Source: Bacteroidaceae bacterium (lineage in GTDB: Bacteria; Bacteroidota; Bacteroidia; Bacteroidales; Bacteroidaceae). From it: DNA of 53,384 nt. Both the position numbers and the translations under genes were made by a program. This document shows, one piece after another, positions 1 to 53,384 of the stretch (its first letter is position 1; every line of letters begins with the position of its first letter). The notes below the pieces were generated by a model. It saw nothing but the letters and a program-made list of their open reading frames with translations, was not told where the DNA came from and did not search any database. The DNA lies in assembly GCA_017615125.1 (NCBI GenBank), contig JAGAAS010000067.1, forward strand, positions 1 through 53,384, in the 5' to 3' direction.

Positions 1-171
1 ACCTTGAACTATGACATCGATGAGATACGCAGCCAGATGATTACCTGCAGTTGCTCGCAAGGACGTACAAGACGGCTGCCCTTACCGTTTGAACTAAGAA
101 GAGGAATGTTTTCAATCTTCTTGTCTAAATTCTTGTTAAAATACATCCGTATCTCAGAAAAATTTCTGTAG
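1..171 (+). pseudogene. Decayed duplicate of the 5' end of fbp
   Basis: Positions 1-73 match 1529-1602 of the intact fbp downstream almost exactly. There is one missing base after position 39 and one substitution at 56. After position 73 the copy seems to have lost 12 bases between two AGAC direct repeats and then diverges. The missing base shifts the frame, and the shifted frame runs to a stop at 169-171. The start codon would lie just left of the window. It is therefore a truncated, frameshifted fragment and not an expressed phosphatase. Confidence 0.75.
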
Positions 172-176
172 CTTTG
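169..176 (+). promoter_or_regulatory. Possible -7 element for the lipoprotein gene
   Basis: TAGCTTTG matches the Bacteroidota -7 consensus TAnnTTTG. No clear TTG lies at the expected -33 distance. It would give a leader of about 155 bases before the ATG at 340. Confidence 0.3.
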
Positions 177-269
177 TCATCGGTTATCGTGGGATAAACT
201 TTCGGATTCCTTTATATGGAAATGTAAATCACCCATATAGGTGCTGAAAAATCTCGGATTACCAAGTTA

Positions 270-302
270 TTAGACAACTCTCTTGTCCGAACAGGTGTCT
301 AA
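270..302. repeat. Short inverted repeat upstream of the lipoprotein gene
   Basis: TTAGACA (270-276) and TGTCTAA (296-302) are perfect inverted repeats separated by 19 bases, about 40 bases before the lipoprotein start. It could be an operator or a leader hairpin. There is no T-run, so it is not an obvious terminator. Confidence 0.35.
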
Positions 303-339
303 GTTCATTATGATTGGGTAATTTTAAAATGACATTATT

Positions 340-1335
340 ATGAAAAAAGTATCATTCAGTTTTTTGCTTCTTTGCGCTATGGCCTTGATGAGTACCAGTT
401 GCAGCGAAGAGAACAACGACAACAACGGCAACAACGTGGAGCCGGAGGTCAAGACCGGAGCTATGGCTTTGGGCAACAACACAATGGACATCGTTTCCGC
501 ACAAGCTGTCACCTATGATCAACGGCACGCTATCGTACTCTCCTCCAAAGAGATGACAGCTACCAACAATGATGGTATTGCTATTATCTTTGATGGCGAA
601 ATTGTTCCCGGCACCTACAGTATTGGCAACACGCGCAACGACCAGGTTGCTGGTCCTGTTGTGGTTGGTTTCCACGAAGTCAATCTCGGTGACCTTCCCT
701 TTATCATGGGTGCCGACAGCCTTTACTTTGGAGACACCTACTTTTGGATGAACGGTTTGCTCTCAGTCACCGAAGTCAATGGCACGTACACGGTAGTTCT
801 GTCGCAATGCATGGGCAGCAACTCCAAAAGCCAAACTATCCAGCTGGCTCTCAACTTCCGCGGCTCGTTGCAGCCATACACCTTCGACGTGAACAATAAG
901 TTCAAGATCAAGCATATCGAGAGTCCCATAGGTCTGGCTGGCCTCGTCTCGCTTGATGGTCTGAGTTCCCTGGGCCTTGACGTGAAATCAATGCTTTTCA
1001 TGTCTGCCAATCGTAAGCGTTTCTTCATCGTCAGCTATCTGGGTGGACAGCTCGTTGACGGGGAGTATAACTTAGGCTACCTCGGCACTCCTTATTTGCC
1101 CTTGTTCCCTTGTGTGCATGTGGCCCTTGATGGTGACTTCTGGACCTTCCAGCCCCAAACGGGCTATATCGCCAAAAGCGGTACATTGAAGGTTACCTCC
1201 AACGACGACGGCACCAAGACTGTTGTCATGGAAAATCTGAAGCTGAAGAATGTGGAACACGACAGCGAGTTTTTCTTCCCTATCATTGACGGCTCGCTAC
1301 AGTATCATGGCTATATGTTCGAGCTGGCGCTATAA
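340..1335 (+). CDS. Surface-exposed lipoprotein of unknown function
   Basis: The 331-residue product starts with a lipoprotein signal peptide (MKKVSFSF, hydrophobic core) ending in a lipobox, with the lipidated cysteine at residue 21. The residues after the cysteine (SEEN, then Asn/Asp-rich) resemble the acidic export tag that places Bacteroidota lipoproteins on the outer face of the outer membrane. The rest looks beta-rich with regular Gly-Thr-Tyr turns. I recognise no catalytic motif or named domain. The gene is transcribed alone: a strong terminator follows and fbp has its own promoter. It sits exactly between the decayed fbp copy and intact fbp, so it may have arrived in the event that duplicated the fbp 5' end. 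Confidence 0.85.
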   Translation: MKKVSFSFLLLCAMALMSTSCSEENNDNNGNNVEPEVKTGAMALGNNTMDIVSAQAVTYDQRHAIVLSSKEMTATNNDGIAIIFDGEIVPGTYSIGNTRNDQVAGPVVVGFHEVNLGDLPFIMGADSLYFGDTYFWMNGLLSVTEVNGTYTVVLSQCMGSNSKSQTIQLALNFRGSLQPYTFDVNNKFKIKHIESPIGLAGLVSLDGLSSLGLDVKSMLFMSANRKRFFIVSYLGGQLVDGEYNLGYLGTPYLPLFPCVHVALDGDFWTFQPQTGYIAKSGTLKVTSNDDGTKTVVMENLKLKNVEHDSEFFFPIIDGSLQYHGYMFELAL

Positions 1336-1365
1336 GACATCATCGTCCGTCAGGCTGAATGAAAG

Positions 1366-1399
1366 AAACCGCTGCGATTTGCCTTGCAGCGGTTTTTTG
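1366..1399 (+). terminator. Rho-independent terminator
   Basis: A ten-base-pair stem AAACCGCTGC / GCAGCGGTTT (1366-1375 with 1386-1395) is followed by a T-run. It ends the lipoprotein transcript 30 bases after its stop. Confidence 0.9.
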
Positions 1400-1469
1400 T
1401 TTCCTTTTTTTAATCCTGAGATAGAAGACCGAGTGAGGAAAGTGTAAGTATAAGAAAAAGCCTATTCCC

Positions 1470-1500
1470 TTGGCCGTTATTGGAAAAACGCCTACATTTG
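1470..1500 (+). promoter_or_regulatory. fbp promoter
   Basis: TTG at 1470-1472 and TACATTTG at 1493-1500 are 20 bases apart, matching the Bacteroidota -33/-7 pattern. The expected transcription start lies about 15 bases before the ATG at 1523. Confidence 0.7.
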
Positions 1501-1522
1501 TCGGGTGAAGGAGAAATGACGT

Positions 1523-3556
1523 ATGAACACCTTGAACTATGACATCGATGAGATACGCAGCCAGATGGATTACCTGCAGTTGCTGGCAAGGACGTACAAG
1601 ACTGCTGCTGAGACGGCTACCGAGATAATCAACCTTGAGGCTATCCTGAATTTGCCGAAGGGAACCGAGCACTTCTTGGCTGACATTCACGGCGAGCACG
1701 AGGCTTTCGTGCATGTGCTGCGCAACGCCTCGGGCGACATCAAGCGTAAGATTGCCGATCTGCTGAGCGATGAGCTGGGGCAGAAGGAGCTTCGTGACCT
1801 CTGCACGCTCATCTACTATCCGAAGGAGAAGCTGCGCCTGATGCGCGAGGAGTCCGAGGGGCTCACCGACGAATGGTATCGTAGAACTATGCGCAGACTG
1901 GTGCTCATCTGTCGGAACATATCGTCGAAGTACACACGCTCGAAGGTGCGCAAGGTACTGCCCAAGGAGTTCAGCTACATCATACAGGAACTGCTCCACG
2001 AGTCGGAGGGTATGACGAACAAGAACCGCTATGTGAGTAGTATCATAGATACCATCATCGAGATAGGCGAGGCGGAAAACTTCATTGCTGCCATCTGCTC
2101 GGTGATACAGCACTTGGCTGTCGACAGGCTCCACATTGTGGGCGACGTGTTCGACAGAGGTGCTGGCAGCCATCGTGTGATGGATGCCCTTTGCGAGTAC
2201 CAGAACTTCGACATTCAGTTCGGCAATCACGATGTGCTGTGGATAGGTGCCGCCTCGGGTAACCGTGCCTGTATGGCCAACCTGCTGCGCATCTGCATGC
2301 GCTACGGCAACCTGGGCGTGCTGGAAGACGGCTACGGCATTAACCTGCTTCCGCTGGCTACCTTCGCTATGGAGGTTTACAGCGACGATCCCTGTGCCGA
2401 TTTTGGGCCTCGGCTCGACGAGGGCGTGACGCTCAGCGAGAAGACGCGCCGTCTGATAGCTCAGATGCACAAGGCTGTCACTGTGCTGCAGCTGAAGCTG
2501 GAGGCAGACATCATTCGGCGTCATCCTGAATACTGTATGGATGACCGTCTGCTGCTTGATAAGATTGACTTCAAGAAGGGTGCCTGTCGCATCGGCGGGC
2601 GCAACTACGCGATGACGGATATGTTCCTGCCTACCGTATCTCCCGATGATCCCTATCGTCTGAGCATCGAGGAGGAAGAGCTTATTGAACAGCTCGCACA
2701 TTCGTTCCGCACCTCAGAGAAGCTCTACAAACATATCCGCACACTGCTCGACAACGGCTCCATGTATCTTGTCTCCAACGGTAATCTGATGTACCACGCC
2801 TCGGTGCCCATGAATGCCGACGGCACGTTCCGCGATGTCGTCATCGAGGGAGAGCTGTTTCACGGACGTGCCCTCCTCGACCGTGTAGAGAAGGTTATCC
2901 GCGATGCCTATGCTGCAGCATCACGTCTCTCAGGCGTCGGCACATCGGCTCAGACTCCCGCACTCGCAAGCACGCTCACGGAGCAGGAACGCAACGACGT
3001 CGACTACACGTGGTATCTCTGGTGCGGCAAGGACTCGCCCCTCTTCGATAAGGACAAGATGGCTACCTTCGAACGTACGTTCCTGCGCAACAAGGCTGTT
3101 GCAAAGGAACGCAAGGGTGATTACTACACCTTCCGTAACGACCCAGAAGCTGTCGACCGCATCCTCAACGAGTTTGAGGTGAAAGGGCATCATCGGCACA
3201 TCATCAATGGGCATACCCCCGTGCATACCGCGAAGGGGGAGAGCCCGATGAAGGCAGGAGGCAAGTTGCTTGTCATCGACGGAGGCTTCTCCAAACCCTA
3301 TCATCGCGAGACAGGTATCGCAGGTTATACGCTTGTCTACCACTCACGCGGCATGCAGCTTGTTGAGCATCAGCCTTTCACCAGCACCGAGGATGCCATC
3401 AGACGCGGCACCGACATTCGTAGCACGCGCCATCTGGTAGAGATGCGCAGTCATCGGCTCCTCATCCGCGACACCGACAAGGGACGCGATATCATGCAGC
3501 GCATCGACCACTTGCGGCGCCTTCTCTTTGCCTATCGCGAAGGGCTTATTCGTTAG
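1523..3556 (+). CDS. fbp: Class III fructose-1,6-bisphosphatase
   Basis: Predicted to hydrolyse fructose 1,6-bisphosphate to fructose 6-phosphate in gluconeogenesis, in the cytoplasm. The 677-residue length fits the large class III (Firmicutes/Bacteroidota) enzyme and not the short class I enzymes. Metallophosphatase motifs are present: DIHGEHE (residues 54-60), GDVFDRG (about 207-213) and GNHD (about 233), with a later NGHTP motif. All supply metal ligands or catalytic residues in the calcineurin-like fold. The start is fixed by the promoter at 1470-1500. It is monocistronic, with terminators on both sides. A decayed copy of its first 80 bases lies at the window start. Confidence 0.95.
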   Translation: MNTLNYDIDEIRSQMDYLQLLARTYKTAAETATEIINLEAILNLPKGTEHFLADIHGEHEAFVHVLRNASGDIKRKIADLLSDELGQKELRDLCTLIYYPKEKLRLMREESEGLTDEWYRRTMRRLVLICRNISSKYTRSKVRKVLPKEFSYIIQELLHESEGMTNKNRYVSSIIDTIIEIGEAENFIAAICSVIQHLAVDRLHIVGDVFDRGAGSHRVMDALCEYQNFDIQFGNHDVLWIGAASGNRACMANLLRICMRYGNLGVLEDGYGINLLPLATFAMEVYSDDPCADFGPRLDEGVTLSEKTRRLIAQMHKAVTVLQLKLEADIIRRHPEYCMDDRLLLDKIDFKKGACRIGGRNYAMTDMFLPTVSPDDPYRLSIEEEELIEQLAHSFRTSEKLYKHIRTLLDNGSMYLVSNGNLMYHASVPMNADGTFRDVVIEGELFHGRALLDRVEKVIRDAYAAASRLSGVGTSAQTPALASTLTEQERNDVDYTWYLWCGKDSPLFDKDKMATFERTFLRNKAVAKERKGDYYTFRNDPEAVDRILNEFEVKGHHRHIINGHTPVHTAKGESPMKAGGKLLVIDGGFSKPYHRETGIAGYTLVYHSRGMQLVEHQPFTSTEDAIRRGTDIRSTRHLVEMRSHRLLIRDTDKGRDIMQRIDHLRRLLFAYREGLIR

Positions 3557-3571
3557 TGCCGCTCAAAACAA

Positions 3572-3605
3572 AAAGAAGGAGTCCTTGGGGCTCCTTCTTT
3601 TATAT
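3572..3605. terminator. Bidirectional terminator between fbp and the DUF4293 gene
   Basis: Ten-base-pair stem AAAGAAGGAG / CTCCTTCTTT (3572-3581 with 3591-3600). A-rich and T-rich flanks let it act for both converging genes. Confidence 0.85.
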
Positions 3606-3622
3606 AATAAGGTATTCTTATG

Positions 3623-4096
3623 TCAGTCGCGGAGGCGGAAGCTGTTACCCGAAGCGATAATCTTAGCTTCGGTGTGGAGTATGCTGCGGAACGACATGAA
3701 GTCGAGGATGATGGCTATCAGCGGCAGAATGGTTGTCCAGCTGGGAATGATGGTCGTGGAGCCTTCCTTCAAGATAAGGAGAAAGATGAGATAGACCACG
3801 TAGTATCCAGCCAGGAGGAGCATGTTGAAGACGAGCGTGCGCTTCTGGAGCGTGTAGTTCTGGAATGCGGCAATGAGAAGCACGAAGAGCTGTCCCACAG
3901 CTGCTGCGATGAGCAGCGCGCCCAGAGCCCAGGGGGAGGCGCTTGAATGATCGCCGTTAGCGTTCACCTGGAAGTTGGTGAGCGTCACATAGGTGCTGTC
4001 AGCATAGGTGATAGTCACGAGCGGGAAGCACAGGCAGACGATGAGGGCTGCCAATGCAAGCAGGACGAGGATGTGCTGGAGACGGATTTTCTTCAT
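3623..4096 (-). CDS. DUF4293 membrane protein
   Basis: A 157-residue integral membrane protein with four predicted transmembrane segments (about residues 7-27, 55-77, 88-111 and 117-136) and a loop of about 25 residues after the first. Length, segment layout and the basic C-terminus ending in an Arg-Leu-Arg-Asp tail fit the Bacteroidota-specific family DUF4293, whose function is unknown. It is the last gene of a leftward operon after bamD and the omega-like gene, starting 18 bases after the latter ends. That order is familiar from other Bacteroidales genomes. Assignment to the family is by recognition of the pattern, not by a search. Confidence 0.75.
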   Translation of the reverse strand: MKKIRLQHILVLLALAALIVCLCFPLVTITYADSTYVTLTNFQVNANGDHSSASPWALGALLIAAAVGQLFVLLIAAFQNYTLQKRTLVFNMLLLAGYYVVYLIFLLILKEGSTTIIPSWTTILPLIAIILDFMSFRSILHTEAKIIASGNSFRLRD

Positions 4097-4114
4097 CGGT
4101 AGAGAAGCCTTCGC

Positions 4115-4447
4115 TTAGAGGTTTTCCTTGTCCTTGGCAGGGTTGCGATAGTAGATCTTGTTGTCTAGGAATTCTTGCTCGGCAATGAGCGTGGGCTTGG
4201 GAAGGCGCTCGTAGAAACGCGAGATTTCAATCTGCTCGCGGTTCTCGAAGACCTCCTCCAAGTTGTCCTGGTTGGTGCTGAACTCGTCGAGCTTTCTCTT
4301 CAGCTCGTCCTTGATTTCAACAGCTATCTGGTTGGAGCGTTTGCCGAGGATGGCAACGGTTTCGTAGACGTTATCAGTGCCCTCGCGGAAGTCGTTCATG
4401 TTGCGAGTGACGGTGTTTGTGGGAGCGTTTGTCTTTTTGTAATCCAT
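4115..4447 (-). CDS. RNA polymerase omega-like (Rpb6-type) subunit
   Basis: A 110-residue protein starting MDYKKTNAP, with the core segment NVYETVAILGKRSNQIAVEI. In Bacteroidota this is the diverged omega/Rpb6 family, which stabilises the beta-prime subunit of RNA polymerase. The Arg-Ser-Asn-Gln segment corresponds to the conserved helix of omega. The open frame extends 29 codons further upstream, but those residues look like noise and would run into the end of bamD; the ATG at 4447 gives the family's usual N-terminus. It lies 37 bases downstream of bamD in the same operon. Confidence 0.85.
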   Translation of the reverse strand: MDYKKTNAPTNTVTRNMNDFREGTDNVYETVAILGKRSNQIAVEIKDELKRKLDEFSTNQDNLEEVFENREQIEISRFYERLPKPTLIAEQEFLDNKIYYRNPAKDKENL

Positions 4448-4484
4448 AATTATTGTTGTTTGATATTTCGTTCTGTCGTGTGTC

Positions 4485-5300
4485 TTAAAGCTTTTTGATT
4501 GCTTTCTGCGATTCGGAAAGAATCTTGTCGGCATCCTTCATGCGGGTGCTCTCGGGGAACTCGTTCTTGAAGGCGTAGTATTCGTCCACCGTGTCGCGGT
4601 AGCGGTCGAGCATCTTCTCCTTGACGCTCTCCTTGGCCATCGAGTACTTGGCCTTGAGGATGAGGAACGAGAGGTCCTCGCGGAACTTCGTGTAGGGATA
4701 GTCGTGCAGGGCGTTCTGCGAGGTGATGATACAGGCCTGGTAGTTGTTGCCCATGTAGTTGCCCAGGTCGTAGTAGAGAAGGGCAGAGCGGTATTCCTTT
4801 TCCACGAGGCGGTCCTGAAGAACGTAGAGGAGTCGCTGTACCTCGGGCTTGTAGGCCGACCTCGGGTAGAACTCGAGGAACACCTCAATCTCCGATATGG
4901 CTCGGATGGTGCTCGACTGGTCCAGTCGGGGGTCGGGGGTGTCGAGGAAGAGGGCTTTCACGGTGTGGAAGCGTGCCTCCTCGCTGTAGAGCCCTTTTGG
5001 GTAGGTCGAGCAGTACGTCTGCAGGTACTGCGCGGCAGTCACGTAGTCCTTCTGGTTATAGTAGCAGAGGGCAAGCATGTAGAGCGACTCCTCACCCGTC
5101 GCCGACCCTTTGAGGAAGGCGATGAGCTCTTCGAGCAAGGTCTGTGCATTGCTGTACTTTCCTTCGATGAAGTAAGCCTTCGCCATCTCGTACTTGTACT
5201 CGCGGTTCGATGACTTCTGCACCTTGGTGAAAGGTGTGCATCCCCCGAGACAGAGGCAGAGACAGAGGCTGAGGGTGGAAAGAAAGAATGCTTTTTTCAT
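4485..5300 (-). CDS. bamD: Outer membrane assembly lipoprotein BamD
   Basis: A 271-residue lipoprotein with a signal peptide ending in LCLGGC (cysteine at residue 21), followed by tetratricopeptide-like helical repeats (for example YKYEMAKAYFIEGKYSNA and LALCYYNQKDYVTAAQYL). It is the essential accessory lipoprotein of the BAM complex, which inserts beta-barrel proteins into the outer membrane, and acts from the periplasmic face. Length and repeat layout are typical. It is first in the leftward operon with the omega-like and DUF4293 genes. It is transcribed divergently from uvrB across a gap of about 130 bases that holds promoter elements for both. Confidence 0.9.
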   Translation of the reverse strand: MKKAFFLSTLSLCLCLCLGGCTPFTKVQKSSNREYKYEMAKAYFIEGKYSNAQTLLEELIAFLKGSATGEESLYMLALCYYNQKDYVTAAQYLQTYCSTYPKGLYSEEARFHTVKALFLDTPDPRLDQSSTIRAISEIEVFLEFYPRSAYKPEVQRLLYVLQDRLVEKEYRSALLYYDLGNYMGNNYQACIITSQNALHDYPYTKFREDLSFLILKAKYSMAKESVKEKMLDRYRDTVDEYYAFKNEFPESTRMKDADKILSESQKAIKKL

Positions 5301-5319
5301 CTTCTTCGGAAAAATCGGG

Positions 5320-5327
5320 CAAATTTA
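5320..5327 (-). promoter_or_regulatory. -7 element for bamD
   Basis: The minus strand reads TAAATTTG, a full TAnnTTTG match, 20 bases before the bamD start. No good -33 element was seen. Confidence 0.5.
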
Positions 5328-5413
5328 CGGATTCTTCCAGAATAATTCGCACTATTCTTCAAAAAAAACGTCAAAAACTCCTCTCATCTCACCTTTTTTA
5401 ACAAAATATCTCT

Positions 5414-5421
5414 TATTTTTG
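5414..5421 (+). promoter_or_regulatory. -7 element for uvrB
   Basis: TATTTTTG matches TAnnTTTG and lies 13 bases before the uvrB ATG, implying a very short leader. The -33 region is T-rich without a clear TTTG. Confidence 0.45.
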
Positions 5422-5434
5422 CATCCTGCTACCA

Positions 5435-7477
5435 ATGGAATTTGAGCTTATATCTGATTACCAGCCTACGGGCGATCAGCCCGAGGCTATTGCCCAGCTC
5501 ACCGAGGGCGTGCTGAGCGGTGTGCCTGCGCAGACTCTTCTGGGCGTGACGGGCTCGGGGAAGACGTTCACTATCGCCAACGTCATCCGCAACGTGGGAC
5601 GCCCGACGCTCGTCCTCAGCCACAACAAGACGCTCGCCGCGCAGCTCTACGCCGAGATGAAGGGGTTTTTCCCTCACAACGCCGTGGAGTACTACGTGAG
5701 CTACTACGACTACTACCAGCCCGAGGCGTACATCCCCGGCACCGACACCTACATCGAGAAGGACCTCGCCATCAACGAGGAAATAGACCGCCTGCGTTTG
5801 TCGGCAACGAGTGCCCTCCTCTCGGGGCGCAACGACGTTATCGTCGTCAGCTCCGTCAGCTGCATCTACGGCATGGGCAACCCTTCGGACTTCTACTCCA
5901 ACGTCATCGAGGTCTCCGCAGGGCAGAAGATGGACCGCAATGTCCTCCTGCGCCGCCTTGTCGACAGCCTCTATGTGCGCAACGACCTGGAACTCAACCG
6001 CGGGTGCTTCCGCGTGAAGGGTGACACCGTGGATATCTATCTTGCCTACAGCGACTCCATCATACGCGTGCAGTTCTGGGACGATGACATCGAAGCCATC
6101 GAGGAGGTGGACCCCGAGAGCGGTATGCGCATGACCACCTACGAGGCATTCAAGATCTATCCTGCCAACCTCTTTATGACGTCGCAGGAGACCACCCTGC
6201 GCGCCATCTACGAGATTGAGGACGACCTACGCGAACGTGTCGCCTGGTTCGAGCGCGAGGGACGTCCCCTCGAGGCTAAGCGCCTGCAGGAGCGCGTCAC
6301 CTTCGATATGGAGATGCTGCGCGAGCTGGGCCACTGCTCCGGCATCGAGAATTACAGCCGTTACTTCGACGGACGTCCTCCCGGCAGCCGTCCCTACTGC
6401 CTCCTCGACTTCTTCCCGAAGGACTTCCTCATGGTCATTGACGAGAGCCACGTCAGCGTGCCGCAGATCCATGCCATGTATGGCGGCGACCGTGCACGCA
6501 AGCGTAACCTCGTCGAGTACGGCTTCCGCCTTCCTGCCGCCTTCGACAACCGTCCCTTGAAGTTCGATGAGTTCGAGGAGATGGCCCGTCAGATTATCTT
6601 CGTCAGCGCCACCCCTGCCGACTACGAGCTCATGCGCAGCGAGGGCATCGTTGTCGAGCAGGTCATCCGCCCCACTGGGCTCCTCGACCCGCCCATCGAG
6701 GTGCGCTCGTCCGAAAACCAGATCGACGACCTTATGGAGGAGATACACGTGCGCAGCGGCAGGGGAGAGCGTGTGCTCGTCACCACTCTCACCAAGCGTA
6801 TGGCAGAAGAGCTCTCGGAGTACCTTCTCGATGCAGGCATACGCTGCAGCTACATCCACAGCGACGTCGACACGATGGAGCGTGTTACCATCCTCAGCGA
6901 CCTCCGCAAGGGCGACTACGACGTGCTCGTCGGCGTCAACCTCCTGCGCGAGGGTCTCGACCTGCCCGAGGTGTCGCTCGTTGCCATCCTCGATGCCGAC
7001 AAGGAGGGCTTCCTCCGCAACCACCGCAGCCTCACGCAGACGGCAGGACGTGCCGCCCGCAACGTCAACGGCAAGGTACTGATGTATGCCGACACCATCA
7101 CCGAGAGCATGCAGCGCACCATCGACGAGACCAACCGTCGGCGCGCCAAGCAGCTCGCCTACAATGCCGAGCACCACATCACGCCCACGCAGATCCGCAA
7201 GGCTGTCAGCGGCGCCTTCGCCCCTCAGGGTACGTCAGGTACGTCCGATGCCGGCTACGGCGACAAGTCCTCCGGCATACCGCGCGCTGCCGAAGATCCC
7301 ATCCTCATGCAGATGACACCTGCACAGCTCGAGAAGTCCATCCAGCGCACGCGCAAACTCATGCAGGAGGCCGCAGCCAAGATGGACTACAGCACGGCAG
7401 CCCACTACCGCGATGAGATGTTCCGCCTCCAGGCACTCCTTGAGGAAAAGAACAAAGAAGGAGAGACTTTTACCTGA
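5435..7477 (+). CDS. uvrB: Excinuclease ABC subunit B
   Basis: A 680-residue helicase-like subunit of the UvrABC nucleotide excision repair complex; it receives damaged DNA from UvrA and recruits UvrC. Visible features are the Walker A motif GVTGSGKT near residue 40, the beta-hairpin region YYVSYYDYYQPEAYIP, the DEAD-like VIDESH near residue 335, helicase motif VI in the QTAGRAARN segment, and a C-terminal UVR motif (about residues 635-670) for the contact with UvrC. A short Gly/Ser-rich insertion precedes the UVR motif. A 2-hydroxyacid dehydrogenase gene follows after nine bases and may be co-transcribed. Confidence 0.97.
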   Translation: MEFELISDYQPTGDQPEAIAQLTEGVLSGVPAQTLLGVTGSGKTFTIANVIRNVGRPTLVLSHNKTLAAQLYAEMKGFFPHNAVEYYVSYYDYYQPEAYIPGTDTYIEKDLAINEEIDRLRLSATSALLSGRNDVIVVSSVSCIYGMGNPSDFYSNVIEVSAGQKMDRNVLLRRLVDSLYVRNDLELNRGCFRVKGDTVDIYLAYSDSIIRVQFWDDDIEAIEEVDPESGMRMTTYEAFKIYPANLFMTSQETTLRAIYEIEDDLRERVAWFEREGRPLEAKRLQERVTFDMEMLRELGHCSGIENYSRYFDGRPPGSRPYCLLDFFPKDFLMVIDESHVSVPQIHAMYGGDRARKRNLVEYGFRLPAAFDNRPLKFDEFEEMARQIIFVSATPADYELMRSEGIVVEQVIRPTGLLDPPIEVRSSENQIDDLMEEIHVRSGRGERVLVTTLTKRMAEELSEYLLDAGIRCSYIHSDVDTMERVTILSDLRKGDYDVLVGVNLLREGLDLPEVSLVAILDADKEGFLRNHRSLTQTAGRAARNVNGKVLMYADTITESMQRTIDETNRRRAKQLAYNAEHHITPTQIRKAVSGAFAPQGTSGTSDAGYGDKSSGIPRAAEDPILMQMTPAQLEKSIQRTRKLMQEAAAKMDYSTAAHYRDEMFRLQALLEEKNKEGETFT

Positions 7478-7486
7478 TTATCTACT

Positions 7487-8452
7487 ATGAAAACTGTTGT
7501 TCTTGATGGCTATACCCTCAATCCTGGAGATCTATCGTGGGATTGGTTGGCAAACATAGGTGAGTACGAGGTATTTGAGCGCACCGCTCCTGCCGATGTG
7601 GCAAAGCGTCTGCGCGATGCCGATGCCGCGCTCACCAATAAAGTGGTGATCGACGAGTCTGTCATGTCCCTCCTGCCACGCTTGAAGTACATCGGTGTGC
7701 TGGCTACGGGCTATAATGTCGTCGACCTTGAGGCAGCGAAGAAGCGCCATATCGTCGTCACCAACATCCCCGCCTACAGCACCGACTCTGTGGCGCAGAG
7801 CGTCTTTGCTCTGTTGCTCGAGGTCACCAACCGTGTGGGGCACTATGCCGCCGCCAACAACTCCGCCGACGGCACGCCCAGCCGCTGGGCTCAGAGCATC
7901 GACTTCACGTGGCGCGACACCCCACTCACCGAGCTCTCCGGCAAGCTGTTCGGCATCGTCGGTATGGGCAGGATAGGACAGGCAGTAGCACGCATTGCAC
8001 AGGCCTTCGGCATGAAGGTGCAGGCTGTCACGTCCAAGCAGCAGGGTGAGCTCCCCCAGGACGTTGCCAAGGTAGACCTCGACACCCTGTTCCGCACCAG
8101 CGACGTCGTCAGCCTCCATTGCCCCCTTACGCCCGACACCCGCCACCTTGTCGATGCGAAGCGCCTGGCGCAGATGAAGCCCGCCGCCATTCTCATCAAC
8201 ACCTCGCGCGGCCCTGTCGTTGACGAAGGAGCCCTTGCCGAAGCCCTCCGAGCCGGCATCCTCGCCGCAGCATGCGTCGACGTGCTCGACCGTGAGCCCC
8301 CCGCTGCCGACTGTCCCCTCCTGTCGGCACCCCGCTGCTTCATCACCCCTCACGTCGCCTGGGCCACCGCTGAGGCTCGCCGCAGGCTCATGACTATCTG
8401 CCGTCAAAACCTCGAAGCTTTCGTCGACGGCAAGCCCGTCAATGTCGTGTAG
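7487..8452 (+). CDS. D-2-hydroxyacid dehydrogenase (glycerate dehydrogenase-like)
   Basis: A 321-residue NAD(P)-dependent dehydrogenase. The Rossmann motif GIVGMGRIGQ is at about residues 158-167, the substrate-binding arginine is in NTSRGPVVDE, and the catalytic Glu/His pair is in the DREPP and TPHVAW segments. The closest feel is glycerate dehydrogenase / hydroxypyruvate reductase, which interconverts hydroxypyruvate and D-glycerate, but the exact substrate cannot be fixed by eye. A glycerate kinase lies at 16 kb, which would use the same metabolite. The gene starts nine bases after uvrB. Confidence 0.9.
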   Translation: MKTVVLDGYTLNPGDLSWDWLANIGEYEVFERTAPADVAKRLRDADAALTNKVVIDESVMSLLPRLKYIGVLATGYNVVDLEAAKKRHIVVTNIPAYSTDSVAQSVFALLLEVTNRVGHYAAANNSADGTPSRWAQSIDFTWRDTPLTELSGKLFGIVGMGRIGQAVARIAQAFGMKVQAVTSKQQGELPQDVAKVDLDTLFRTSDVVSLHCPLTPDTRHLVDAKRLAQMKPAAILINTSRGPVVDEGALAEALRAGILAAACVDVLDREPPAADCPLLSAPRCFITPHVAWATAEARRRLMTICRQNLEAFVDGKPVNVV

Positions 8453-8476
8453 CCAGCTCGTTCTCTGCTTTCTCAA

Positions 8477-8512
8477 TAGCACTATTTAACCAAATCTGAC
8501 CAAATAGTGCTA
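8477..8512. repeat. Perfect 11-bp inverted repeat between convergent genes
   Basis: TAGCACTATTT (8477-8487) pairs with AAATAGTGCTA (8502-8512) around a 14-base loop. It sits between converging genes but has no T-run on either side, so it is either a weak bidirectional terminator or a binding site. Confidence 0.5.
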
Positions 8513-8589
8513 ATTGGGCGTTTTCCACCCCTGCGAGGCGTTTTGTCTGTTGTTCTGATGTGCTTGATGTGGCAAATGTGTTTGCCTGA

Positions 8590-10746
8590 TCAGTGCGCGC
8601 CGTACACTTCGATGTCGCCGATGCGGACATAGCCGTCTGTGCCGCCGTGGGTGACGTTCACGCGCACGTAGCGTGCTTCAACGGGGGTGATGGCGACATC
8701 TGTCACGGGCGAAGTGTTGCCGGTGTGGGTTCCCACTGTGGTCCACGTCTCGCCATCAAGGCTTGTCTCGACTGTGAAGTCTCGGCTGTTGAGTTCTGCG
8801 TCCAGTCCGCCTGCTTCAGCGTGGCGCACCACGTAGCGGCTAATCTCGTAGGTCTCCTTGAAGTCGAGCTGCACCCATCCGGTACCGTCGTTGGTCTTGG
8901 AAATCCACATATATCCCTGTGAGGGTGAGCCGTTGGCAGCGTACTTGACGTTGACGCTTACCCTGGTGGGCGATGAGGTGATTTCCATATCCTGCAGGAG
9001 GGTGATGTTGAACGGCAGGTGGTGTGCCTCGTTGTAGTAGCTGAACCAGTGGTCGGCGCGGACGATGCTGACGTTGCCGGGCGAGAGGGCGTCGAGCGAC
9101 TCCTTCAGGGCTACGAGCTTGTCGGGCCCTGCATCCCACACAGTGGCCTGTCCAGTCACGAACATCGGCTCGGTGCCCTTGAATTTGGCGATGTCGCGGT
9201 TGAAGAAGTTGGTGATGACGTCAGCACCGCTGGCATAGCAGGGGTACTGGGGGACTATCGGAAGCCAGCCCGACTGCACCTTGGCGGTGAGCCGCCCGGT
9301 CTGCCGTTCCCAGTCGTTGATGGTGAGCCCGTAGAGGTAGGGACAGTTCTCGGCATAGAGGCGGCGGTGCGTCGTGTTGACGTCGTCCCAGATGGTTATG
9401 ACGCGCAGGCCTGCCTGCTCGATGTAGCGTTGGGTGAGCTGCGTGTAGGGGGTGATGAGCTTGGTGTTGTTGGACAGGTAGTACTTTGCGTTGTGGGCGT
9501 CGTAGGGCATAGCATAGCCCAAGCCTGACGGTCCGCTGACGAAGCAGTCGTTGGTGGAGGCCTTGTTGTAGTAATAGGTCAGCATCGCGGGCGAAAAGTC
9601 GACAAGGGCGGGGCTGATGGTCCAGTTGAGTGCCATCTTGCCTCGTCCGCTCTGCTCGAAGATTTTCGCCATAGCGTGCTGGCAGTACTGGATGTTGTCG
9701 CCGTCGCTGATGTAGACGGCAGCGTACACCTTGTTCTCCAGCTTGGGGCGTTTGGGGACAGGGGGTATCTTGATGGCCTTGTCGACGGCCGAGTAGACGG
9801 TGGCGTTCTCGAAGAAGTCGGCGGGTACGGTCGACAGCCCGAAGCGGGTTGCCTCGCCCACGCCGGAGCGTTCCTCGGGATACCATCCCAGCACTATGTC
9901 GCGCCCGGGCGTCATCTCCTTGAGCATCTTGTCGAGCAGCGCTTTCTCGCTTGCGACGCGGGGGTCGAGCCATACGCATGCCGAGCCGCAGGCGGCACCT
10001 ATGTCGTGCACGTAGGGTATGGTGGGGCGCTCGCTGATGAGCAGGCGGTGGTTGCACTGTGGCCAGTAGTTATCGAAGAGGTACTGGTAGATGGCTACGG
10101 CGGTGGTCATCGTGAGCGGAGTGAGGTCTTCCACCACGGGGAAGTCCATGCCGTTGGCGACGAGCTTGTCCCTGATGTCGGCAGTCACGGGGAGCAGGCG
10201 CTTGAGCCCGGCAATGGTGGCGGCAAGGTTCGAGTAATGGGTGCTCAGCTCGTTGCTGTAGAGCACCAGGCCGTCGATTTCTTCCTGGAACGACTGCACC
10301 AGGCTGTAGGGCGCGGAGGAGGAGACGGCCGACGTCCTGAGGCTGTGGGCGTTGGGCCACAGGGTGCGTGCCTCCTCGTTGTGGTTGTAGAGGAGGATGC
10401 GGGGACGGGTGCGGTTGACAATACCCTGCAGGGTGCAGAACATGACGCGCTCTTCGTCGCTGAGCTTCGCTGCGCTCAGGTCGAGGGCCTTCACGGGCGA
10501 GGCAGGCGGAAGGAAGTGGGGCAGCAGGCGGTCGTCGGGCCAGCAGAGCTCGTCGGCCTCCAGGATGCGGAAGCCTGTGCTGTTGAGGTGGTAGACGGTG
10601 TCGGCAAACGTGATGCGCTCCACGTCGCCCACGTCGGTACGGACAACGGCTCCGTTGGTGAGCTTCGTAATCATGGTGGTGGGCTGCTGGGCAACGAGCC
10701 GTACGGCTCCCAGCAGGGCAATAGTCAGCAAGAGTATCTTTTTCAT
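8590..10746 (-). CDS. Secreted GxGYxYP-domain protein with C-terminal discoidin domain
   Basis: A protein of about 718 residues with a Sec signal peptide (MKKILLLTIALL, cleavage near AQQ). The central region carries the segment SGLGYAMPYD, which matches the signature of the GxGYxYP family, a Bacteroidota group thought to be glycoside-hydrolase-like. The last 130 or so residues look like an F5/8 type C (discoidin) sugar-binding domain (SRYVVRHAEAGG, ARYVRVNVTHGG). This suggests an extracellular or periplasmic polysaccharide-acting protein; the substrate is unknown. The MKK start at 10746 is preferred over the upstream ATG at 10761 because it begins the signal peptide directly. The small secreted gene at 10775-11332 lies just upstream and is probably co-transcribed. 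Confidence 0.82.
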   Translation of the reverse strand: MKKILLLTIALLGAVRLVAQQPTTMITKLTNGAVVRTDVGDVERITFADTVYHLNSTGFRILEADELCWPDDRLLPHFLPPASPVKALDLSAAKLSDEERVMFCTLQGIVNRTRPRILLYNHNEEARTLWPNAHSLRTSAVSSSAPYSLVQSFQEEIDGLVLYSNELSTHYSNLAATIAGLKRLLPVTADIRDKLVANGMDFPVVEDLTPLTMTTAVAIYQYLFDNYWPQCNHRLLISERPTIPYVHDIGAACGSACVWLDPRVASEKALLDKMLKEMTPGRDIVLGWYPEERSGVGEATRFGLSTVPADFFENATVYSAVDKAIKIPPVPKRPKLENKVYAAVYISDGDNIQYCQHAMAKIFEQSGRGKMALNWTISPALVDFSPAMLTYYYNKASTNDCFVSGPSGLGYAMPYDAHNAKYYLSNNTKLITPYTQLTQRYIEQAGLRVITIWDDVNTTHRRLYAENCPYLYGLTINDWERQTGRLTAKVQSGWLPIVPQYPCYASGADVITNFFNRDIAKFKGTEPMFVTGQATVWDAGPDKLVALKESLDALSPGNVSIVRADHWFSYYNEAHHLPFNITLLQDMEITSSPTRVSVNVKYAANGSPSQGYMWISKTNDGTGWVQLDFKETYEISRYVVRHAEAGGLDAELNSRDFTVETSLDGETWTTVGTHTGNTSPVTDVAITPVEARYVRVNVTHGGTDGYVRIGDIEVYGAH

Positions 10747-10774
10747 GTTCGGGGCACTCAAGAGGGTTCGATGT

Positions 10775-11332
10775 CTATAGGCGTATCTTTGTGGCGAACG
10801 AGCCCACTTTCACGATGAAGATGCCCGTGCCGAGTGTCTCGCGGTTCAGCCGCAGCTCGTCGCCCTGGAGTGGGGGCGTCGGCAGGCTGCGTCCGTCGAG
10901 GGAGTAAACGCGCGGCTGGACACCTTCGGGGATGCCGCGGAGCAACACGCCGCCGTCCTGCATCACACACTCAAAGCCTTCGGGCTTGGCGATGGATGAG
11001 CCGTCGGAGGCATCGCCAAAGACAATCTCTGCGATGTCGGTGATTTCCATCTCAATGGCTTCAGCCGCACTCGGCTTAATGTTCAGCTTGCCGTCGGATA
11101 TGGTCACGACGGGGTTCGACTCAAAGAGCACCTTGACGGTCTCGTCACCCTTTGTCTTCACCAACAGGCCCTGGCTGCCTGCATCCACAGCAAGGAAGCT
11201 GATTTGCTGCAGATCGGCCACACGGGTCTGAGCATGAGTCCCATCTGTCTTCAAAATGTTCATGACTGGCTCTTGCGCTTGAGCCGATAGGGCACTGAGG
11301 AACAAAGCCGCTATAACTAAAAACTCTCTCAT
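10775..11332 (-). CDS. Small secreted protein with type IX-like C-terminus
   Basis: A 185-residue protein with a signal peptide (MREFLVIAALFLSALSAQA). The last 60 residues (VYSLDGRSL, then GTGIFIVKVGSFATKIRL) look like the type A C-terminal sorting domain of Bacteroidota type IX secretion. The middle contains two short beta-like repeats (ADLQQISFL and ITDIAEIVF). The same segment type (short beta repeats plus sorting tail) occurs at 26962-27336. Its stop lies 28 bases before the GxGYxYP start, so the two probably form an operon. I cannot name a function; it may be a cell-surface or chaperone-like partner. Confidence 0.75.
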   Translation of the reverse strand: MREFLVIAALFLSALSAQAQEPVMNILKTDGTHAQTRVADLQQISFLAVDAGSQGLLVKTKGDETVKVLFESNPVVTISDGKLNIKPSAAEAIEMEITDIAEIVFGDASDGSSIAKPEGFECVMQDGGVLLRGIPEGVQPRVYSLDGRSLPTPPLQGDELRLNRETLGTGIFIVKVGSFATKIRL

Positions 11333-11571
11333 CGACTTGAATACTTTCCTAATTCATTGCCTTGCATAGGCATAATGTCTGAAAAAACATAGCAAAGATA
11401 GGGTGAGCCGAGCGAAATACCAAATTTATTTGAGTTTTTCCGAGGCGACCCCTATCTAAAACCGAAAGTTAAAGATACGTTTTTCCTTTTAAATAAACAA
11501 GGAGAAAGGCTGGAAAGTTTAGGGTGATGAGTGAAAAACAAAGGAGAAAGGAGGTTTTTTCGCGTTTGATG

Positions 11572-11611
11572 TGTTACATGTTACATTTGTTACATTTGTT
11601 ACATTAGTTAC
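11572..11611 (+). repeat. TGTTACA iteron-like array, left arm
   Basis: Four copies of TGTTACA start at 11572, 11579, 11588 and 11597, followed by a degenerate TAGTTAC at 11605. Steps are 7, 9 and 9 bases. Bases 11580-11604 are the perfect reverse complement of 11812-11836. Confidence 0.9.
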
Positions 11612-11686
11612 TTTTTAGGGGGTAAACATGAATTTTTGTCGGTTTTTGGAGAAAAATGAGAAGAGATAGAGAGAAAATTGAGATTA

Positions 11687-11755
11687 CAATTTATAAGTAA
11701 TAGAATTTAATTATATATTATAATATATTACAATATATTATAATATATAATTAGC
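11687..11755. other. Extremely AT-rich core
   Basis: About 70 bases made almost wholly of A and T, with repeated ATATTA/TAATAT motifs, centred between the two opposed heptamer arrays. It would melt easily. Confidence 0.8.
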
Positions 11756-11805
11756 ATAATCTCTAACTATTTTTCCCTACCCAAAAAAGTTAGGTGTTTA
11801 GTAAA

Positions 11806-11837
11806 TGTAACATGTAACAAATGTAACAAATGTAACG
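11806..11837 (-). repeat. TGTAACA iteron-like array, right arm
   Basis: TGTAACA occurs at 11806, 11813 and 11822, with TGTAACG at 11831. These are the same heptamers as the left arm in opposite orientation. A 25-base stretch (11812-11836) is a perfect inverted copy of the left arm. Confidence 0.9.
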
Positions 11838-11885
11838 CTAGCCTTCCTGAAAAAGTTGACACTTTCTCCTCTTTAGATTATGCTA

Positions 11886-11945
11886 GGAGAAAAAAGATTT
11901 TTTCTTTCTACATCTCGCCGGATGAAGAAAGAAAAATTTTTGGAG
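11886..11945. repeat. Dispersed T-rich repeat, copy A
   Basis: It contains TTTTTTCTTTCTACATCTCG followed by CCGGATGAAGAAAGAAAAATTTTT. The same block, in variants, recurs at 18415-18470, 26664-26750 and 35573-35651, always between genes. Confidence 0.65.
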
Positions 11946-11957
11946 TAAGGAAAACCC

Positions 11958-12200
11958 TTAGGGAGTACCGAGATACTGCGTGATGGTTCTCACCTGTCGA
12001 GGGGTGAAGTGACGTTGCGTAGTAGTGTAACCCTGCGCGCGTAGCTCGCGTGCGAGAGGTTTACAGAGTTCCAGCTCGTGCCGCAGGGCCCGCCATGCGG
12101 AGGTGGAGGTGTAAACAGGGTAATAGAGCTGTGCCAGCTCCGTGCGCCCATACGTGCGCAGGACGAAGGGAGTTTCAATGATGTCGGGAGTTAGGTTCAT
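11958..12200 (-). CDS. DUF4248 family protein
   Basis: An 80-residue protein starting MNLTPDIIETPF, with FVLRTYGRTELAQLYYP and, near the end, HFTPRQVRTITQYLGTP. This matches the small Bacteroidales family DUF4248 (conserved YGxxELAxLYxP and FTPxQVxxIxxYLGxP). Its function is unknown. From memory the family often sits beside VirE/DUF3987 primase-helicase genes, but no such gene is in this window, so here it stands alone. The frame extends 30 codons upstream, but the ATG at 12200 gives the usual N-terminus. The neighbouring iteron-like arrays may belong to the same ancestral module. Confidence 0.8.
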   Translation of the reverse strand: MNLTPDIIETPFVLRTYGRTELAQLYYPVYTSTSAWRALRHELELCKPLARELRAQGYTTTQRHFTPRQVRTITQYLGTP

Positions 12201-12288
12201 AGTCTTGTGTTTTATTACGCTACTAAGGTACGAAAAATCCTCGATTCCTGCAAGAAAAACACAAAAAAAGTGAGAAAATTCTTCATCC

Positions 12289-12315
12289 ACAACACACTCT
12301 GTTTCAGTGTGTTGT
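12289..12315. repeat. Perfect 10-bp inverted repeat upstream of DUF4248
   Basis: ACAACACACT and AGTGTGTTGT flank a seven-base loop. It lies about 90 bases upstream of the DUF4248 start with no adjacent T-run, so an operator or leader hairpin is more likely than a terminator. Confidence 0.7.
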
Positions 12316-12553
12316 AAGACGTTGAAAACTTTTTTTCAAAAATAACACGCCGTAACAGTCCCTAACAGTCTTTGGGTAGAAAAGATGTCGTAACTTTGAC
12401 GTGTCTAAAAGAATTAGACTCGTCTACATCTGTCACTCAGTAATGCAAAGCCGGCTTTCCATTGCCTTCGCTGCTCCAGATGTTTTCTGTGTCTTAAGAA
12501 GCTTAGACGCGGCTTTGAAGTTGTGACTTGATATGGATTTTGTGAAATGAATA

Positions 12554-12585
12554 CTTGATAGTTTATGAAAAACTTGTTATCTTTG
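12554..12585 (+). promoter_or_regulatory. Promoter of the large glycoside hydrolase gene
   Basis: CTTG at 12554-12557 and TATCTTTG at 12578-12585 are 20 bases apart. The transcription start would be about 25 bases before the coding start. Confidence 0.7.
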
Positions 12586-12616
12586 CACCTCAAAGTGATT
12601 CGATAACACACCCTTT

Positions 12617-15600
12617 ATGAATGATATGAAAAAACGGATTCTCCTTCTGGCCTTCGGGCTGACGATGCTGACTCTGCCGACAACGTTGCGTGCGGGCGCG
12701 CTGGCGACACCCAGCTATTTCTTCATCCACGAGTTCTACGACGGACACGTGCTGTGTGTCGACGACGGGGGCACGCCGCGCATCGCCCACGCCGACAGCC
12801 TGTCAATCATCGGCAGGGCTGTCTGGGCTGCCACAAAGTCCAGCGGCTACTACACCCTGATGAACACATCGTCGGGCAAGTTCCTACTGGCCTCCACGGC
12901 GAATGCCTGGAGCACCGTCACGGGCACTTCCAGCACCACGACGGGCCTCTGGGACGTGCAGACGGGCCTGAGCCAGTTTGTCCGCACGCGCTATAAGTCA
13001 GCAGGGACGGCGCTAGGTGCCGACTTCTCGTCGGACAAGTACAAGGGGGTCTATTATAATAAGTCGGGCACGTGCATGGACCGCTTCCACGTGGTGCCTG
13101 CCTTGAAGAAGAACAACGTGTACGACCCTGCCTACTCGCTGAAGGTGTTCAAGTCGGAAGCGTATGTCAACAAGCAGGGCGTGACGGAGATCGACGACTA
13201 CCAGGTGGGCGAGGCGGTGACGCTGAACACGAGGGTGGACTATCACATCTACTCGTCGACGCCCTTCGACGGAGGCTCCATCAACATCACGAACGAGGAG
13301 GCCTGGGTGGTGTTCGACAATGTGCGCCCGAGCAAGGTCGTCAGCACATACCTTCGGTATATCACCATCAACGGTGTGACAGCTGTCGACGGGGTGAACG
13401 TGCGGGTGGAGATCTTCCTTGACGGCGCTGCGGTGATTCCCACCACGTCGGCCACCGTTCCCTTCGTGGGATATACGGGAACGGGCTTCACGGGTGAGTC
13501 GTTCGACGTGTCCCAGTACGACGGGACGAACAGCGACCTGGGCTCACGGCGCAACCGCATGCGCAGCTTCAAGTTACGGCGCGGATACATGGCAACGGTG
13601 TCGACAGGCGTGAACGGGACGGGCTACAGCCGCGTGTATGTCGCCGACCACGCCGACAAGGAGATCGACACGCTGCCCACGGAGACCGATCAACGCATCA
13701 CCGCCGTGTATGTCAAACGATGGCACTACACCTCGAAGAAAGGCTGGAACGCCGGGGATGCCGCCGACTGGAACGCGCTGACGTGCACGTGGCGGTATAA
13801 CTGGAACTGCAACGAGCAGACGACCTACGACTCGGAGTACATCCCCATCAGGCAGAAGCTCTGGTGGCCCGGATGGGACGACATCAATGCCCGCTACAAC
13901 TCGACAGCCGTGCTGAGCTACAACGAGCCCAACCACAGCGAGCAGCATCAGGACGACGGCGTCATCAGCTCCAGCACCGCCGCTGCCAACACGCCGCAGT
14001 TCTTCGCCTTCGGAGGGCGCATAGGCGCACCTGCCGAGACCACCTCGAGCTGGACGTACGAATACATAGATGCCGTCGACAAGGCCAAGTACCGGTGTGA
14101 CTTCGTGCCCTTCCACTGCTACTGGGACCCCTCGTCGTATGCCGACTCCACGGCGTGGAAGAACAGCCTGAAAAGCATCCATACCAGAACCAAGCGCCCC
14201 CTCTGGATAACGGAATGGGCCATCGGAGCCAGCTGGACATCGAAGACGTGGAGCAGCTACGAGGAGTACAGGGATGCCATCTTCCCCGTGCTCGCCATGA
14301 TGGAGAACAACCCGTGGATAGAGCGCTACGCCTACTACAACTACGACACGGGCGGCAACGACGGTACGGGATGGCGCCGCGCCATCATCAACGACGAGAA
14401 CTGGCTCACGCCTGCGGGTGAGGTGTACAGGAAGATAAAGTCGACCTTCTCGTACAACGACGCCTATGCCTACGTGCCCACCTACACGCAGCCCGACATC
14501 TCGAAGCCTGTGCTCTACGTGTTCGTGTCGGAACGGGAGAACAGGCTCGTGCTGGAGATCGAGAACCCCAACACCGACTGGACGGACTACGTGAAGGTGC
14601 AGCTCCTCGTGGGCTCCACGTGGCAGGACCTCTATATAGGTACGGACAGGGAACACTTCGACAACACGATGCTGACCTACGAGCTGAGCCTCGACGACTA
14701 TCCCGTCACCCTCGATGACAGCTTCCGCGCCATTGTCACCACGCTGGGGAAGACGGCTTCGTCTACCAGCGAAACGGCCCAGCCGATGATATGCTTCTTC
14801 GGCGAGAACGTCTACCTGCAGAATGTGGCGTCGGGCACCTTCATGGCGGCAGGAAACAACTGGGGCACGAGCGCGGTGCTGAGCGCCACAGATGGTGTGG
14901 ACTTCGCCGTAGAGTGCACGACGCTCTATCGTTTCGACTCGCAGGTAAGCAACGGGGGCGATGCCCATTACATGGGCTCGGTGACTCCGGGCAACACGCT
15001 CTACCTTGACGGTGCCGCAGGCGACTACAACGTTGCCTTCACCGACAACGGCGAGGCCTATACCATCGGCTACACGAGCGGCAACGCTACCTATTACCTC
15101 GGCTACAACGCCTCCTCGCCCACACAGGTGGCTACGAATCTGACGAATGCAGGGAGCAGCGCTGCCTGGTGGCGCTTCCTCACCCGCGAGGCGATGGTTG
15201 CCGAGATGGAGGAGGACATGCTGGAGGCTTCGGCTTCGAACCCGGTGGATGTGACGCGCTATTTCTACGACGCCTCCTTCAACCGCAACGACCTGCGTAG
15301 CAGCTCGCGCTGGAAGGGCAATCCCGCCATCGGGGGCTATTCGTCGAGCGCAGGTGCCAACTTCTGCGCTGAGAAATATAACTGCAAGTTCGATGTGTAC
15401 CAGACAGTCGACGTGCTCCCCGGCACCTATCGGATAACGCTGAACGGGTTCTATCGCAACGGAAACACGGCGGGTGCGGCATCGAAGCGCTCGGCAGGCA
15501 CCGAGGCGCTGAACGCGCTCTTCTATGCCAACGACACGGAAGTGCCGCTGGTGTCGATCTTCGAGGATGCGCAAACCACGTCGGGCGATGCGTTCAAGGC

Positions 15601-15985
15601 ATCGTCCACCTATGGTTATGTGCCCAACGATATGGCGTCGGCAGCCCACGCCTTTGACGGCGACTACTACAGGAACGAGCTGACGGTGGTGGTGACGGCC
15701 GACAACCCGGTGCTCCGCGTGGGTGTGCGTAAGACGGCGGAGGTGTCGGAGGACTGGGCTATCTTCGACAATCTGAAGGTGTACTGCCTGGGCGTGACGC
15801 CTACGTACAAACGGGGTGACGTGAACCTTGACGGCAGCATCAACGTGGCTGACGTGACGGCGCTCGTTTCCATCATCCTGGGCTCGCAGCCTGCAGGCAA
15901 CGTGGGCAACGGCGACTTGAACGGCGACGGACAGATTAACGTGGCCGACGTCACCGCCCTCGTGTCGCTCATCCTCGGCAACTAA
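12617..15985 (+). CDS. Large secreted GH128-like glycoside hydrolase with dockerin
   Basis: 1122 residues. A signal peptide (cleavage near residue 26) is followed by a ricin-like or lectin-like beta region to about residue 170 and a beta-sandwich region to about 340. A (beta/alpha)8-type catalytic region follows, with SYNEPNHS (acid/base Glu437) and PLWITEWAIGASW (nucleophile Glu533). These resemble the glycosyl hydrolase catalytic-core / GH128 group of beta-1,3-glucanases. Further beta domains with a carbohydrate-binding look fill residues 755-1060. The end (about 1067-1122) is a two-repeat dockerin with calcium-loop motifs DVNLDGSINVADV and DLNGDGQINVADV. The family assignment is tentative; the hydrolase role is fairly sure. 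It could start at 12617 or at the second ATG, 12626. Confidence 0.8.
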   Translation: MNDMKKRILLLAFGLTMLTLPTTLRAGALATPSYFFIHEFYDGHVLCVDDGGTPRIAHADSLSIIGRAVWAATKSSGYYTLMNTSSGKFLLASTANAWSTVTGTSSTTTGLWDVQTGLSQFVRTRYKSAGTALGADFSSDKYKGVYYNKSGTCMDRFHVVPALKKNNVYDPAYSLKVFKSEAYVNKQGVTEIDDYQVGEAVTLNTRVDYHIYSSTPFDGGSINITNEEAWVVFDNVRPSKVVSTYLRYITINGVTAVDGVNVRVEIFLDGAAVIPTTSATVPFVGYTGTGFTGESFDVSQYDGTNSDLGSRRNRMRSFKLRRGYMATVSTGVNGTGYSRVYVADHADKEIDTLPTETDQRITAVYVKRWHYTSKKGWNAGDAADWNALTCTWRYNWNCNEQTTYDSEYIPIRQKLWWPGWDDINARYNSTAVLSYNEPNHSEQHQDDGVISSSTAAANTPQFFAFGGRIGAPAETTSSWTYEYIDAVDKAKYRCDFVPFHCYWDPSSYADSTAWKNSLKSIHTRTKRPLWITEWAIGASWTSKTWSSYEEYRDAIFPVLAMMENNPWIERYAYYNYDTGGNDGTGWRRAIINDENWLTPAGEVYRKIKSTFSYNDAYAYVPTYTQPDISKPVLYVFVSERENRLVLEIENPNTDWTDYVKVQLLVGSTWQDLYIGTDREHFDNTMLTYELSLDDYPVTLDDSFRAIVTTLGKTASSTSETAQPMICFFGENVYLQNVASGTFMAAGNNWGTSAVLSATDGVDFAVECTTLYRFDSQVSNGGDAHYMGSVTPGNTLYLDGAAGDYNVAFTDNGEAYTIGYTSGNATYYLGYNASSPTQVATNLTNAGSSAAWWRFLTREAMVAEMEEDMLEASASNPVDVTRYFYDASFNRNDLRSSSRWKGNPAIGGYSSSAGANFCAEKYNCKFDVYQTVDVLPGTYRITLNGFYRNGNTAGAASKRSAGTEALNALFYANDTEVPLVSIFEDAQTTSGDAFKASSTYGYVPNDMASAAHAFDGDYYRNELTVVVTADNPVLRVGVRKTAEVSEDWAIFDNLKVYCLGVTPTYKRGDVNLDGSINVADVTALVSIILGSQPAGNVGNGDLNGDGQINVADVTALVSLILGN

Positions 15986-16002
15986 CCCTTTCTGCGTAAG
16001 GC

Positions 16003-17100
16003 ATGAAACGGATTGTCGTCGCGCTGGATTCCTTCAAGGGTTCGCTTTCGTCGCAGGAGGCGGGGCTGTGTGTGAAGGAGGCTTTCCTCCGGGACAGGGA
16101 GGCGGAGGACGACACGGAGGTTTGCTGCGTGGCGGTGAGCGACGGGGGAGAGGGCTTCTGTCGGATAGTCACGACGGCGCTGGGGGGAACCTTCGTGGAA
16201 TGTGATGTCCACGACCCGCTGCTGCGTCCCCTACGCGCCTCATACGGGCGGGCGAAGATGCCTGGGGCGTTGTTCGGAGAGTCGGGAGATGAGGTGGACG
16301 GTGCTGTGGTGGATGTGGCATCCGCCTCAGGACTGACACTCCTTCGCGAAGAGGAACGAGACCCCTGGAAGGCTTCCTCGCTGGGAACGGGCGAGCTCAT
16401 CCGGCATGCGCTGGAGGCAGGCATCAGGCACGTTGTCGTGGGACTGGGAGGAAGTGCTACGAATGATTGCGGATATGGCTTACTGGAGGCTCTGAAGGGA
16501 GTGGAGCACCTCGATGAAGTGCAGTTCCTTGTGGCTACCGACGTGGAGAGCCCTCTGTGTGGACCTATGGGTGCAGCGCGGGCATTTGCTCGGCAGAAGG
16601 GGGCTGACGAACGGCTTGTGGAGAGGCTGGAGGAGAGAGACAGGGAGCGCGGAAAAGCTCTCGAAAGGGCTTGCGGACGTCGTGTGTCAGACGTTCCGGG
16701 TGCGGGTGCTGCGGGAGGCGTGGGTGCTGCGCTGCTGTCGCTTCCGCATGCGCGGATAGTTTCGGGTATACAGTTCGTCTTGGAGATACAGCAGTTCGGC
16801 CTGTTGCTCGAGGATGCTGCGCTGGTGGTTACAGGAGAGGGCAGGATTGACCGTCAGACATTGCTGGGAAAGGCTCCCTTCGTGATAGGGCAGCTTGCGC
16901 GGCAGGCAGGCGTGCCCTGCGTGGCGCTTGCGGGGAGCGTGCAGTTGACGGACAAGGAACGGGCATCGTCACCCTGGGACAGGGTGGAGTGCATTACGCC
17001 CCAGGGGATGTCCCTGGAGGCAGCGATGAAGCCCGAGCAGGCAAGGCTGAATATCAGAGAATCTGTGCGGCGTGGTTCTTGGTATCGACTTTCTCGATAA
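16003..17100 (+). CDS. Glycerate kinase
   Basis: A 365-residue kinase of the GarK/GlxK type that phosphorylates D-glycerate to 2- or 3-phosphoglycerate. Hallmarks are the N-terminus MKRIVVALDSFKGSLSS, the glycine-rich VVGLGGSATNDCGYG and the C-terminal VVTGEGRIDRQTLLGKAP. It lies 17 bases after the hydrolase stop and may be read through from it. Its last 47 bases overlap the convergent bcp gene. With the 2-hydroxyacid dehydrogenase at 7.5 kb it could form a hydroxypyruvate to glycerate to phosphoglycerate route, although the two are not adjacent. Confidence 0.93.
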   Translation: MKRIVVALDSFKGSLSSQEAGLCVKEAFLRDREAEDDTEVCCVAVSDGGEGFCRIVTTALGGTFVECDVHDPLLRPLRASYGRAKMPGALFGESGDEVDGAVVDVASASGLTLLREEERDPWKASSLGTGELIRHALEAGIRHVVVGLGGSATNDCGYGLLEALKGVEHLDEVQFLVATDVESPLCGPMGAARAFARQKGADERLVERLEERDRERGKALERACGRRVSDVPGAGAAGGVGAALLSLPHARIVSGIQFVLEIQQFGLLLEDAALVVTGEGRIDRQTLLGKAPFVIGQLARQAGVPCVALAGSVQLTDKERASSPWDRVECITPQGMSLEAAMKPEQARLNIRESVRRGSWYRLSR

Positions 17101-17497
17101 TCCGAACCAGCGTCCCTGTCTCGTCGAAGATGAATGTTTTCCTTAGGGTGCCTACGGTTGTCTTTCCGTAGCGTTTCTTCTCGCCCCAGGCACCGAACTC
17201 CTGCAGCAAGGCGGTGGTGTTGTCGGAGAGCAGGGTGAAGGGCAGCTGGTAGTTCTGTTCGAACTTCTTGTGCGAGCTGACGCTGTCCTTGCTGATGCCG
17301 ACGACGAGGTATCCCTGCGCTTGCAGTGCCTCGTAGTTGTCGCGCAGATTACAAGCCTCGGCGGTGCATCCGGGGGTGTTGTCCTTGGGGTAGAAGTAGA
17401 TGATGACTTTCTTTCCTGCGAAGTCCGTTGACTTCACGATGTTGCCGTTCTGGTCGTTTGCCTCGAAGTAAGGCATCTTGTCTCCAATCTGTATCAT
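17054..17497 (-). CDS. bcp: Thiol peroxidase, Bcp-type peroxiredoxin
   Basis: A 147-residue thioredoxin-dependent peroxiredoxin that reduces hydroperoxides in the cytoplasm. The peroxidatic cysteine lies in KDNTPGCTAEACNLRD, and the CxxxxC spacing marks the atypical two-cysteine Bcp subfamily. The length is typical. Its 3' end overlaps the 3' end of the converging glycerate kinase gene by 47 bases. The TerB-DnaJ gene lies 91 bases downstream, behind its stop in transcription order reversed, so it is read before bcp on the same strand. Confidence 0.95.
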   Translation of the reverse strand: MIQIGDKMPYFEANDQNGNIVKSTDFAGKKVIIYFYPKDNTPGCTAEACNLRDNYEALQAQGYLVVGISKDSVSSHKKFEQNYQLPFTLLSDNTTALLQEFGAWGEKKRYGKTTVGTLRKTFIFDETGTLVRIIEKVDTKNHAAQIL

Positions 17498-17588
17498 AGT
17501 CTTAGGGTTTTAGATTTTTATAGTAGCTATTATTGAGGGCTGTGAAGAGGGGAAAACTATCTGAGGTGACAGAAGGAAAGGGAGGACA

Positions 17589-18377
17589 TCAGTTCATTCC
17601 GCGCTGGCGCTTGATTTCCTCGTAGGCCTCGTTGATTTTCTTCAGTTTTTCGGTAGCTTCGCGTACCATATCCTCTCCGGCGTTGGCAACCTTGTCGGGG
17701 TGGTACTTGAGAGCCATACGCCGATAGGCTTTCTTCACCTCTTCATCGGTAGCCGAGGGTTCTATCTCGAGTGCCTTGTAGGCCCAGTCGGGATCTTTGG
17801 TTTTCTGGTAGAGGGCAGCGAGCGACTGGTAGTCGGCACTGGAGATTCCCATTGCCGATGCTATGCGGCGGATGACGGCTTCCTCTTCTGGGGCGAAGTC
17901 TCCGTCGGCGTTGGCGAGCCCCAGCAGCATGTGAACCATCTCGAGGCGCGTGGAGTAGTTGACGTAGCGGGCTATCTGTGCGGAGACGGAGGTGGGGTCG
18001 ATGTCTTTCTTCAGCAGGTCCTTCAGCAGCTGGAGGGCTTCCTTTGCGCCTTGTTCCCCGTAGTTTTTCGCGAGGAACGCTTTCACGTAGCTCAGCTCCG
18101 ACTTGAGCAGACGCCCGTCGGCTTTCATGACGCAGGCTATGAGCACAAGCATCGACACGCGGATGTCGCCTACGGTTGTGGTGCGTCGGTAGGAATCGCT
18201 GTTGCGCGAGTAGGTGTCGGAGCTCGTGCGACGAGAGCTTGTGTACGTGTCGTCAGAGCTTCCTATCATCTTGACTCCCGAGTCGAGCAGGGAGCCGATG
18301 AAGAGTCCGATAAGTGCCCCGATGGGTCCTCCGTAGGCAAATCCCAAGCCTCCTAATATCCATTTACCCCAAGCCAT
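17589..18377 (-). CDS. TerB-like / DnaJ-domain membrane-associated co-chaperone
   Basis: 262 residues. The N-terminus [20 protein letters not shown] is hydrophobic and glycine-rich, like the membrane-anchoring segment of DjlA. Residues of about 70-180 form an all-helical TerB-like domain ([32 protein letters not shown]). The last 60 residues are a J-domain with the HPD motif in LKYHPDKVA. The order anchor, TerB, J-domain is that of DjlA-type co-chaperones, which stimulate DnaK at the inner membrane. A Ser/Thr/Arg-rich linker joins anchor and TerB domain. No clear promoter was seen. Confidence 0.88.
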
Positions 18378-18414
18378 AGTGAGAAGATTTGTTCGTTAGA
18401 AGTGAGTGCGATGA

Positions 18415-18470
18415 ATGATGAAGAAAGAATAATTTTTTTTCGAGAAGGAATCTCGCCGTATGAAGAACGG
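18415..18470. repeat. Dispersed T-rich repeat, copy B
   Basis: Its reverse complement carries CATACGGCGAGATTCCTTCT followed by a T-rich block and ATTCTTTCTTCAT. This matches copy D at 35607-35651 and is related to copies A and C. Confidence 0.65.
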
Positions 18471-18586
18471 ACGGAGCAGCGAAGCCAGAGTTGTGCTTGC
18501 GCAAGCTATGGTGAGTCGCGACGGACGAAGAACTTTGTTCAAGGAAAAAATTTTTTTCTTAATACATATTTGAATATGGAGAGAAC

Positions 18587-20359
18587 TTATTTCTCCTGTT
18601 CCTCAAGAGCAGCGGGGGTGGTGTCGGGTTGTTCGATAGGAGCCTCGGATTTTGTTTCCGGAGTCTCTGGCTGAGGTGTTTGCTTCTCGTCGGGCATCCC
18701 AGCAGGATTTTCGTTTTGCTGCGTGGCGGATTTCTTGTAGAGGAAGCGGCGTATCTTCTGTGTGGCAGTCTTCGAGAAGGGCTCTTTCTGTATCTCCACG
18801 CGGCTGATTTGCGAGAAGCGGCTTACCTGCTTGTTGACGGCTCGGAGCACGGCTTCCTTCTGTGCCTGCAGACGCTCGAAGAACTGCTCTTCGCTGGCGT
18901 GATCCCAGTCGAGAACATTCTTGTTGAGCTGCACGAGGGCTACCAGCTTGCCGTCGTCGTCAACGACGAGTGATTCGTCAACGCCTTCAAGGTCGTTGAT
19001 GACGTGTTCAATCTCCTCGGGATAGATGTTTTCGCCCGAGGGGCCGATAATGACGGAACCCATACGCCCGCGTATGGAGAATCGTCCTTTCTCGTCGATG
19101 GTTGCAAGGTCTCCCGTGCGGAACCATCCGTCGCTTGTGAAGACGCTGGCAGTACGGTCTGGGTCTTTGTAGTAGCCCATCATCACGTTGTTTCCCTTGA
19201 CGATGATTTCACCCTCGCCTGTGGCTGGGTCAACGTCTTTGAGCTTCACATCCACGCCGTAGGCTGCTCCTCCGGTGGTGCCGACGTGCGTCTGTTTGAC
19301 TCCTGCCGTACAAATGAGCGGAGCACACTCTGTCATACCGTAACCGATGGCGTAGTGGAAGTGGATGCGTTTGAGGAAGGCTTCCACGTTGCTGTCAAGC
19401 TTGGCTCCTCCCACACCGAAGAACTTGATGCGCCCTCCGAAGGTCTTTTTCAGTCGCTTGCCTACCAGCTTCCAGAGTAGCCAGGGGGTGTGGTCTCGCA
19501 TCCAGCGAAGCACGGTGCTCTTCTCAATGCTGGGGACGACGCTGCTCTTGTACATCTTCTCGATGATGAGGGGCACGCTGAGCATGATGGTGGGGCGCAC
19601 CGTCATGAGGGCGTGCAGGAGCACGGAAGCCGTAGGGGGCTTCTGCAGGTAGCAGACCTTTCCGCCTACTGACATCGGATAGAGCACGCCGATGGTGAGC
19701 TCGTAGGTGTGGGGCATAGGCAGGATGGAGAGCCATACGTCGCGCTTTGAGGTGCGATGTGCATGATACGAGATGGTGATGTTGGTGCAGAAGTTACGGT
19801 GACTAAGCATAACGCCCTTGGCGTTGCCCGTAGTGCCGGAGGTGTAGATGATGGCAGCCATATCGTCAGGCCCGGGAACGGAGGGTCTTCCGTCGCAGGT
19901 GAAGGCTTCACGCTTGCGGCGGATGATATCGAGCGTCTCGATGTCGATAACAAGATTCAACTTGTCGAGCTGCTCATCGGTGAACCGGCTGAGGAAGCGT
20001 TTTGACACGAAGAGCGCCTTGCTGCCCGAGTGGGCGAGGATGTTGCTTATCTCGTTAGCCGAGGAGTCGGGGAGAATGGGAACTGCCACACGCCCGAAGG
20101 CTACCAGCGAGAAGAAGGCGACGGTCCAGTTGGGGGTGTTCTGCGAGAGAATGACAACCCTGTCGCTGCTGCCGATGCCATAACGCGAGAGGAGCTGCGA
20201 GATAGAGTCGCAGGTCTTGCGAAAGCTGCCGTAGGTGTAGCGTACGTCGGTGTCGATCATTTCCGACATCTGCCTTTTCTCGAAGCGTGTGGTGCAATAG
20301 CTGTAAAGTTCCTCAAGGGTGGTTATGCTGTGTATGCGTGCTGTCTTTCTTTTACTCAT
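18587..20359 (-). CDS. Long-chain acyl-CoA synthetase (AMP-binding)
   Basis: A 590-residue adenylate-forming enzyme that activates fatty acids with ATP and CoA. The P-loop-like motif IIYTSGTTGNAKGVMLSH is near residue 170, YGMTE-type motif YGMTECAP near 345, and GWFRTGDLA plus the catalytic-lysine region lie near the C-terminus. After the enzyme proper there is a tail of about 45 residues rich in Pro, Glu, Thr and Gln (from about residue 545), which is not part of the fold. The exact fatty-acid chain length cannot be told. A -7 element lies at 20381-20388, and the gene appears to be transcribed alone. Confidence 0.9.
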   Translation of the reverse strand: MSKRKTARIHSITTLEELYSYCTTRFEKRQMSEMIDTDVRYTYGSFRKTCDSISQLLSRYGIGSSDRVVILSQNTPNWTVAFFSLVAFGRVAVPILPDSSANEISNILAHSGSKALFVSKRFLSRFTDEQLDKLNLVIDIETLDIIRRKREAFTCDGRPSVPGPDDMAAIIYTSGTTGNAKGVMLSHRNFCTNITISYHAHRTSKRDVWLSILPMPHTYELTIGVLYPMSVGGKVCYLQKPPTASVLLHALMTVRPTIMLSVPLIIEKMYKSSVVPSIEKSTVLRWMRDHTPWLLWKLVGKRLKKTFGGRIKFFGVGGAKLDSNVEAFLKRIHFHYAIGYGMTECAPLICTAGVKQTHVGTTGGAAYGVDVKLKDVDPATGEGEIIVKGNNVMMGYYKDPDRTASVFTSDGWFRTGDLATIDEKGRFSIRGRMGSVIIGPSGENIYPEEIEHVINDLEGVDESLVVDDDGKLVALVQLNKNVLDWDHASEEQFFERLQAQKEAVLRAVNKQVSRFSQISRVEIQKEPFSKTATQKIRRFLYKKSATQQNENPAGMPDEKQTPQPETPETKSEAPIEQPDTTPAALEEQEK

Positions 20360-20380
20360 AGTTCAACTTGTAAGTCGCTG

Positions 20381-20388
20381 CAAAGGTA
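20381..20388 (-). promoter_or_regulatory. -7 element of the acyl-CoA synthetase gene
   Basis: The minus strand reads TACCTTTG, a full TAnnTTTG match, 21 bases before the start codon. No convincing -33 element. Confidence 0.5.
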
Positions 20389-20496
20389 TAATTCTTTTTG
20401 TTCTGAAACAGGAATTGTTGCAAAGAAAATGCTTGTTTTTGCCCAAACAAAATCCTGCTATGCAAAAAGAAGGGGTTTTCTTTCCCCTTCTTCCCT

Positions 20497-20958
20497 TTAT
20501 TCATGAGTAGCGAAACGCTGCTCTGCCAGTTGCTCGTATTTGGTTCCGGGCCTTCCGTAGTTGGCAAAGGGATAAATGGAGATACCCCCTCGTGGAGTGA
20601 AGAATCCTGTCACTTCGATGTATTTCGGGTTCATCAGCCGAATGAGGTCCTTCATGATGGTGTTCACGCAGTCTTCGTGGAAGTCACCGTGATTGCGGAA
20701 GCTGAAGAGATAGAGCTTCAGACTCTTGCTCTCTACCATTCTCTTGTCGGGAACGTAGCTGATGCGTATCTCTGCGAAGTCGGGCTGCCCGGTGATGGGG
20801 CAGAGGGTAGTGAATTCGGGGCAGTTGAAGCGCACCCAGTAGTCGTTGTCGGGATGCTGGTTCTCGAACGTCTCCAGCACCTCGGGCGTGTAGTCCTGAC
20901 AGAATGTTGTCTTATGTCCGAGGGCTTCAAGCCCTTCGTCTTGTCTGTTGTTTGTCAT
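20497..20958 (-). CDS. queF: NADPH-dependent 7-cyano-7-deazaguanine reductase
   Basis: The 153-residue short (YkvM-type) QueF reduces preQ0 to preQ1 in queuosine synthesis. The catalytic cysteine is in [15 protein letters not shown], and the QueF signature [16 protein letters not shown] contains the NADPH/substrate residues, followed by HEDCVN. The gene starts 18 bases after the end of the queuosine-precursor transporter gene, so the two form one operon. Confidence 0.97.
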
Positions 20959-20976
20959 TATCTGATGTGTTTATGA

Positions 20977-21663
20977 TTAGTCGTTTTTCTCTTTCAGCCT
21001 GAAAGGGTTGTAGGAGATGCCGTTGTCATACGTGTCGATGCCGTCATACGCTTTTACTCGTTTCACGATGCGTGCTGTCAAGGGGAGCACGATGATTTCG
21101 TAGCAAACTTTCGCTACTATCTGACAGGCCATAGTGATGAGGATGACTTTGGTGCCCATGTTCCAGAAGACGATGGGAACGAAGATGAGTGAGTCGATAG
21201 TCTCTCCCGCTACGGATGAGACAACAGCGCGCAACCCGAAGCGTTTCCCTTTGTTGGCAACTTTCATGCGGCTCATTACCAGCGCGTTGATGGTGGAGCC
21301 TGCCAGGAAAGCCAACAACGAGGCTACTGTCGCGCGAGGAGCTGCACCAAACACATAGCGGAAGGCTTCGTCTCCTTCCCAGAAGGGAGCTCCCGGAAGA
21401 AGGATGACAAGCTGGCTGACGAGCACGAAAAAGAAATTCATGGCAAAGCCGCTCCAGATAACCAGCTGGGCTTTCCTGTATCCGTAGACTTCGCTGAGGC
21501 AATCGTTGAGGATGTACGAGATAGGGAAGATGATGACTGCGCCGCTCAAGGTGAACTTACCAAAGAGGCAGAAAAGTTTGACGGCGAACAGATTGGAAGC
21601 GATGAGGCATACGTTGAACAGTATAGCCATCACCACAAATGTAGTTGTGTGGTTTTGTTTCAT
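20977..21663 (-). CDS. yhhQ: Queuosine precursor transporter (YhhQ family)
   Basis: A 228-residue inner membrane protein with about six transmembrane segments. The conserved features of the YhhQ/VUT family are visible: ISYILNDCLSEVYGYRKA near residue 50, then SSVAGETIDSLIFVPIVFW near 140. The family imports queuosine precursors such as preQ0/preQ1. Placement directly upstream of queF supports this substrate. It is preceded by a leader of about 100 bases with two perfect hairpins. Confidence 0.93.
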   Translation of the reverse strand: MKQNHTTTFVVMAILFNVCLIASNLFAVKLFCLFGKFTLSGAVIIFPISYILNDCLSEVYGYRKAQLVIWSGFAMNFFFVLVSQLVILLPGAPFWEGDEAFRYVFGAAPRATVASLLAFLAGSTINALVMSRMKVANKGKRFGLRAVVSSVAGETIDSLIFVPIVFWNMGTKVILITMACQIVAKVCYEIIVLPLTARIVKRVKAYDGIDTYDNGISYNPFRLKEKND

Positions 21664-21775
21664 TTTCTTGTTTTTTTAGTGGTTCCAAGCACACTTGGAA
21701 AAGAAAAGGATGCCGTTTCTTGAGGCGAAAAAAACCTCAAGGGAAGCACTTATCTTTTCCTCGGGCGCAAAGGTA
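21664..21775 (-). promoter_or_regulatory. Promoter and hairpin-bearing leader of yhhQ-queF
   Basis: The minus strand has TACCTTTG (21768-21775) as -7 element. The leader that follows contains CTTGAGG/CCTCAAG (21719-21741) around a T-rich loop and TTCCAAG/CTTGGAA (21683-21700) around a four-base loop. An A-rich stretch precedes the ATG. It does not match the preQ1 riboswitch consensus I know, but the layout is suggestive for a queuosine operon. Confidence 0.5.
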
Positions 21776-21776
21776 C

Positions 21777-21810
21777 GAAAAAAAGCGTCTGCCAAGTAGC
21801 AAACGCTCAA
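21777..21810 (-). terminator. Terminator after the Y-family polymerase gene
   Basis: Hairpin AGCGT-c-TGC / GCA-a-ACGCT (21784-21792 with 21799-21807), followed on the minus strand by a run of seven T. Its T-run abuts the yhhQ promoter. Confidence 0.65.
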
Positions 21811-21935
21811 TTTTTTGCTTTTTTTAGCCTGTCTTTGGCTGTGTGAACGGATTTTTCTTTCTCTTCCAGACTCTTTCGTAGGAGTAGAAGAAGAATTTAT
21901 AGGAAGGGCGCAAACGGTTTAGAACGTGATATTTA

Positions 21936-23462
21936 TTATTCGCTATGTCCGCCTCGTTGTTTGTTGCGTTCTCGTCCTGTGGCTCCCTCTTCGAAGTTCA
22001 AGCCTTTCAGGATGGCGTTCTTGCCGTATCGTTTTTTTATGCTCAGTACGGTTTCCTGTAGGCGTTGTTCCTTTTTAATGCTTTTGTCGTTTTCTTCTTC
22101 CTTGACCATCTTTTCCTTATTGTCTTCGGAGAACAGGCTGAGCTGAACGGGTTCGGTGGATTTTTTTTCTTTCAGCTTATAGCTTTGCTCTTCGCTGATG
22201 ACGTGCGAGACGGTGATGCTGATGCGGCGGATGAGCAGCTTCGGATTCACAATCTTGTCAAAAAGCCTGCAAGCGGCAGCGGTGAAAAGACGGGTAGACG
22301 AGGTGTACTGGCTCAAAGTCTCCGATCCGTGAGTTCGCTTGGGAACTTGCCTCCCGTGATGGTCGAAGACAACTGTTCCTTGATAGGTTTCTTTCATTTT
22401 GGGATCTATCAGATTGGAAACGTCGTAGCTGATAGTAAGGTCTATGGCGTTGGCACAGAGGTGCATATTCACAAGACGGAAGGCGAGCTCCTCTGTCATT
22501 TCCTTTAGGACGACTTTTGCCTTTCGTGCGGAGTAAGGTTCGTGAAGGACTTGTCCATTACATAATGAGCGTGACTTCGGTTCGTGTTCCTTTATGTCGT
22601 GAATGGTTATCGGCTCCCATCCCCATGCGTGATCGATGAGCAGCTCGGCACCTTTTCCGAAGAGGCGAAAAAGAAACTGTTCGTGCTTCAGGGAACAGCG
22701 TGCCAAGTCGCCTATAGTCTCGATGCCGTAGCTTGTCAGCTTGTTGGCAGTACTTCGCCCTATCTGCCAGAAATCTGTCAGCGGACGGTGGTTCCACAGC
22801 TGTTCCCTAAAAGTTCTTTCGTTGAGTTCGGCAATACGCACATTGTCTTTGTCGGGGGCGATGTGCTTGGCAACGATGTCCATAGCTACCTTTGCGAGAT
22901 ATAAGTTCGTGCCTATTCCTGCTGTTGCAGTGATGCCGGTTTCTTCGTAAATAGCCTGAATGATTTGTTTTGCCAGCTCCTTGGATGTCGTGTTGTACAT
23001 CTTCATGTAGGGCGTGGCGTCGCAGAATACTTCGTCGACGGAGTAAACAAGGATGTCGTCGTTAGAGAAGAACTTTTCGTAGATGCTCTTGATAAGTGAA
23101 CTGTAGTGCATGTAGAAAGCCATTCTCGGCTTGGCTACTATGTAGTCGATAGCCAATTCGGGATGTGCTTCAAGTTCATCTGATGAGGCGGATTTTCCTT
23201 TCAGTTGTTGGCTGGGAAGGAGCTTGCAACGTTTCAGGTTTTCCTTGCGTACGCATTGTTCCACTTCATACAAACGTGCTCTCCCGCCCAGCCCATAGGC
23301 TTTCAGCGGAGGCGTGATAGCAAGGCAGATGGTCTTCTGCGTGCGGCTGATGTCTGCCACAACAAGATTGGTCTTGAGGGGGTCAAGTCCTCTTTCCACG
23401 CACTCAACAGAGGCGTAGAAGGATTTTAGGTCTATGGCAAAATACGTTCGCTGCTTTTCCAT
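21936..23462 (-). CDS. Y-family DNA polymerase (UmuC/ImpB-like)
   Basis: 508 residues. The first catalytic aspartate is in YFAIDLKSFYASVECVERG and the second acidic motif in LVYSVDEVFCDATPY. The middle holds the helix-hairpin-helix (FWQIGRSTANKLTSYGIETIGDLA) and the C-terminal half the little-finger domain. It belongs to the UmuC-like branch related to UvrX, a translesion polymerase. The last 90 residues are lysine/glutamate-rich and could hold a clamp-binding motif (QLSLF is seen). No UmuD-like partner or SOS box was recognised nearby, so its control is unclear. It follows the ACT-domain gene after 75 bases on the same strand. Confidence 0.92.
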   Translation of the reverse strand: MEKQRTYFAIDLKSFYASVECVERGLDPLKTNLVVADISRTQKTICLAITPPLKAYGLGGRARLYEVEQCVRKENLKRCKLLPSQQLKGKSASSDELEAHPELAIDYIVAKPRMAFYMHYSSLIKSIYEKFFSNDDILVYSVDEVFCDATPYMKMYNTTSKELAKQIIQAIYEETGITATAGIGTNLYLAKVAMDIVAKHIAPDKDNVRIAELNERTFREQLWNHRPLTDFWQIGRSTANKLTSYGIETIGDLARCSLKHEQFLFRLFGKGAELLIDHAWGWEPITIHDIKEHEPKSRSLCNGQVLHEPYSARKAKVVLKEMTEELAFRLVNMHLCANAIDLTISYDVSNLIDPKMKETYQGTVVFDHHGRQVPKRTHGSETLSQYTSSTRLFTAAACRLFDKIVNPKLLIRRISITVSHVISEEQSYKLKEKKSTEPVQLSLFSEDNKEKMVKEEENDKSIKKEQRLQETVLSIKKRYGKNAILKGLNFEEGATGRERNKQRGGHSE

Positions 23463-23537
23463 CTGTTTTTGCTACGTACGTAAGGGGATAGACCTGAGTC
23501 GGATGCGTAGTGCGCAGGTTGTGGCGTGTGGGCCTTT

Positions 23538-23969
23538 TTATTTGGCGATGGCGTTCAGCTGCGTTTCTTCAACGAAGTTCAAGCGGTTCGAGTCGATAAC
23601 TTGGCGTGTCTTCTCTGTATTGTCTGTGCGGAACACAAGGATGCCTTTCCCGTGGAGCAGGAAGGAATACATGTAGTTGATTCCTATGCCGTTGGAAGAA
23701 AACAGCTTAACGGCTTCGGCAGCTCTTCCGGGCTCGTCGTCCAAAGCAATAGCAAACACATCGCTGAGTACCACATTGATGCCATCTTCCTTCAGAAGCA
23801 GAAAGGCTTTTGTCGGTTCGCTGCAGATAATGCGGTATATGCCATACTCCTGAGTATCGGCAATCGTGGAAGCGATAATCTGGATGTTGGCGTCTTTGAG
23901 CGATTGAAGAACACGCAGTAGCGTGCCGCTCTTGTTCTCTATGAATACAGATAGTTGATGAATAGTCAT
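23538..23969 (-). CDS. Tandem ACT-domain amino-acid-binding protein
   Basis: A 143-residue protein made of two ACT domains (residues 1-70, starting QLSVFIENKSGTLLRVLQ, and 72-143). ACT domains bind amino acids and allow allosteric control. Small free-standing ACT proteins of this type are often found next to phenylacetate-CoA ligase genes in anaerobes, as here, where paaK ends 140 bases upstream. It is probably a ligand-sensing regulator or effector of that pathway. No enzymatic domain is present. Confidence 0.88.
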   Translation of the reverse strand: MTIHQLSVFIENKSGTLLRVLQSLKDANIQIIASTIADTQEYGIYRIICSEPTKAFLLLKEDGINVVLSDVFAIALDDEPGRAAEAVKLFSSNGIGINYMYSFLLHGKGILVFRTDNTEKTRQVIDSNRLNFVEETQLNAIAK

Positions 23970-24109
23970 GCTTCTTGGGGTATAATCAAACGTGTTATTA
24001 ATCCTAGGGTAGCGGGTGCTACTTCGGGGTATTTTTTCTTTTCCTTATTTATTATTAGGGATGCCTTTGCAGGCATGTTTCTCTCTCTTGCGGTTATTCT
24101 CTTTTTCTT

Positions 24110-25423
24110 TTACTGATATACCTTACGCTTGTCAACCACACGTACGGCTTTGCCTTCGCTTACGGGAAGCGAGCCTTTGGGTACGAGCTTGACGTGAGGC
24201 GTCAGGAGTATCTCGTCCTTCAGGGCACGGGTGACTTGTCGGGCGAGGTTCTGAAGCATGCCGTAGTCGTCGGTGAACTCAGCTACTTCCACTTCAACTG
24301 TCATGTTGTCGTTGTCGTCGTCGGTGGTAAGTGTAATAAGATAGTTGCTTCCGAGCTCGGGATACTGCATCAGAATCTTCTCGATCTGAATGGGGAAGAT
24401 GTTGACGCCTCGGAGCACCATCATATCGTCGCTCCTGCCGCGCATTCTGTCGAGACGGACATGATTTCTTCCGCACGGACAGGTTCTTCCAAGTACGCGA
24501 GTGAGGTCTCTCGTGCGGTAGCGCAACAAGGGCATAGCCTCGCGGTTCAGCGTGGTAAGGACAAGTTCTCCTACCTCACCGTCGGGCACGGGCTCCAATG
24601 TGTCGGGATTGACGATTTCGACGATGTAGTAGTCCTCCCAGAAGTGAAGTCCGTTCTGCTCCTGACATTCAAATCCTACGCCTGGGCCGCACATCTCGCT
24701 CATACCGAACGAGTTATATGCTTTCACTCCCAGCATATCCTCGATGCGCTTCCTTTGCTCCTCGCTGTGGGGCTCGGCGCCTATCGCCAGCACGCGCAGT
24801 TTGGTGTCGCGGCGTGGGTCGATGCCTTGATCTTGCATCACTTCGTAGAGGCGGGTGACGTAGGAGGGTACGGCGTGCAGGGCTGTGGTGCCGAAGTCGG
24901 TAATGAACTTAATCTGTCGGAGCGAGTTGCCTGCAGCCGCAGGAACGGTGAGCATGCCAAGCCTTTCTGCACCGTACTGGAAGCCTAAACCTCCCGTGAA
25001 CATACCGTAGCCGGAGGAGTTCTGGAACACGTCGTCGGGGCGAAGTCCTACCATCCACAGACAGCGGGCAACAGCCTCTGCCCATTCGTCAAGGTCCTTC
25101 TGCGTGTGAAGGATGACGGTAGGATTACCGGTTGTTCCTGAGGACGAATGCAGACGCACGCACTTGCTGAGGGGCACGCTGGCCATCCCGAAAGGATAGG
25201 TTTCGCGCAGATCCTGCTTTGTGGTGAACGGGATCTTCCGTATGTCGTCGAGGCTTTGAATATCCTCGGGCTTCAGCCCTATCTGTTCGAAGCGTTGCTT
25301 GTAGAAGGGTGAGTTCATGCAGTGCTTGACGGTAGCTTGCAAGCGCTGTAGCTGGAGGGCTTCAAGTTCTTCTCTTGAGAGGGCCTCCTTGTCGGGGTGT
25401 AGGTAAGGTGATTTGTAGTCCAT
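24110..25423 (-). CDS. paaK: Phenylacetate-CoA ligase
   Basis: A 437-residue adenylate-forming ligase converting phenylacetate (or a related aryl acid) plus CoA and ATP to the thioester. Seen: SSGTTGNPTVILHT near residue 92, the FGMSEMCGPGV motif near 240, YRTRDLTRVL near 305 and the C-terminal lysine region. The length is that of PaaK. No aerobic paa ring-oxidation genes are present, so in this anaerobe it more likely serves aryl-acid (amino-acid-derived) metabolism. It starts four bases after the flavodiiron gene stop and is followed by an ACT-domain gene. Confidence 0.93.
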   Translation of the reverse strand: MDYKSPYLHPDKEALSREELEALQLQRLQATVKHCMNSPFYKQRFEQIGLKPEDIQSLDDIRKIPFTTKQDLRETYPFGMASVPLSKCVRLHSSSGTTGNPTVILHTQKDLDEWAEAVARCLWMVGLRPDDVFQNSSGYGMFTGGLGFQYGAERLGMLTVPAAAGNSLRQIKFITDFGTTALHAVPSYVTRLYEVMQDQGIDPRRDTKLRVLAIGAEPHSEEQRKRIEDMLGVKAYNSFGMSEMCGPGVGFECQEQNGLHFWEDYYIVEIVNPDTLEPVPDGEVGELVLTTLNREAMPLLRYRTRDLTRVLGRTCPCGRNHVRLDRMRGRSDDMMVLRGVNIFPIQIEKILMQYPELGSNYLITLTTDDDNDNMTVEVEVAEFTDDYGMLQNLARQVTRALKDEILLTPHVKLVPKGSLPVSEGKAVRVVDKRKVYQ

Positions 25424-25427
25424 ATTT

Positions 25428-26597
25428 CTATTCGTCTTTCATTGCTTCGGCGAGAGCCAGCAGGGCCTCGTCGTCGCGTTCTGGTTTGTAGGCGCTCCGC
25501 AGGGTGACAGTCTCGCCTACGATGGTTATATTTTTCATTTCTTCAAGTGCAGCCAGCATCGTGCGGGCTGCGGAGGGTGCCCACGAGCCGTTTTCAACGA
25601 TGCCCACCTTGCGCGACTGGAAGTTCTTCGACTTCAGGCGGTAGAGGAACTGGGCCATTGGCGTGAAGACGCCGGCATCGTAGCTTGAGGCGCAGAGTAC
25701 CATCCTGTCGAAGCGGAAGGCATCCTCTACGGCTTCTGCGATGTCGCTGCGAGTCAGGTCGACAAGGCTTACGCGCTCGACGCCTTTCTCCTTCAGCATG
25801 CGTTCAAGCGCTTCGGCAGCCTGCATCGTGTTTCCGTGAATGGAGGCGCAGAATACGGCAACGCCCTTTGTCTCAGGACGATAGCTACTCCACGTATCGT
25901 AGAGGCTGATGTATTCAGCCAGGTTTTCCGAAAGGACGGGCCCGTGCAGCGGGCAGATGATGCGGATGGGAAGCGGAGCCAGCTTCTTGAGAAGGCTCTG
26001 CACGTTAGCGCCGTATTTGCCTACTATATTAAAGTAGTAGCGTCGTCCTTCGCATGCCCAGTCGTCGGGATCGGCATCTATGACGCCGAACTTGCCGAAA
26101 GCATCGGCGCTGAAGAGAACTCCTTCCTCCTGCTCAAAGGATACCATCACCTCGGGCCAGTGAACCATCGGGGCCATGATGAACGTAAGTGTGTGGTGTC
26201 CGAGGGGAAGGGTGTCGCCGGCGCCGACAACAACCTTGCGGCTGTCGACGTCGAAGTCGAAGAACTGGCTCATCAGCGCAAACGTCTTGGCGTTGCCCAC
26301 GAGTTTGGCTTCGGGGAAGGCTTCCACGAATGCTTTCACGCCGGCTCCGTGATCGGGCTCCATGTGCGAAACGACAAGATAGCTCGGCTGGCGCCCTGCA
26401 AGCGCTTCCTGCAGGTTTTTCATCCACTCGTCCACTTTTCGTCCGTCGACGCCGTCCATAACGCAGAGCTTGTCGTCGTCAATGAGGTACGAGTTGTAGC
26501 ACATGCCTTCCGGAACGTCATACTGGCTCTCGAACAGGTCGAGGTCAGGGTCGTCAACACCGATATATCGGATGGTGGGGGTTATGTTTTTTTCCAT
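25428..26597 (-). CDS. FprA-type flavodiiron protein
   Basis: 389 residues. The N-terminal metallo-beta-lactamase-like domain carries the di-iron ligands in SHMEPDHGAG and later histidines (HWPE, LHGPVLS). The C-terminal part (from about residue 250) is a flavodoxin domain with the FMN-binding loop ASIHGNTMQAAE. Such proteins reduce oxygen or nitric oxide to protect anaerobes. It is the first gene of the set with paaK and the ACT gene, so oxygen defence and aryl-acid activation are co-transcribed. A near-consensus -7 element lies at 26626-26633. Confidence 0.94.
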   Translation of the reverse strand: MEKNITPTIRYIGVDDPDLDLFESQYDVPEGMCYNSYLIDDDKLCVMDGVDGRKVDEWMKNLQEALAGRQPSYLVVSHMEPDHGAGVKAFVEAFPEAKLVGNAKTFALMSQFFDFDVDSRKVVVGAGDTLPLGHHTLTFIMAPMVHWPEVMVSFEQEEGVLFSADAFGKFGVIDADPDDWACEGRRYYFNIVGKYGANVQSLLKKLAPLPIRIICPLHGPVLSENLAEYISLYDTWSSYRPETKGVAVFCASIHGNTMQAAEALERMLKEKGVERVSLVDLTRSDIAEAVEDAFRFDRMVLCASSYDAGVFTPMAQFLYRLKSKNFQSRKVGIVENGSWAPSAARTMLAALEEMKNITIVGETVTLRSAYKPERDDEALLALAEAMKDE

Positions 26598-26625
26598 CTT
26601 ATTTTTTATGTTGCGAAATCAGTCG

Positions 26626-26633
26626 CGAAGGTA
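26626..26633 (-). promoter_or_regulatory. Near-consensus -7 element of the flavodiiron gene
   Basis: The minus strand reads TACCTTCG, one base off TAnnTTTG, 29 bases before the start. Confidence 0.4.
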
Positions 26634-26663
26634 CATGTTTTTTCTGAATCTGCAAAGCGGAAT

Positions 26664-26750
26664 ATGAAGAAGGGAAAAATTTTTTTTCTTTCTACATACG
26701 GCCGGCTCGAGAAGGGAAAATTTTTTTTGAAGAAAGAAAAATTTTGGATG
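26664..26750. repeat. Dispersed T-rich repeat, copy C
   Basis: GAAGGGAAAAATTTTTTTTC followed by TTTCTACATACGGCCGGCTC, GAGAAGGGAAAATTTTTTTT and GAAGAAAGAAAAATTTT. It shares TTTTTTTCTTTCTACATACG with copy D and the GAAGAAAGAAAAATTTT end with copy A. Confidence 0.7.
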
Positions 26751-26917
26751 GGTTAGACATGCTCCTGAGAGCGTTGTTTTTCTCGCTCGATGGGTAAGCT
26801 GCAAATCCGAGAAGAAAGATGGCGTGTAGCTCGTGAGTTGCCCGACGGATTTCTTTTTTTCAAGTTTTTTGTGGATTTTTACACATGCGAAACGAACATC
26901 TATCGACAAATAAACCG

Positions 26918-26925
26918 TATCTTTG
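26918..26925 (+). promoter_or_regulatory. -7 element of the secreted two-gene operon
   Basis: TATCTTTG lies 36 bases before the chosen start at 26962. It rules out the longer open frame that begins at 26923 inside this element. Confidence 0.55.
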
Positions 26926-26961
26926 CAGCCGAAACAGTCTCTTATGTCTGTTGTTGTGCGA

Positions 26962-27336
26962 ATGAAGAAGTTTTTGTTTTCAATCATTGTTGCGGCTGGG
27001 ATATTGACTGCCCAAGCTGAGGACTATACATATCCGTACCTCACTTTTGTGAAGAGCGACGGCACGGAAGTCTCCGTCTCCACATCCTCGTTGGAGCTGA
27101 CGGTTTCCGGAAACACGTTAAAGGCAGGCAAGGAAACATTCCTCCTTGCAGATTTGTCGAAAATGTTTTTCTCTACGACTGAGGCAACGCGCGTCAGCCC
27201 TCCTGCCGAGGATGACGACGAAGAGGATCTGGAAATCTACGACCTTTCGGGGCGTAAGGTGACACGTGAGCAGTTGCAGAAAGGCATCTACCTTTTTAAA
27301 AATAAAAAAGGAACGCGAAAACAGGTGGTAAAATGA
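26962..27336 (+). CDS. Small secreted protein with type IX-like C-terminus
   Basis: A 124-residue protein with a signal peptide (MKKFLFSIIVAAGILTAQA). The body has short beta repeats (LTFVKSDGTEVSV, FLLADLSKMFFS), then an acidic linker of about seven Asp/Glu residues. The tail IYDLSGRKV to RKQVVK resembles the type IX sorting domain. It resembles the product of 10775-11332 in plan. It overlaps the next gene by four bases (ATGA), so the two are translationally coupled. The function is unknown. The start was chosen because it begins the signal peptide and lies just after the promoter. Confidence 0.75.
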   Translation: MKKFLFSIIVAAGILTAQAEDYTYPYLTFVKSDGTEVSVSTSSLELTVSGNTLKAGKETFLLADLSKMFFSTTEATRVSPPAEDDDEEDLEIYDLSGRKVTREQLQKGIYLFKNKKGTRKQVVK

Positions 27337-29477
27337 AAAGAATAACAGTTCTTCTTTCCGTCTTGCTGCTTGCTTTGGTTTCGGCAGCCCAAACGCTTAG
27401 CATCACTACCGACGACGGTGTGACATACCGATTCCCTGCTGCGCAGACAGGCGATATGACCTACTCGGAAGGCACCTCGCTTACCGTGATGGGGAAGACG
27501 TTCGCGCTAAGCGATGTTAGCAGAATGATAGTTGACGCTATGGAAGTGACACCAAAGACCATCAGCGTTAGCTATGACGGTTCATCGGCTGATATTGTCG
27601 TAGCGGGCGATATCGCAAAGTATATCACTCCGAGCGTTAAGGGCGCACACGTCTGCATTGCGCAGAGCGACGACGTAGAGGAGGAAATCACATACATCCT
27701 TGACGGTTCGTCTTCGGATGGAGAGTTCTATATGTCAGGCTCTTATAAGGCAACGGTAGAACTTCGGGGACTTACGCTGACGAATGCTTCTCCTGTCTTT
27801 TCGGGTGCTGCTATCTGCATTATGAACGGCAAACGCATCGCGCTTAGTGTGAAAAACGAGACGGAGAACACCCTAACCGACTGCGCCAACCCTTCAGAGA
27901 CGCTGGCGCAGAAGGCTGCTCTCTACTGCAAGGGACATCTTGAGCTCAAGGGCGAGGGAACACTCAATGTCAACGGCAAGTATGCGCACGGCATCAAGAG
28001 TGCCGAATACATGCAGCTAAAAAATGCTACCGTCAACATCATTTCTGCTATACAAGACGGACTTTCGTGTGACGAGTATTTTCTTATGGAGAGTGGCAAC
28101 CTTACTGTCAAGGGTGTGGGTGACGATGCTATTCAGTGCGACATAGACGGTACCGCTACGGGGGAGACAACCAATCACGAGGGTGAAGATAGCGGCAATA
28201 TCTATATCGAAGGCGGTACGTTGACGCTGACAACAACGAAGGCTGGAGCAAAATGCGTAAAGGCCGATAGCACAATCGTCATCAAGAGTGGTACAATGAA
28301 TCTCAATGCAAGCGGATCTGTGGATACGAGCAATTCATCCGACCCTTCCTATGTAGCAGCTCTCAAGGGAGGCAAGGTAATTATAAGCGGAGGAACTGTC
28401 TCGGCTACAGTCAAGGGTTCTGCAGGAAGGGGCATTTCTGCTTATGACGTGCTGACAGATGGAGGCGAGATAGATATTTCGAATAGCGCAGGTACGGCAA
28501 CTGTCAGCAGCGACACGAAAGGAGCAAAAGGAATCAAAGGTTTGAATGTAGCTCTTAATGCTGGTTCAATAACCATCACTATGACTGGCAGCGGAGGAAA
28601 AGGTATTGTTGCCGGAGATGGAACTAAAACTACAAGTGGGGGCGGAGGAGGTCCCTGGGGCGGAGGAGGCCCCGGAGGTAGCCGCACCACATGGAAAAAT
28701 ATCAAAGGTTCCTACACCCAAGGGCTTTCGGATGGAACAGGCCCCACGCTCAGTGTCACTACTTCGGGAAGTTATAGCAATTCATCAGCAAAGGCAATAA
28801 AAGCTATCTGCCCGATAACGCTCTACGGCGGTACAACAGAAATCTCTACTAGCACAAGAAAGGCAGAAGGGCTGGAGTCGAAAAGCACTATCGACATCAA
28901 AGGGGGAAAACACTACCTGAAGTGTTATGATGACTGTATCAGTTCGGCAGGAAAGGTAACCTTTGACGGAGGTGTCACTGTGGCCTATAGTACAGGAAAC
29001 GATGCTATCGATAGTAATGCGGGAACGGCGGGTGCCATTACGATTGGTAACGGAGCCGTTATGGCGTATATGATAAAAGGTGATCCAGATGAAGCTTTCG
29101 ACTGCGACAACAATTCTTATATCCGTATCACGGGAACAGGAATAGCTATCGGAGCAGGAGGTGCGCAGGGTAGTTCAACAGGTACTATCTCAAATGCGGC
29201 TCAAGGGTATAAGTTTGCTGGAACGGTGAGTTACAAAGCTAATGTCTATAACACGCTGTCTGATGAATCGGGCAAAAATTTAGTTACCTTCCAGCTGCCT
29301 GTTAGCATCACTAGCAAATGTACGCTAGTAACAGCAAAGGGAATGGTTAAAAACGCAACGTATTACATCAAATCTTCCACTTCCGAGCCTACTGATGCCA
29401 CAACAGTTTGGCATGGGCTATATCTCGGAAGTTCGGCTTCTGGAACTACAAGCGTAACTAGTTTTAAGGCAAACTAA
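27333..29477 (+). CDS. Secreted beta-helix carbohydrate-binding protein (Cthe_2159-like)
   Basis: 714 residues with a signal peptide (MKRITVLLSVLLLALVSAAQ). From about residue 90 the sequence is a long series of parallel-beta-helix-like rungs with Gly/Asn/Asp turns (GEGTLNVNGKYAHGIKS, SAIQDGLSCDEYFLMESG, GVGDDAIQCDIDG). This matches the calcium-bearing Cthe_2159 family that binds cellulose and pectin-like polymers. A glycine/proline-rich patch of about 15 residues interrupts the helix near residue 430. No catalytic lyase motif is visible, so binding rather than cleavage is likely. It overlaps the preceding small secreted gene by four bases. Confidence 0.82.
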   Translation: MKRITVLLSVLLLALVSAAQTLSITTDDGVTYRFPAAQTGDMTYSEGTSLTVMGKTFALSDVSRMIVDAMEVTPKTISVSYDGSSADIVVAGDIAKYITPSVKGAHVCIAQSDDVEEEITYILDGSSSDGEFYMSGSYKATVELRGLTLTNASPVFSGAAICIMNGKRIALSVKNETENTLTDCANPSETLAQKAALYCKGHLELKGEGTLNVNGKYAHGIKSAEYMQLKNATVNIISAIQDGLSCDEYFLMESGNLTVKGVGDDAIQCDIDGTATGETTNHEGEDSGNIYIEGGTLTLTTTKAGAKCVKADSTIVIKSGTMNLNASGSVDTSNSSDPSYVAALKGGKVIISGGTVSATVKGSAGRGISAYDVLTDGGEIDISNSAGTATVSSDTKGAKGIKGLNVALNAGSITITMTGSGGKGIVAGDGTKTTSGGGGGPWGGGGPGGSRTTWKNIKGSYTQGLSDGTGPTLSVTTSGSYSNSSAKAIKAICPITLYGGTTEISTSTRKAEGLESKSTIDIKGGKHYLKCYDDCISSAGKVTFDGGVTVAYSTGNDAIDSNAGTAGAITIGNGAVMAYMIKGDPDEAFDCDNNSYIRITGTGIAIGAGGAQGSSTGTISNAAQGYKFAGTVSYKANVYNTLSDESGKNLVTFQLPVSITSKCTLVTAKGMVKNATYYIKSSTSEPTDATTVWHGLYLGSSASGTTSVTSFKAN

Positions 29478-29503
29478 GCTTTTTTGCACTTCTGAGAAGG
29501 AAG

Positions 29504-29553
29504 GAAAAGAGCACAATCCCAATAAAAAAGTAGTGGGAGTGGTCTCTTTTTTT
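29504..29553 (+). terminator. Likely terminator after the beta-helix gene
   Basis: An imperfect hairpin (AAGAGcacaaTCCCA pairing with TGGGAgtggTCTCTT) is followed by seven T. Confidence 0.5.
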
Positions 29554-29651
29554 GTGCCGTTAATGACGTTATCGTTGTTTTCGGCAAAAAGAATTTTTGT
29601 GTCTTCTCGTATGCGTATGCGCATTCCTTATTAAAAATAAATGACATTTTT

Positions 29652-29682
29652 TTTGTTTCATAAAATAAAAGTAGTAAATTTG
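29652..29682 (+). promoter_or_regulatory. Strong promoter of the coiled-coil lipoprotein gene
   Basis: TTTG at 29652-29655 and TAAATTTG at 29675-29682 are 19 bases apart, a full match to both Bacteroidota elements. Confidence 0.8.
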
Positions 29683-29794
29683 CAACCGATAAGTGGACGA
29701 AGGTTCATTTGTGATGTATAAATTATTCGTTGATAGATAATTGTTTGTTTAGACTAATTTTTATAAACATATTTAACGTATTAAACAAAACAAG

Positions 29795-32491
29795 ATGAAA
29801 AGAACATTAGTAGGTATTTTTGCTTCAGTAGCACTCATTTTTGCTGCAGGAAGCATGTTGGTGTCTTGCAACGACTACGATGAGGATTTCTATGCACAAT
29901 TCCGCAATGAGCTCGCTAACCAAGACGCTACGTTACGTGATCTTTTGAATTCTGAGGTTGAGGCTCTTCAAGCACAGTTGGACGCTCTGAAAGCTGCACA
30001 GCAGGAGTGCAAAGCCAACTGCGAAAAGAAGCAGGCTGAACTCCAGGCTGCTATCGATGCTCTCGCCAAGGCTCTTCAGGACAGCGATGCTGCTACCAAC
30101 CAGAAGCTTGCTGAGATTGACAATGAAATCAATGGTCTGAAGACTGAGATTTCTTATCTCAAGACTCAGGATGAATTGTTCAAGAAGTCTCTTGACGTGC
30201 TTACGGAAGCTATTGATAGTATCCGCGCACGTGGAATTGAGAATTCAAACAGCATCCTCGTCATCAACACGCAGATAACCGACCTCTATCAGAAGGTTGC
30301 TGCTGCCCAGGCTCTTGCTCAGCAGGGCTATGACGAGGCTGTAAAGGCTGCACGTCAGGCTGGTGCCAATGCAGAGGAGATTGAAAAACTCAGAAATGCT
30401 CAGACAACCTTGAATGAGAAGTTTGAGCTGATGCAGGCATCATGGGATGATCAGTTCCAGAAGCTCACAGCTACAGCCAACAGTGCACTTGATCTAGCCG
30501 TTGCTAATAAGCTTCAAATAGAGAACCTCAAAGATGAGGACGTTAAGATCAATGCAAAACTGCAGGAGCTTATCAAGAACGTAGGCGACAACACGCTTGC
30601 AATCACGCATCTCGGCCATCGCATTGATGACCTTGAGACGGAGGTAGGCGAACTTGATAGCCAGCTTGAAGATCTGACTGACCGTGTTGAAGAACTTGAG
30701 GCTGCTGTAGCCAAGGTTGACGATCTTATCGCTGCTGCTGTTAAGGAGGTAAGTGATGCACTCACTGTTAAGATGGAAGAATACAATGCTGCTCTCAACG
30801 GACGTATTGACGGCGTGGAGACGGAAGTAGGTGAGCTCAGCGATGCTCTCGATGCTCTTGACCTGAAGGTTTCGGATCTGCAGACTGCATATGATAACCT
30901 TGATACCAAGCTGAATAACGAGGTTACAAAGCTTCAGAATGAGATCAACGCTCTGCTGAACAGACTGACCAACATCTTCAGCAAGTACATCTCTGGTATC
31001 GTTCTTCAGGGTTCTGAGAACCAGGTTACCGGTTCCCTGTCACTCCCCGTTGGCGTTAACTCGCAGGTTCTCGCTCTCTTCTACGGTGAGGCTGCTACTA
31101 GTGCTGTCGTATTCCCCTGCTTCGATGAATATGCTTGCTTGGTTGACGCTGAAATGGCTATGACGGAAGACGACGAAAAGGTACTCGGCGGATTTGCTAA
31201 CATTCCTGGCAGTTATACTGTACCTATGGGTACTAAGCTGATGAACACGGATGAAGGAAATGCTGGAACTCTCTATCTTACCGTTAACCCCAGCGACGTT
31301 GACTTCACCAACACTTCTTTCGAACTGGTTAACAGCCTCGACGAGACTTCTGCTATCAAGCTGAGTCCGTTGACAAAGTCTGACAAGTTGCTTAAGTTCG
31401 GATATACTCGTGCTGAAAACGGCTTCTATGAGACAAAGGCTACTCTTGATATTGACGATATCGATAAGGTTACTATGGACTTTGATTTCGAGCAAATCAG
31501 GCAAGTGGTTAAGGATGCTCTTGACAGTGAGAAGGCTTTCAATATTACGAATACCTATATGACGCTTGAGAACCTCTTCGCTGATGTTCTGGATGCATCG
31601 GGCGTTCGCGCTACCTGGAATGATGGCGTTGCTACTCATAGCGTTTATTCTCAGTATGGCATTGCTGCTACGGCTGTTAAGCCTCTTTCGTTTGCCTTCC
31701 TGTATGGACAGAAGGGATTCGACCTTCCTCACATCAGCCCGCTGAGTGAACTTGACATGCATCTTGATCAGATGGCTCTCGTTGAAATCGATGATGACCT
31801 CCAGCTCGTCTACACCATTGACGGAGTTACCTACACTTCTGACGCCTTCGAAGAGCTGATAGGACAAATCAACGAGCGCATTGCAGCTCGCTTCACCAAC
31901 AAGATTAACAAGCTCATTCAGGAAATCGGTGATCAGGCTAACAAGAACTTCAACAAGTATCTGGATCTGGTTAACGGCTATATCAACAGAATTAACAGCA
32001 ATAATATTGTTAATCGTGTATATGATATCTTCGAGAATCCTAACAACTACCTGCAGCCCACTCTCGTATATGAGTCAACTGACGGTATCTGCTATCAGGT
32101 AAGTAACGAAAAGTATGTTCCTTCTGTATTCTTCCTTGATGGCGAAGGTGAACAGGGCGTTCGTCTTATCCCCACTTCTTTCAATGCTGAGATCTTCGCT
32201 CCCGCATATAAGAAGTTCATCGCTGTTACCAACGTCTTCACTTCTGACTTCAGCCACAGCGCTCAGAAGTACGTTGTTGATAACTCGGGCGATGCTGACG
32301 ATAAGCTTTGCGCCGATGCTCTTGAGCTCGCTAACAGTCAGGACAACTTCAACTCTGTATTCGAAGGACGTACCGATGTTGCCTTCGTTACCGATTCGAA
32401 GTATGAAGGACTCGTTTACGAGATTGCCTATAGCGCTCTTGACTATAGCGGTAGAGTAGCAGGAAACAAATACTATGTTAAGGTTAAATAA
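29795..32491 (+). CDS. Long coiled-coil surface lipoprotein
   Basis: 898 residues. A lipoprotein signal peptide ends in SMLVSC (cysteine 25), followed by NDYDEDF, an acidic tag typical of surface lipoproteins in Bacteroidota. Residues 30-395 are almost pure heptad-repeat coiled coil (for example VGELDSQLEDLTDRVEELEA). At about 398 it turns into a beta-rich domain (YISGIVLQGSENQVTGSLSL). This layout is that of proteins annotated as having a PL29-lyase N-terminal-like region, but no lyase domain is present here. Codons look strongly selected (frequent GCT, CTC, AAG, GAG), and the promoter is near-perfect, so it may be abundant. It is probably a stalk or fibre on the outer membrane; the binding target is unknown. 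Confidence 0.8.
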   Translation: MKRTLVGIFASVALIFAAGSMLVSCNDYDEDFYAQFRNELANQDATLRDLLNSEVEALQAQLDALKAAQQECKANCEKKQAELQAAIDALAKALQDSDAATNQKLAEIDNEINGLKTEISYLKTQDELFKKSLDVLTEAIDSIRARGIENSNSILVINTQITDLYQKVAAAQALAQQGYDEAVKAARQAGANAEEIEKLRNAQTTLNEKFELMQASWDDQFQKLTATANSALDLAVANKLQIENLKDEDVKINAKLQELIKNVGDNTLAITHLGHRIDDLETEVGELDSQLEDLTDRVEELEAAVAKVDDLIAAAVKEVSDALTVKMEEYNAALNGRIDGVETEVGELSDALDALDLKVSDLQTAYDNLDTKLNNEVTKLQNEINALLNRLTNIFSKYISGIVLQGSENQVTGSLSLPVGVNSQVLALFYGEAATSAVVFPCFDEYACLVDAEMAMTEDDEKVLGGFANIPGSYTVPMGTKLMNTDEGNAGTLYLTVNPSDVDFTNTSFELVNSLDETSAIKLSPLTKSDKLLKFGYTRAENGFYETKATLDIDDIDKVTMDFDFEQIRQVVKDALDSEKAFNITNTYMTLENLFADVLDASGVRATWNDGVATHSVYSQYGIAATAVKPLSFAFLYGQKGFDLPHISPLSELDMHLDQMALVEIDDDLQLVYTIDGVTYTSDAFEELIGQINERIAARFTNKINKLIQEIGDQANKNFNKYLDLVNGYINRINSNNIVNRVYDIFENPNNYLQPTLVYESTDGICYQVSNEKYVPSVFFLDGEGEQGVRLIPTSFNAEIFAPAYKKFIAVTNVFTSDFSHSAQKYVVDNSGDADDKLCADALELANSQDNFNSVFEGRTDVAFVTDSKYEGLVYEIAYSALDYSGRVAGNKYYVKVK

Positions 32492-32532
32492 CCCTGAAAG
32501 ATTTGTTGAATCATAATATTGATAAATAACTG

Positions 32533-32576
32533 CTCTGCCTGTTCTACCTAAGAGAGTAGGACAGGCAGAGTTTTTT
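32533..32576 (+). terminator. Strong terminator nine bases before the next start codon
   Basis: A 15-base-pair stem (32533-32547 with 32556-32570, one G-T pair) has an eight-base loop and is followed by six T. The next gene on the same strand starts at 32585 without a clear promoter in between. Confidence 0.9.
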
Positions 32577-32584
32577 CCTTCCAG

Positions 32585-35455
32585 ATGAAACGGCTGTTTA
32601 TAACCCTTCTTCTCCTCTCGTTTTCCTTTCCTCTTTTGGCTGTATTGAACGGGGATGGCTACTACCGTGTGAAGAATGTCACGACGGGACGATATATCTC
32701 TGTGATTGACAACAGAGGACACATTGACATTGCCTCCACTACAGCAGACTTCGGTGCCATCAGAACGATAAAGTATTTTGATAATATCGTATCCGACCCA
32801 TCTACAATTATTTATTTTCATCAGGTAGGCGAAGGGTATGATCTTACGACACAGGGGACCTCTACATCTAAGATTATCGGATACTATATGAGGCTGCAGG
32901 CATATGAAGATGGGACATATAAGGCTTATGGTGAATCTCACGGAATGAGAGCTTACTTGGGTGATGAGAATATTAGGGATACCATTGCTACTGTTGTAAG
33001 TAACAACTCAAAGACTACTCTTTGGTATATCCTTCCCGTTACGCAAGAGAATGAATCCTACTTTGGCATTCGTCCAGAGTATATTTCTGATGGCGCATAC
33101 TGGACTACTATTTACGCAAGTTTTCCCTTTTCGCCTGTTTCATCTGACATGAAGGCTTACACTATTACGGAAGTAGATAGCAAATATGGTGTAGCCGTTT
33201 GGAATGAAGTTACTACGGAAGAAATACCTGCAGCTACTCCCGTTATTGTGCGTTGTCCTTCTCCCATTCCGTCGGGAAATAAAGTCGATGTTCATACAAG
33301 TTCTGTGAAGGCTCCCAAGAGCAATCTCCTGCAAGGTGTTTATTTCTGCAATACGTCTTTGGCGCATTGGAATGTTGTGGAAAACGATACATCTACGATG
33401 CGCGTGCTCAAAACAGCATCCGATGGTACCCTTCGATTCGTTCGTTCAACAGAAGCATACATGCCTGCCAACAAAGCATACCTTAAGGTTCCTGCCGGAA
33501 GCCCAGCTGAACTCCGCATTATGGATCGTGCTTCGTACGAAACGTACGTTGTTGAGCAGAAAGCAAGAGAGGATTCCTTGCGTCACGTGCAGGACTCCAT
33601 TCATCATGCTCACGATTCAATCGCATCTATCGTTGCCGACGGCTATTACCGTATCCGTTGTGTGGAAACGGGGCGTTATATGAATCTTTGCGATGATAAG
33701 GGTTCCGTTGACGTTGATACTCATTCGGCAGACTTAGCCGCCCTTCGTACTGTTTCCGATTTCAATAGTGTTATTACTCGTCCTTCTTCCGTATTCCGTA
33801 TTACTCGTTCTGAAGATGGATACACGCTTTCTTCACAGAGTACCGACAGTCGTACTCTTTACGGAGAGCCTATCCATTTCCATTGTGATACGCTTACATC
33901 GACTTGGACTATATGGGGAACTTCGGGCGATTGGAAATGGATGCTTTCCGATACTCCCGAGAGCGGGTCAGAAGGTTTTGTCTGCACCGAAGAAGGCAGA
34001 ATGTCCACATGGGAACTGTTGCCCGTAACTATGACGGGAGGACGTGAGATAGCAATTAGCCCTTCCATCCAAGTGGGACGAAACTACTACCAGTCCTATT
34101 ATGCCGCCTATCCGGCGACAATGACTTCGAAAAACTGTCAGGCTTATTACATCGAGCTGCTTAGTACGTCCTACGGCGCCGTCGTTTGGCATGCTTGCAA
34201 CGGAAAGGAACTGCCTGCGTCAACTCCTCTTATCGTCAGCTCGGCTTTTTCCTCTATGATGTCTAATCGTCTTACCATCGAAACGAGAGATCTGGTTGTC
34301 CCGACAAATAATCTTCTGAAGGGTGTCTGGTACGATAGTCCCTATGAAGGGCACGTCAATCGGATTGCAAACGACACGGCTACAATCCGCGTGCTTGGCA
34401 AGGGAAAGGATGGCTCTCTTTGCTTTGTGCGTTCCGAGGAGGAATTCCTTCCAGCTAACAGTTCTTATATCTCTGTTCCTGCAGGTTCTCCGGCTGAACT
34501 TAAGGTAATGGGTATGGAGGAGTATGAGGAATGGGTAGCCTATACGGATTCTATCAACGCTATTGTTCCTTATTCAACTATCACGTATTACGTCGACGAT
34601 GTCGTCTACAAGGTTGACACGCTGTATCACGGAGTAGCTATCACGCCTATTCCTGAACCCGAGCGAGAAGGATATACCTTCAGCGGATGGATGGATGTTC
34701 CTTCTTCTATGCCTGACTATGACATCTCGGTGTATGGCTCCTTCTCGATAAATACCTATTATCTGACGTATTATGTCGACGGAGAGCAGTACAAGCAGGA
34801 GGGAATTGTCTACGGAGCATCCGTTTCGGCAGAAGGAGAGCCCGAAAAGGAGGGGTATACCTTCAGCGGATGGAGCGAAATTCCAGAAACGATGCCTGCA
34901 CACGATGTCGATGTCGTCGGCTCCTTTGCTGTGAATACCTATCATATTACGTACGAGATAGACGGCGAGGTGTATTATGAAGAGGATCTTGCCTTCGGAA
35001 CAACAATTGTTGTCAAAGAGGCTCCCGAGAAGGAGGGATACTCGTTCAGCGGCTGGGGCGATGTGCCCGAGACGATGCCTGCACGCAACGTTACGCTTTC
35101 AGGCTCGTATGCGATAAACAGCTATCAGTTGACGTACTATCTTGACGGAGAGCTGTTCAAACAGTCAGATGTGCTATTCGGAACAGCCCTTGAGCCCGAG
35201 CCAGCTCCCGAAAAGGAGGGCTTTACCTTCAGCGGCTGGAGCGAAATTCCTGAGACGATGCCTGCTCACGACGTCACAGTTTCGGGAACATTCATCGCAA
35301 ATGGTGTTCCCTACAAGGAGCAGGAGTCCGAAAGAGTCAACGTTTATAATCTGTATGGGCAGCTAATCCTTGCTGATGTGGAGCGGAAGTCGGCTCTCAA
35401 AAATCTTCCTGCTGGAGTTTACGTCGTTGACGGAAGAAAATATGTGGTACGATAA
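32585..35455 (+). CDS. Surface protein with duplicated N-terminal modules and InlB-type repeats
   Basis: 956 residues with a signal peptide (MKRLFITLLLLSFSFPLLA). Two homologous modules follow (about 24-330 and 353-655). Each begins GDGYYR/ADGYYR plus TGRY and ends with PANKAYLKVPAGSPAEL / PANSSYISVPAGSPAEL, and they are joined by a short helical linker. Then come four InlB B-repeat (Listeria-Bacteroides, Flg_new) units of about 60 residues, each with EGYTFSGW and MPAHDV. The end (YNLYGQLIL to RKYVVR) is a type IX sorting domain. It is probably anchored on the cell surface and adhesive; partner unknown. It follows the coiled-coil gene, separated by a strong terminator, so read-through may be needed. 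Confidence 0.85.
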   Translation: MKRLFITLLLLSFSFPLLAVLNGDGYYRVKNVTTGRYISVIDNRGHIDIASTTADFGAIRTIKYFDNIVSDPSTIIYFHQVGEGYDLTTQGTSTSKIIGYYMRLQAYEDGTYKAYGESHGMRAYLGDENIRDTIATVVSNNSKTTLWYILPVTQENESYFGIRPEYISDGAYWTTIYASFPFSPVSSDMKAYTITEVDSKYGVAVWNEVTTEEIPAATPVIVRCPSPIPSGNKVDVHTSSVKAPKSNLLQGVYFCNTSLAHWNVVENDTSTMRVLKTASDGTLRFVRSTEAYMPANKAYLKVPAGSPAELRIMDRASYETYVVEQKAREDSLRHVQDSIHHAHDSIASIVADGYYRIRCVETGRYMNLCDDKGSVDVDTHSADLAALRTVSDFNSVITRPSSVFRITRSEDGYTLSSQSTDSRTLYGEPIHFHCDTLTSTWTIWGTSGDWKWMLSDTPESGSEGFVCTEEGRMSTWELLPVTMTGGREIAISPSIQVGRNYYQSYYAAYPATMTSKNCQAYYIELLSTSYGAVVWHACNGKELPASTPLIVSSAFSSMMSNRLTIETRDLVVPTNNLLKGVWYDSPYEGHVNRIANDTATIRVLGKGKDGSLCFVRSEEEFLPANSSYISVPAGSPAELKVMGMEEYEEWVAYTDSINAIVPYSTITYYVDDVVYKVDTLYHGVAITPIPEPEREGYTFSGWMDVPSSMPDYDISVYGSFSINTYYLTYYVDGEQYKQEGIVYGASVSAEGEPEKEGYTFSGWSEIPETMPAHDVDVVGSFAVNTYHITYEIDGEVYYEEDLAFGTTIVVKEAPEKEGYSFSGWGDVPETMPARNVTLSGSYAINSYQLTYYLDGELFKQSDVLFGTALEPEPAPEKEGFTFSGWSEIPETMPAHDVTVSGTFIANGVPYKEQESERVNVYNLYGQLILADVERKSALKNLPAGVYVVDGRKYVVR
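34566..35310 (+). repeat. Four tandem InlB-type repeat units (coding)
   Basis: Four units of about 180 bases encode the approximately 60-residue B-repeats. Later units share near-identical stretches around the codons for EKEGYTFSGWSEIPETMPAH, so recombination between units is possible. Confidence 0.8.
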
Positions 35456-35476
35456 GCATATTGTTTGAAAAAGGAA

Positions 35477-35512
35477 CGAGCTCTGATGATTTCTTCATCG
35501 GGGCTCGCTTTT
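35477..35512 (+). terminator. Terminator after the InlB-repeat gene
   Basis: CGAGCTCTGATGA pairs with TTCATCGGGGCTCG around a short loop, followed by a T-rich run. Confidence 0.75.
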
Positions 35513-35572
35513 CTTTATACCTTTTTAAAAATGTTTTCTACTGAAGTATTTATCCCTTTTCAAAAATAATTT

Positions 35573-35651
35573 TTCGAGAAGGGAAAATTTTTTTTTCTTT
35601 CTACATACGGCGAGATTCTTTCTTCATAATTTTTTATTCTTTCTTCATAAT
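35573..35651. repeat. Dispersed T-rich repeat, copy D
   Basis: TTTTCGAGAAGGGAAAATTT, then TTTTTTCTTTCTACATACGG, CGAGATTCTTTCTTCATAAT and a second ATTCTTTCTTCATAAT. It matches copies B and C in different parts. Confidence 0.7.
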
Positions 35652-35673
35652 TTGTGCTCCATTCTTCTTTCCG

Positions 35674-36621
35674 TCAGAAGAGTTTGTGGGAGATTCGGAA
35701 GGAGACGACTGGATAGGCGTAGAGGTTTCGAAGCGTCTTGCAGATAGGCTGAAGTCGTCCGTTCCATTCGTTCAAGTCGTGAATGATATCTGTTCCGTCG
35801 TGCATGACTACGGAAGGCGACTTGAACAAGAGCATCAGCCCACCGTCGACGGAAAAACTGAAGTCGGTGTTTCCTGGGATGAGATAGCCGCTATAACCTG
35901 CGCCCAAATATGGTTTGACGATGGGTACTTTTACTTTGGCGGTAACGGTAGCATCCTTTGTGGGGTAGAGGATATAGTCCTTCCCATCGGCTTTCCGAGT
36001 TCCTATCGGGACTCCAATCCTTCCGTAGCTGACGATGCGGTCTTGGATTGCCGGGCTATACAGGTCGAAGTCACCCATGCTGATAAGGGGTTGATCGTCA
36101 ATGGATTGGTCGTACAGATAGTTGTAAATGCAAACGGATGTGAGGGTTGATGCATCTTCGGGGGCGTTTGCTATTTTGGCAACGGTGGAAGGACTAAGGT
36201 AAAGCCCGCCTGTGAAATGCAAATGCTTGTTTTCCAAAGGCATCACGTCGAGCAGAACTCGCGCCGATTTCCAAGCGGGTGTTGCAATCATAGTTACTTT
36301 ATCGTCTATTTCCAACCCCGTAATGTTTCGTAACGTTTCTATCATCTTTTCGGTTGTCTGGGGTTCCTCTCCCTCGGTTTCTTCCTGCTTGCCGCTATCG
36401 AAGGTAAACGAGACGGGTACTTGGAAGTAGGGGAGGAAAGTCAGTCCTGCCCGTAAGGACAAGATGTCGTTGATAGGCGTAGATACGTCGATACCGCATC
36501 CGTCACTTCCGATGCTGACTCCAAGGTCAACTTTGTGGGAGGGTTGATAGCTCGTCTGGCTGAAAACATTCAGCTGAGTCAAGAATAATGCGCAAATAAT
36601 CAGTAGAGTCTGTCGTTTCAT
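35674..36621 (-). CDS. Predicted outer-membrane beta-barrel protein
   Basis: About 315 residues with a signal peptide (MKRQTLLIICALFLTQLNVFS, cleavage near SQ). Alternating hydrophobic strands with Gly-rich turns (VDLGVSIGSDGCGID, LSLRAGLTFLP, KPYLGAGYSGY, DFSFSVDGGLMLLF) and the C-terminal aromatic residue in RISHKLF indicate an outer-membrane beta-barrel. An acidic Glu-rich loop lies near residue 83. The function is unknown. The ATG at 36621 is preferred over the one at 36636, since it starts the signal peptide directly. It lies 18 bases downstream of tilS and is probably in its operon. Confidence 0.72.
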   Translation of the reverse strand: MKRQTLLIICALFLTQLNVFSQTSYQPSHKVDLGVSIGSDGCGIDVSTPINDILSLRAGLTFLPYFQVPVSFTFDSGKQEETEGEEPQTTEKMIETLRNITGLEIDDKVTMIATPAWKSARVLLDVMPLENKHLHFTGGLYLSPSTVAKIANAPEDASTLTSVCIYNYLYDQSIDDQPLISMGDFDLYSPAIQDRIVSYGRIGVPIGTRKADGKDYILYPTKDATVTAKVKVPIVKPYLGAGYSGYLIPGNTDFSFSVDGGLMLLFKSPSVVMHDGTDIIHDLNEWNGRLQPICKTLRNLYAYPVVSFRISHKLF

Positions 36622-36639
36622 GTGAGTATGTTTCATTTT

Positions 36640-37818
36640 TCAGTTTTTTTGTTGGACTTCAAACAATAGAATTTCCTTCGTATCGTCAGGAACTCGGAAT
36701 CGCTCATCGCTTCGGATATTCACAACCCACGCTATCTTGTCTCCTATGCACAGAACCTGCTGGAGAGCACGTTCCTGCCGGCTTAGCTTGGCGTCTGTGA
36801 GGATGTCGCTTACCAGCTTGCTGCTTCCCTTCATGCCGAAAGGCTGCATTCGGTCTCCTTCCTTCCATCGGCGCAAGGTTATCGGATAGCAGAGCTGTCG
36901 GACATCAAGGCAGAATGTGCTGTTTGTTCGCGGCATCGTGTTCTTGTCGTATGTCTCGCAGCGTACGGTAATGCTTATGTCGTCGTTCTCGATGCCCGAT
37001 GGGAGAAGTGTTTGCCTTCGGTTGCGGAGAGCTGTCAGCAGGTTGGAAATCTCTGTCTCGTTGTATCCGTAAGGATGTAAGATTCCGTGTAGTAGCGTGA
37101 TTCCCGCTTCATCGGTTGACTTCCCTTCGCACAAGTCGCTCACGCCGCGCAGATGCTTTGCCGTCCGAACAATGTTTGTTATCACAGCTGGGTTAATTTC
37201 TTCCATTAAGGGCAGGATGTTGTGACGGATTTTGTTGCGCGTGAAGTTATCTGATTTGTTCGTGCTGTCTTCGACAAAGCTTTGTCCGATGGAAGCGAGG
37301 AAGTCTTCTATCTCCTGACGTCTTGTTCCCAGAAGAGGGCGGATAATCTTTCCATTTATCGGGGAAATGCCTGTCAAGCCCTCGATGCCTGTTCCTCTTA
37401 TCAGGTTGATGAGAATTGTCTCTGCGCTGTCTTCCAGATGGTGTGCTACGCAGATGTAATCGTAGTTTTCCCGTTTGCGCACCTCCTCGAATGCCTTGTA
37501 GCGCTGCTCTCGTGCTGCCATTTCGATGGAGAGTCCGTGCTCTTTTGCGTAGCTTTCGGTGTCGAACGAGAGAAATTCGCAGGGAATGCCAAGTGCTGTA
37601 CAAAGATTCCTGACAAATTGTTCGTCGCGCATGCTCTCTTCGCCCCTCAAGTGGAAGTTGCAATGAACAGCCCCGCAGTCGTAGTCAAGCAAGCGCATTA
37701 CCCTGAGAAGGGCAACGCTGTCGGCACCCCCGCTTATGGCAACAAGCATTCGCTTGTCGTTGGCGGGAAGGCCGTTCGCGGCAATATAGTCGGATACTTG
37801 ACGTACGAGGGGCTCCAT
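36640..37818 (-). CDS. tilS: tRNA(Ile)-lysidine synthase
   Basis: A 392-residue enzyme that converts C34 of tRNA-Ile2 to lysidine, making AUA codons readable. The PP-loop motif SGGADS lies near residue 28 in MLVAISGGADSVALL, with HCNFHLRGEES and CVAHHLEDSAETILINL downstream. The C-terminal substrate-binding domain has the RRWKEGDRMQPFGMKGSSKLVSD motif. The open frame runs 30 codons further upstream, but these are low-complexity; MEPLVRQ at 37818 is the family start. A near-consensus -7 element is at 37837-37844. Confidence 0.95.
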   Translation of the reverse strand: MEPLVRQVSDYIAANGLPANDKRMLVAISGGADSVALLRVMRLLDYDCGAVHCNFHLRGEESMRDEQFVRNLCTALGIPCEFLSFDTESYAKEHGLSIEMAAREQRYKAFEEVRKRENYDYICVAHHLEDSAETILINLIRGTGIEGLTGISPINGKIIRPLLGTRRQEIEDFLASIGQSFVEDSTNKSDNFTRNKIRHNILPLMEEINPAVITNIVRTAKHLRGVSDLCEGKSTDEAGITLLHGILHPYGYNETEISNLLTALRNRRQTLLPSGIENDDISITVRCETYDKNTMPRTNSTFCLDVRQLCYPITLRRWKEGDRMQPFGMKGSSKLVSDILTDAKLSRQERALQQVLCIGDKIAWVVNIRSDERFRVPDDTKEILLFEVQQKN

Positions 37819-37836
37819 CCTTTTCCTATTTCTTCG

Positions 37837-37844
37837 CGAAGATA
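37837..37844 (-). promoter_or_regulatory. Near-consensus -7 element of tilS
   Basis: The minus strand reads TATCTTCG, one base off TAnnTTTG, 19 bases before the tilS start. It excludes the longer upstream frame. Confidence 0.4.
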
Positions 37845-37917
37845 GGGCGAAAAAAAAAGATTTCTGCCCTTTGGCGCTTTTTTTTGGCCGATTAGCAAAA
37901 AAAATCACTTCGGATGC

Positions 37918-37946
37918 TTGTATTTTGAGAAATTGACGTATCTTTG
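37918..37946 (+). promoter_or_regulatory. Promoter of tRNA-Cys
   Basis: TTG at 37918-37920 and TATCTTTG at 37939-37946 are 18 bases apart, 19 bases before the mature tRNA 5' end. Confidence 0.6.
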
Positions 37947-37965
37947 CCGAGCAAAAAACAAGCAG

Positions 37966-38036
37966 GGTACCTTGGCCGAGTGGTTAGGCGCCGGTCTGCA
38001 AAACCGTTTACAGCAGTTCGATTCTGCTAGGTACCT
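37966..38036 (+). tRNA. tRNA-Cys (GCA)
   Basis: A complete cloverleaf: acceptor GGTACCT / AGGTACC is perfectly paired, D-stem GCC / GGC, anticodon loop CTGCAAA with GCA at 37998-38000, T-arm AGCAG TTCGATT CTGCT. The unpaired discriminator base is T at 38036, which is the identity base for cysteine tRNAs. CCA is not encoded. It is a stand-alone gene with its own promoter and terminator. Confidence 0.97.
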
Positions 38037-38043
38037 CATGAGG

Positions 38044-38070
38044 AAGGACGTCTGAAGGGACGTCTTTTTT
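38044..38070 (+). terminator. Terminator after tRNA-Cys
   Basis: GACGTC / GACGTC stem (38047-38052 with 38059-38064), extended by A-T and G-T pairs, followed by a T-run. Confidence 0.85.
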
Positions 38071-38205
38071 CTTTGAGTGGAATTCAATACTGTTTTCTGG
38101 CTTCTTTCTCCAGCGGAAATTATTCTTTCTTCTTTTTGGATTATGAAGAAGGAATATCGCAAGATGTTTTCTTCATATTCGGTTAGGTGTTATCCATATT
38201 TTGTT

Positions 38206-38213
38206 TATCTTTG
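38206..38213 (+). promoter_or_regulatory. -7 element of the yccF gene
   Basis: TATCTTTG lies 22 bases before the ATG at 38236. A TTAG 20 bases upstream is a weak -33 candidate. Confidence 0.5.
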
Positions 38214-38235
38214 TCTCCGAAACACGTTTGAGCAT

Positions 38236-38604
38236 ATGAAATACTTAGGAAATATACTTTGGCTCGTTTTGGGCGGACTTATTGTGGCGATACTCTACTA
38301 TCTGATAGGTATACTCTTCTGTATCACCATTATCGGCATACCTTTCGGCGTGCAGCTTATTAAGTTCGGCTCTTTTTGTTTATGGCCTTTCGGCAGCAAG
38401 GTGGTTGACGGAAAGAATAGTTCGAGTTGCTTGTCGGTGGTTTTCAATGTGATATGGATTGTTACCGGATGGTGGGAGATAGCTGCTGCACACGCTATCT
38501 TCGGGCTGATTTGCTGCCTCACGATAGTAGGAATACCATTCGGACGTCAACATTTTAAGATGGCTTGGCTGTCGTTGCTTCCCTTCGGAAAAAAGATTGT
38601 CTGA
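38236..38604 (+). CDS. YccF domain membrane protein
   Basis: A 122-residue inner-membrane protein with about four hydrophobic segments. It contains the paired motif typical of YccF (DUF307) proteins: ITIIGIPFGVQLIKF in the first half and LTIVGIPFGRQHFKM in the second, each followed by a WPFG/LPFG turn. The family function is unknown. The start is set by the -7 element at 38206; the longer frame beginning at 38077 has no family resemblance. It converges with the M15 peptidase gene across 26 bases. Confidence 0.88.
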   Translation: MKYLGNILWLVLGGLIVAILYYLIGILFCITIIGIPFGVQLIKFGSFCLWPFGSKVVDGKNSSSCLSVVFNVIWIVTGWWEIAAAHAIFGLICCLTIVGIPFGRQHFKMAWLSLLPFGKKIV

Positions 38605-38630
38605 CGGGACTTCTCCTCTGGATTTTCTCC

Positions 38631-39305
38631 TTAGGGAATCCGTTTTTCAAAGTGTTGATAATCTTTGCTTGATTTCCAGTTTCCTCCCCAGGAAAAGCCT
38701 TTGGCTGTGAATAGTTTGTAGCAAAGGTCGTTTCTGTCAATCTTTCCCGGGAATGATTTGGCTCGGTTGGCGTATGCACTACTGGCGCGAGGAGCTACAA
38801 TCTGCTTGCCGTTCCGAGTCTTGACCATCGGGTTGTAGAGAGGGTTGATGTCGATGGCAAGTCCTTGACTATGAGCGGATAGCTTCTTGCTGCCTGCTAT
38901 CGGGCGCCAGTTGAAACAGGATGTGTTGTTGTCAGTCATCGAACATTCGTCGTCGGCATCGTATTCGTCTATGGGACGTATTTTTTCAATAGGATATTTG
39001 TTTTCAAAAAGGGTGCTGAAGATGTCTTCCAGGTCTTTGCTGATGGCTTTGTTGCAGATGATTTCCCCTTGCTTGATGTTACCGTCGAAGTCGTAATGAA
39101 GAACGTGTACGAGGCGCAGCTCGCTGCGGGGAATAGTCGTGTCCTTCTTATATGATTTTCCTTGCATCAGCGCAAATACGGAGTCGCTGATTTCTTCGGA
39201 GAAGAAACTAGCCGTTTCCGTTTCCTGCGATAGGGCAAGAGTTATGCACCCGAGAAGGAGCACTACCGCGAGGAGCATACGCTTTGTCGGTCCGTTACGT
39301 AGCAT
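38631..39305 (-). CDS. M15-family peptidase (D-alanyl-D-alanine carboxypeptidase-like)
   Basis: 224 residues with a signal peptide (hydrophobic stretch MLLAVVLLLGCITLALS). The zinc-site motif SAHSQGLAIDINPL (H and D ligands) and the C-terminal DYQHFEK (third ligand region) are those of the M15/VanY-like metallopeptidases, which trim peptidoglycan stem peptides in the periplasm. Its ATG overlaps the stop of the upstream deoxynucleoside kinase gene by one base (TAATG), which suggests translational coupling despite the unrelated roles. Confidence 0.88.
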   Translation of the reverse strand: MLRNGPTKRMLLAVVLLLGCITLALSQETETASFFSEEISDSVFALMQGKSYKKDTTIPRSELRLVHVLHYDFDGNIKQGEIICNKAISKDLEDIFSTLFENKYPIEKIRPIDEYDADDECSMTDNNTSCFNWRPIAGSKKLSAHSQGLAIDINPLYNPMVKTRNGKQIVAPRASSAYANRAKSFPGKIDRNDLCYKLFTAKGFSWGGNWKSSKDYQHFEKRIP

Positions 39306-39934
39306 TAGATGCTGTCGTCGATGGGGAAGAGTCCGTAGAGCTTGGCGTCTATCTGGTCTGTTATCGACTGGAAATCCTTCAGGTTGTTTTGGAAATCCAG
39401 ATTGTCTCCGTCAACTACCAGCAGAGGTCCGTTGTACGCAGCAATCCAGTCTTCGTACCGCTGGTTCAATCCAGCAAGATAGTCGAGACGTATTCCCTGC
39501 TCGTATTCACGCCCGCGCTTCTGGATTTGCGCAATCAGGTGCGGGATGGTGGCGCGGATATAGATGAGTAAGTCAGGCTTGCCCACAAGCGACATCATCA
39601 GGTCGAACAGCTTTGAATAGTTGTCGAAATCCCTGTCGCTCATGAGCCCCATATCGTGAAGGTTTGGCGCGAAGATGCGCGCGTCTTCGAAAATGGTTCG
39701 GTCCTGAACGATGGTGTCGGTACACTTCGAGATTTCGACGACATCCTGGAATCGCTTGTTGAGGAAGTAAATCTGCAGGTTGAAAGCCCAGCGGGCCATA
39801 TCGTCGTAGTAGTCTGCCAGATAAGGATTGTTGTCTACTGACTCAAAGCGGGGAGTCCATCCGTACCGCTTTGCCAGCATATTCGTCAGGGTGGTTTTTC
39901 CTGATCCGATGTTTCCTGCTATAGCTATATGCAT
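39305..39934 (-). CDS. Deoxynucleoside kinase, copy 1
   Basis: A 209-residue kinase that phosphorylates deoxynucleosides for dNTP salvage. The P-loop GNIGSGKTT is near residue 8, the DRTIFED motif (DRS-type) near 80, and the arginine-rich lid region RGREYEQG near 140. It is closely related to the upstream copy at 39955-40587: the first 25 residues are almost identical, and the rest is clearly diverged. The pair probably covers different deoxynucleosides, as in other bacteria with dAK/dGK pairs, but which is which cannot be told. Confidence 0.92.
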   Translation of the reverse strand: MHIAIAGNIGSGKTTLTNMLAKRYGWTPRFESVDNNPYLADYYDDMARWAFNLQIYFLNKRFQDVVEISKCTDTIVQDRTIFEDARIFAPNLHDMGLMSDRDFDNYSKLFDLMMSLVGKPDLLIYIRATIPHLIAQIQKRGREYEQGIRLDYLAGLNQRYEDWIAAYNGPLLVVDGDNLDFQNNLKDFQSITDQIDAKLYGLFPIDDSI

Positions 39935-39954
39935 AATGGTTGATATTGAGTTTC

Positions 39955-40587
39955 TTATTGGGCGTTGTCTTCGGGGAAGAGTCCGAAGAGCAACGAATCT
40001 ATCTTGTCGGTGATGGATGAAAAGTCCTGCGGCACGTGCTCAAAGTCGAGGTTGTCGGCATCGAGGACCAGCACGCGCCCTTTGTACTTGTTGAAGATGA
40101 AATCGTCATATTGGACGTTGAGGTTCTTCAGATAGTCGAGCTGCATGCCCTGCTCGTAGTCGCGCCCGCGCTTCTGTATCTGCATGACGAGGTGCGGGAT
40201 GGACGAGCGGAGGTATATCATCAAGTCGGGCTGCTTCACCAGCTTCATCATCAGCTCGAACAGGTCCATATACGTCTGGAAATCACGCTCCGAGAGGTTC
40301 CCCATATCGTAGTTGTTCTTCGCGAAGATGTAGACGCCCTCGAAGATGGAACGGTCCTGAATGATGGTCTTGTCGCCGTGAGCAATCTCGAGAATATCCT
40401 TGAAGCGCTGGGTGAGGAAGTAAACCTCCAGGTTGAACGACCAGCGCTTGATGTCGTGGTAGTAGTCCTCCAAGTACGGATTGTAGGTGACTGCCTCGAA
40501 CTTCGGCGTCCAGCCGTAATGCCGGGCAAGCATATTTGTGAGCGTTGTTTTCCCGCTGCCTATATTTCCTGCTATCGCGATGTGCAT
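39955..40587 (-). CDS. Deoxynucleoside kinase, copy 2
   Basis: A 210-residue paralogue of the next gene, with GNIGSGKTT near residue 8, DRSIFEG near 80 and RGRDYEQG near 140. It is the first gene of a three-gene leftward operon (kinase, kinase, M15 peptidase), 20 bases upstream of copy 1. The -7 element at 40609-40616 serves it. The DRSIFEG / DRTIFED difference near the substrate site is a visible clue that the two paralogues have specialised. Confidence 0.92.
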   Translation of the reverse strand: MHIAIAGNIGSGKTTLTNMLARHYGWTPKFEAVTYNPYLEDYYHDIKRWSFNLEVYFLTQRFKDILEIAHGDKTIIQDRSIFEGVYIFAKNNYDMGNLSERDFQTYMDLFELMMKLVKQPDLMIYLRSSIPHLVMQIQKRGRDYEQGMQLDYLKNLNVQYDDFIFNKYKGRVLVLDADNLDFEHVPQDFSSITDKIDSLLFGLFPEDNAQ

Positions 40588-40891
40588 GACTTCAGATTAT
40601 TGCGAAAGCAAAGATAAAGAAAAGTCTTTAATCTGCCAATCGTGCACGAAGTTTTTTTCCTAATTATTTTTCATACCCCAGCTGTTCCTTTTTCTCTCAC
40701 ATGAACGAGAGGAAATATGCGAACTATCTTTTTTTATTCGCAGATATTTGAAGAAGAAGGAAAATGCTTTCGGCAGCAGCTTGCGTTGAAACGCGGAGTA
40801 CTTCTCGTCGCGCATCTTCATTGGCCTTTGGCTGGTGTGGGAAGGGTTTAGGGGCTGGGGAAAAGATTATGGGACAGGGCGAGTGAGTTAT
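40588..40891. other. Intergenic region
   Basis: This 304-base gap lies between the kinase operon and the end of the GH99-like gene. Apart from the kinase -7 element I see no gene, strong hairpin or repeat in it. Confidence 0.7.
40609..40616 (-). promoter_or_regulatory. -7 element of the deoxynucleoside kinase operon
   Basis: The minus strand reads TATCTTTG, a full match, 21 bases before the start codon. Confidence 0.6.
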
Positions 40892-42721
40892 TCAGGGCGT
40901 TCCTTTGAATACATAGTTGAATCGTCCCAGCGGGGCAACGTCGCCGTTTACAAGGAAGTCGGCGATATTTCCTTCCTCCTGCATATTGTCGGACCATTTG
41001 AACTCCAGCCGAAACGTGCTGTTGCTGCCGATTCCGAGCAGGCGCTTGGGGATGCTGACGACGAGCTTGTTGCCGCTCAAGGAGTAGGGGACTTCTTTCA
41101 CGCGTGTCCAGTTCCAGGTTCTCTCGTCGGAGTGTAGTCTCGTGCCGTTTCGCTCGAGCGTTGCCTTTTTGGCGGAAGGAGACAATCTGTTGACTATGAA
41201 GTCGTAACCTTCCCATCCCGTTTCGTGTTGGCAGTCGATGTCGATGAAAAGCCGCATCCACGAGGAGTCTCGCGGTGAGGAGATTTCGTCGGCGCATTCG
41301 ATGTAGAAATACACGTTCCTGCTGTCATGCGCCACTTTCGCTTCTATCAGGTCGTTACGTCCCGTTTCGTTCGTCATATAGCATCCTTGCCAACCGGGAC
41401 TGTTGCGGTGAAGGGTGTTACCTTTGTGCGAACGGAATCCGTTGTCCACCCCCTTCCAGAACGTCCAATCTATCTTCTCCTTCGTGGCAGGAACACTCTC
41501 AGCCTCACGCGGCATACCCTTGAAACGGCGTATGTTGGCAATCATCTGATAGTAATAGTTGTCGCCGTGTCCTCCTCGCATAGGCTCTATGTCGCGGCTC
41601 TTTTCCTGGCTGAACTCATCGGGAAAGGCGTTTGCCTGCTGCATCCACATCTCGTAGCGCCCGGCAATCCATTCGTTCCAGCCGGTAATGAATATGAACT
41701 CGGGGTCAACCTCTAACGCGCGGTTCCATTGTTCCTGAAAGTTCAGGCCTTCTGCTGTGGCGTTGGGCGAGGAGGCTTGTCCGTGTTTGTGGGTATAGCT
41801 GCGCCCGAACGAGCCGGGAGCGTTCATCGCCGTCAGCCCTCGATCTGCGGACCAGTTTTGAGCCACTCCTACGGGCATCTCTTCGTAGCTGCCGTCGGCA
41901 TTCCTCACATAGCCGTTCTGAGGATAAATCTCCAGCCATCCCCATTGCTCGTTGGTTTGCGGACCTCCCTGATAGGTGGGTTGACCGGGACGGAAGGTGA
42001 AGAAGTCTTGTATCTCGGGCGACAGCTCGTCCTTGTACGCAAGAATGAGCGGCTTGCCTTTCCAGTAGAACCAAAGGTCTTGATACTTCTTCGGCTTGTA
42101 CAGTTCGTTATACAGCGTTGTGACGGCCCTTCTGCTCTCGGGCGTGGGGGCAAACGCCAGGATGAAAGCTATCTGCGGCGTCTTCACGCCGTCTCTTCGC
42201 GCTTGGGTGAACACTTCGCACAGCTTCATGTACGACTCCGTCCACAGCATATCGCCGTTCGTGCAGTCGAAGATGATAACATCCACGCCCGCCTCGCCAA
42301 GCATTTCGGCGTGCTTGCGAAGCACCCATTCGTCGGTGTCCCTGTAATAGCCGAAAAGGGGTTCTCCCCAGAAATGGGTGGCTTTTACTCCGCCCCAAGC
42401 CGGATGGTGAAAATCGTCGATTGCGCTTGGATGCTCGCGCAGGAATTTCGTGACATCGAAGGGAGGCATCAGGTTGGCGAAGTTTGTGTGCCAAGTCCAG
42501 TAGAATAGTCCCACGAAACGGTTGGCCCGCTCATCGCCCACCTCCGCGTGAGAAGGCAGCCTGCGCCCCAGTTCGTCGGTAGCGGGCAGCGAGGCCGTAT
42601 AGCGGTGCAGTTCCTGCTCTTGGGAGGAAAAATGCTGCTCCTGCGCTGCTGCCGATAGGAACTGGCCGAAGGCGAGCACCGTCAGGAAACATAGAAGTAA
42701 GGACTTTTTCGGCATGAACAT
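40892..42721 (-). CDS. Secreted GH71/GH99-like glycoside hydrolase
   Basis: About 609 residues with a signal peptide (MFMPKKSLLLCFLTVLAFG, cleavage near AAAQE). The first 400 residues have the GH71/GH99-like barrel feel: FVGLFYWTWHTNF, the GVDVIIFDCTNGDM segment with an acidic residue, and ITGWNEWIAGRYE with the NEW motif. The last 160 residues look like a beta-sandwich sugar-binding domain. The likely role is endo-acting cleavage of a mannose-containing or alpha-linked glycan; the substrate is not certain. The start at 42721 (or 42715) is fixed by the -7 element at 42745-42752. Confidence 0.75.
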   Translation of the reverse strand: MFMPKKSLLLCFLTVLAFGQFLSAAAQEQHFSSQEQELHRYTASLPATDELGRRLPSHAEVGDERANRFVGLFYWTWHTNFANLMPPFDVTKFLREHPSAIDDFHHPAWGGVKATHFWGEPLFGYYRDTDEWVLRKHAEMLGEAGVDVIIFDCTNGDMLWTESYMKLCEVFTQARRDGVKTPQIAFILAFAPTPESRRAVTTLYNELYKPKKYQDLWFYWKGKPLILAYKDELSPEIQDFFTFRPGQPTYQGGPQTNEQWGWLEIYPQNGYVRNADGSYEEMPVGVAQNWSADRGLTAMNAPGSFGRSYTHKHGQASSPNATAEGLNFQEQWNRALEVDPEFIFITGWNEWIAGRYEMWMQQANAFPDEFSQEKSRDIEPMRGGHGDNYYYQMIANIRRFKGMPREAESVPATKEKIDWTFWKGVDNGFRSHKGNTLHRNSPGWQGCYMTNETGRNDLIEAKVAHDSRNVYFYIECADEISSPRDSSWMRLFIDIDCQHETGWEGYDFIVNRLSPSAKKATLERNGTRLHSDERTWNWTRVKEVPYSLSGNKLVVSIPKRLLGIGSNSTFRLEFKWSDNMQEEGNIADFLVNGDVAPLGRFNYVFKGTP

Positions 42722-42744
42722 GATGTTCTCTTTACTATGATGTG

Positions 42745-42752
42745 CAAATATA
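42745..42752 (-). promoter_or_regulatory. -7 element of the GH99-like gene
   Basis: The minus strand reads TATATTTG, a full match, 23 bases before the start codon at 42721. Confidence 0.6.
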
Positions 42753-42873
42753 GGCAATTCCTTTCTTTCCGCCTAATATTTCCGAAGAAACATCATCTTC
42801 CCGGCGGACTTTCGTGATAGTCGAACCCGCGTTGATGGAATGAATTTTTTGTTGCCCGATTTTGTGGAAAGGC

Positions 42874-42904
42874 TTGCATTCTTCCGAAAGAAACACTATC
42901 TTTG
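42874..42904 (+). promoter_or_regulatory. Promoter of the HU-HIG gene
   Basis: TTG at 42874-42876 and TATCTTTG at 42897-42904 are 20 bases apart. Transcription would start near 42911, giving a leader of about 137 bases that includes the repeat array. Confidence 0.75.
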
Positions 42905-42930
42905 CAGAAGAAAGAAAAACGTTTTGACAT

Positions 42931-43007
42931 CACGAAGGAACACGTGTTCCTTCATGAAGGCTTACGTGTTCCTTCACGAAGGTGAACGTGTTCCTTCGTG
43001 AAGGTAT
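42931..43007 (+). repeat. Tandem 22-base palindromic repeat array in the HU-HIG leader
   Basis: Three exact-length 22-base units start at 42942, 42964 and 42986, each beginning ACGTGTTCCTTC and followed by a variable pair and GAAGG. A half unit precedes them. GAAGG occurs four times and CCTTC three times, so each arm can pair with either neighbour. The stretch 42934-42953 (GAAGGAACAC then GTGTTCCTTC) is a perfect 20-base palindrome. The array lies wholly in the predicted transcribed leader. Confidence 0.9.
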
Positions 43008-43047
43008 AAACAAAAACTCTAACAATAACCTCATAAAATCAAAGCAA

Positions 43048-43716
43048 ATGAAACAATCATCAAAGTCCAAGAAAGGCGGGGAAATCCTTTTCCAGACGGT
43101 GCGCCGCTCCGCAGTCAGCGGCGAGCATCTTCCCGCAGGGCAGGAGCCTGTGCGCGTGATGCCCTACAATCAGACGACAATCACCACAAAGGAACTCGCT
43201 GAAATCATTTCCGGGCGCTGCACGGTGAAGGCTCCCGACGTGTACGCCACGTTGATGGCGCTCTCGGAAGTGCTGACAGAAACGCTGCTCGACGGCAATC
43301 GCCTGCGGGTGGACGGAGTGGGCTCCTTCGACATTTCGTTGACGCAGAAGACACTCCGAGCCGACGGAACGGAACGTCAGCCGAAAATGCTGTCCGACAC
43401 ACTTCGCTCCGACGATGTCTGCGTCAACCGCGTAGTCTTTACTCCCAGCCGCGAGCTGCAGAACGCCCTGAAGCATGCCGTCTTTGTCAATAGCGGTGTG
43501 AATGCTGCCGAGACCCTCTCGCGTGAAGAAATCGATGCATTCCTCTCGCAGCATTTCTCCACCCAGCAAGTGCTCTTCCGCCGGGAGCTCGAACAGCATT
43601 TCGACATTTCTCAAAAGCAGGCAAATCGTTGGCTGAAAATCCTTGTCGACGATGGTGCCCTTCAGCCCCTCGGCCCTCGCAACTCCCGCTTCTACGTGCC
43701 AGGTAATGAGCATTAA
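43048..43716 (+). CDS. HU-HIG family DNA-binding protein with C-terminal winged helix
   Basis: A 222-residue Bacteroidota protein. The first 140 residues resemble HU-HIG, an HU-like DNA-bending fold with the loop region RLRVDGVGSFDISLTQKTLR. The final 65 residues (SREEIDAFLSQHFSTQQVLF to FYVPG) look like a winged helix-turn-helix, where KQANRWLKILVDDGAL is the likely recognition helix region. Such proteins are assumed to organise or regulate DNA, but no role is proven. The ATG at 43048 is chosen: the longer frame from 42982 starts inside the repeat array and has no similarity to the family. It is preceded by a palindromic leader that it could bind. Confidence 0.82.
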   Translation: MKQSSKSKKGGEILFQTVRRSAVSGEHLPAGQEPVRVMPYNQTTITTKELAEIISGRCTVKAPDVYATLMALSEVLTETLLDGNRLRVDGVGSFDISLTQKTLRADGTERQPKMLSDTLRSDDVCVNRVVFTPSRELQNALKHAVFVNSGVNAAETLSREEIDAFLSQHFSTQQVLFRRELEQHFDISQKQANRWLKILVDDGALQPLGPRNSRFYVPGNEH

Positions 43717-43724
43717 AGGTTCGC

Positions 43725-43771
43725 TTCGGCAAAATATAAGAACGACAAAAATCTCTGATTTCGTTGCCGAA
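43725..43771 (+). repeat. Inverted repeat after the HU-HIG gene
   Basis: TTCGGCAA (43725-43732) pairs with TTGCCGAA (43764-43771), with partly pairing internal AACGA/CGTT. No strong T-run follows, so terminator function is only possible. Confidence 0.45.
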
Positions 43772-43810
43772 ATAAAGAGGTTCAAAGGGAAGAAATAGTC
43801 AAGTCGTACG

Positions 43811-44419
43811 ATGGATAAACTCACGTCGGAGCAACGTAGCAAGAATATGGCTGCCATCCGGTCGAAGGACACGAAGCCGGAGATGGTGGTGAGGCGCGGC
43901 TTGTGGGCAAAGGGCTTCCGCTACAGGCTGAATTCGCCGAGACTTCCTGGCCATCCCGATTTGGTGCTGAGGAAGTACCGGGCGTGCATCTTCGTGAATG
44001 GCTGCTTCTGGCACGGGCACAACGTGACGTTAGACGAAGCGGAGGACGTTGTCAACTCGGCTTGCTGCAAAATACCCCACACCAACAGGCCTTTCTGGAT
44101 AGCAAAGATCAGGCGCAACCAGCAGCGCGACATTGAGCAGCAACACCAGTTGGCAAGGCTCGGCTGGCATTGCATCACCGTGTGGGAGTGCGAGCTTAAG
44201 CCCAGCGTGAGGGAGCAAACGCTCACATCACTTGCCTACACACTCAACAGAATCTGGCTTGACGACCATTCGGTGAAGGTTTCCTATCCTTCGGAAACGG
44301 AGGAATCCGAACTCTTGCTGGCAGCCGAAGATCAAGGCTCCTACGGGATGCCCGACAGCAGGGAAAAGGCACTTGCCGATGATGTCTGTCAGGAATCAAA
44401 AAAGAAGGAAAAAGAGTAG
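43811..44419 (+). CDS. vsr: Very short patch repair endonuclease (Vsr)
   Basis: A 202-residue nuclease that nicks 5' of T:G mismatches arising from deamination of 5-methylcytosine. The active site is visible: LPGHPDLVLRKYRACIFVNG with the metal-binding Asp, then GCFWHGHN with the conserved histidines. KIPHTNRPFWIAKIRRN and the C-terminal WECEL follow. About 60 acidic/Ser-rich residues after the nuclease fold are not part of typical Vsr. No cytosine methyltransferase gene is seen within the window, so the methyltransferase partner is missing here. It lies 94 bases downstream of the HU-HIG gene. Confidence 0.93.
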   Translation: MDKLTSEQRSKNMAAIRSKDTKPEMVVRRGLWAKGFRYRLNSPRLPGHPDLVLRKYRACIFVNGCFWHGHNVTLDEAEDVVNSACCKIPHTNRPFWIAKIRRNQQRDIEQQHQLARLGWHCITVWECELKPSVREQTLTSLAYTLNRIWLDDHSVKVSYPSETEESELLLAAEDQGSYGMPDSREKALADDVCQESKKKEKE

Positions 44420-44438
44420 AACACAAGAGTCGTATTTG

Positions 44439-44470
44439 TTTGGAGAAAAGTCTTTTCCTTATTATATTTG
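44439..44470 (+). promoter_or_regulatory. Promoter of the CE15 gene
   Basis: TTTG at 44439-44442 and TATATTTG at 44463-44470 are 20 bases apart, fully matching both elements. It places the start codon at 44497 and excludes the longer frame starting at 44440. Confidence 0.8.
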
Positions 44471-44496
44471 CAGCGATAAAAGTTAATCCAACCATT

Positions 44497-45654
44497 ATGA
44501 AGAAGATATATTTGTCGGCATTGCTGGCGTGTGTGGCAACGGTTGCCGCAGCGCAGCTTCCCTTGGTGTTTGAACAGGAAAACACGGGCAGCCTCTATGC
44601 GTGGCCCGTGTTGCGGCTTCCCGGCGAGCTGCCCGTCGTCCGAGAGTTGCCCGATGCGCTGGAAGGTGTGAACGACTTCGGAGATTGGGAGCGTAGGCGC
44701 AACGTTATCGGGGCGCTGATACAGCATTACGGCATCGGCGAGAAGCCTGCTGTGAAGCCCGGGCAGGTGGAGGCGCGTATGGAAGAAGACACGCTCGTTG
44801 TCGATGTGACGGTAGACGGGAAAACGCTAACGCTACGTTCGACAATTCACTATCCCAAGACGGGATCTGCGCCTTATGCGCTGATGATTGGCACCAGCAT
44901 GCTTTCCTTGCCCTTCCAACTGTTTGAGGGACGTCCCATCGCCACGATGACCTATCACGAGAAGCAGGTGAACGACTATGGGCAGTGGGGCGAGCACCAC
45001 GAGCGGGGAGAACATAACTTCGACCGGCTGTACCCCTCGCTCAAGGACAACGGCGCCTACAGCGAGTGGGCGTGGGGGCTGAGCCGGCTCATCGACGGCT
45101 TGCAGCTGCTTGGCCCGGAGGCAACGAAGATAGACATGAGCCATATTGGCGTGACGGGTTGCTCGTATGCCGGGAAGATGGCGCTCTATTGCGGTGCCTT
45201 CGACGAGCGTGTGGCGCTGACTATCGCTCAAGAGCCGGGAGGGGGAGGAGCTGCTGCTTGGCGCGCCTCGTACGAGACAACAAAGAACGTGGAGAATCTG
45301 GATAAGACCGACTACCATTGGTTCTTGGAGAGCCAGAAGGAGCACTTTCACGGCGACAGCGTGTACCGTCTTCCCTACGATCAGCACGAGTTGTGTGCGA
45401 TGGTATGCCCGCGTGCCTTGTTGCTGTTGGGGAACCCCGACTATGAGTGGTTGGCAGACGAGTCGATGAGGATATCGGCAGAGGCTGCCGTGAAGGTGTG
45501 GGAGCGCTTTGGCATTGCCGACCGTATGGGCTGGAGCATCGAGGGCGGGCATCCGCATTGTCAGCTGCCCGAGAGCCAGTGGCCCGAGGTGCAGGCATTC
45601 ATCGACAAGTTCCTTTTGGGGCGCGACGTAGATACAAGCAACGTGCGAAAGTAG
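44497..45654 (+). CDS. CE15-type glucuronoyl esterase
   Basis: About 385 residues with a signal peptide (MKKIYLSALLACVATVAAA, cleavage near AQ). The nucleophile is Ser223 in GVTGCSYAGKMAL, matching the GCSxxGK signature of CE15. An acidic catalytic residue is likely in the IAQEPGGGGAA segment, and the histidine in IEGGHPHCQLPE. CE15 enzymes cleave the ester link between lignin and glucuronic acid side chains of xylan, or related uronate esters. The nearby uxuA gene (glucuronate breakdown) fits that role. It converges with the ModF-like ABC gene across five bases. Confidence 0.9.
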   Translation: MKKIYLSALLACVATVAAAQLPLVFEQENTGSLYAWPVLRLPGELPVVRELPDALEGVNDFGDWERRRNVIGALIQHYGIGEKPAVKPGQVEARMEEDTLVVDVTVDGKTLTLRSTIHYPKTGSAPYALMIGTSMLSLPFQLFEGRPIATMTYHEKQVNDYGQWGEHHERGEHNFDRLYPSLKDNGAYSEWAWGLSRLIDGLQLLGPEATKIDMSHIGVTGCSYAGKMALYCGAFDERVALTIAQEPGGGGAAAWRASYETTKNVENLDKTDYHWFLESQKEHFHGDSVYRLPYDQHELCAMVCPRALLLLGNPDYEWLADESMRISAEAAVKVWERFGIADRMGWSIEGGHPHCQLPESQWPEVQAFIDKFLLGRDVDTSNVRK

Positions 45655-45659
45655 CGGCG

Positions 45660-47159
45660 TTAGTCCTTTTTCAGGAAAAGCCGATGGTTAATGCAGGGAG
45701 GAAGTTCCTCTAGATAGTGTGAGACCATGATGAGCGTCTTGTGAGGGCGAAGGCAGAAGGCTTCGATGACATCGCGTACCAAAGCTCTCCGAGAGGCATC
45801 GAGCCCATGTAGAGGCTCATCGAGGATGAGAAGTTCTGGGTCTTTCACAAAGGCGCGTGCCAAGAGGCAGAGACGCTGTTCTCCGCTGGAGAGACGCAGG
45901 AAGGTCCTCTCCGCGAGATGGCGTATGCCAAAGATTTCCATCCATTTCAGGCAGATATCCATTTCCTCAGGGCGTGGGCGGGTGTAGAGTCCAACGGTGT
46001 CGTAGAATCCGCTGGCGACGATGGAGACGGCAGGAATATCGGTGCGGTAAGCACGATGCATCTCGGGGCTTACGTATCCGATGTGTCGTTTGATATCCCA
46101 GATGCTCTCACCTGAGCCTCTTTTGTGCCCGAAAAGTTCAATGTCGCAAGCATATCCTTGAGGATTGTCTGCGCAAATGAGGCTGAGAAGGGTGCTCTTT
46201 CCAGAGCCGTTTTTACCATATAACGCCCAACGTTCTCCCTCATCCACAGTCCAGTTGAGATGGTGGAGCAGGGTGTGGGAGCCGTAACGCACAGTAATGT
46301 CTTGGAGCTTAAGGATGGTGCCTCCTTCTCGCGGATAGAACGGAATGCTGGAAAGGTCCTTGAAGGGAATCTGCTGCATAAGCTTCTCAACGGCAATGGA
46401 GTGCGGAAGGGATTCGGTGCTGTGTGTCTGCAGGTACTGGGCACGTGTCTGCTTGGGCAGTACATGCAAGTCTTCGACAGGGATGACGTGGGTGATGAAG
46501 TCCGGAATGTCGCAGCTGCTCGAGACAACCAATATGAATAGGAGGGAGAGCGTCTGAGTGAGTTGGCGCAGCACGCAGGTGAGCTCCTTACGAGTAGAGG
46601 CATCAAGCCCTATGTAGGGATTGTCGATGATGACGACACGTGGCATGTTGAGGAGCGTGCGTATCAGTTGGAACTTGCGCAATTCACCGCTGGAAAGGCT
46701 GATGATGCTTCTATCCAAAAGGGCGTCGATGCCGAAGAGGCAACAAAGCCTGTCGCGTAAGGCGATGCACTCTGGGGAGGCTCCCCTTAGCGATAGCGTC
46801 TTGTCAAGAAGCGAGCCTACAGTTGGCATATCGTCGTCTATTTCCATTTGGTTCCAGCGTTGCTGAAGGAAATAGCTGTTGTCGTGCTCGCCGTAGGAAT
46901 CGCGGAAGGCGATGTACTTGATGTTGTCGCTGACGAGGGGAAGGGTAGAAAGCGAGAAATTATAGTGGATTGCGTTGCCGATGAGGGCGTGACGTCCCGT
47001 GAGTATGTCGACAAGGCGTGACTTTCCTGCAGCATTGTTGCCTGCAATAGCAATCTGCTCGCCCTGTTCGATGCGCAGGTTGACGGGGGCTTCCATTCGG
47101 TAGTCGGGGTTTGCCGTGATTCCCTCGCGAATCTCGATAATGGGAGAGGTTGTGCTCAT
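45660..47159 (-). CDS. Tandem ATP-binding ABC protein, ModF-like
   Basis: About 499 residues with two complete ABC ATPase domains and no membrane segment. Domain 1 has Walker A GNNAAGKS and signature LSSGE; domain 2 (from about residue 265) has GKNGSGKS and LSSGEQ with LLILDEPLHGLDAS. The layout is that of ModF/PhrA-like tandem ATPases, whose transport partner is often unclear. The ATG at 47159 is preferred to an upstream TTG at 47171. It follows the BASS transporter gene by about 12 bases, third in the uxuA operon, with no ABC permease beside it. Confidence 0.85.
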   Translation of the reverse strand: MSTTSPIIEIREGITANPDYRMEAPVNLRIEQGEQIAIAGNNAAGKSRLVDILTGRHALIGNAIHYNFSLSTLPLVSDNIKYIAFRDSYGEHDNSYFLQQRWNQMEIDDDMPTVGSLLDKTLSLRGASPECIALRDRLCCLFGIDALLDRSIISLSSGELRKFQLIRTLLNMPRVVIIDNPYIGLDASTRKELTCVLRQLTQTLSLLFILVVSSSCDIPDFITHVIPVEDLHVLPKQTRAQYLQTHSTESLPHSIAVEKLMQQIPFKDLSSIPFYPREGGTILKLQDITVRYGSHTLLHHLNWTVDEGERWALYGKNGSGKSTLLSLICADNPQGYACDIELFGHKRGSGESIWDIKRHIGYVSPEMHRAYRTDIPAVSIVASGFYDTVGLYTRPRPEEMDICLKWMEIFGIRHLAERTFLRLSSGEQRLCLLARAFVKDPELLILDEPLHGLDASRRALVRDVIEAFCLRPHKTLIMVSHYLEELPPCINHRLFLKKD

Positions 47160-47171
47160 TCGTTTGGACAA

Positions 47172-48149
47172 TCAGTCGTGAGTATTACGCTGACGATAGA
47201 GCTGCCACGAGTTGTACACATTGTGCCAGATGCTGTAGAAGCCGCCGGCGATGGCGGTGACAGGCGTGAAGAACGTGTAGCTCAGCCAGATGAGGAAGAC
47301 GGTGTTCTTCTGCCCGAGAGCCTGCCCAGCTGTGGTGCGCTCGGAGGGAATGTCGGGAAGATTGTTCCTGTCGTAGCGGCTACCGATGCGCTTTCCCGCC
47401 CAGAACTGGAAGATGCAGCAGAGGAAGCTGGCAACAGCGATGCCGACGAGCACAGCGATGCCTGCCGTGCTGTGAACGATGCTCCGTGTGGAAACGGCAA
47501 TGGCGATGCAGAGGGAAACAGCCCAGAGATAGAAGGCTAAGTCGCCCGTGTGCTGCAGACGCTCGTTGAGCTTCGGCCAAGCATAGCGCAGGAGCCAGGC
47601 AAGCAGCAGGGGGCAGATGAGCAGGGGAAACACCTTCGCGATGATTGCCGTGAAGGCGCTGAGGAAGGTGATGCCGGGCTGCGGGTGGATGACAGGCACA
47701 AGGAGCGGCACGAGAACAGAGACGGTGAGGTTGATGAGCACGGTGTAGGTCACGAGGTGTGCGACGTTTCCTCCCAGCTTGCCGACGATGACTGCGGCTG
47801 CCGTTGCCGTAGGGCAGATGAGGCAGAGCATTGTGCTCTCGATGAGAATCTTCCAAGGGGTGTCGGGCAGCAGAAGCAACACGGTGCAGAGGGAAATGAA
47901 CAGCAGCGCCTGCAGAAGCAAGAGCCAAAGGTGCCAGCGGCAGAGCTTCAAGTCGCTGGGCCTTATCTTGCAGAACGAGAGGAAGAGCATCATGAAGATA
48001 AGTGTCGGCTGGACGATGCTGACAATCCTGTTTGTCGCGGCATGCACCTCGGGAGAGAGGGGAAGGGCGACAAACACGAAGTAGGAGACAACGCCAAGTG
48101 TGATAGCGATGACCAACGCCCAGTTTTTCAGAAACCGTATGAGCTTCAT
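47172..48149 (-). CDS. BASS-family (bile acid:sodium symporter type) transporter
   Basis: A 325-residue integral membrane protein with about nine or ten transmembrane segments. The conserved family sequence CLICPTATAAAVIVGKLGGN lies near residue 110, with a second segment around residue 250-265. The BASS superfamily moves organic anions with sodium. The ligand is not evident; placement after uxuA in the same operon suggests an organic-acid substrate related to uronate catabolism, but this is a guess. It starts 9 bases after the uxuA stop. Confidence 0.85.
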   Translation of the reverse strand: MKLIRFLKNWALVIAITLGVVSYFVFVALPLSPEVHAATNRIVSIVQPTLIFMMLFLSFCKIRPSDLKLCRWHLWLLLLQALLFISLCTVLLLLPDTPWKILIESTMLCLICPTATAAAVIVGKLGGNVAHLVTYTVLINLTVSVLVPLLVPVIHPQPGITFLSAFTAIIAKVFPLLICPLLLAWLLRYAWPKLNERLQHTGDLAFYLWAVSLCIAIAVSTRSIVHSTAGIAVLVGIAVASFLCCIFQFWAGKRIGSRYDRNNLPDIPSERTTAGQALGQKNTVFLIWLSYTFFTPVTAIAGGFYSIWHNVYNSWQLYRQRNTHD

Positions 48150-48158
48150 CGTGCCGGT

Positions 48159-49367
48159 TTATTTGTTTGCCGTTTCTGCCTTGTTCCTCAGCTCGTCCCT
48201 TACCACAGCCATCACGCCGTCCATCTGAGCTAAGCCCATCATACGCCCGTGAAACGAGTAGCCCGCATTGTAGCCCTTGCTTTCGTCGCCAAGCATGCAG
48301 CGCCCGTGATCCACTCGCATCGGCACGTTGGGACGCTCTCTCTCAAACGTGCGCACTACCTCTATTAAATGAGCCCTTCCGCGCAGATGATCGGCTTCAA
48401 TGAAATCGCCGTTGGGAAGCACGTCGGTGCTGCGAAGATGAACGAAGTGTGTGCGCTTGCAGTACTTCTCAGCAAGGGCAGGAACATTGTTCTGCGCACC
48501 AGCCGAGAGGCTTCCGCAGCAGAAGGTGAGCCCGTTGTGGGGATTGGGAACGGCATCGAGGAACCACTCGATGTCGTCGTCGCAGGTAACGATGCGCGGC
48601 AGCCCCAGCAGCTGCATGGGAGGATCGTCGGGATGTACGCACATATCCATTTCCCATTCGTCGCAGACAGGCATGATGGCTTCGAGGAAGTATTTCATGT
48701 TGGCACGCAGCTCCTCCCTGCCGATTCCGTCGTAGAGGGAGAGCAGCTGGCGGAAGTGGGCAACGGGATTTGCCTCTCCCTCGCTGATATTGCCGTTGAC
48801 GAATCCCTGCGTCTTCACAATGATGGTATCGGTGAGCTGCGCATGAAGAGCTTCGAGAGTTCCCTCCGAAAGGGCTTTGGCATGCATTTGTGCAGCGGCT
48901 TCAAGCTCTGCTGCGGGGTAGTCGGCATCGCAGCCTTCGCGCTGAAGGATGTACTTGTCGAAGTAGACGAACTTCACGCGATTGAAGTAGAGCGACGTGG
49001 AGCCGTCAGCCCAAGGATGGTCGAGCTCCGTGCGGGCCCAGTCGAGAACAGGCATGAAATTGTAGCAGATGCAATGAATGCCTGCGCGCCCAAGGTTCGC
49101 GAGGCTCTGCTTGTAGCGCTCTATCAGCGCGTCGCGCTCCGGGCCTCCGTACTTGATGGCTTCGCTCACGGGCAGGCTTTCCACAACGGACCATTCAAGC
49201 CCGTAGCTCTCGATATACCGCTTCATCTCCACGATCTCCTCGTAGGGCCACACCTCACCGTTAGGGATGCTGTGGAGGGCTGTGACGATGCCTTCCACCC
49301 CTATCTGCCGCAGCATCGGCAGCGTGATGCTGTCGTTCTTGCCAAACCAGCGCCAAGTCTTCTTCAT
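48159..49367 (-). CDS. uxuA: Mannonate dehydratase
   Basis: About 402 residues. It dehydrates D-mannonate to 2-keto-3-deoxygluconate in the glucuronate pathway. Family motifs are LPMLRQIGVEGIVTALH near the start, CYNFMPVLDWARTEL in the middle, and MDMCVHPDDPPMQLLGLPRIV with metal ligands. The -7 element at 49386-49393 fixes the start at 49367; the upstream ATG at 49388 lies inside the promoter. It is first in an operon with the BASS transporter and the ModF-like ABC protein. Downstream genes kdgK or kdgA are not in the window. Confidence 0.95.
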   Translation of the reverse strand: MKKTWRWFGKNDSITLPMLRQIGVEGIVTALHSIPNGEVWPYEEIVEMKRYIESYGLEWSVVESLPVSEAIKYGGPERDALIERYKQSLANLGRAGIHCICYNFMPVLDWARTELDHPWADGSTSLYFNRVKFVYFDKYILQREGCDADYPAAELEAAAQMHAKALSEGTLEALHAQLTDTIIVKTQGFVNGNISEGEANPVAHFRQLLSLYDGIGREELRANMKYFLEAIMPVCDEWEMDMCVHPDDPPMQLLGLPRIVTCDDDIEWFLDAVPNPHNGLTFCCGSLSAGAQNNVPALAEKYCKRTHFVHLRSTDVLPNGDFIEADHLRGRAHLIEVVRTFERERPNVPMRVDHGRCMLGDESKGYNAGYSFHGRMMGLAQMDGVMAVVRDELRNKAETANK

Positions 49368-49385
49368 AGCTATGGAAATTTTCTG

Positions 49386-49393
49386 CAAAGGTA
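49386..49393 (-). promoter_or_regulatory. -7 element of uxuA
   Basis: The minus strand reads TACCTTTG, a full match, 18 bases before the uxuA start. Confidence 0.6.
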
Positions 49394-49590
49394 GGTCTTT
49401 TTTGCGAAAGCCTTAGCGTGTTTTTGGAGAAAAAATAGACCCCTTCCAAAGTGCCTTCTGAAGGTGCTTTTTGGGGACGAAATTTTCGAACTTACTTGAA
49501 ACCGAAGATGAAAACAACTTCGGTTCGGCATTTTTACATTAACGGAGAAACCTTCGCCATTATGTGCGCGTCTCTTTAAAGGAAGTAAAA

Positions 49591-49650
49591 GACGCATGGG
49601 ACTTTTATAAGCGACGCATGCATCGTTTATAAGCGACGCATGCGTCGTTT
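49591..49650. repeat. Tandem 22-base palindromic repeat array upstream of the TPR regulator
   Basis: Three units start at 49591, 49613 and 49635, each opening GACGCATG; the first two are full 22-base units ending TTTATAAGC. In unit three the first half is the perfect palindrome GACGCATGCGTC, in unit two nearly so. The sequence is unrelated to the array at 42931-43007 but has the same 22-base period. Confidence 0.88.
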
Positions 49651-49713
49651 GAATTTTCCTCTGCCTAAAAAGCTTAGTTCCTAACAAATAAGACGTGCTA
49701 TGCTTGAGTCGGA

Positions 49714-49757
49714 AAATGGTTCCTCCTTTTTTGTAAATGGTTCCTTCTTTTTGGAAA
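49714..49757 (+). repeat. Two 21-base direct repeats
   Basis: AAATGGTTCCTCCTTTTTTG at 49714 and AAATGGTTCCTTCTTTTTGG at 49735, followed by a third AAATG start at 49755. They lie about 70 bases upstream of the regulator's -7 element. Confidence 0.75.
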
Positions 49758-49828
49758 TGTGAAGTGCTGCTTACAGGCGGAAAGGACAGGAAAAATATGC
49801 GTTTTTTTCTTTTTTCCAAAAAAGTCTC

Positions 49829-49836
49829 TATCTTTG
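49829..49836 (+). promoter_or_regulatory. -7 element of the TPR regulator gene
   Basis: TATCTTTG is a full match 27 bases before the ATG at 49863. The -33 region is T-rich without a TTTG. Confidence 0.55.
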
Positions 49837-49862
49837 TGACAACATAAACAAGGCGCTTAGAT

Positions 49863-51644
49863 ATGAAATGTAATAGAATTGCCCTTTTCATCGGGAAAAA
49901 CCGCAAATATGTTTACCCCAAGATTCAAAGTCCCTTCTTTTGGAAGGGATTTAGGGTAGGCTTCTGTCCTCCGTCTTCCGTCCGCTTTCTTCCGTCTTCT
50001 GTCCTCCGTCCTCTGTCCTCCATTCTCTGTCTTCTCTCTGTCGTCTTTCTCTTCTCTTGCGCTAAGTCCTCCGTGCGGGAGCAGCTAGAGCGGGCCGAGC
50101 AGGTGATGGAGACAGACAGCCGCGCTGCTTCTGCCGTGCTCGACAGCATCGACTCCTCCGCCCTGCGCGGCGAGGAGGCTGCGCTCTACGCCCTGCTCAA
50201 AACGCAGGCCGACTACAAGAGCCGCATCCGTCTTACGTCCGACTCCCTTCCTCTGATTGCCACTCACTATTACGGCACCAAGCGGAAGGGCTATCGCGCA
50301 GCCCTCTCGCAGTACTATCTCGGCTGCGCCTATGGAGATATGCATCGCGACTTGGATGCCATCGATGCTCTGCTCCGCGCTACCACGCTCTTTCCCGACA
50401 CCACGAACAAATACTTTGCCTATAGTCTGTTCGAACTGGGAGAATTGTATATGAATCATCAAATGTTGGATGAAGCCTTGGCTGTTTTCAAACGAAATCG
50501 TCTTTCCAAAGCATGTGATGAGGATTCCGTTAATATTGGCTATGTAGACTTCAATATGGGATTAACTGCTTCATACAAAGGCGATGATGCCCTTGCTGAT
50601 AGTCTGTTGCATTGCGTAATACATAACACAAAACTGCCCTTTTCTTATTATATCCCTGCTTACCACCAATTAGCCAAATTATACTTCTACCACTATCAAG
50701 ATGTGAAAACAGCGTCAGAATTAACCGATTCATTGATTCACTATAAAGGAGAAGAAACAGGTTCGATAAAATTGTTAAAGGGAGACATTCATTTAGCAAA
50801 GCAGGAAGTGTCTTCAGCTTTTGATAATTACCAGAAAGCCTTGGCAAGCAACATTGATATTTATACACGCTGTTCTACATACAAAGGCTTGACAAAAGCG
50901 GCTTCTCTCTTGGGAATGACTGATTCCGTTCAGTTCTATATAGACCACTATACTGCCTTGCTTGATACCATTTATGGTATCAACCGTCAGGAAGAAATCG
51001 CCCGGATTCAGGAAAGCCATGTTGTTGAACTTCATGATAAGGAGCTGGAGGCTCGTCATCGACGTTTTCTCCTGTGGATAGGACTGTTTGGCATCGTTGT
51101 CCTTACGGGTGCCGTCATCACCTACCTGCTTGCCGACCGCAGGCGGAAAGCCGAGAGGCTGAGATACGAGAACGCTCTGGATGCCATCCGTCAGAAACAG
51201 GTGGAGCAGTTGGCCCACGAGGAAGAGGAAGCTCCCGATGCTGCAGGCAAGACGGCCGAAGCCTCTTCTCTGGCCTTCCTCCAACGGGAACGCATCGCCC
51301 TCTATCAGCAGCAGTATGCCCGTAGCTCGTGGGCGCGACACTTCCAGACGCATAAGGCAGACATCAGGGAAAAGAAATATATGCCGCAGGAGGATGCCGC
51401 GAAGTTCGGGCAGTACCTCAGCAGCCTGTTCGTGGATCTGCAGCTCGACATGTTAAAGGAAAACGGCACGCTTAACTCGCCCGACTTGGAGTATTGCTCC
51501 ATGATTCTGCTCGGCTTCAAGCCCGAACAAATCTCATATTGCACCCGCAGCACACCCAAATACAGCTACAATCGCCACTATCGGCTGAAAGAGAAGCTGA
51601 CACCCGACTGGTATCAGCTCATTTTCGGGAAATCGGCCGAATAA
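49863..51644 (+). CDS. TPR-rich membrane regulator with C-terminal HTH-like region
   Basis: 593 residues. A hydrophobic stretch ends in a lipobox-like FLFSC (cysteine 66), but 45 unusual residues precede it. TPR-like helical repeats fill 80-380 (YYLGCAYGDMHRDLDAIDAL, YSLFELGELYMNHQMLDEAL). A transmembrane segment lies at 401-423. The end (about 548-590, LNSPDLEYCSMILLGFKPEQ to YRLKEKL) resembles a degenerate LuxR-type HTH, as in Bacteroidota TPR regulators that sense outside signals and bind DNA from the membrane. Target genes are unknown. The start at 49863 has no good alternative and agrees with the -7 element. The odd N-terminus comes from a pyrimidine-rich repeat. Confidence 0.75.
   Translation: MKCNRIALFIGKNRKYVYPKIQSPFFWKGFRVGFCPPSSVRFLPSSVLRPLSSILCLLSVVFLFSCAKSSVREQLERAEQVMETDSRAASAVLDSIDSSALRGEEAALYALLKTQADYKSRIRLTSDSLPLIATHYYGTKRKGYRAALSQYYLGCAYGDMHRDLDAIDALLRATTLFPDTTNKYFAYSLFELGELYMNHQMLDEALAVFKRNRLSKACDEDSVNIGYVDFNMGLTASYKGDDALADSLLHCVIHNTKLPFSYYIPAYHQLAKLYFYHYQDVKTASELTDSLIHYKGEETGSIKLLKGDIHLAKQEVSSAFDNYQKALASNIDIYTRCSTYKGLTKAASLLGMTDSVQFYIDHYTALLDTIYGINRQEEIARIQESHVVELHDKELEARHRRFLLWIGLFGIVVLTGAVITYLLADRRRKAERLRYENALDAIRQKQVEQLAHEEEEAPDAAGKTAEASSLAFLQRERIALYQQQYARSSWARHFQTHKADIREKKYMPQEDAAKFGQYLSSLFVDLQLDMLKENGTLNSPDLEYCSMILLGFKPEQISYCTRSTPKYSYNRHYRLKEKLTPDWYQLIFGKSAE
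49965..50050 (+). repeat. Pyrimidine-rich degenerate repeat inside the TPR regulator gene
   Basis: A run of TCCTCCGTC / TCTTCTGTC-like units, mostly 7 or so bases long, encodes the proline/serine/leucine-rich stretch before the lipobox. It is preceded by the hairpin TCCCTTC/GAAGGGA (about 49930-49950). Unit-number changes would alter frame. Confidence 0.7.
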
Positions 51645-51674
51645 TTTCAAAAAAAGCCCATTTCATCGGGATTT

Positions 51675-51712
51675 TTCCGGGAAACCACCCTTCCTGGAAG
51701 GACTTCTTTTTG
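51675..51712 (+). terminator. Likely terminator after the TPR regulator
   Basis: TTCCGGGAA pairs with TTCCTGGAA (51675-51683 with 51691-51699, one G-T pair), followed by CTTCTTTTT. Confidence 0.55.
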
Positions 51713-51753
51713 TGCGATGAGAGAAAAATGAGAAAAAAATGAGAAATTTTTTC

Positions 51754-51785
51754 TTTGGAAAGTCCATTCAGCCCCCCTATATTTG
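51754..51785 (+). promoter_or_regulatory. Promoter of the small membrane protein gene
   Basis: TTTG at 51754-51757 and TATATTTG at 51778-51785, spacing 20, full match. It sets the start at 51813, since longer frames begin inside the promoter. Confidence 0.8.
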
Positions 51786-51812
51786 CCCGCAGAAAAACGA
51801 AAAAACAGCCGT

Positions 51813-52073
51813 ATGGACAAAGCGGATTTCACTTTTCTTATCACATCATTTCTCTACATGATGTTTGCTCTGGCAGAGAGCATCGGCTTACTGCCAGATC
51901 CTGCTATTTTCGGGCTTGCCTCCGCTCTTTTGTGGGGAATATTCTTTATCACCACAATGCTCAAGACTCAGTTCTATCTTCAACGAACAGGCAAGGTCAT
52001 TAACATCGTCAGTCTCGTTCTTTCCTTGCTGGTGTTTATCCTTTCTATTATTATTATCATTAAATCAATTTAA
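51813..52073 (+). CDS. Small three-segment membrane protein, unknown
   Basis: An 86-residue protein, almost wholly hydrophobic: segments at about residues 5-24, 30-48 and 60-82 (VSLVLSLLVFILSIIIIIKS at the end), joined by short polar turns. I recognise no family. It has its own strong promoter, and the tiny secreted ORF follows after 13 bases, so the three small genes 51813-52727 may form one operon. Base composition is distinctly AT-rich from here to about 52680, unlike the genes on both sides. Confidence 0.65.
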   Translation: MDKADFTFLITSFLYMMFALAESIGLLPDPAIFGLASALLWGIFFITTMLKTQFYLQRTGKVINIVSLVLSLLVFILSIIIIIKSI

Positions 52074-52086
52074 TTCAATTATTCTT

Positions 52087-52200
52087 ATGAAAAAACTGTT
52101 ATTAGTCATGAGTGTCTTGTTTCTTTCAATAGGAAACATTATCGCGCAAAACCAAAATTCAAAAATTTCATGGATTTATAAAACCACAAGATTATGGTAA
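52087..52200 (+). CDS. 37-residue secreted peptide or gene remnant
   Basis: An open frame of 37 codons starting MKKLLLVMSVLFLSIGNIIA, which is a complete signal peptide, followed by only 17 residues. Its stop overlaps the next gene's start by seven bases (ATGGTAA). Possible readings are a true short secreted peptide, a leader that couples translation to the TonB-like gene, or the remaining 5' end of a longer gene. The sequence cannot separate these. Confidence 0.4.
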   Translation: MKKLLLVMSVLFLSIGNIIAQNQNSKISWIYKTTRLW

Positions 52201-52727
52201 AAAAATATCTATTGCTCACTCTCTTAAATTGTTTTGTCATTTTGATAGTACAAGGACAAAACAATAGTCATCAAGGTATAGCCTCTGATAGTATTCAAAA
52301 TTTATTAATAACATATGTTGAAGAACCTCCTTTATTTGATGGCGAACTTCTAGATTTCATACAAGAAGAAATGAAATACCCGTTAAGTGCAATAAAAGAC
52401 TCTATAGAAGGGACTGTTATTATCTCTTATATTGTTGATACATTAGGTCATACTATTAATCACAAAATTATAAGGGGCGTTAGAAAAGATGTAGATTTAG
52501 AAGCTCTTAGAATAGCAAAATTAATAAAATATGCTAGACCAGCCTTGCAAAGAGGTAATCCGATACGAGTTCCTATGACTGTTCCTTTTTCATTTAAGTT
52601 AGATCAAATGCTATTCCAAAATGGTTCTTTTATGAATGGTGATGAAATAAAAGACAGCACGTTTCAAACGAATAAGCCGTCAAGACCGCATCTTTGCCGC
52701 TGCCGATGTCACCGAAAGGACGGATGA
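52194..52727 (+). CDS. Secreted TonB C-terminal-domain protein
   Basis: 177 residues with a signal peptide (MVKKYLLLTLLNCFVILIVQG). Residues of about 45-140 are a TonB C-terminal domain (DSIEGTVIISYIVDTLGHT, then VDLEALRIAKLIKYARPALQ and VPMTVPFSFKL). The anchor-plus-proline linker of real TonB is lacking, so it is a stand-alone domain. The last 30 residues end in a Cys/Arg-rich stretch (CRCRCHRKDG) outside the fold, where composition jumps from AT-rich to GC-rich. The true C-terminus may therefore be lost or fused to other DNA. It overlaps the preceding tiny frame by seven bases. Confidence 0.7.
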   Translation: MVKKYLLLTLLNCFVILIVQGQNNSHQGIASDSIQNLLITYVEEPPLFDGELLDFIQEEMKYPLSAIKDSIEGTVIISYIVDTLGHTINHKIIRGVRKDVDLEALRIAKLIKYARPALQRGNPIRVPMTVPFSFKLDQMLFQNGSFMNGDEIKDSTFQTNKPSRPHLCRCRCHRKDG

Positions 52728-52981
52728 AAAAAATGAAAAGCCACCCAAGCAGAACCGCAGAGAATCCCTGTCTCCTTCTTGTTCCCTTCCTTAGCGAAAG
52801 TGTCTGTTTCGTTGCTGGCTTCGCATCTATGCCTACGGCAAATGATGGTGGGGAGTGTTTGTGTTGGAAGACGAATAGTAACAGTCCATTTCAGACGCGA
52901 AAGCAAGCCCTGCCTCCTTCTCCTACAGCGCGGAGCCGACAACAAATGTGTCGGCTCCGCTGTTCTATGATAGTCACATAA
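52724..52981 (+). CDS. Doubtful small open frame ending in a hairpin
   Basis: An open frame of 85 codons from the ATG at 52724. The composition is Ser/Cys/Pro-rich and lacks a recognised fold. A CATCTTTG element 28 bases upstream is one base off the -7 consensus. The 3' end overlaps a strong hairpin. It may be a non-coding repeat element rather than a gene; I could not decide. Confidence 0.22.
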   Translation: MKKMKSHPSRTAENPCLLLVPFLSESVCFVAGFASMPTANDGGECLCWKTNSNSPFQTRKQALPPSPTARSRQQMCRLRCSMIVT

Positions 52982-53044
52982 ACGTTTGTACGCCATCGTT
53001 TCTTTCTTTCCAATCTTGCAAGAACTGGAAAGAATTGGAAAGAA
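52728..53044. other. Region without a confident gene
   Basis: This 317-base stretch after the TonB-domain gene contains the doubtful frame above and the hairpin at 52931-52959. Nothing else was recognised. Confidence 0.6.
52931..52959. terminator. Strong GC-rich hairpin
   Basis: CGGAGCCGACA and TGTCGGCTCCG form an 11-base-pair perfect stem around a seven-base loop. ACAG / CTGT arms outside extend it after a two-base bulge. No long T-run follows, so it could be a terminator or an element end. Confidence 0.6.
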
Positions 53045-53384
53045 TTATTTTAGGATTGGTTTGACATATTCTTCAAACTTTTCACTCCTCTTATAGCCTC
53101 TCTTTACCTTGTTAAAGGCGAACTCATTGAGCAGGCCACGATTCACAAGCCCAATAATGTCAGCCTTAGCCGTGGTGGCACTAACAAAGAACTTGCTTTG
53201 AACATCTTTTACCGTGATGACCTCCTTGGGATTGTCGACAAACATCTTGATGATCTGAGCCTGACGGTCGTTAATGTCGCCCAATTGCAGGAATGTATTT
53301 GCAGCCTTCTTTTCTTCTTGCTTCCGTTTCAGATAGCCTTGGAGCTGTTTGAAAGAAAGGTCTAACACGCGTAGATTGAATGAC
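53045..53384 (-). CDS. C-terminal part of a Fic-family-like protein (partial)
   Basis: The reading frame is open to the right edge, so only the last 112 or so residues are present and the start is outside the window. The fragment is a winged-helix-like segment (RQAQIIKMFVDNPKEVITVK, then SATTAKADIIGLVNRGLL) typical of the DNA-binding tail of Bacteroidota Fic proteins. The Fic core motif itself is not in the window, so the family call is an inference. Fic proteins often modify targets with AMP and may belong to toxin-antitoxin pairs. Confidence 0.5.
   Translation of the reverse strand, partial: SFNLRVLDLSFKQLQGYLKRKQEEKKAANTFLQLGDINDRQAQIIKMFVDNPKEVITVKDVQSKFFVSATTAKADIIGLVNRGLLNEFAFNKVKRGYKRSEKFEEYVKPILK

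Follow-up and report, generated by a model that had tools for sequence, protein, structure and literature searches.

The element closest to those described here is BrickBuilt of Porphyromonas gingivalis, in which a 23-nt unit is repeated 1 to 22.8 times in tandem (Klein et al. 2015, PMC4596501). According to the accessible portion of that paper, its 19 dispersed intergenic copies have inverted-repeat ends and variable repeat numbers and are species-restricted; they carry long leader and tail segments and IS5-like ends, and the authors read the element as a MITE. BrickBuilt_14, at 84 nt the shortest of them, is flanked by PGN_0871 on the minus strand and PGN_0872 on the plus strand (PMC4596501, Table 1). 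In the same portion PGN_0872 is annotated 'DNA-binding protein (PF00216)', five BrickBuilt neighbour genes encode DNA/RNA-binding proteins according to the authors, and the repeat is nowhere connected with PGN_0872. Excerpts of two other papers report that BrickBuilt is annotated with MITEs and that nucleoid proteins are among multicopy genes (PMC5771137), and that an HU of P. gingivalis is located near a 77-bp inverted repeat (PMC3969353). As far as these excerpts describe it, BrickBuilt resembles the arrays of this study in its short tandem repeats, dispersed intergenic positions, inverted-repeat ends and the location of one copy beside an HU-family gene. It differs by its 23-nt units, long leader and tail and IS5-like ends, whereas the units here are of 22 bp.

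In REP/REPIN systems, too, palindromic repeats are scattered through the genome and one copy adjoins the gene of a partner protein, in that case the tyrosine transposase RAYT (TnpA-REP); a GTAG or CGTC tag marks many REPs. The arrays described below likewise combine dispersed palindromes with a partner gene beside one copy. However, the partner is a Y1 tyrosine transposase in REP-RAYT systems and an HU-HIG protein at the leader copy here, and neither tag occurs in any of the 18 loci of family 1 (see below), within the array or 10 nt outside. Iteron-binding plasmid Rep proteins are winged-helix proteins that recognize ~22-bp repeats and autoregulate; iterons are plasmid replication origins, whereas our arrays are dispersed over many contigs and their protein has an HU fold. 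HU itself is a textbook nucleoid protein with little sequence specificity in DNA binding, and its superfamily was reportedly surveyed by Burroughs and co-workers in 2017. HU/IHF nucleoid proteins share the HU fold with the protein of this study, but no array was found in the classical-HU-like leaders sampled: 13 classical-HU-like loci were fetched, and none of the 12 with a usable leader reached a lag-22 score of 27. A literature search that missed most subscription journals yielded no paper on the pairing of HU-HIG proteins with arrays. We rate the pairing of an HU-HIG protein with its own array as new, while the dispersed-repeat half has a described relative and autoregulated DNA-binding proteins are ordinary.

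The array was found in a 53,384-nucleotide contig (hereafter the window) of a draft Bacteroidaceae genome (3.03 Mb, 107 contigs, 87% complete, 4% contamination), and the features of the locus are collected in Table 1. Tandem Repeats Finder delimits it with a period of 22, 3.4 copies and 81% matches. As the first-pass annotation had noted, four GAAGG arms (at 42934, 42956, 42978 and 43000) alternate with three CCTTC arms (at 42949, 42971 and 42993), spaced by exactly 22. It had also described three exact 22-base units; the spacing is exact, but the units themselves are not, with 84 and 87% identity to the reference copy. In each 22-bp step, the dyad CCTTC-RY-GAAGG is accompanied by a second one 11 bp away, which has an ACGT core and three-base arms that vary. 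The whole element consists of a left end TTTTGACATCACGAAGG, three 22-bp steps and a right end GGTATAAACAA, and its ends differ among copies. When the window was scanned with one threshold, lag 22 gave two arrays, lags 18, 20 and 21 gave 1, 1 and 3, respectively, and lags 19, 23, 24, 25 and 26 gave none. The array is real and beyond chance. Its matches in Rfam are all below gathering scores and mostly to miRNA families, and we took them as fortuitous. Elsewhere in the window, AT-rich repeats TGTTACATT and, ~200 bp further, AAATGTAAC in inverted orientation flank a TATAT-rich core (11572-11836).

Table 1. Coordinates of the features in the window.
Feature	Position	Strand	Basis
Bacteroidetes-type promoter	42874..42904	+	sequence; consensus presumed
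Whole ~100-bp element	42922..43013	+	compared with 17 other copies
22-bp-period palindromic array, family 1 of this genome	42930..43004	+	Tandem Repeats Finder, pattern comparisons
Dyad CCTTCATGAAGG	42949..42960	.	sequence
Dyad CCTTCACGAAGG	42971..42982	.	sequence
Dyad CCTTCGTGAAGG	42993..43004	.	sequence
HU-HIG protein, 222 aa	43048..43716	+	Pfam PF18291, E=1.1e-16
Second 22-bp-period array, unit GACGCATGCATCGTTTATAAGC, C93-paralogue leader family	49573..49670	.	window scan, family search

The promoter is composed of TTG (42874-42876), a 20-nt spacer and TATCTTTG (42897-42904), and TTG-N20-TATCTTTG fits what we take to be the Bacteroidetes promoter consensus; a strict pattern with a 21-nt spacer gave no match, the window promoter having a spacer of 20. 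The sequence thus bears out the earlier placement of the array between a promoter, presumably consensus-like, and the ATG of the HU-HIG gene at 43048.

The product of that gene belongs to the HU-HIG family, with a PF18291 match of 61.4 bits (cut-off 26.2), while its match to NCBIfam TIGR01201 (HU_rel), at 50 bits, is below the cut-off of 68.6. In our alignment A1, an HU fold spans approximately residues 31-145 and a C-terminal, winged-helix-like part residues ~155-219, with the consensus RREFETHFDISRNQALxWLKxLVxEGALRPLG in close relatives. A PDB profile search with this alignment matched HU/IHF chains (best 5eka, E=7.8e-12) and, over profile positions 161-197 of the C-terminal part, one CRP-like chain. 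The proline of the HU arm, which bends DNA in HU, is kept in the group nearest the window protein (RQPK, RHPK), and several other groups have shorter arms. Pfam helix-turn-helix models match the C-terminal part below cut-off only; the Pfam description of HU-HIG (PF18291) names a C-terminal winged helix among the fusions of the family. Eight named relatives are metagenome entries, with sources including yak omasum and sheep rumen; seven are labelled Bacteroidaceae or Bacteroidales and one Selenomonadales. The locus with the latter label (L233) has an HU-HIG gene and an array typical of this Bacteroidales group and is perhaps mislabelled or from a mixed metagenome bin.

Leader arrays were then surveyed across HU-HIG genes. 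The census comprised 63 leaders from 20 genomes (41 of the 43 matches with E<1e-20 and 22 weaker ones, including 3 leaders from another genus), to which 34 PF18291 genes were added, also from other families of the order, giving a non-exhaustive set of 97 related genes in 35 genomes. HU-HIG proteins were called long when they have the C-terminal helix-turn-helix-like part and short when they are devoid of it; three proteins (G000:C93, G001:C21 and G011:C3b, with open frames of 230, 215 and 215 aa) were moved from short to long because the initial matches were partial matches of long proteins. We left out L184 (leader masked as N), L155 (14-nt leader) and L160 (14 nt, classical HU). At a lag-22 score of at least 27 of 44, leader arrays are present in 66 of 77 long and 3 of 20 short genes, a difference with a Fisher p of 4e-9, uncorrected for relatedness; as the genes are related, these counts do not represent independent events. 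The corresponding numbers were 64/74 and 5/23 before the three reassignments, and they are 68/77 and 3/20 at a threshold of 25, and 57/77 and 2/20 at 29. Any of 23 control periods at score 27 gave 2/77 long and 2/20 short genes. These period controls, together with the window scan, replace a first background control (36 of 374 leaders at a score of at least 28), which was rejected since most of its loci had been fetched for their arrays. Eleven long genes fall under the threshold. Among the short genes with arrays, G058:C27 and G105:C193 are AT-rich and doubtful, and the third, G087:C3, is clear. This exception to the rule codes for a 129-aa HU-HIG without the C-terminal part, and its leader (L190) harbours a clear 22-bp array with TTAATGCGCATTAA-like dyads.

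In the 63 leaders of the first set, the best repeat period is 22 or 44 in 55. At a score of 27 of 44, 51 leaders show period 22 and 35 show period 44, compared with 4 for the remaining periods between 12 and 45 combined, which supports the initial reading of 22 bp as two helical turns. The sequences of the arrays are diverse: k-mer clustering of 53 leader arrays yields 5, 11 or 25 families depending on the threshold. A perfect 10-bp palindrome occurs in 34 of these 53 arrays, with 52 palindromes in all vs 4.1 in shuffles. An operator-like array beside its own promoter is kept among HU-HIG homologues. A TAnnTTTG box is found 18-68 nt (median 28) upstream of the array in 45 of 53 HU-HIG array leaders, and over all 63 leaders the motif occurs 52 times on the forward and 28 times on the reverse strand. 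At dispersed sites, it reads into the array from a leader-like distance in only 2 of 71 cases (2 of 142 sides), with array bounds set slightly differently for the two counts and L019 left out since its bounds were not found. This promoter-array arrangement is therefore special to HU-HIG genes.

The first-pass annotation had proposed autoregulation by the HU-HIG product through DNA or RNA. Because 66 of 77 long leaders have arrays, located 18-68 nt after TAnnTTTG in 45 of 53 cases, the link with the HU-HIG gene is supported and autoregulation is a natural reading. The RNA route, in which alternative leader hairpins formed by the alternating arms would be sensed by the protein or the ribosome, we consider very improbable. 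The array is in a likely leader, and this leader folds as RNA far better than shuffled sequences (z -6.7), but the opposite strand does so too (z -8.1), as expected of dyad arrays. Moreover, pairing of the inner three-base arms of family 1 units is not conserved (6 of 47 pair, vs 9.4 in shuffles), and RNA hairpins do not need a strict 22-base spacing. Since both strands fold, the inner arms do not pair beyond chance, the period of 22 is constant despite sequence change, and dispersed copies rarely lie behind promoter boxes, binding to duplex DNA with helical phasing is favoured.

The dispersal of the window array had escaped the initial description. A search of the genome with the family 1 pattern, allowing up to 3 mismatches, gave 77 matches vs 3 for the reversed pattern. 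They form 18 array loci including the window leader copy, a count that leaves out isolated 3-mismatch matches taken as chance (C7, C11, C37, C67, C90, C91:183943 and C104). The loci share the same design, with three steps between the ends, except L018 which has four, and the array of L015 is cut by a contig end. Their ends are of the TTGTTTATACC or TTGTTTTGACATC type on one side and often GGTATAAACAA on the other, with variants such as TATAAAGG and CAATAAAA. Only isolated two-mismatch matches, taken as chance, were found in 10 of 40 relatives searched (18 of them of the same genus), and the exact two-unit pattern is absent from the genome_contigs and viral_contigs collections, both of which may omit this genome. 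A phage origin is not favoured, since viral_contigs gave no exact match and, of 22 viral stretches that matched the pattern, not one codes for a protein related to the window HU-HIG.

Several family 1 loci have features in common beyond the array. L010, L013, L014, L015, L016 and L020, as well as L021 on the other strand, have extra shared sequence like GTAGGACTTTCGGGATTTTTTCTTT just outside the array, which by eye follows a terminator-like hairpin in most of these seven loci; in this subgroup the element possibly extends past the array. An additional repeat outside the array is common to L016 and L020. Arrays at several loci, of family 1 and others, are near contig ends (L012, L015, L016, L020, L024 and L077), and further copies may therefore be lost in assembly.

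Other leader arrays are also dispersed, to various extents. In this genome, those of the C40, C79 and C93 paralogues have 3, 19 and 9 loci, respectively, leader included. Nine of the C79 loci have the exact unit and 10 were found at 2-3 mismatches only, with one more in L093. The second array of the window, of the C93-paralogue family, sits between divergent genes, one mannonate-dehydratase-like and the other a 593-aa open frame. The fifth long HU-HIG gene of the genome (C40:101225) has array-like repeats of period 21. In relatives, the array of the G005 orthologue has 16 loci, and that of G012 has 22, two HU-HIG leaders among them, so that the family is not assignable to either one. The array of G054:C136, from another family of the order, has 8 loci in G054 and none in G128 or G047. 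Reversed-pattern controls for dispersed families gave 0-2 matches per strand and genome. Some leader arrays are hardly dispersed: in G003, G016, G009 and G017, 2, 1, 3 and 2 loci of the G012 type, respectively, were found with up to 2 mismatches, in addition to some weaker array-like matches.

A regulon of the ordinary kind, in which the dispersed arrays would be operators and the HU-HIG protein a transcription factor for the adjoining genes, was weighed against the genomic setting of the loci. The arrays are intergenic, and many dispersed sites are within ~250 bp of a gene end, as such operators would be. However, the 56 loci of four families follow no orientation rule, with 22 in tandem, 13 in divergent and 9 in convergent position and 12 unresolved; these tallies are approximate, as they come from a rough ORF caller that took an antisense ORF for the window HU-HIG gene. 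Seven of the 56 loci were called within an ORF, but five of these ORFs, of 99-126 codons, look spurious, and L019 and L025 touch longer ORFs. The lack of an orientation rule and the scarcity of promoter boxes at a leader-like distance make us regard a regulon as unlikely. Because the dispersed sites do not track promoters, we favour a role in chromosome architecture.

Comparison with relatives indicates how such arrays evolve. The window locus is syntenic with a G005 locus, the HU-HIG proteins being 75% identical and the neighbouring gene products 85, 70 and 84%, while the syntenic leader arrays are unrelated, CCTTC-RY-GAAGG here vs CAAC-RY-GTTG in G005. Arrays that are absent or unrelated in close orthologues had been named at the outset as an argument against autoregulation. 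In G005 the sequence is indeed unrelated, but the presence of an array, its place and its period are kept, and more generally the HU-HIG leaders of relatives are occupied at this position by arrays that differ in sequence but share the design. Of the 15 G005 loci outside leaders, only two lie in an interval that also has an array in this genome (G000), namely L023/L072 and L024/L078. In L023/L072 the array type is swapped between flanks that are 93% identical over 83 nt and 89% over 166 nt, identity reaching to roughly 100 and 50 nt from the array. For one G012 site, the interval is shorter and array-free in G003, G016 and G009; at another, a related array follows the same gene in G009, and none is present in the compared sequence after that gene in G016 and G017. 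Given these gaps, the shared intervals and the L023/L072 swap, arrays are gained or lost at some sites and maintained at others, and units can take on a new sequence at an unchanged site.

Some of these observations would fit an origin as mobile repeats, in which MITE-like elements were spread by a transposase and HU-HIG leaders were a landing place or the source copy. Discrete dispersed elements with terminal inverted repeats are found in G012, G005 and G000. The G012 elements (20 loci, L192-L211) are ~96 bp long, with inverted ends and sharp borders, and in 18 of the 20, as judged by eye, the TTAT...ATAA-type ends are bordered on either side by the same single base (C/C or G/G), which falls short of a convincing target-site duplication. 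G012 sites are filled in some relatives and array-free in others, and BrickBuilt is described as a MITE in the accessible portion of PMC4596501. Yet mobility leaves unexplained why 66 of 77 long leaders harbour arrays with one period and different sequences just after the promoter, as well as the swap of array type in place at L023/L072, and no transposase linked to the elements was noticed in passing. We therefore view mobile repeats as the primary cause as unlikely.

The type of array follows the clade of the helix-turn-helix. Proteins with SRNQA or SRTQA have arrays with CAAC or AACGGGTT half-sites, CSRRYA proteins have CAACRCGTTG arrays, and CSYSTAYRR proteins have TTTTCATCGCRATG; for the window protein the motif is SQKQA and the half-site GAAGG. 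The C40 paralogue is an SRNQA protein with a mixed array of CAAC and GAAGG. Array similarity correlates with the identity of the HU part (0.63) as well as with that of the helix-turn-helix (0.59), so that these data do not separate the specificity determinant from common descent. The match between clade and array is a lead toward a recognition code, short of proof. That most long HU-HIG genes carry an array with one 22-base rhythm but a sequence of its own suggests that each protein has a private DNA address.

From these sequence comparisons, we infer binding, autoregulation and a role for the dispersed sites. Probably, an HU-type protein that recognizes a specific sequence controls its own gene, with the window array as its operator and also as one of 18 arrays that it binds in the genome. 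DNA bending by a dimer of the HU part and base reading by the winged-helix-like part would combine in cooperative binding along several dyads, with the 22-bp units contacted from the same side of the helix. By occupying the leader array, immediately downstream of the transcription start, the protein would repress its own expression. It would also cover the scattered intergenic copies, which would serve as chromosomal binding sites for architecture or insulation. These copies may have spread by a transposition- or recombination-like process. With each paralogue having its own array family, several parallel address systems would coexist in a genome.

A broader and more tentative proposal, which we put forward as a possibility with somewhat less than even confidence, is that Bacteroidales possess such parallel address systems, in which protein and arrays diverge together, some in place, with BrickBuilt as one family and PGN_0872 as its protein. 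If so, a change in the reader would be accompanied by a change of both the leader and the dispersed arrays, and a given chromosomal site would in some cases have different sequences in related species. Private sites, one in the leader of the gene and others over the chromosome, appear to belong to a branch of the HU superfamily that is present in multiple copies. This provides a testable function for the HU-HIG paralogues of Bacteroidales and a candidate protein for orphan repeats such as BrickBuilt. The many naturally diverged protein-array pairs would make a recognition code, and the concerted change of whole sets of sites, approachable.
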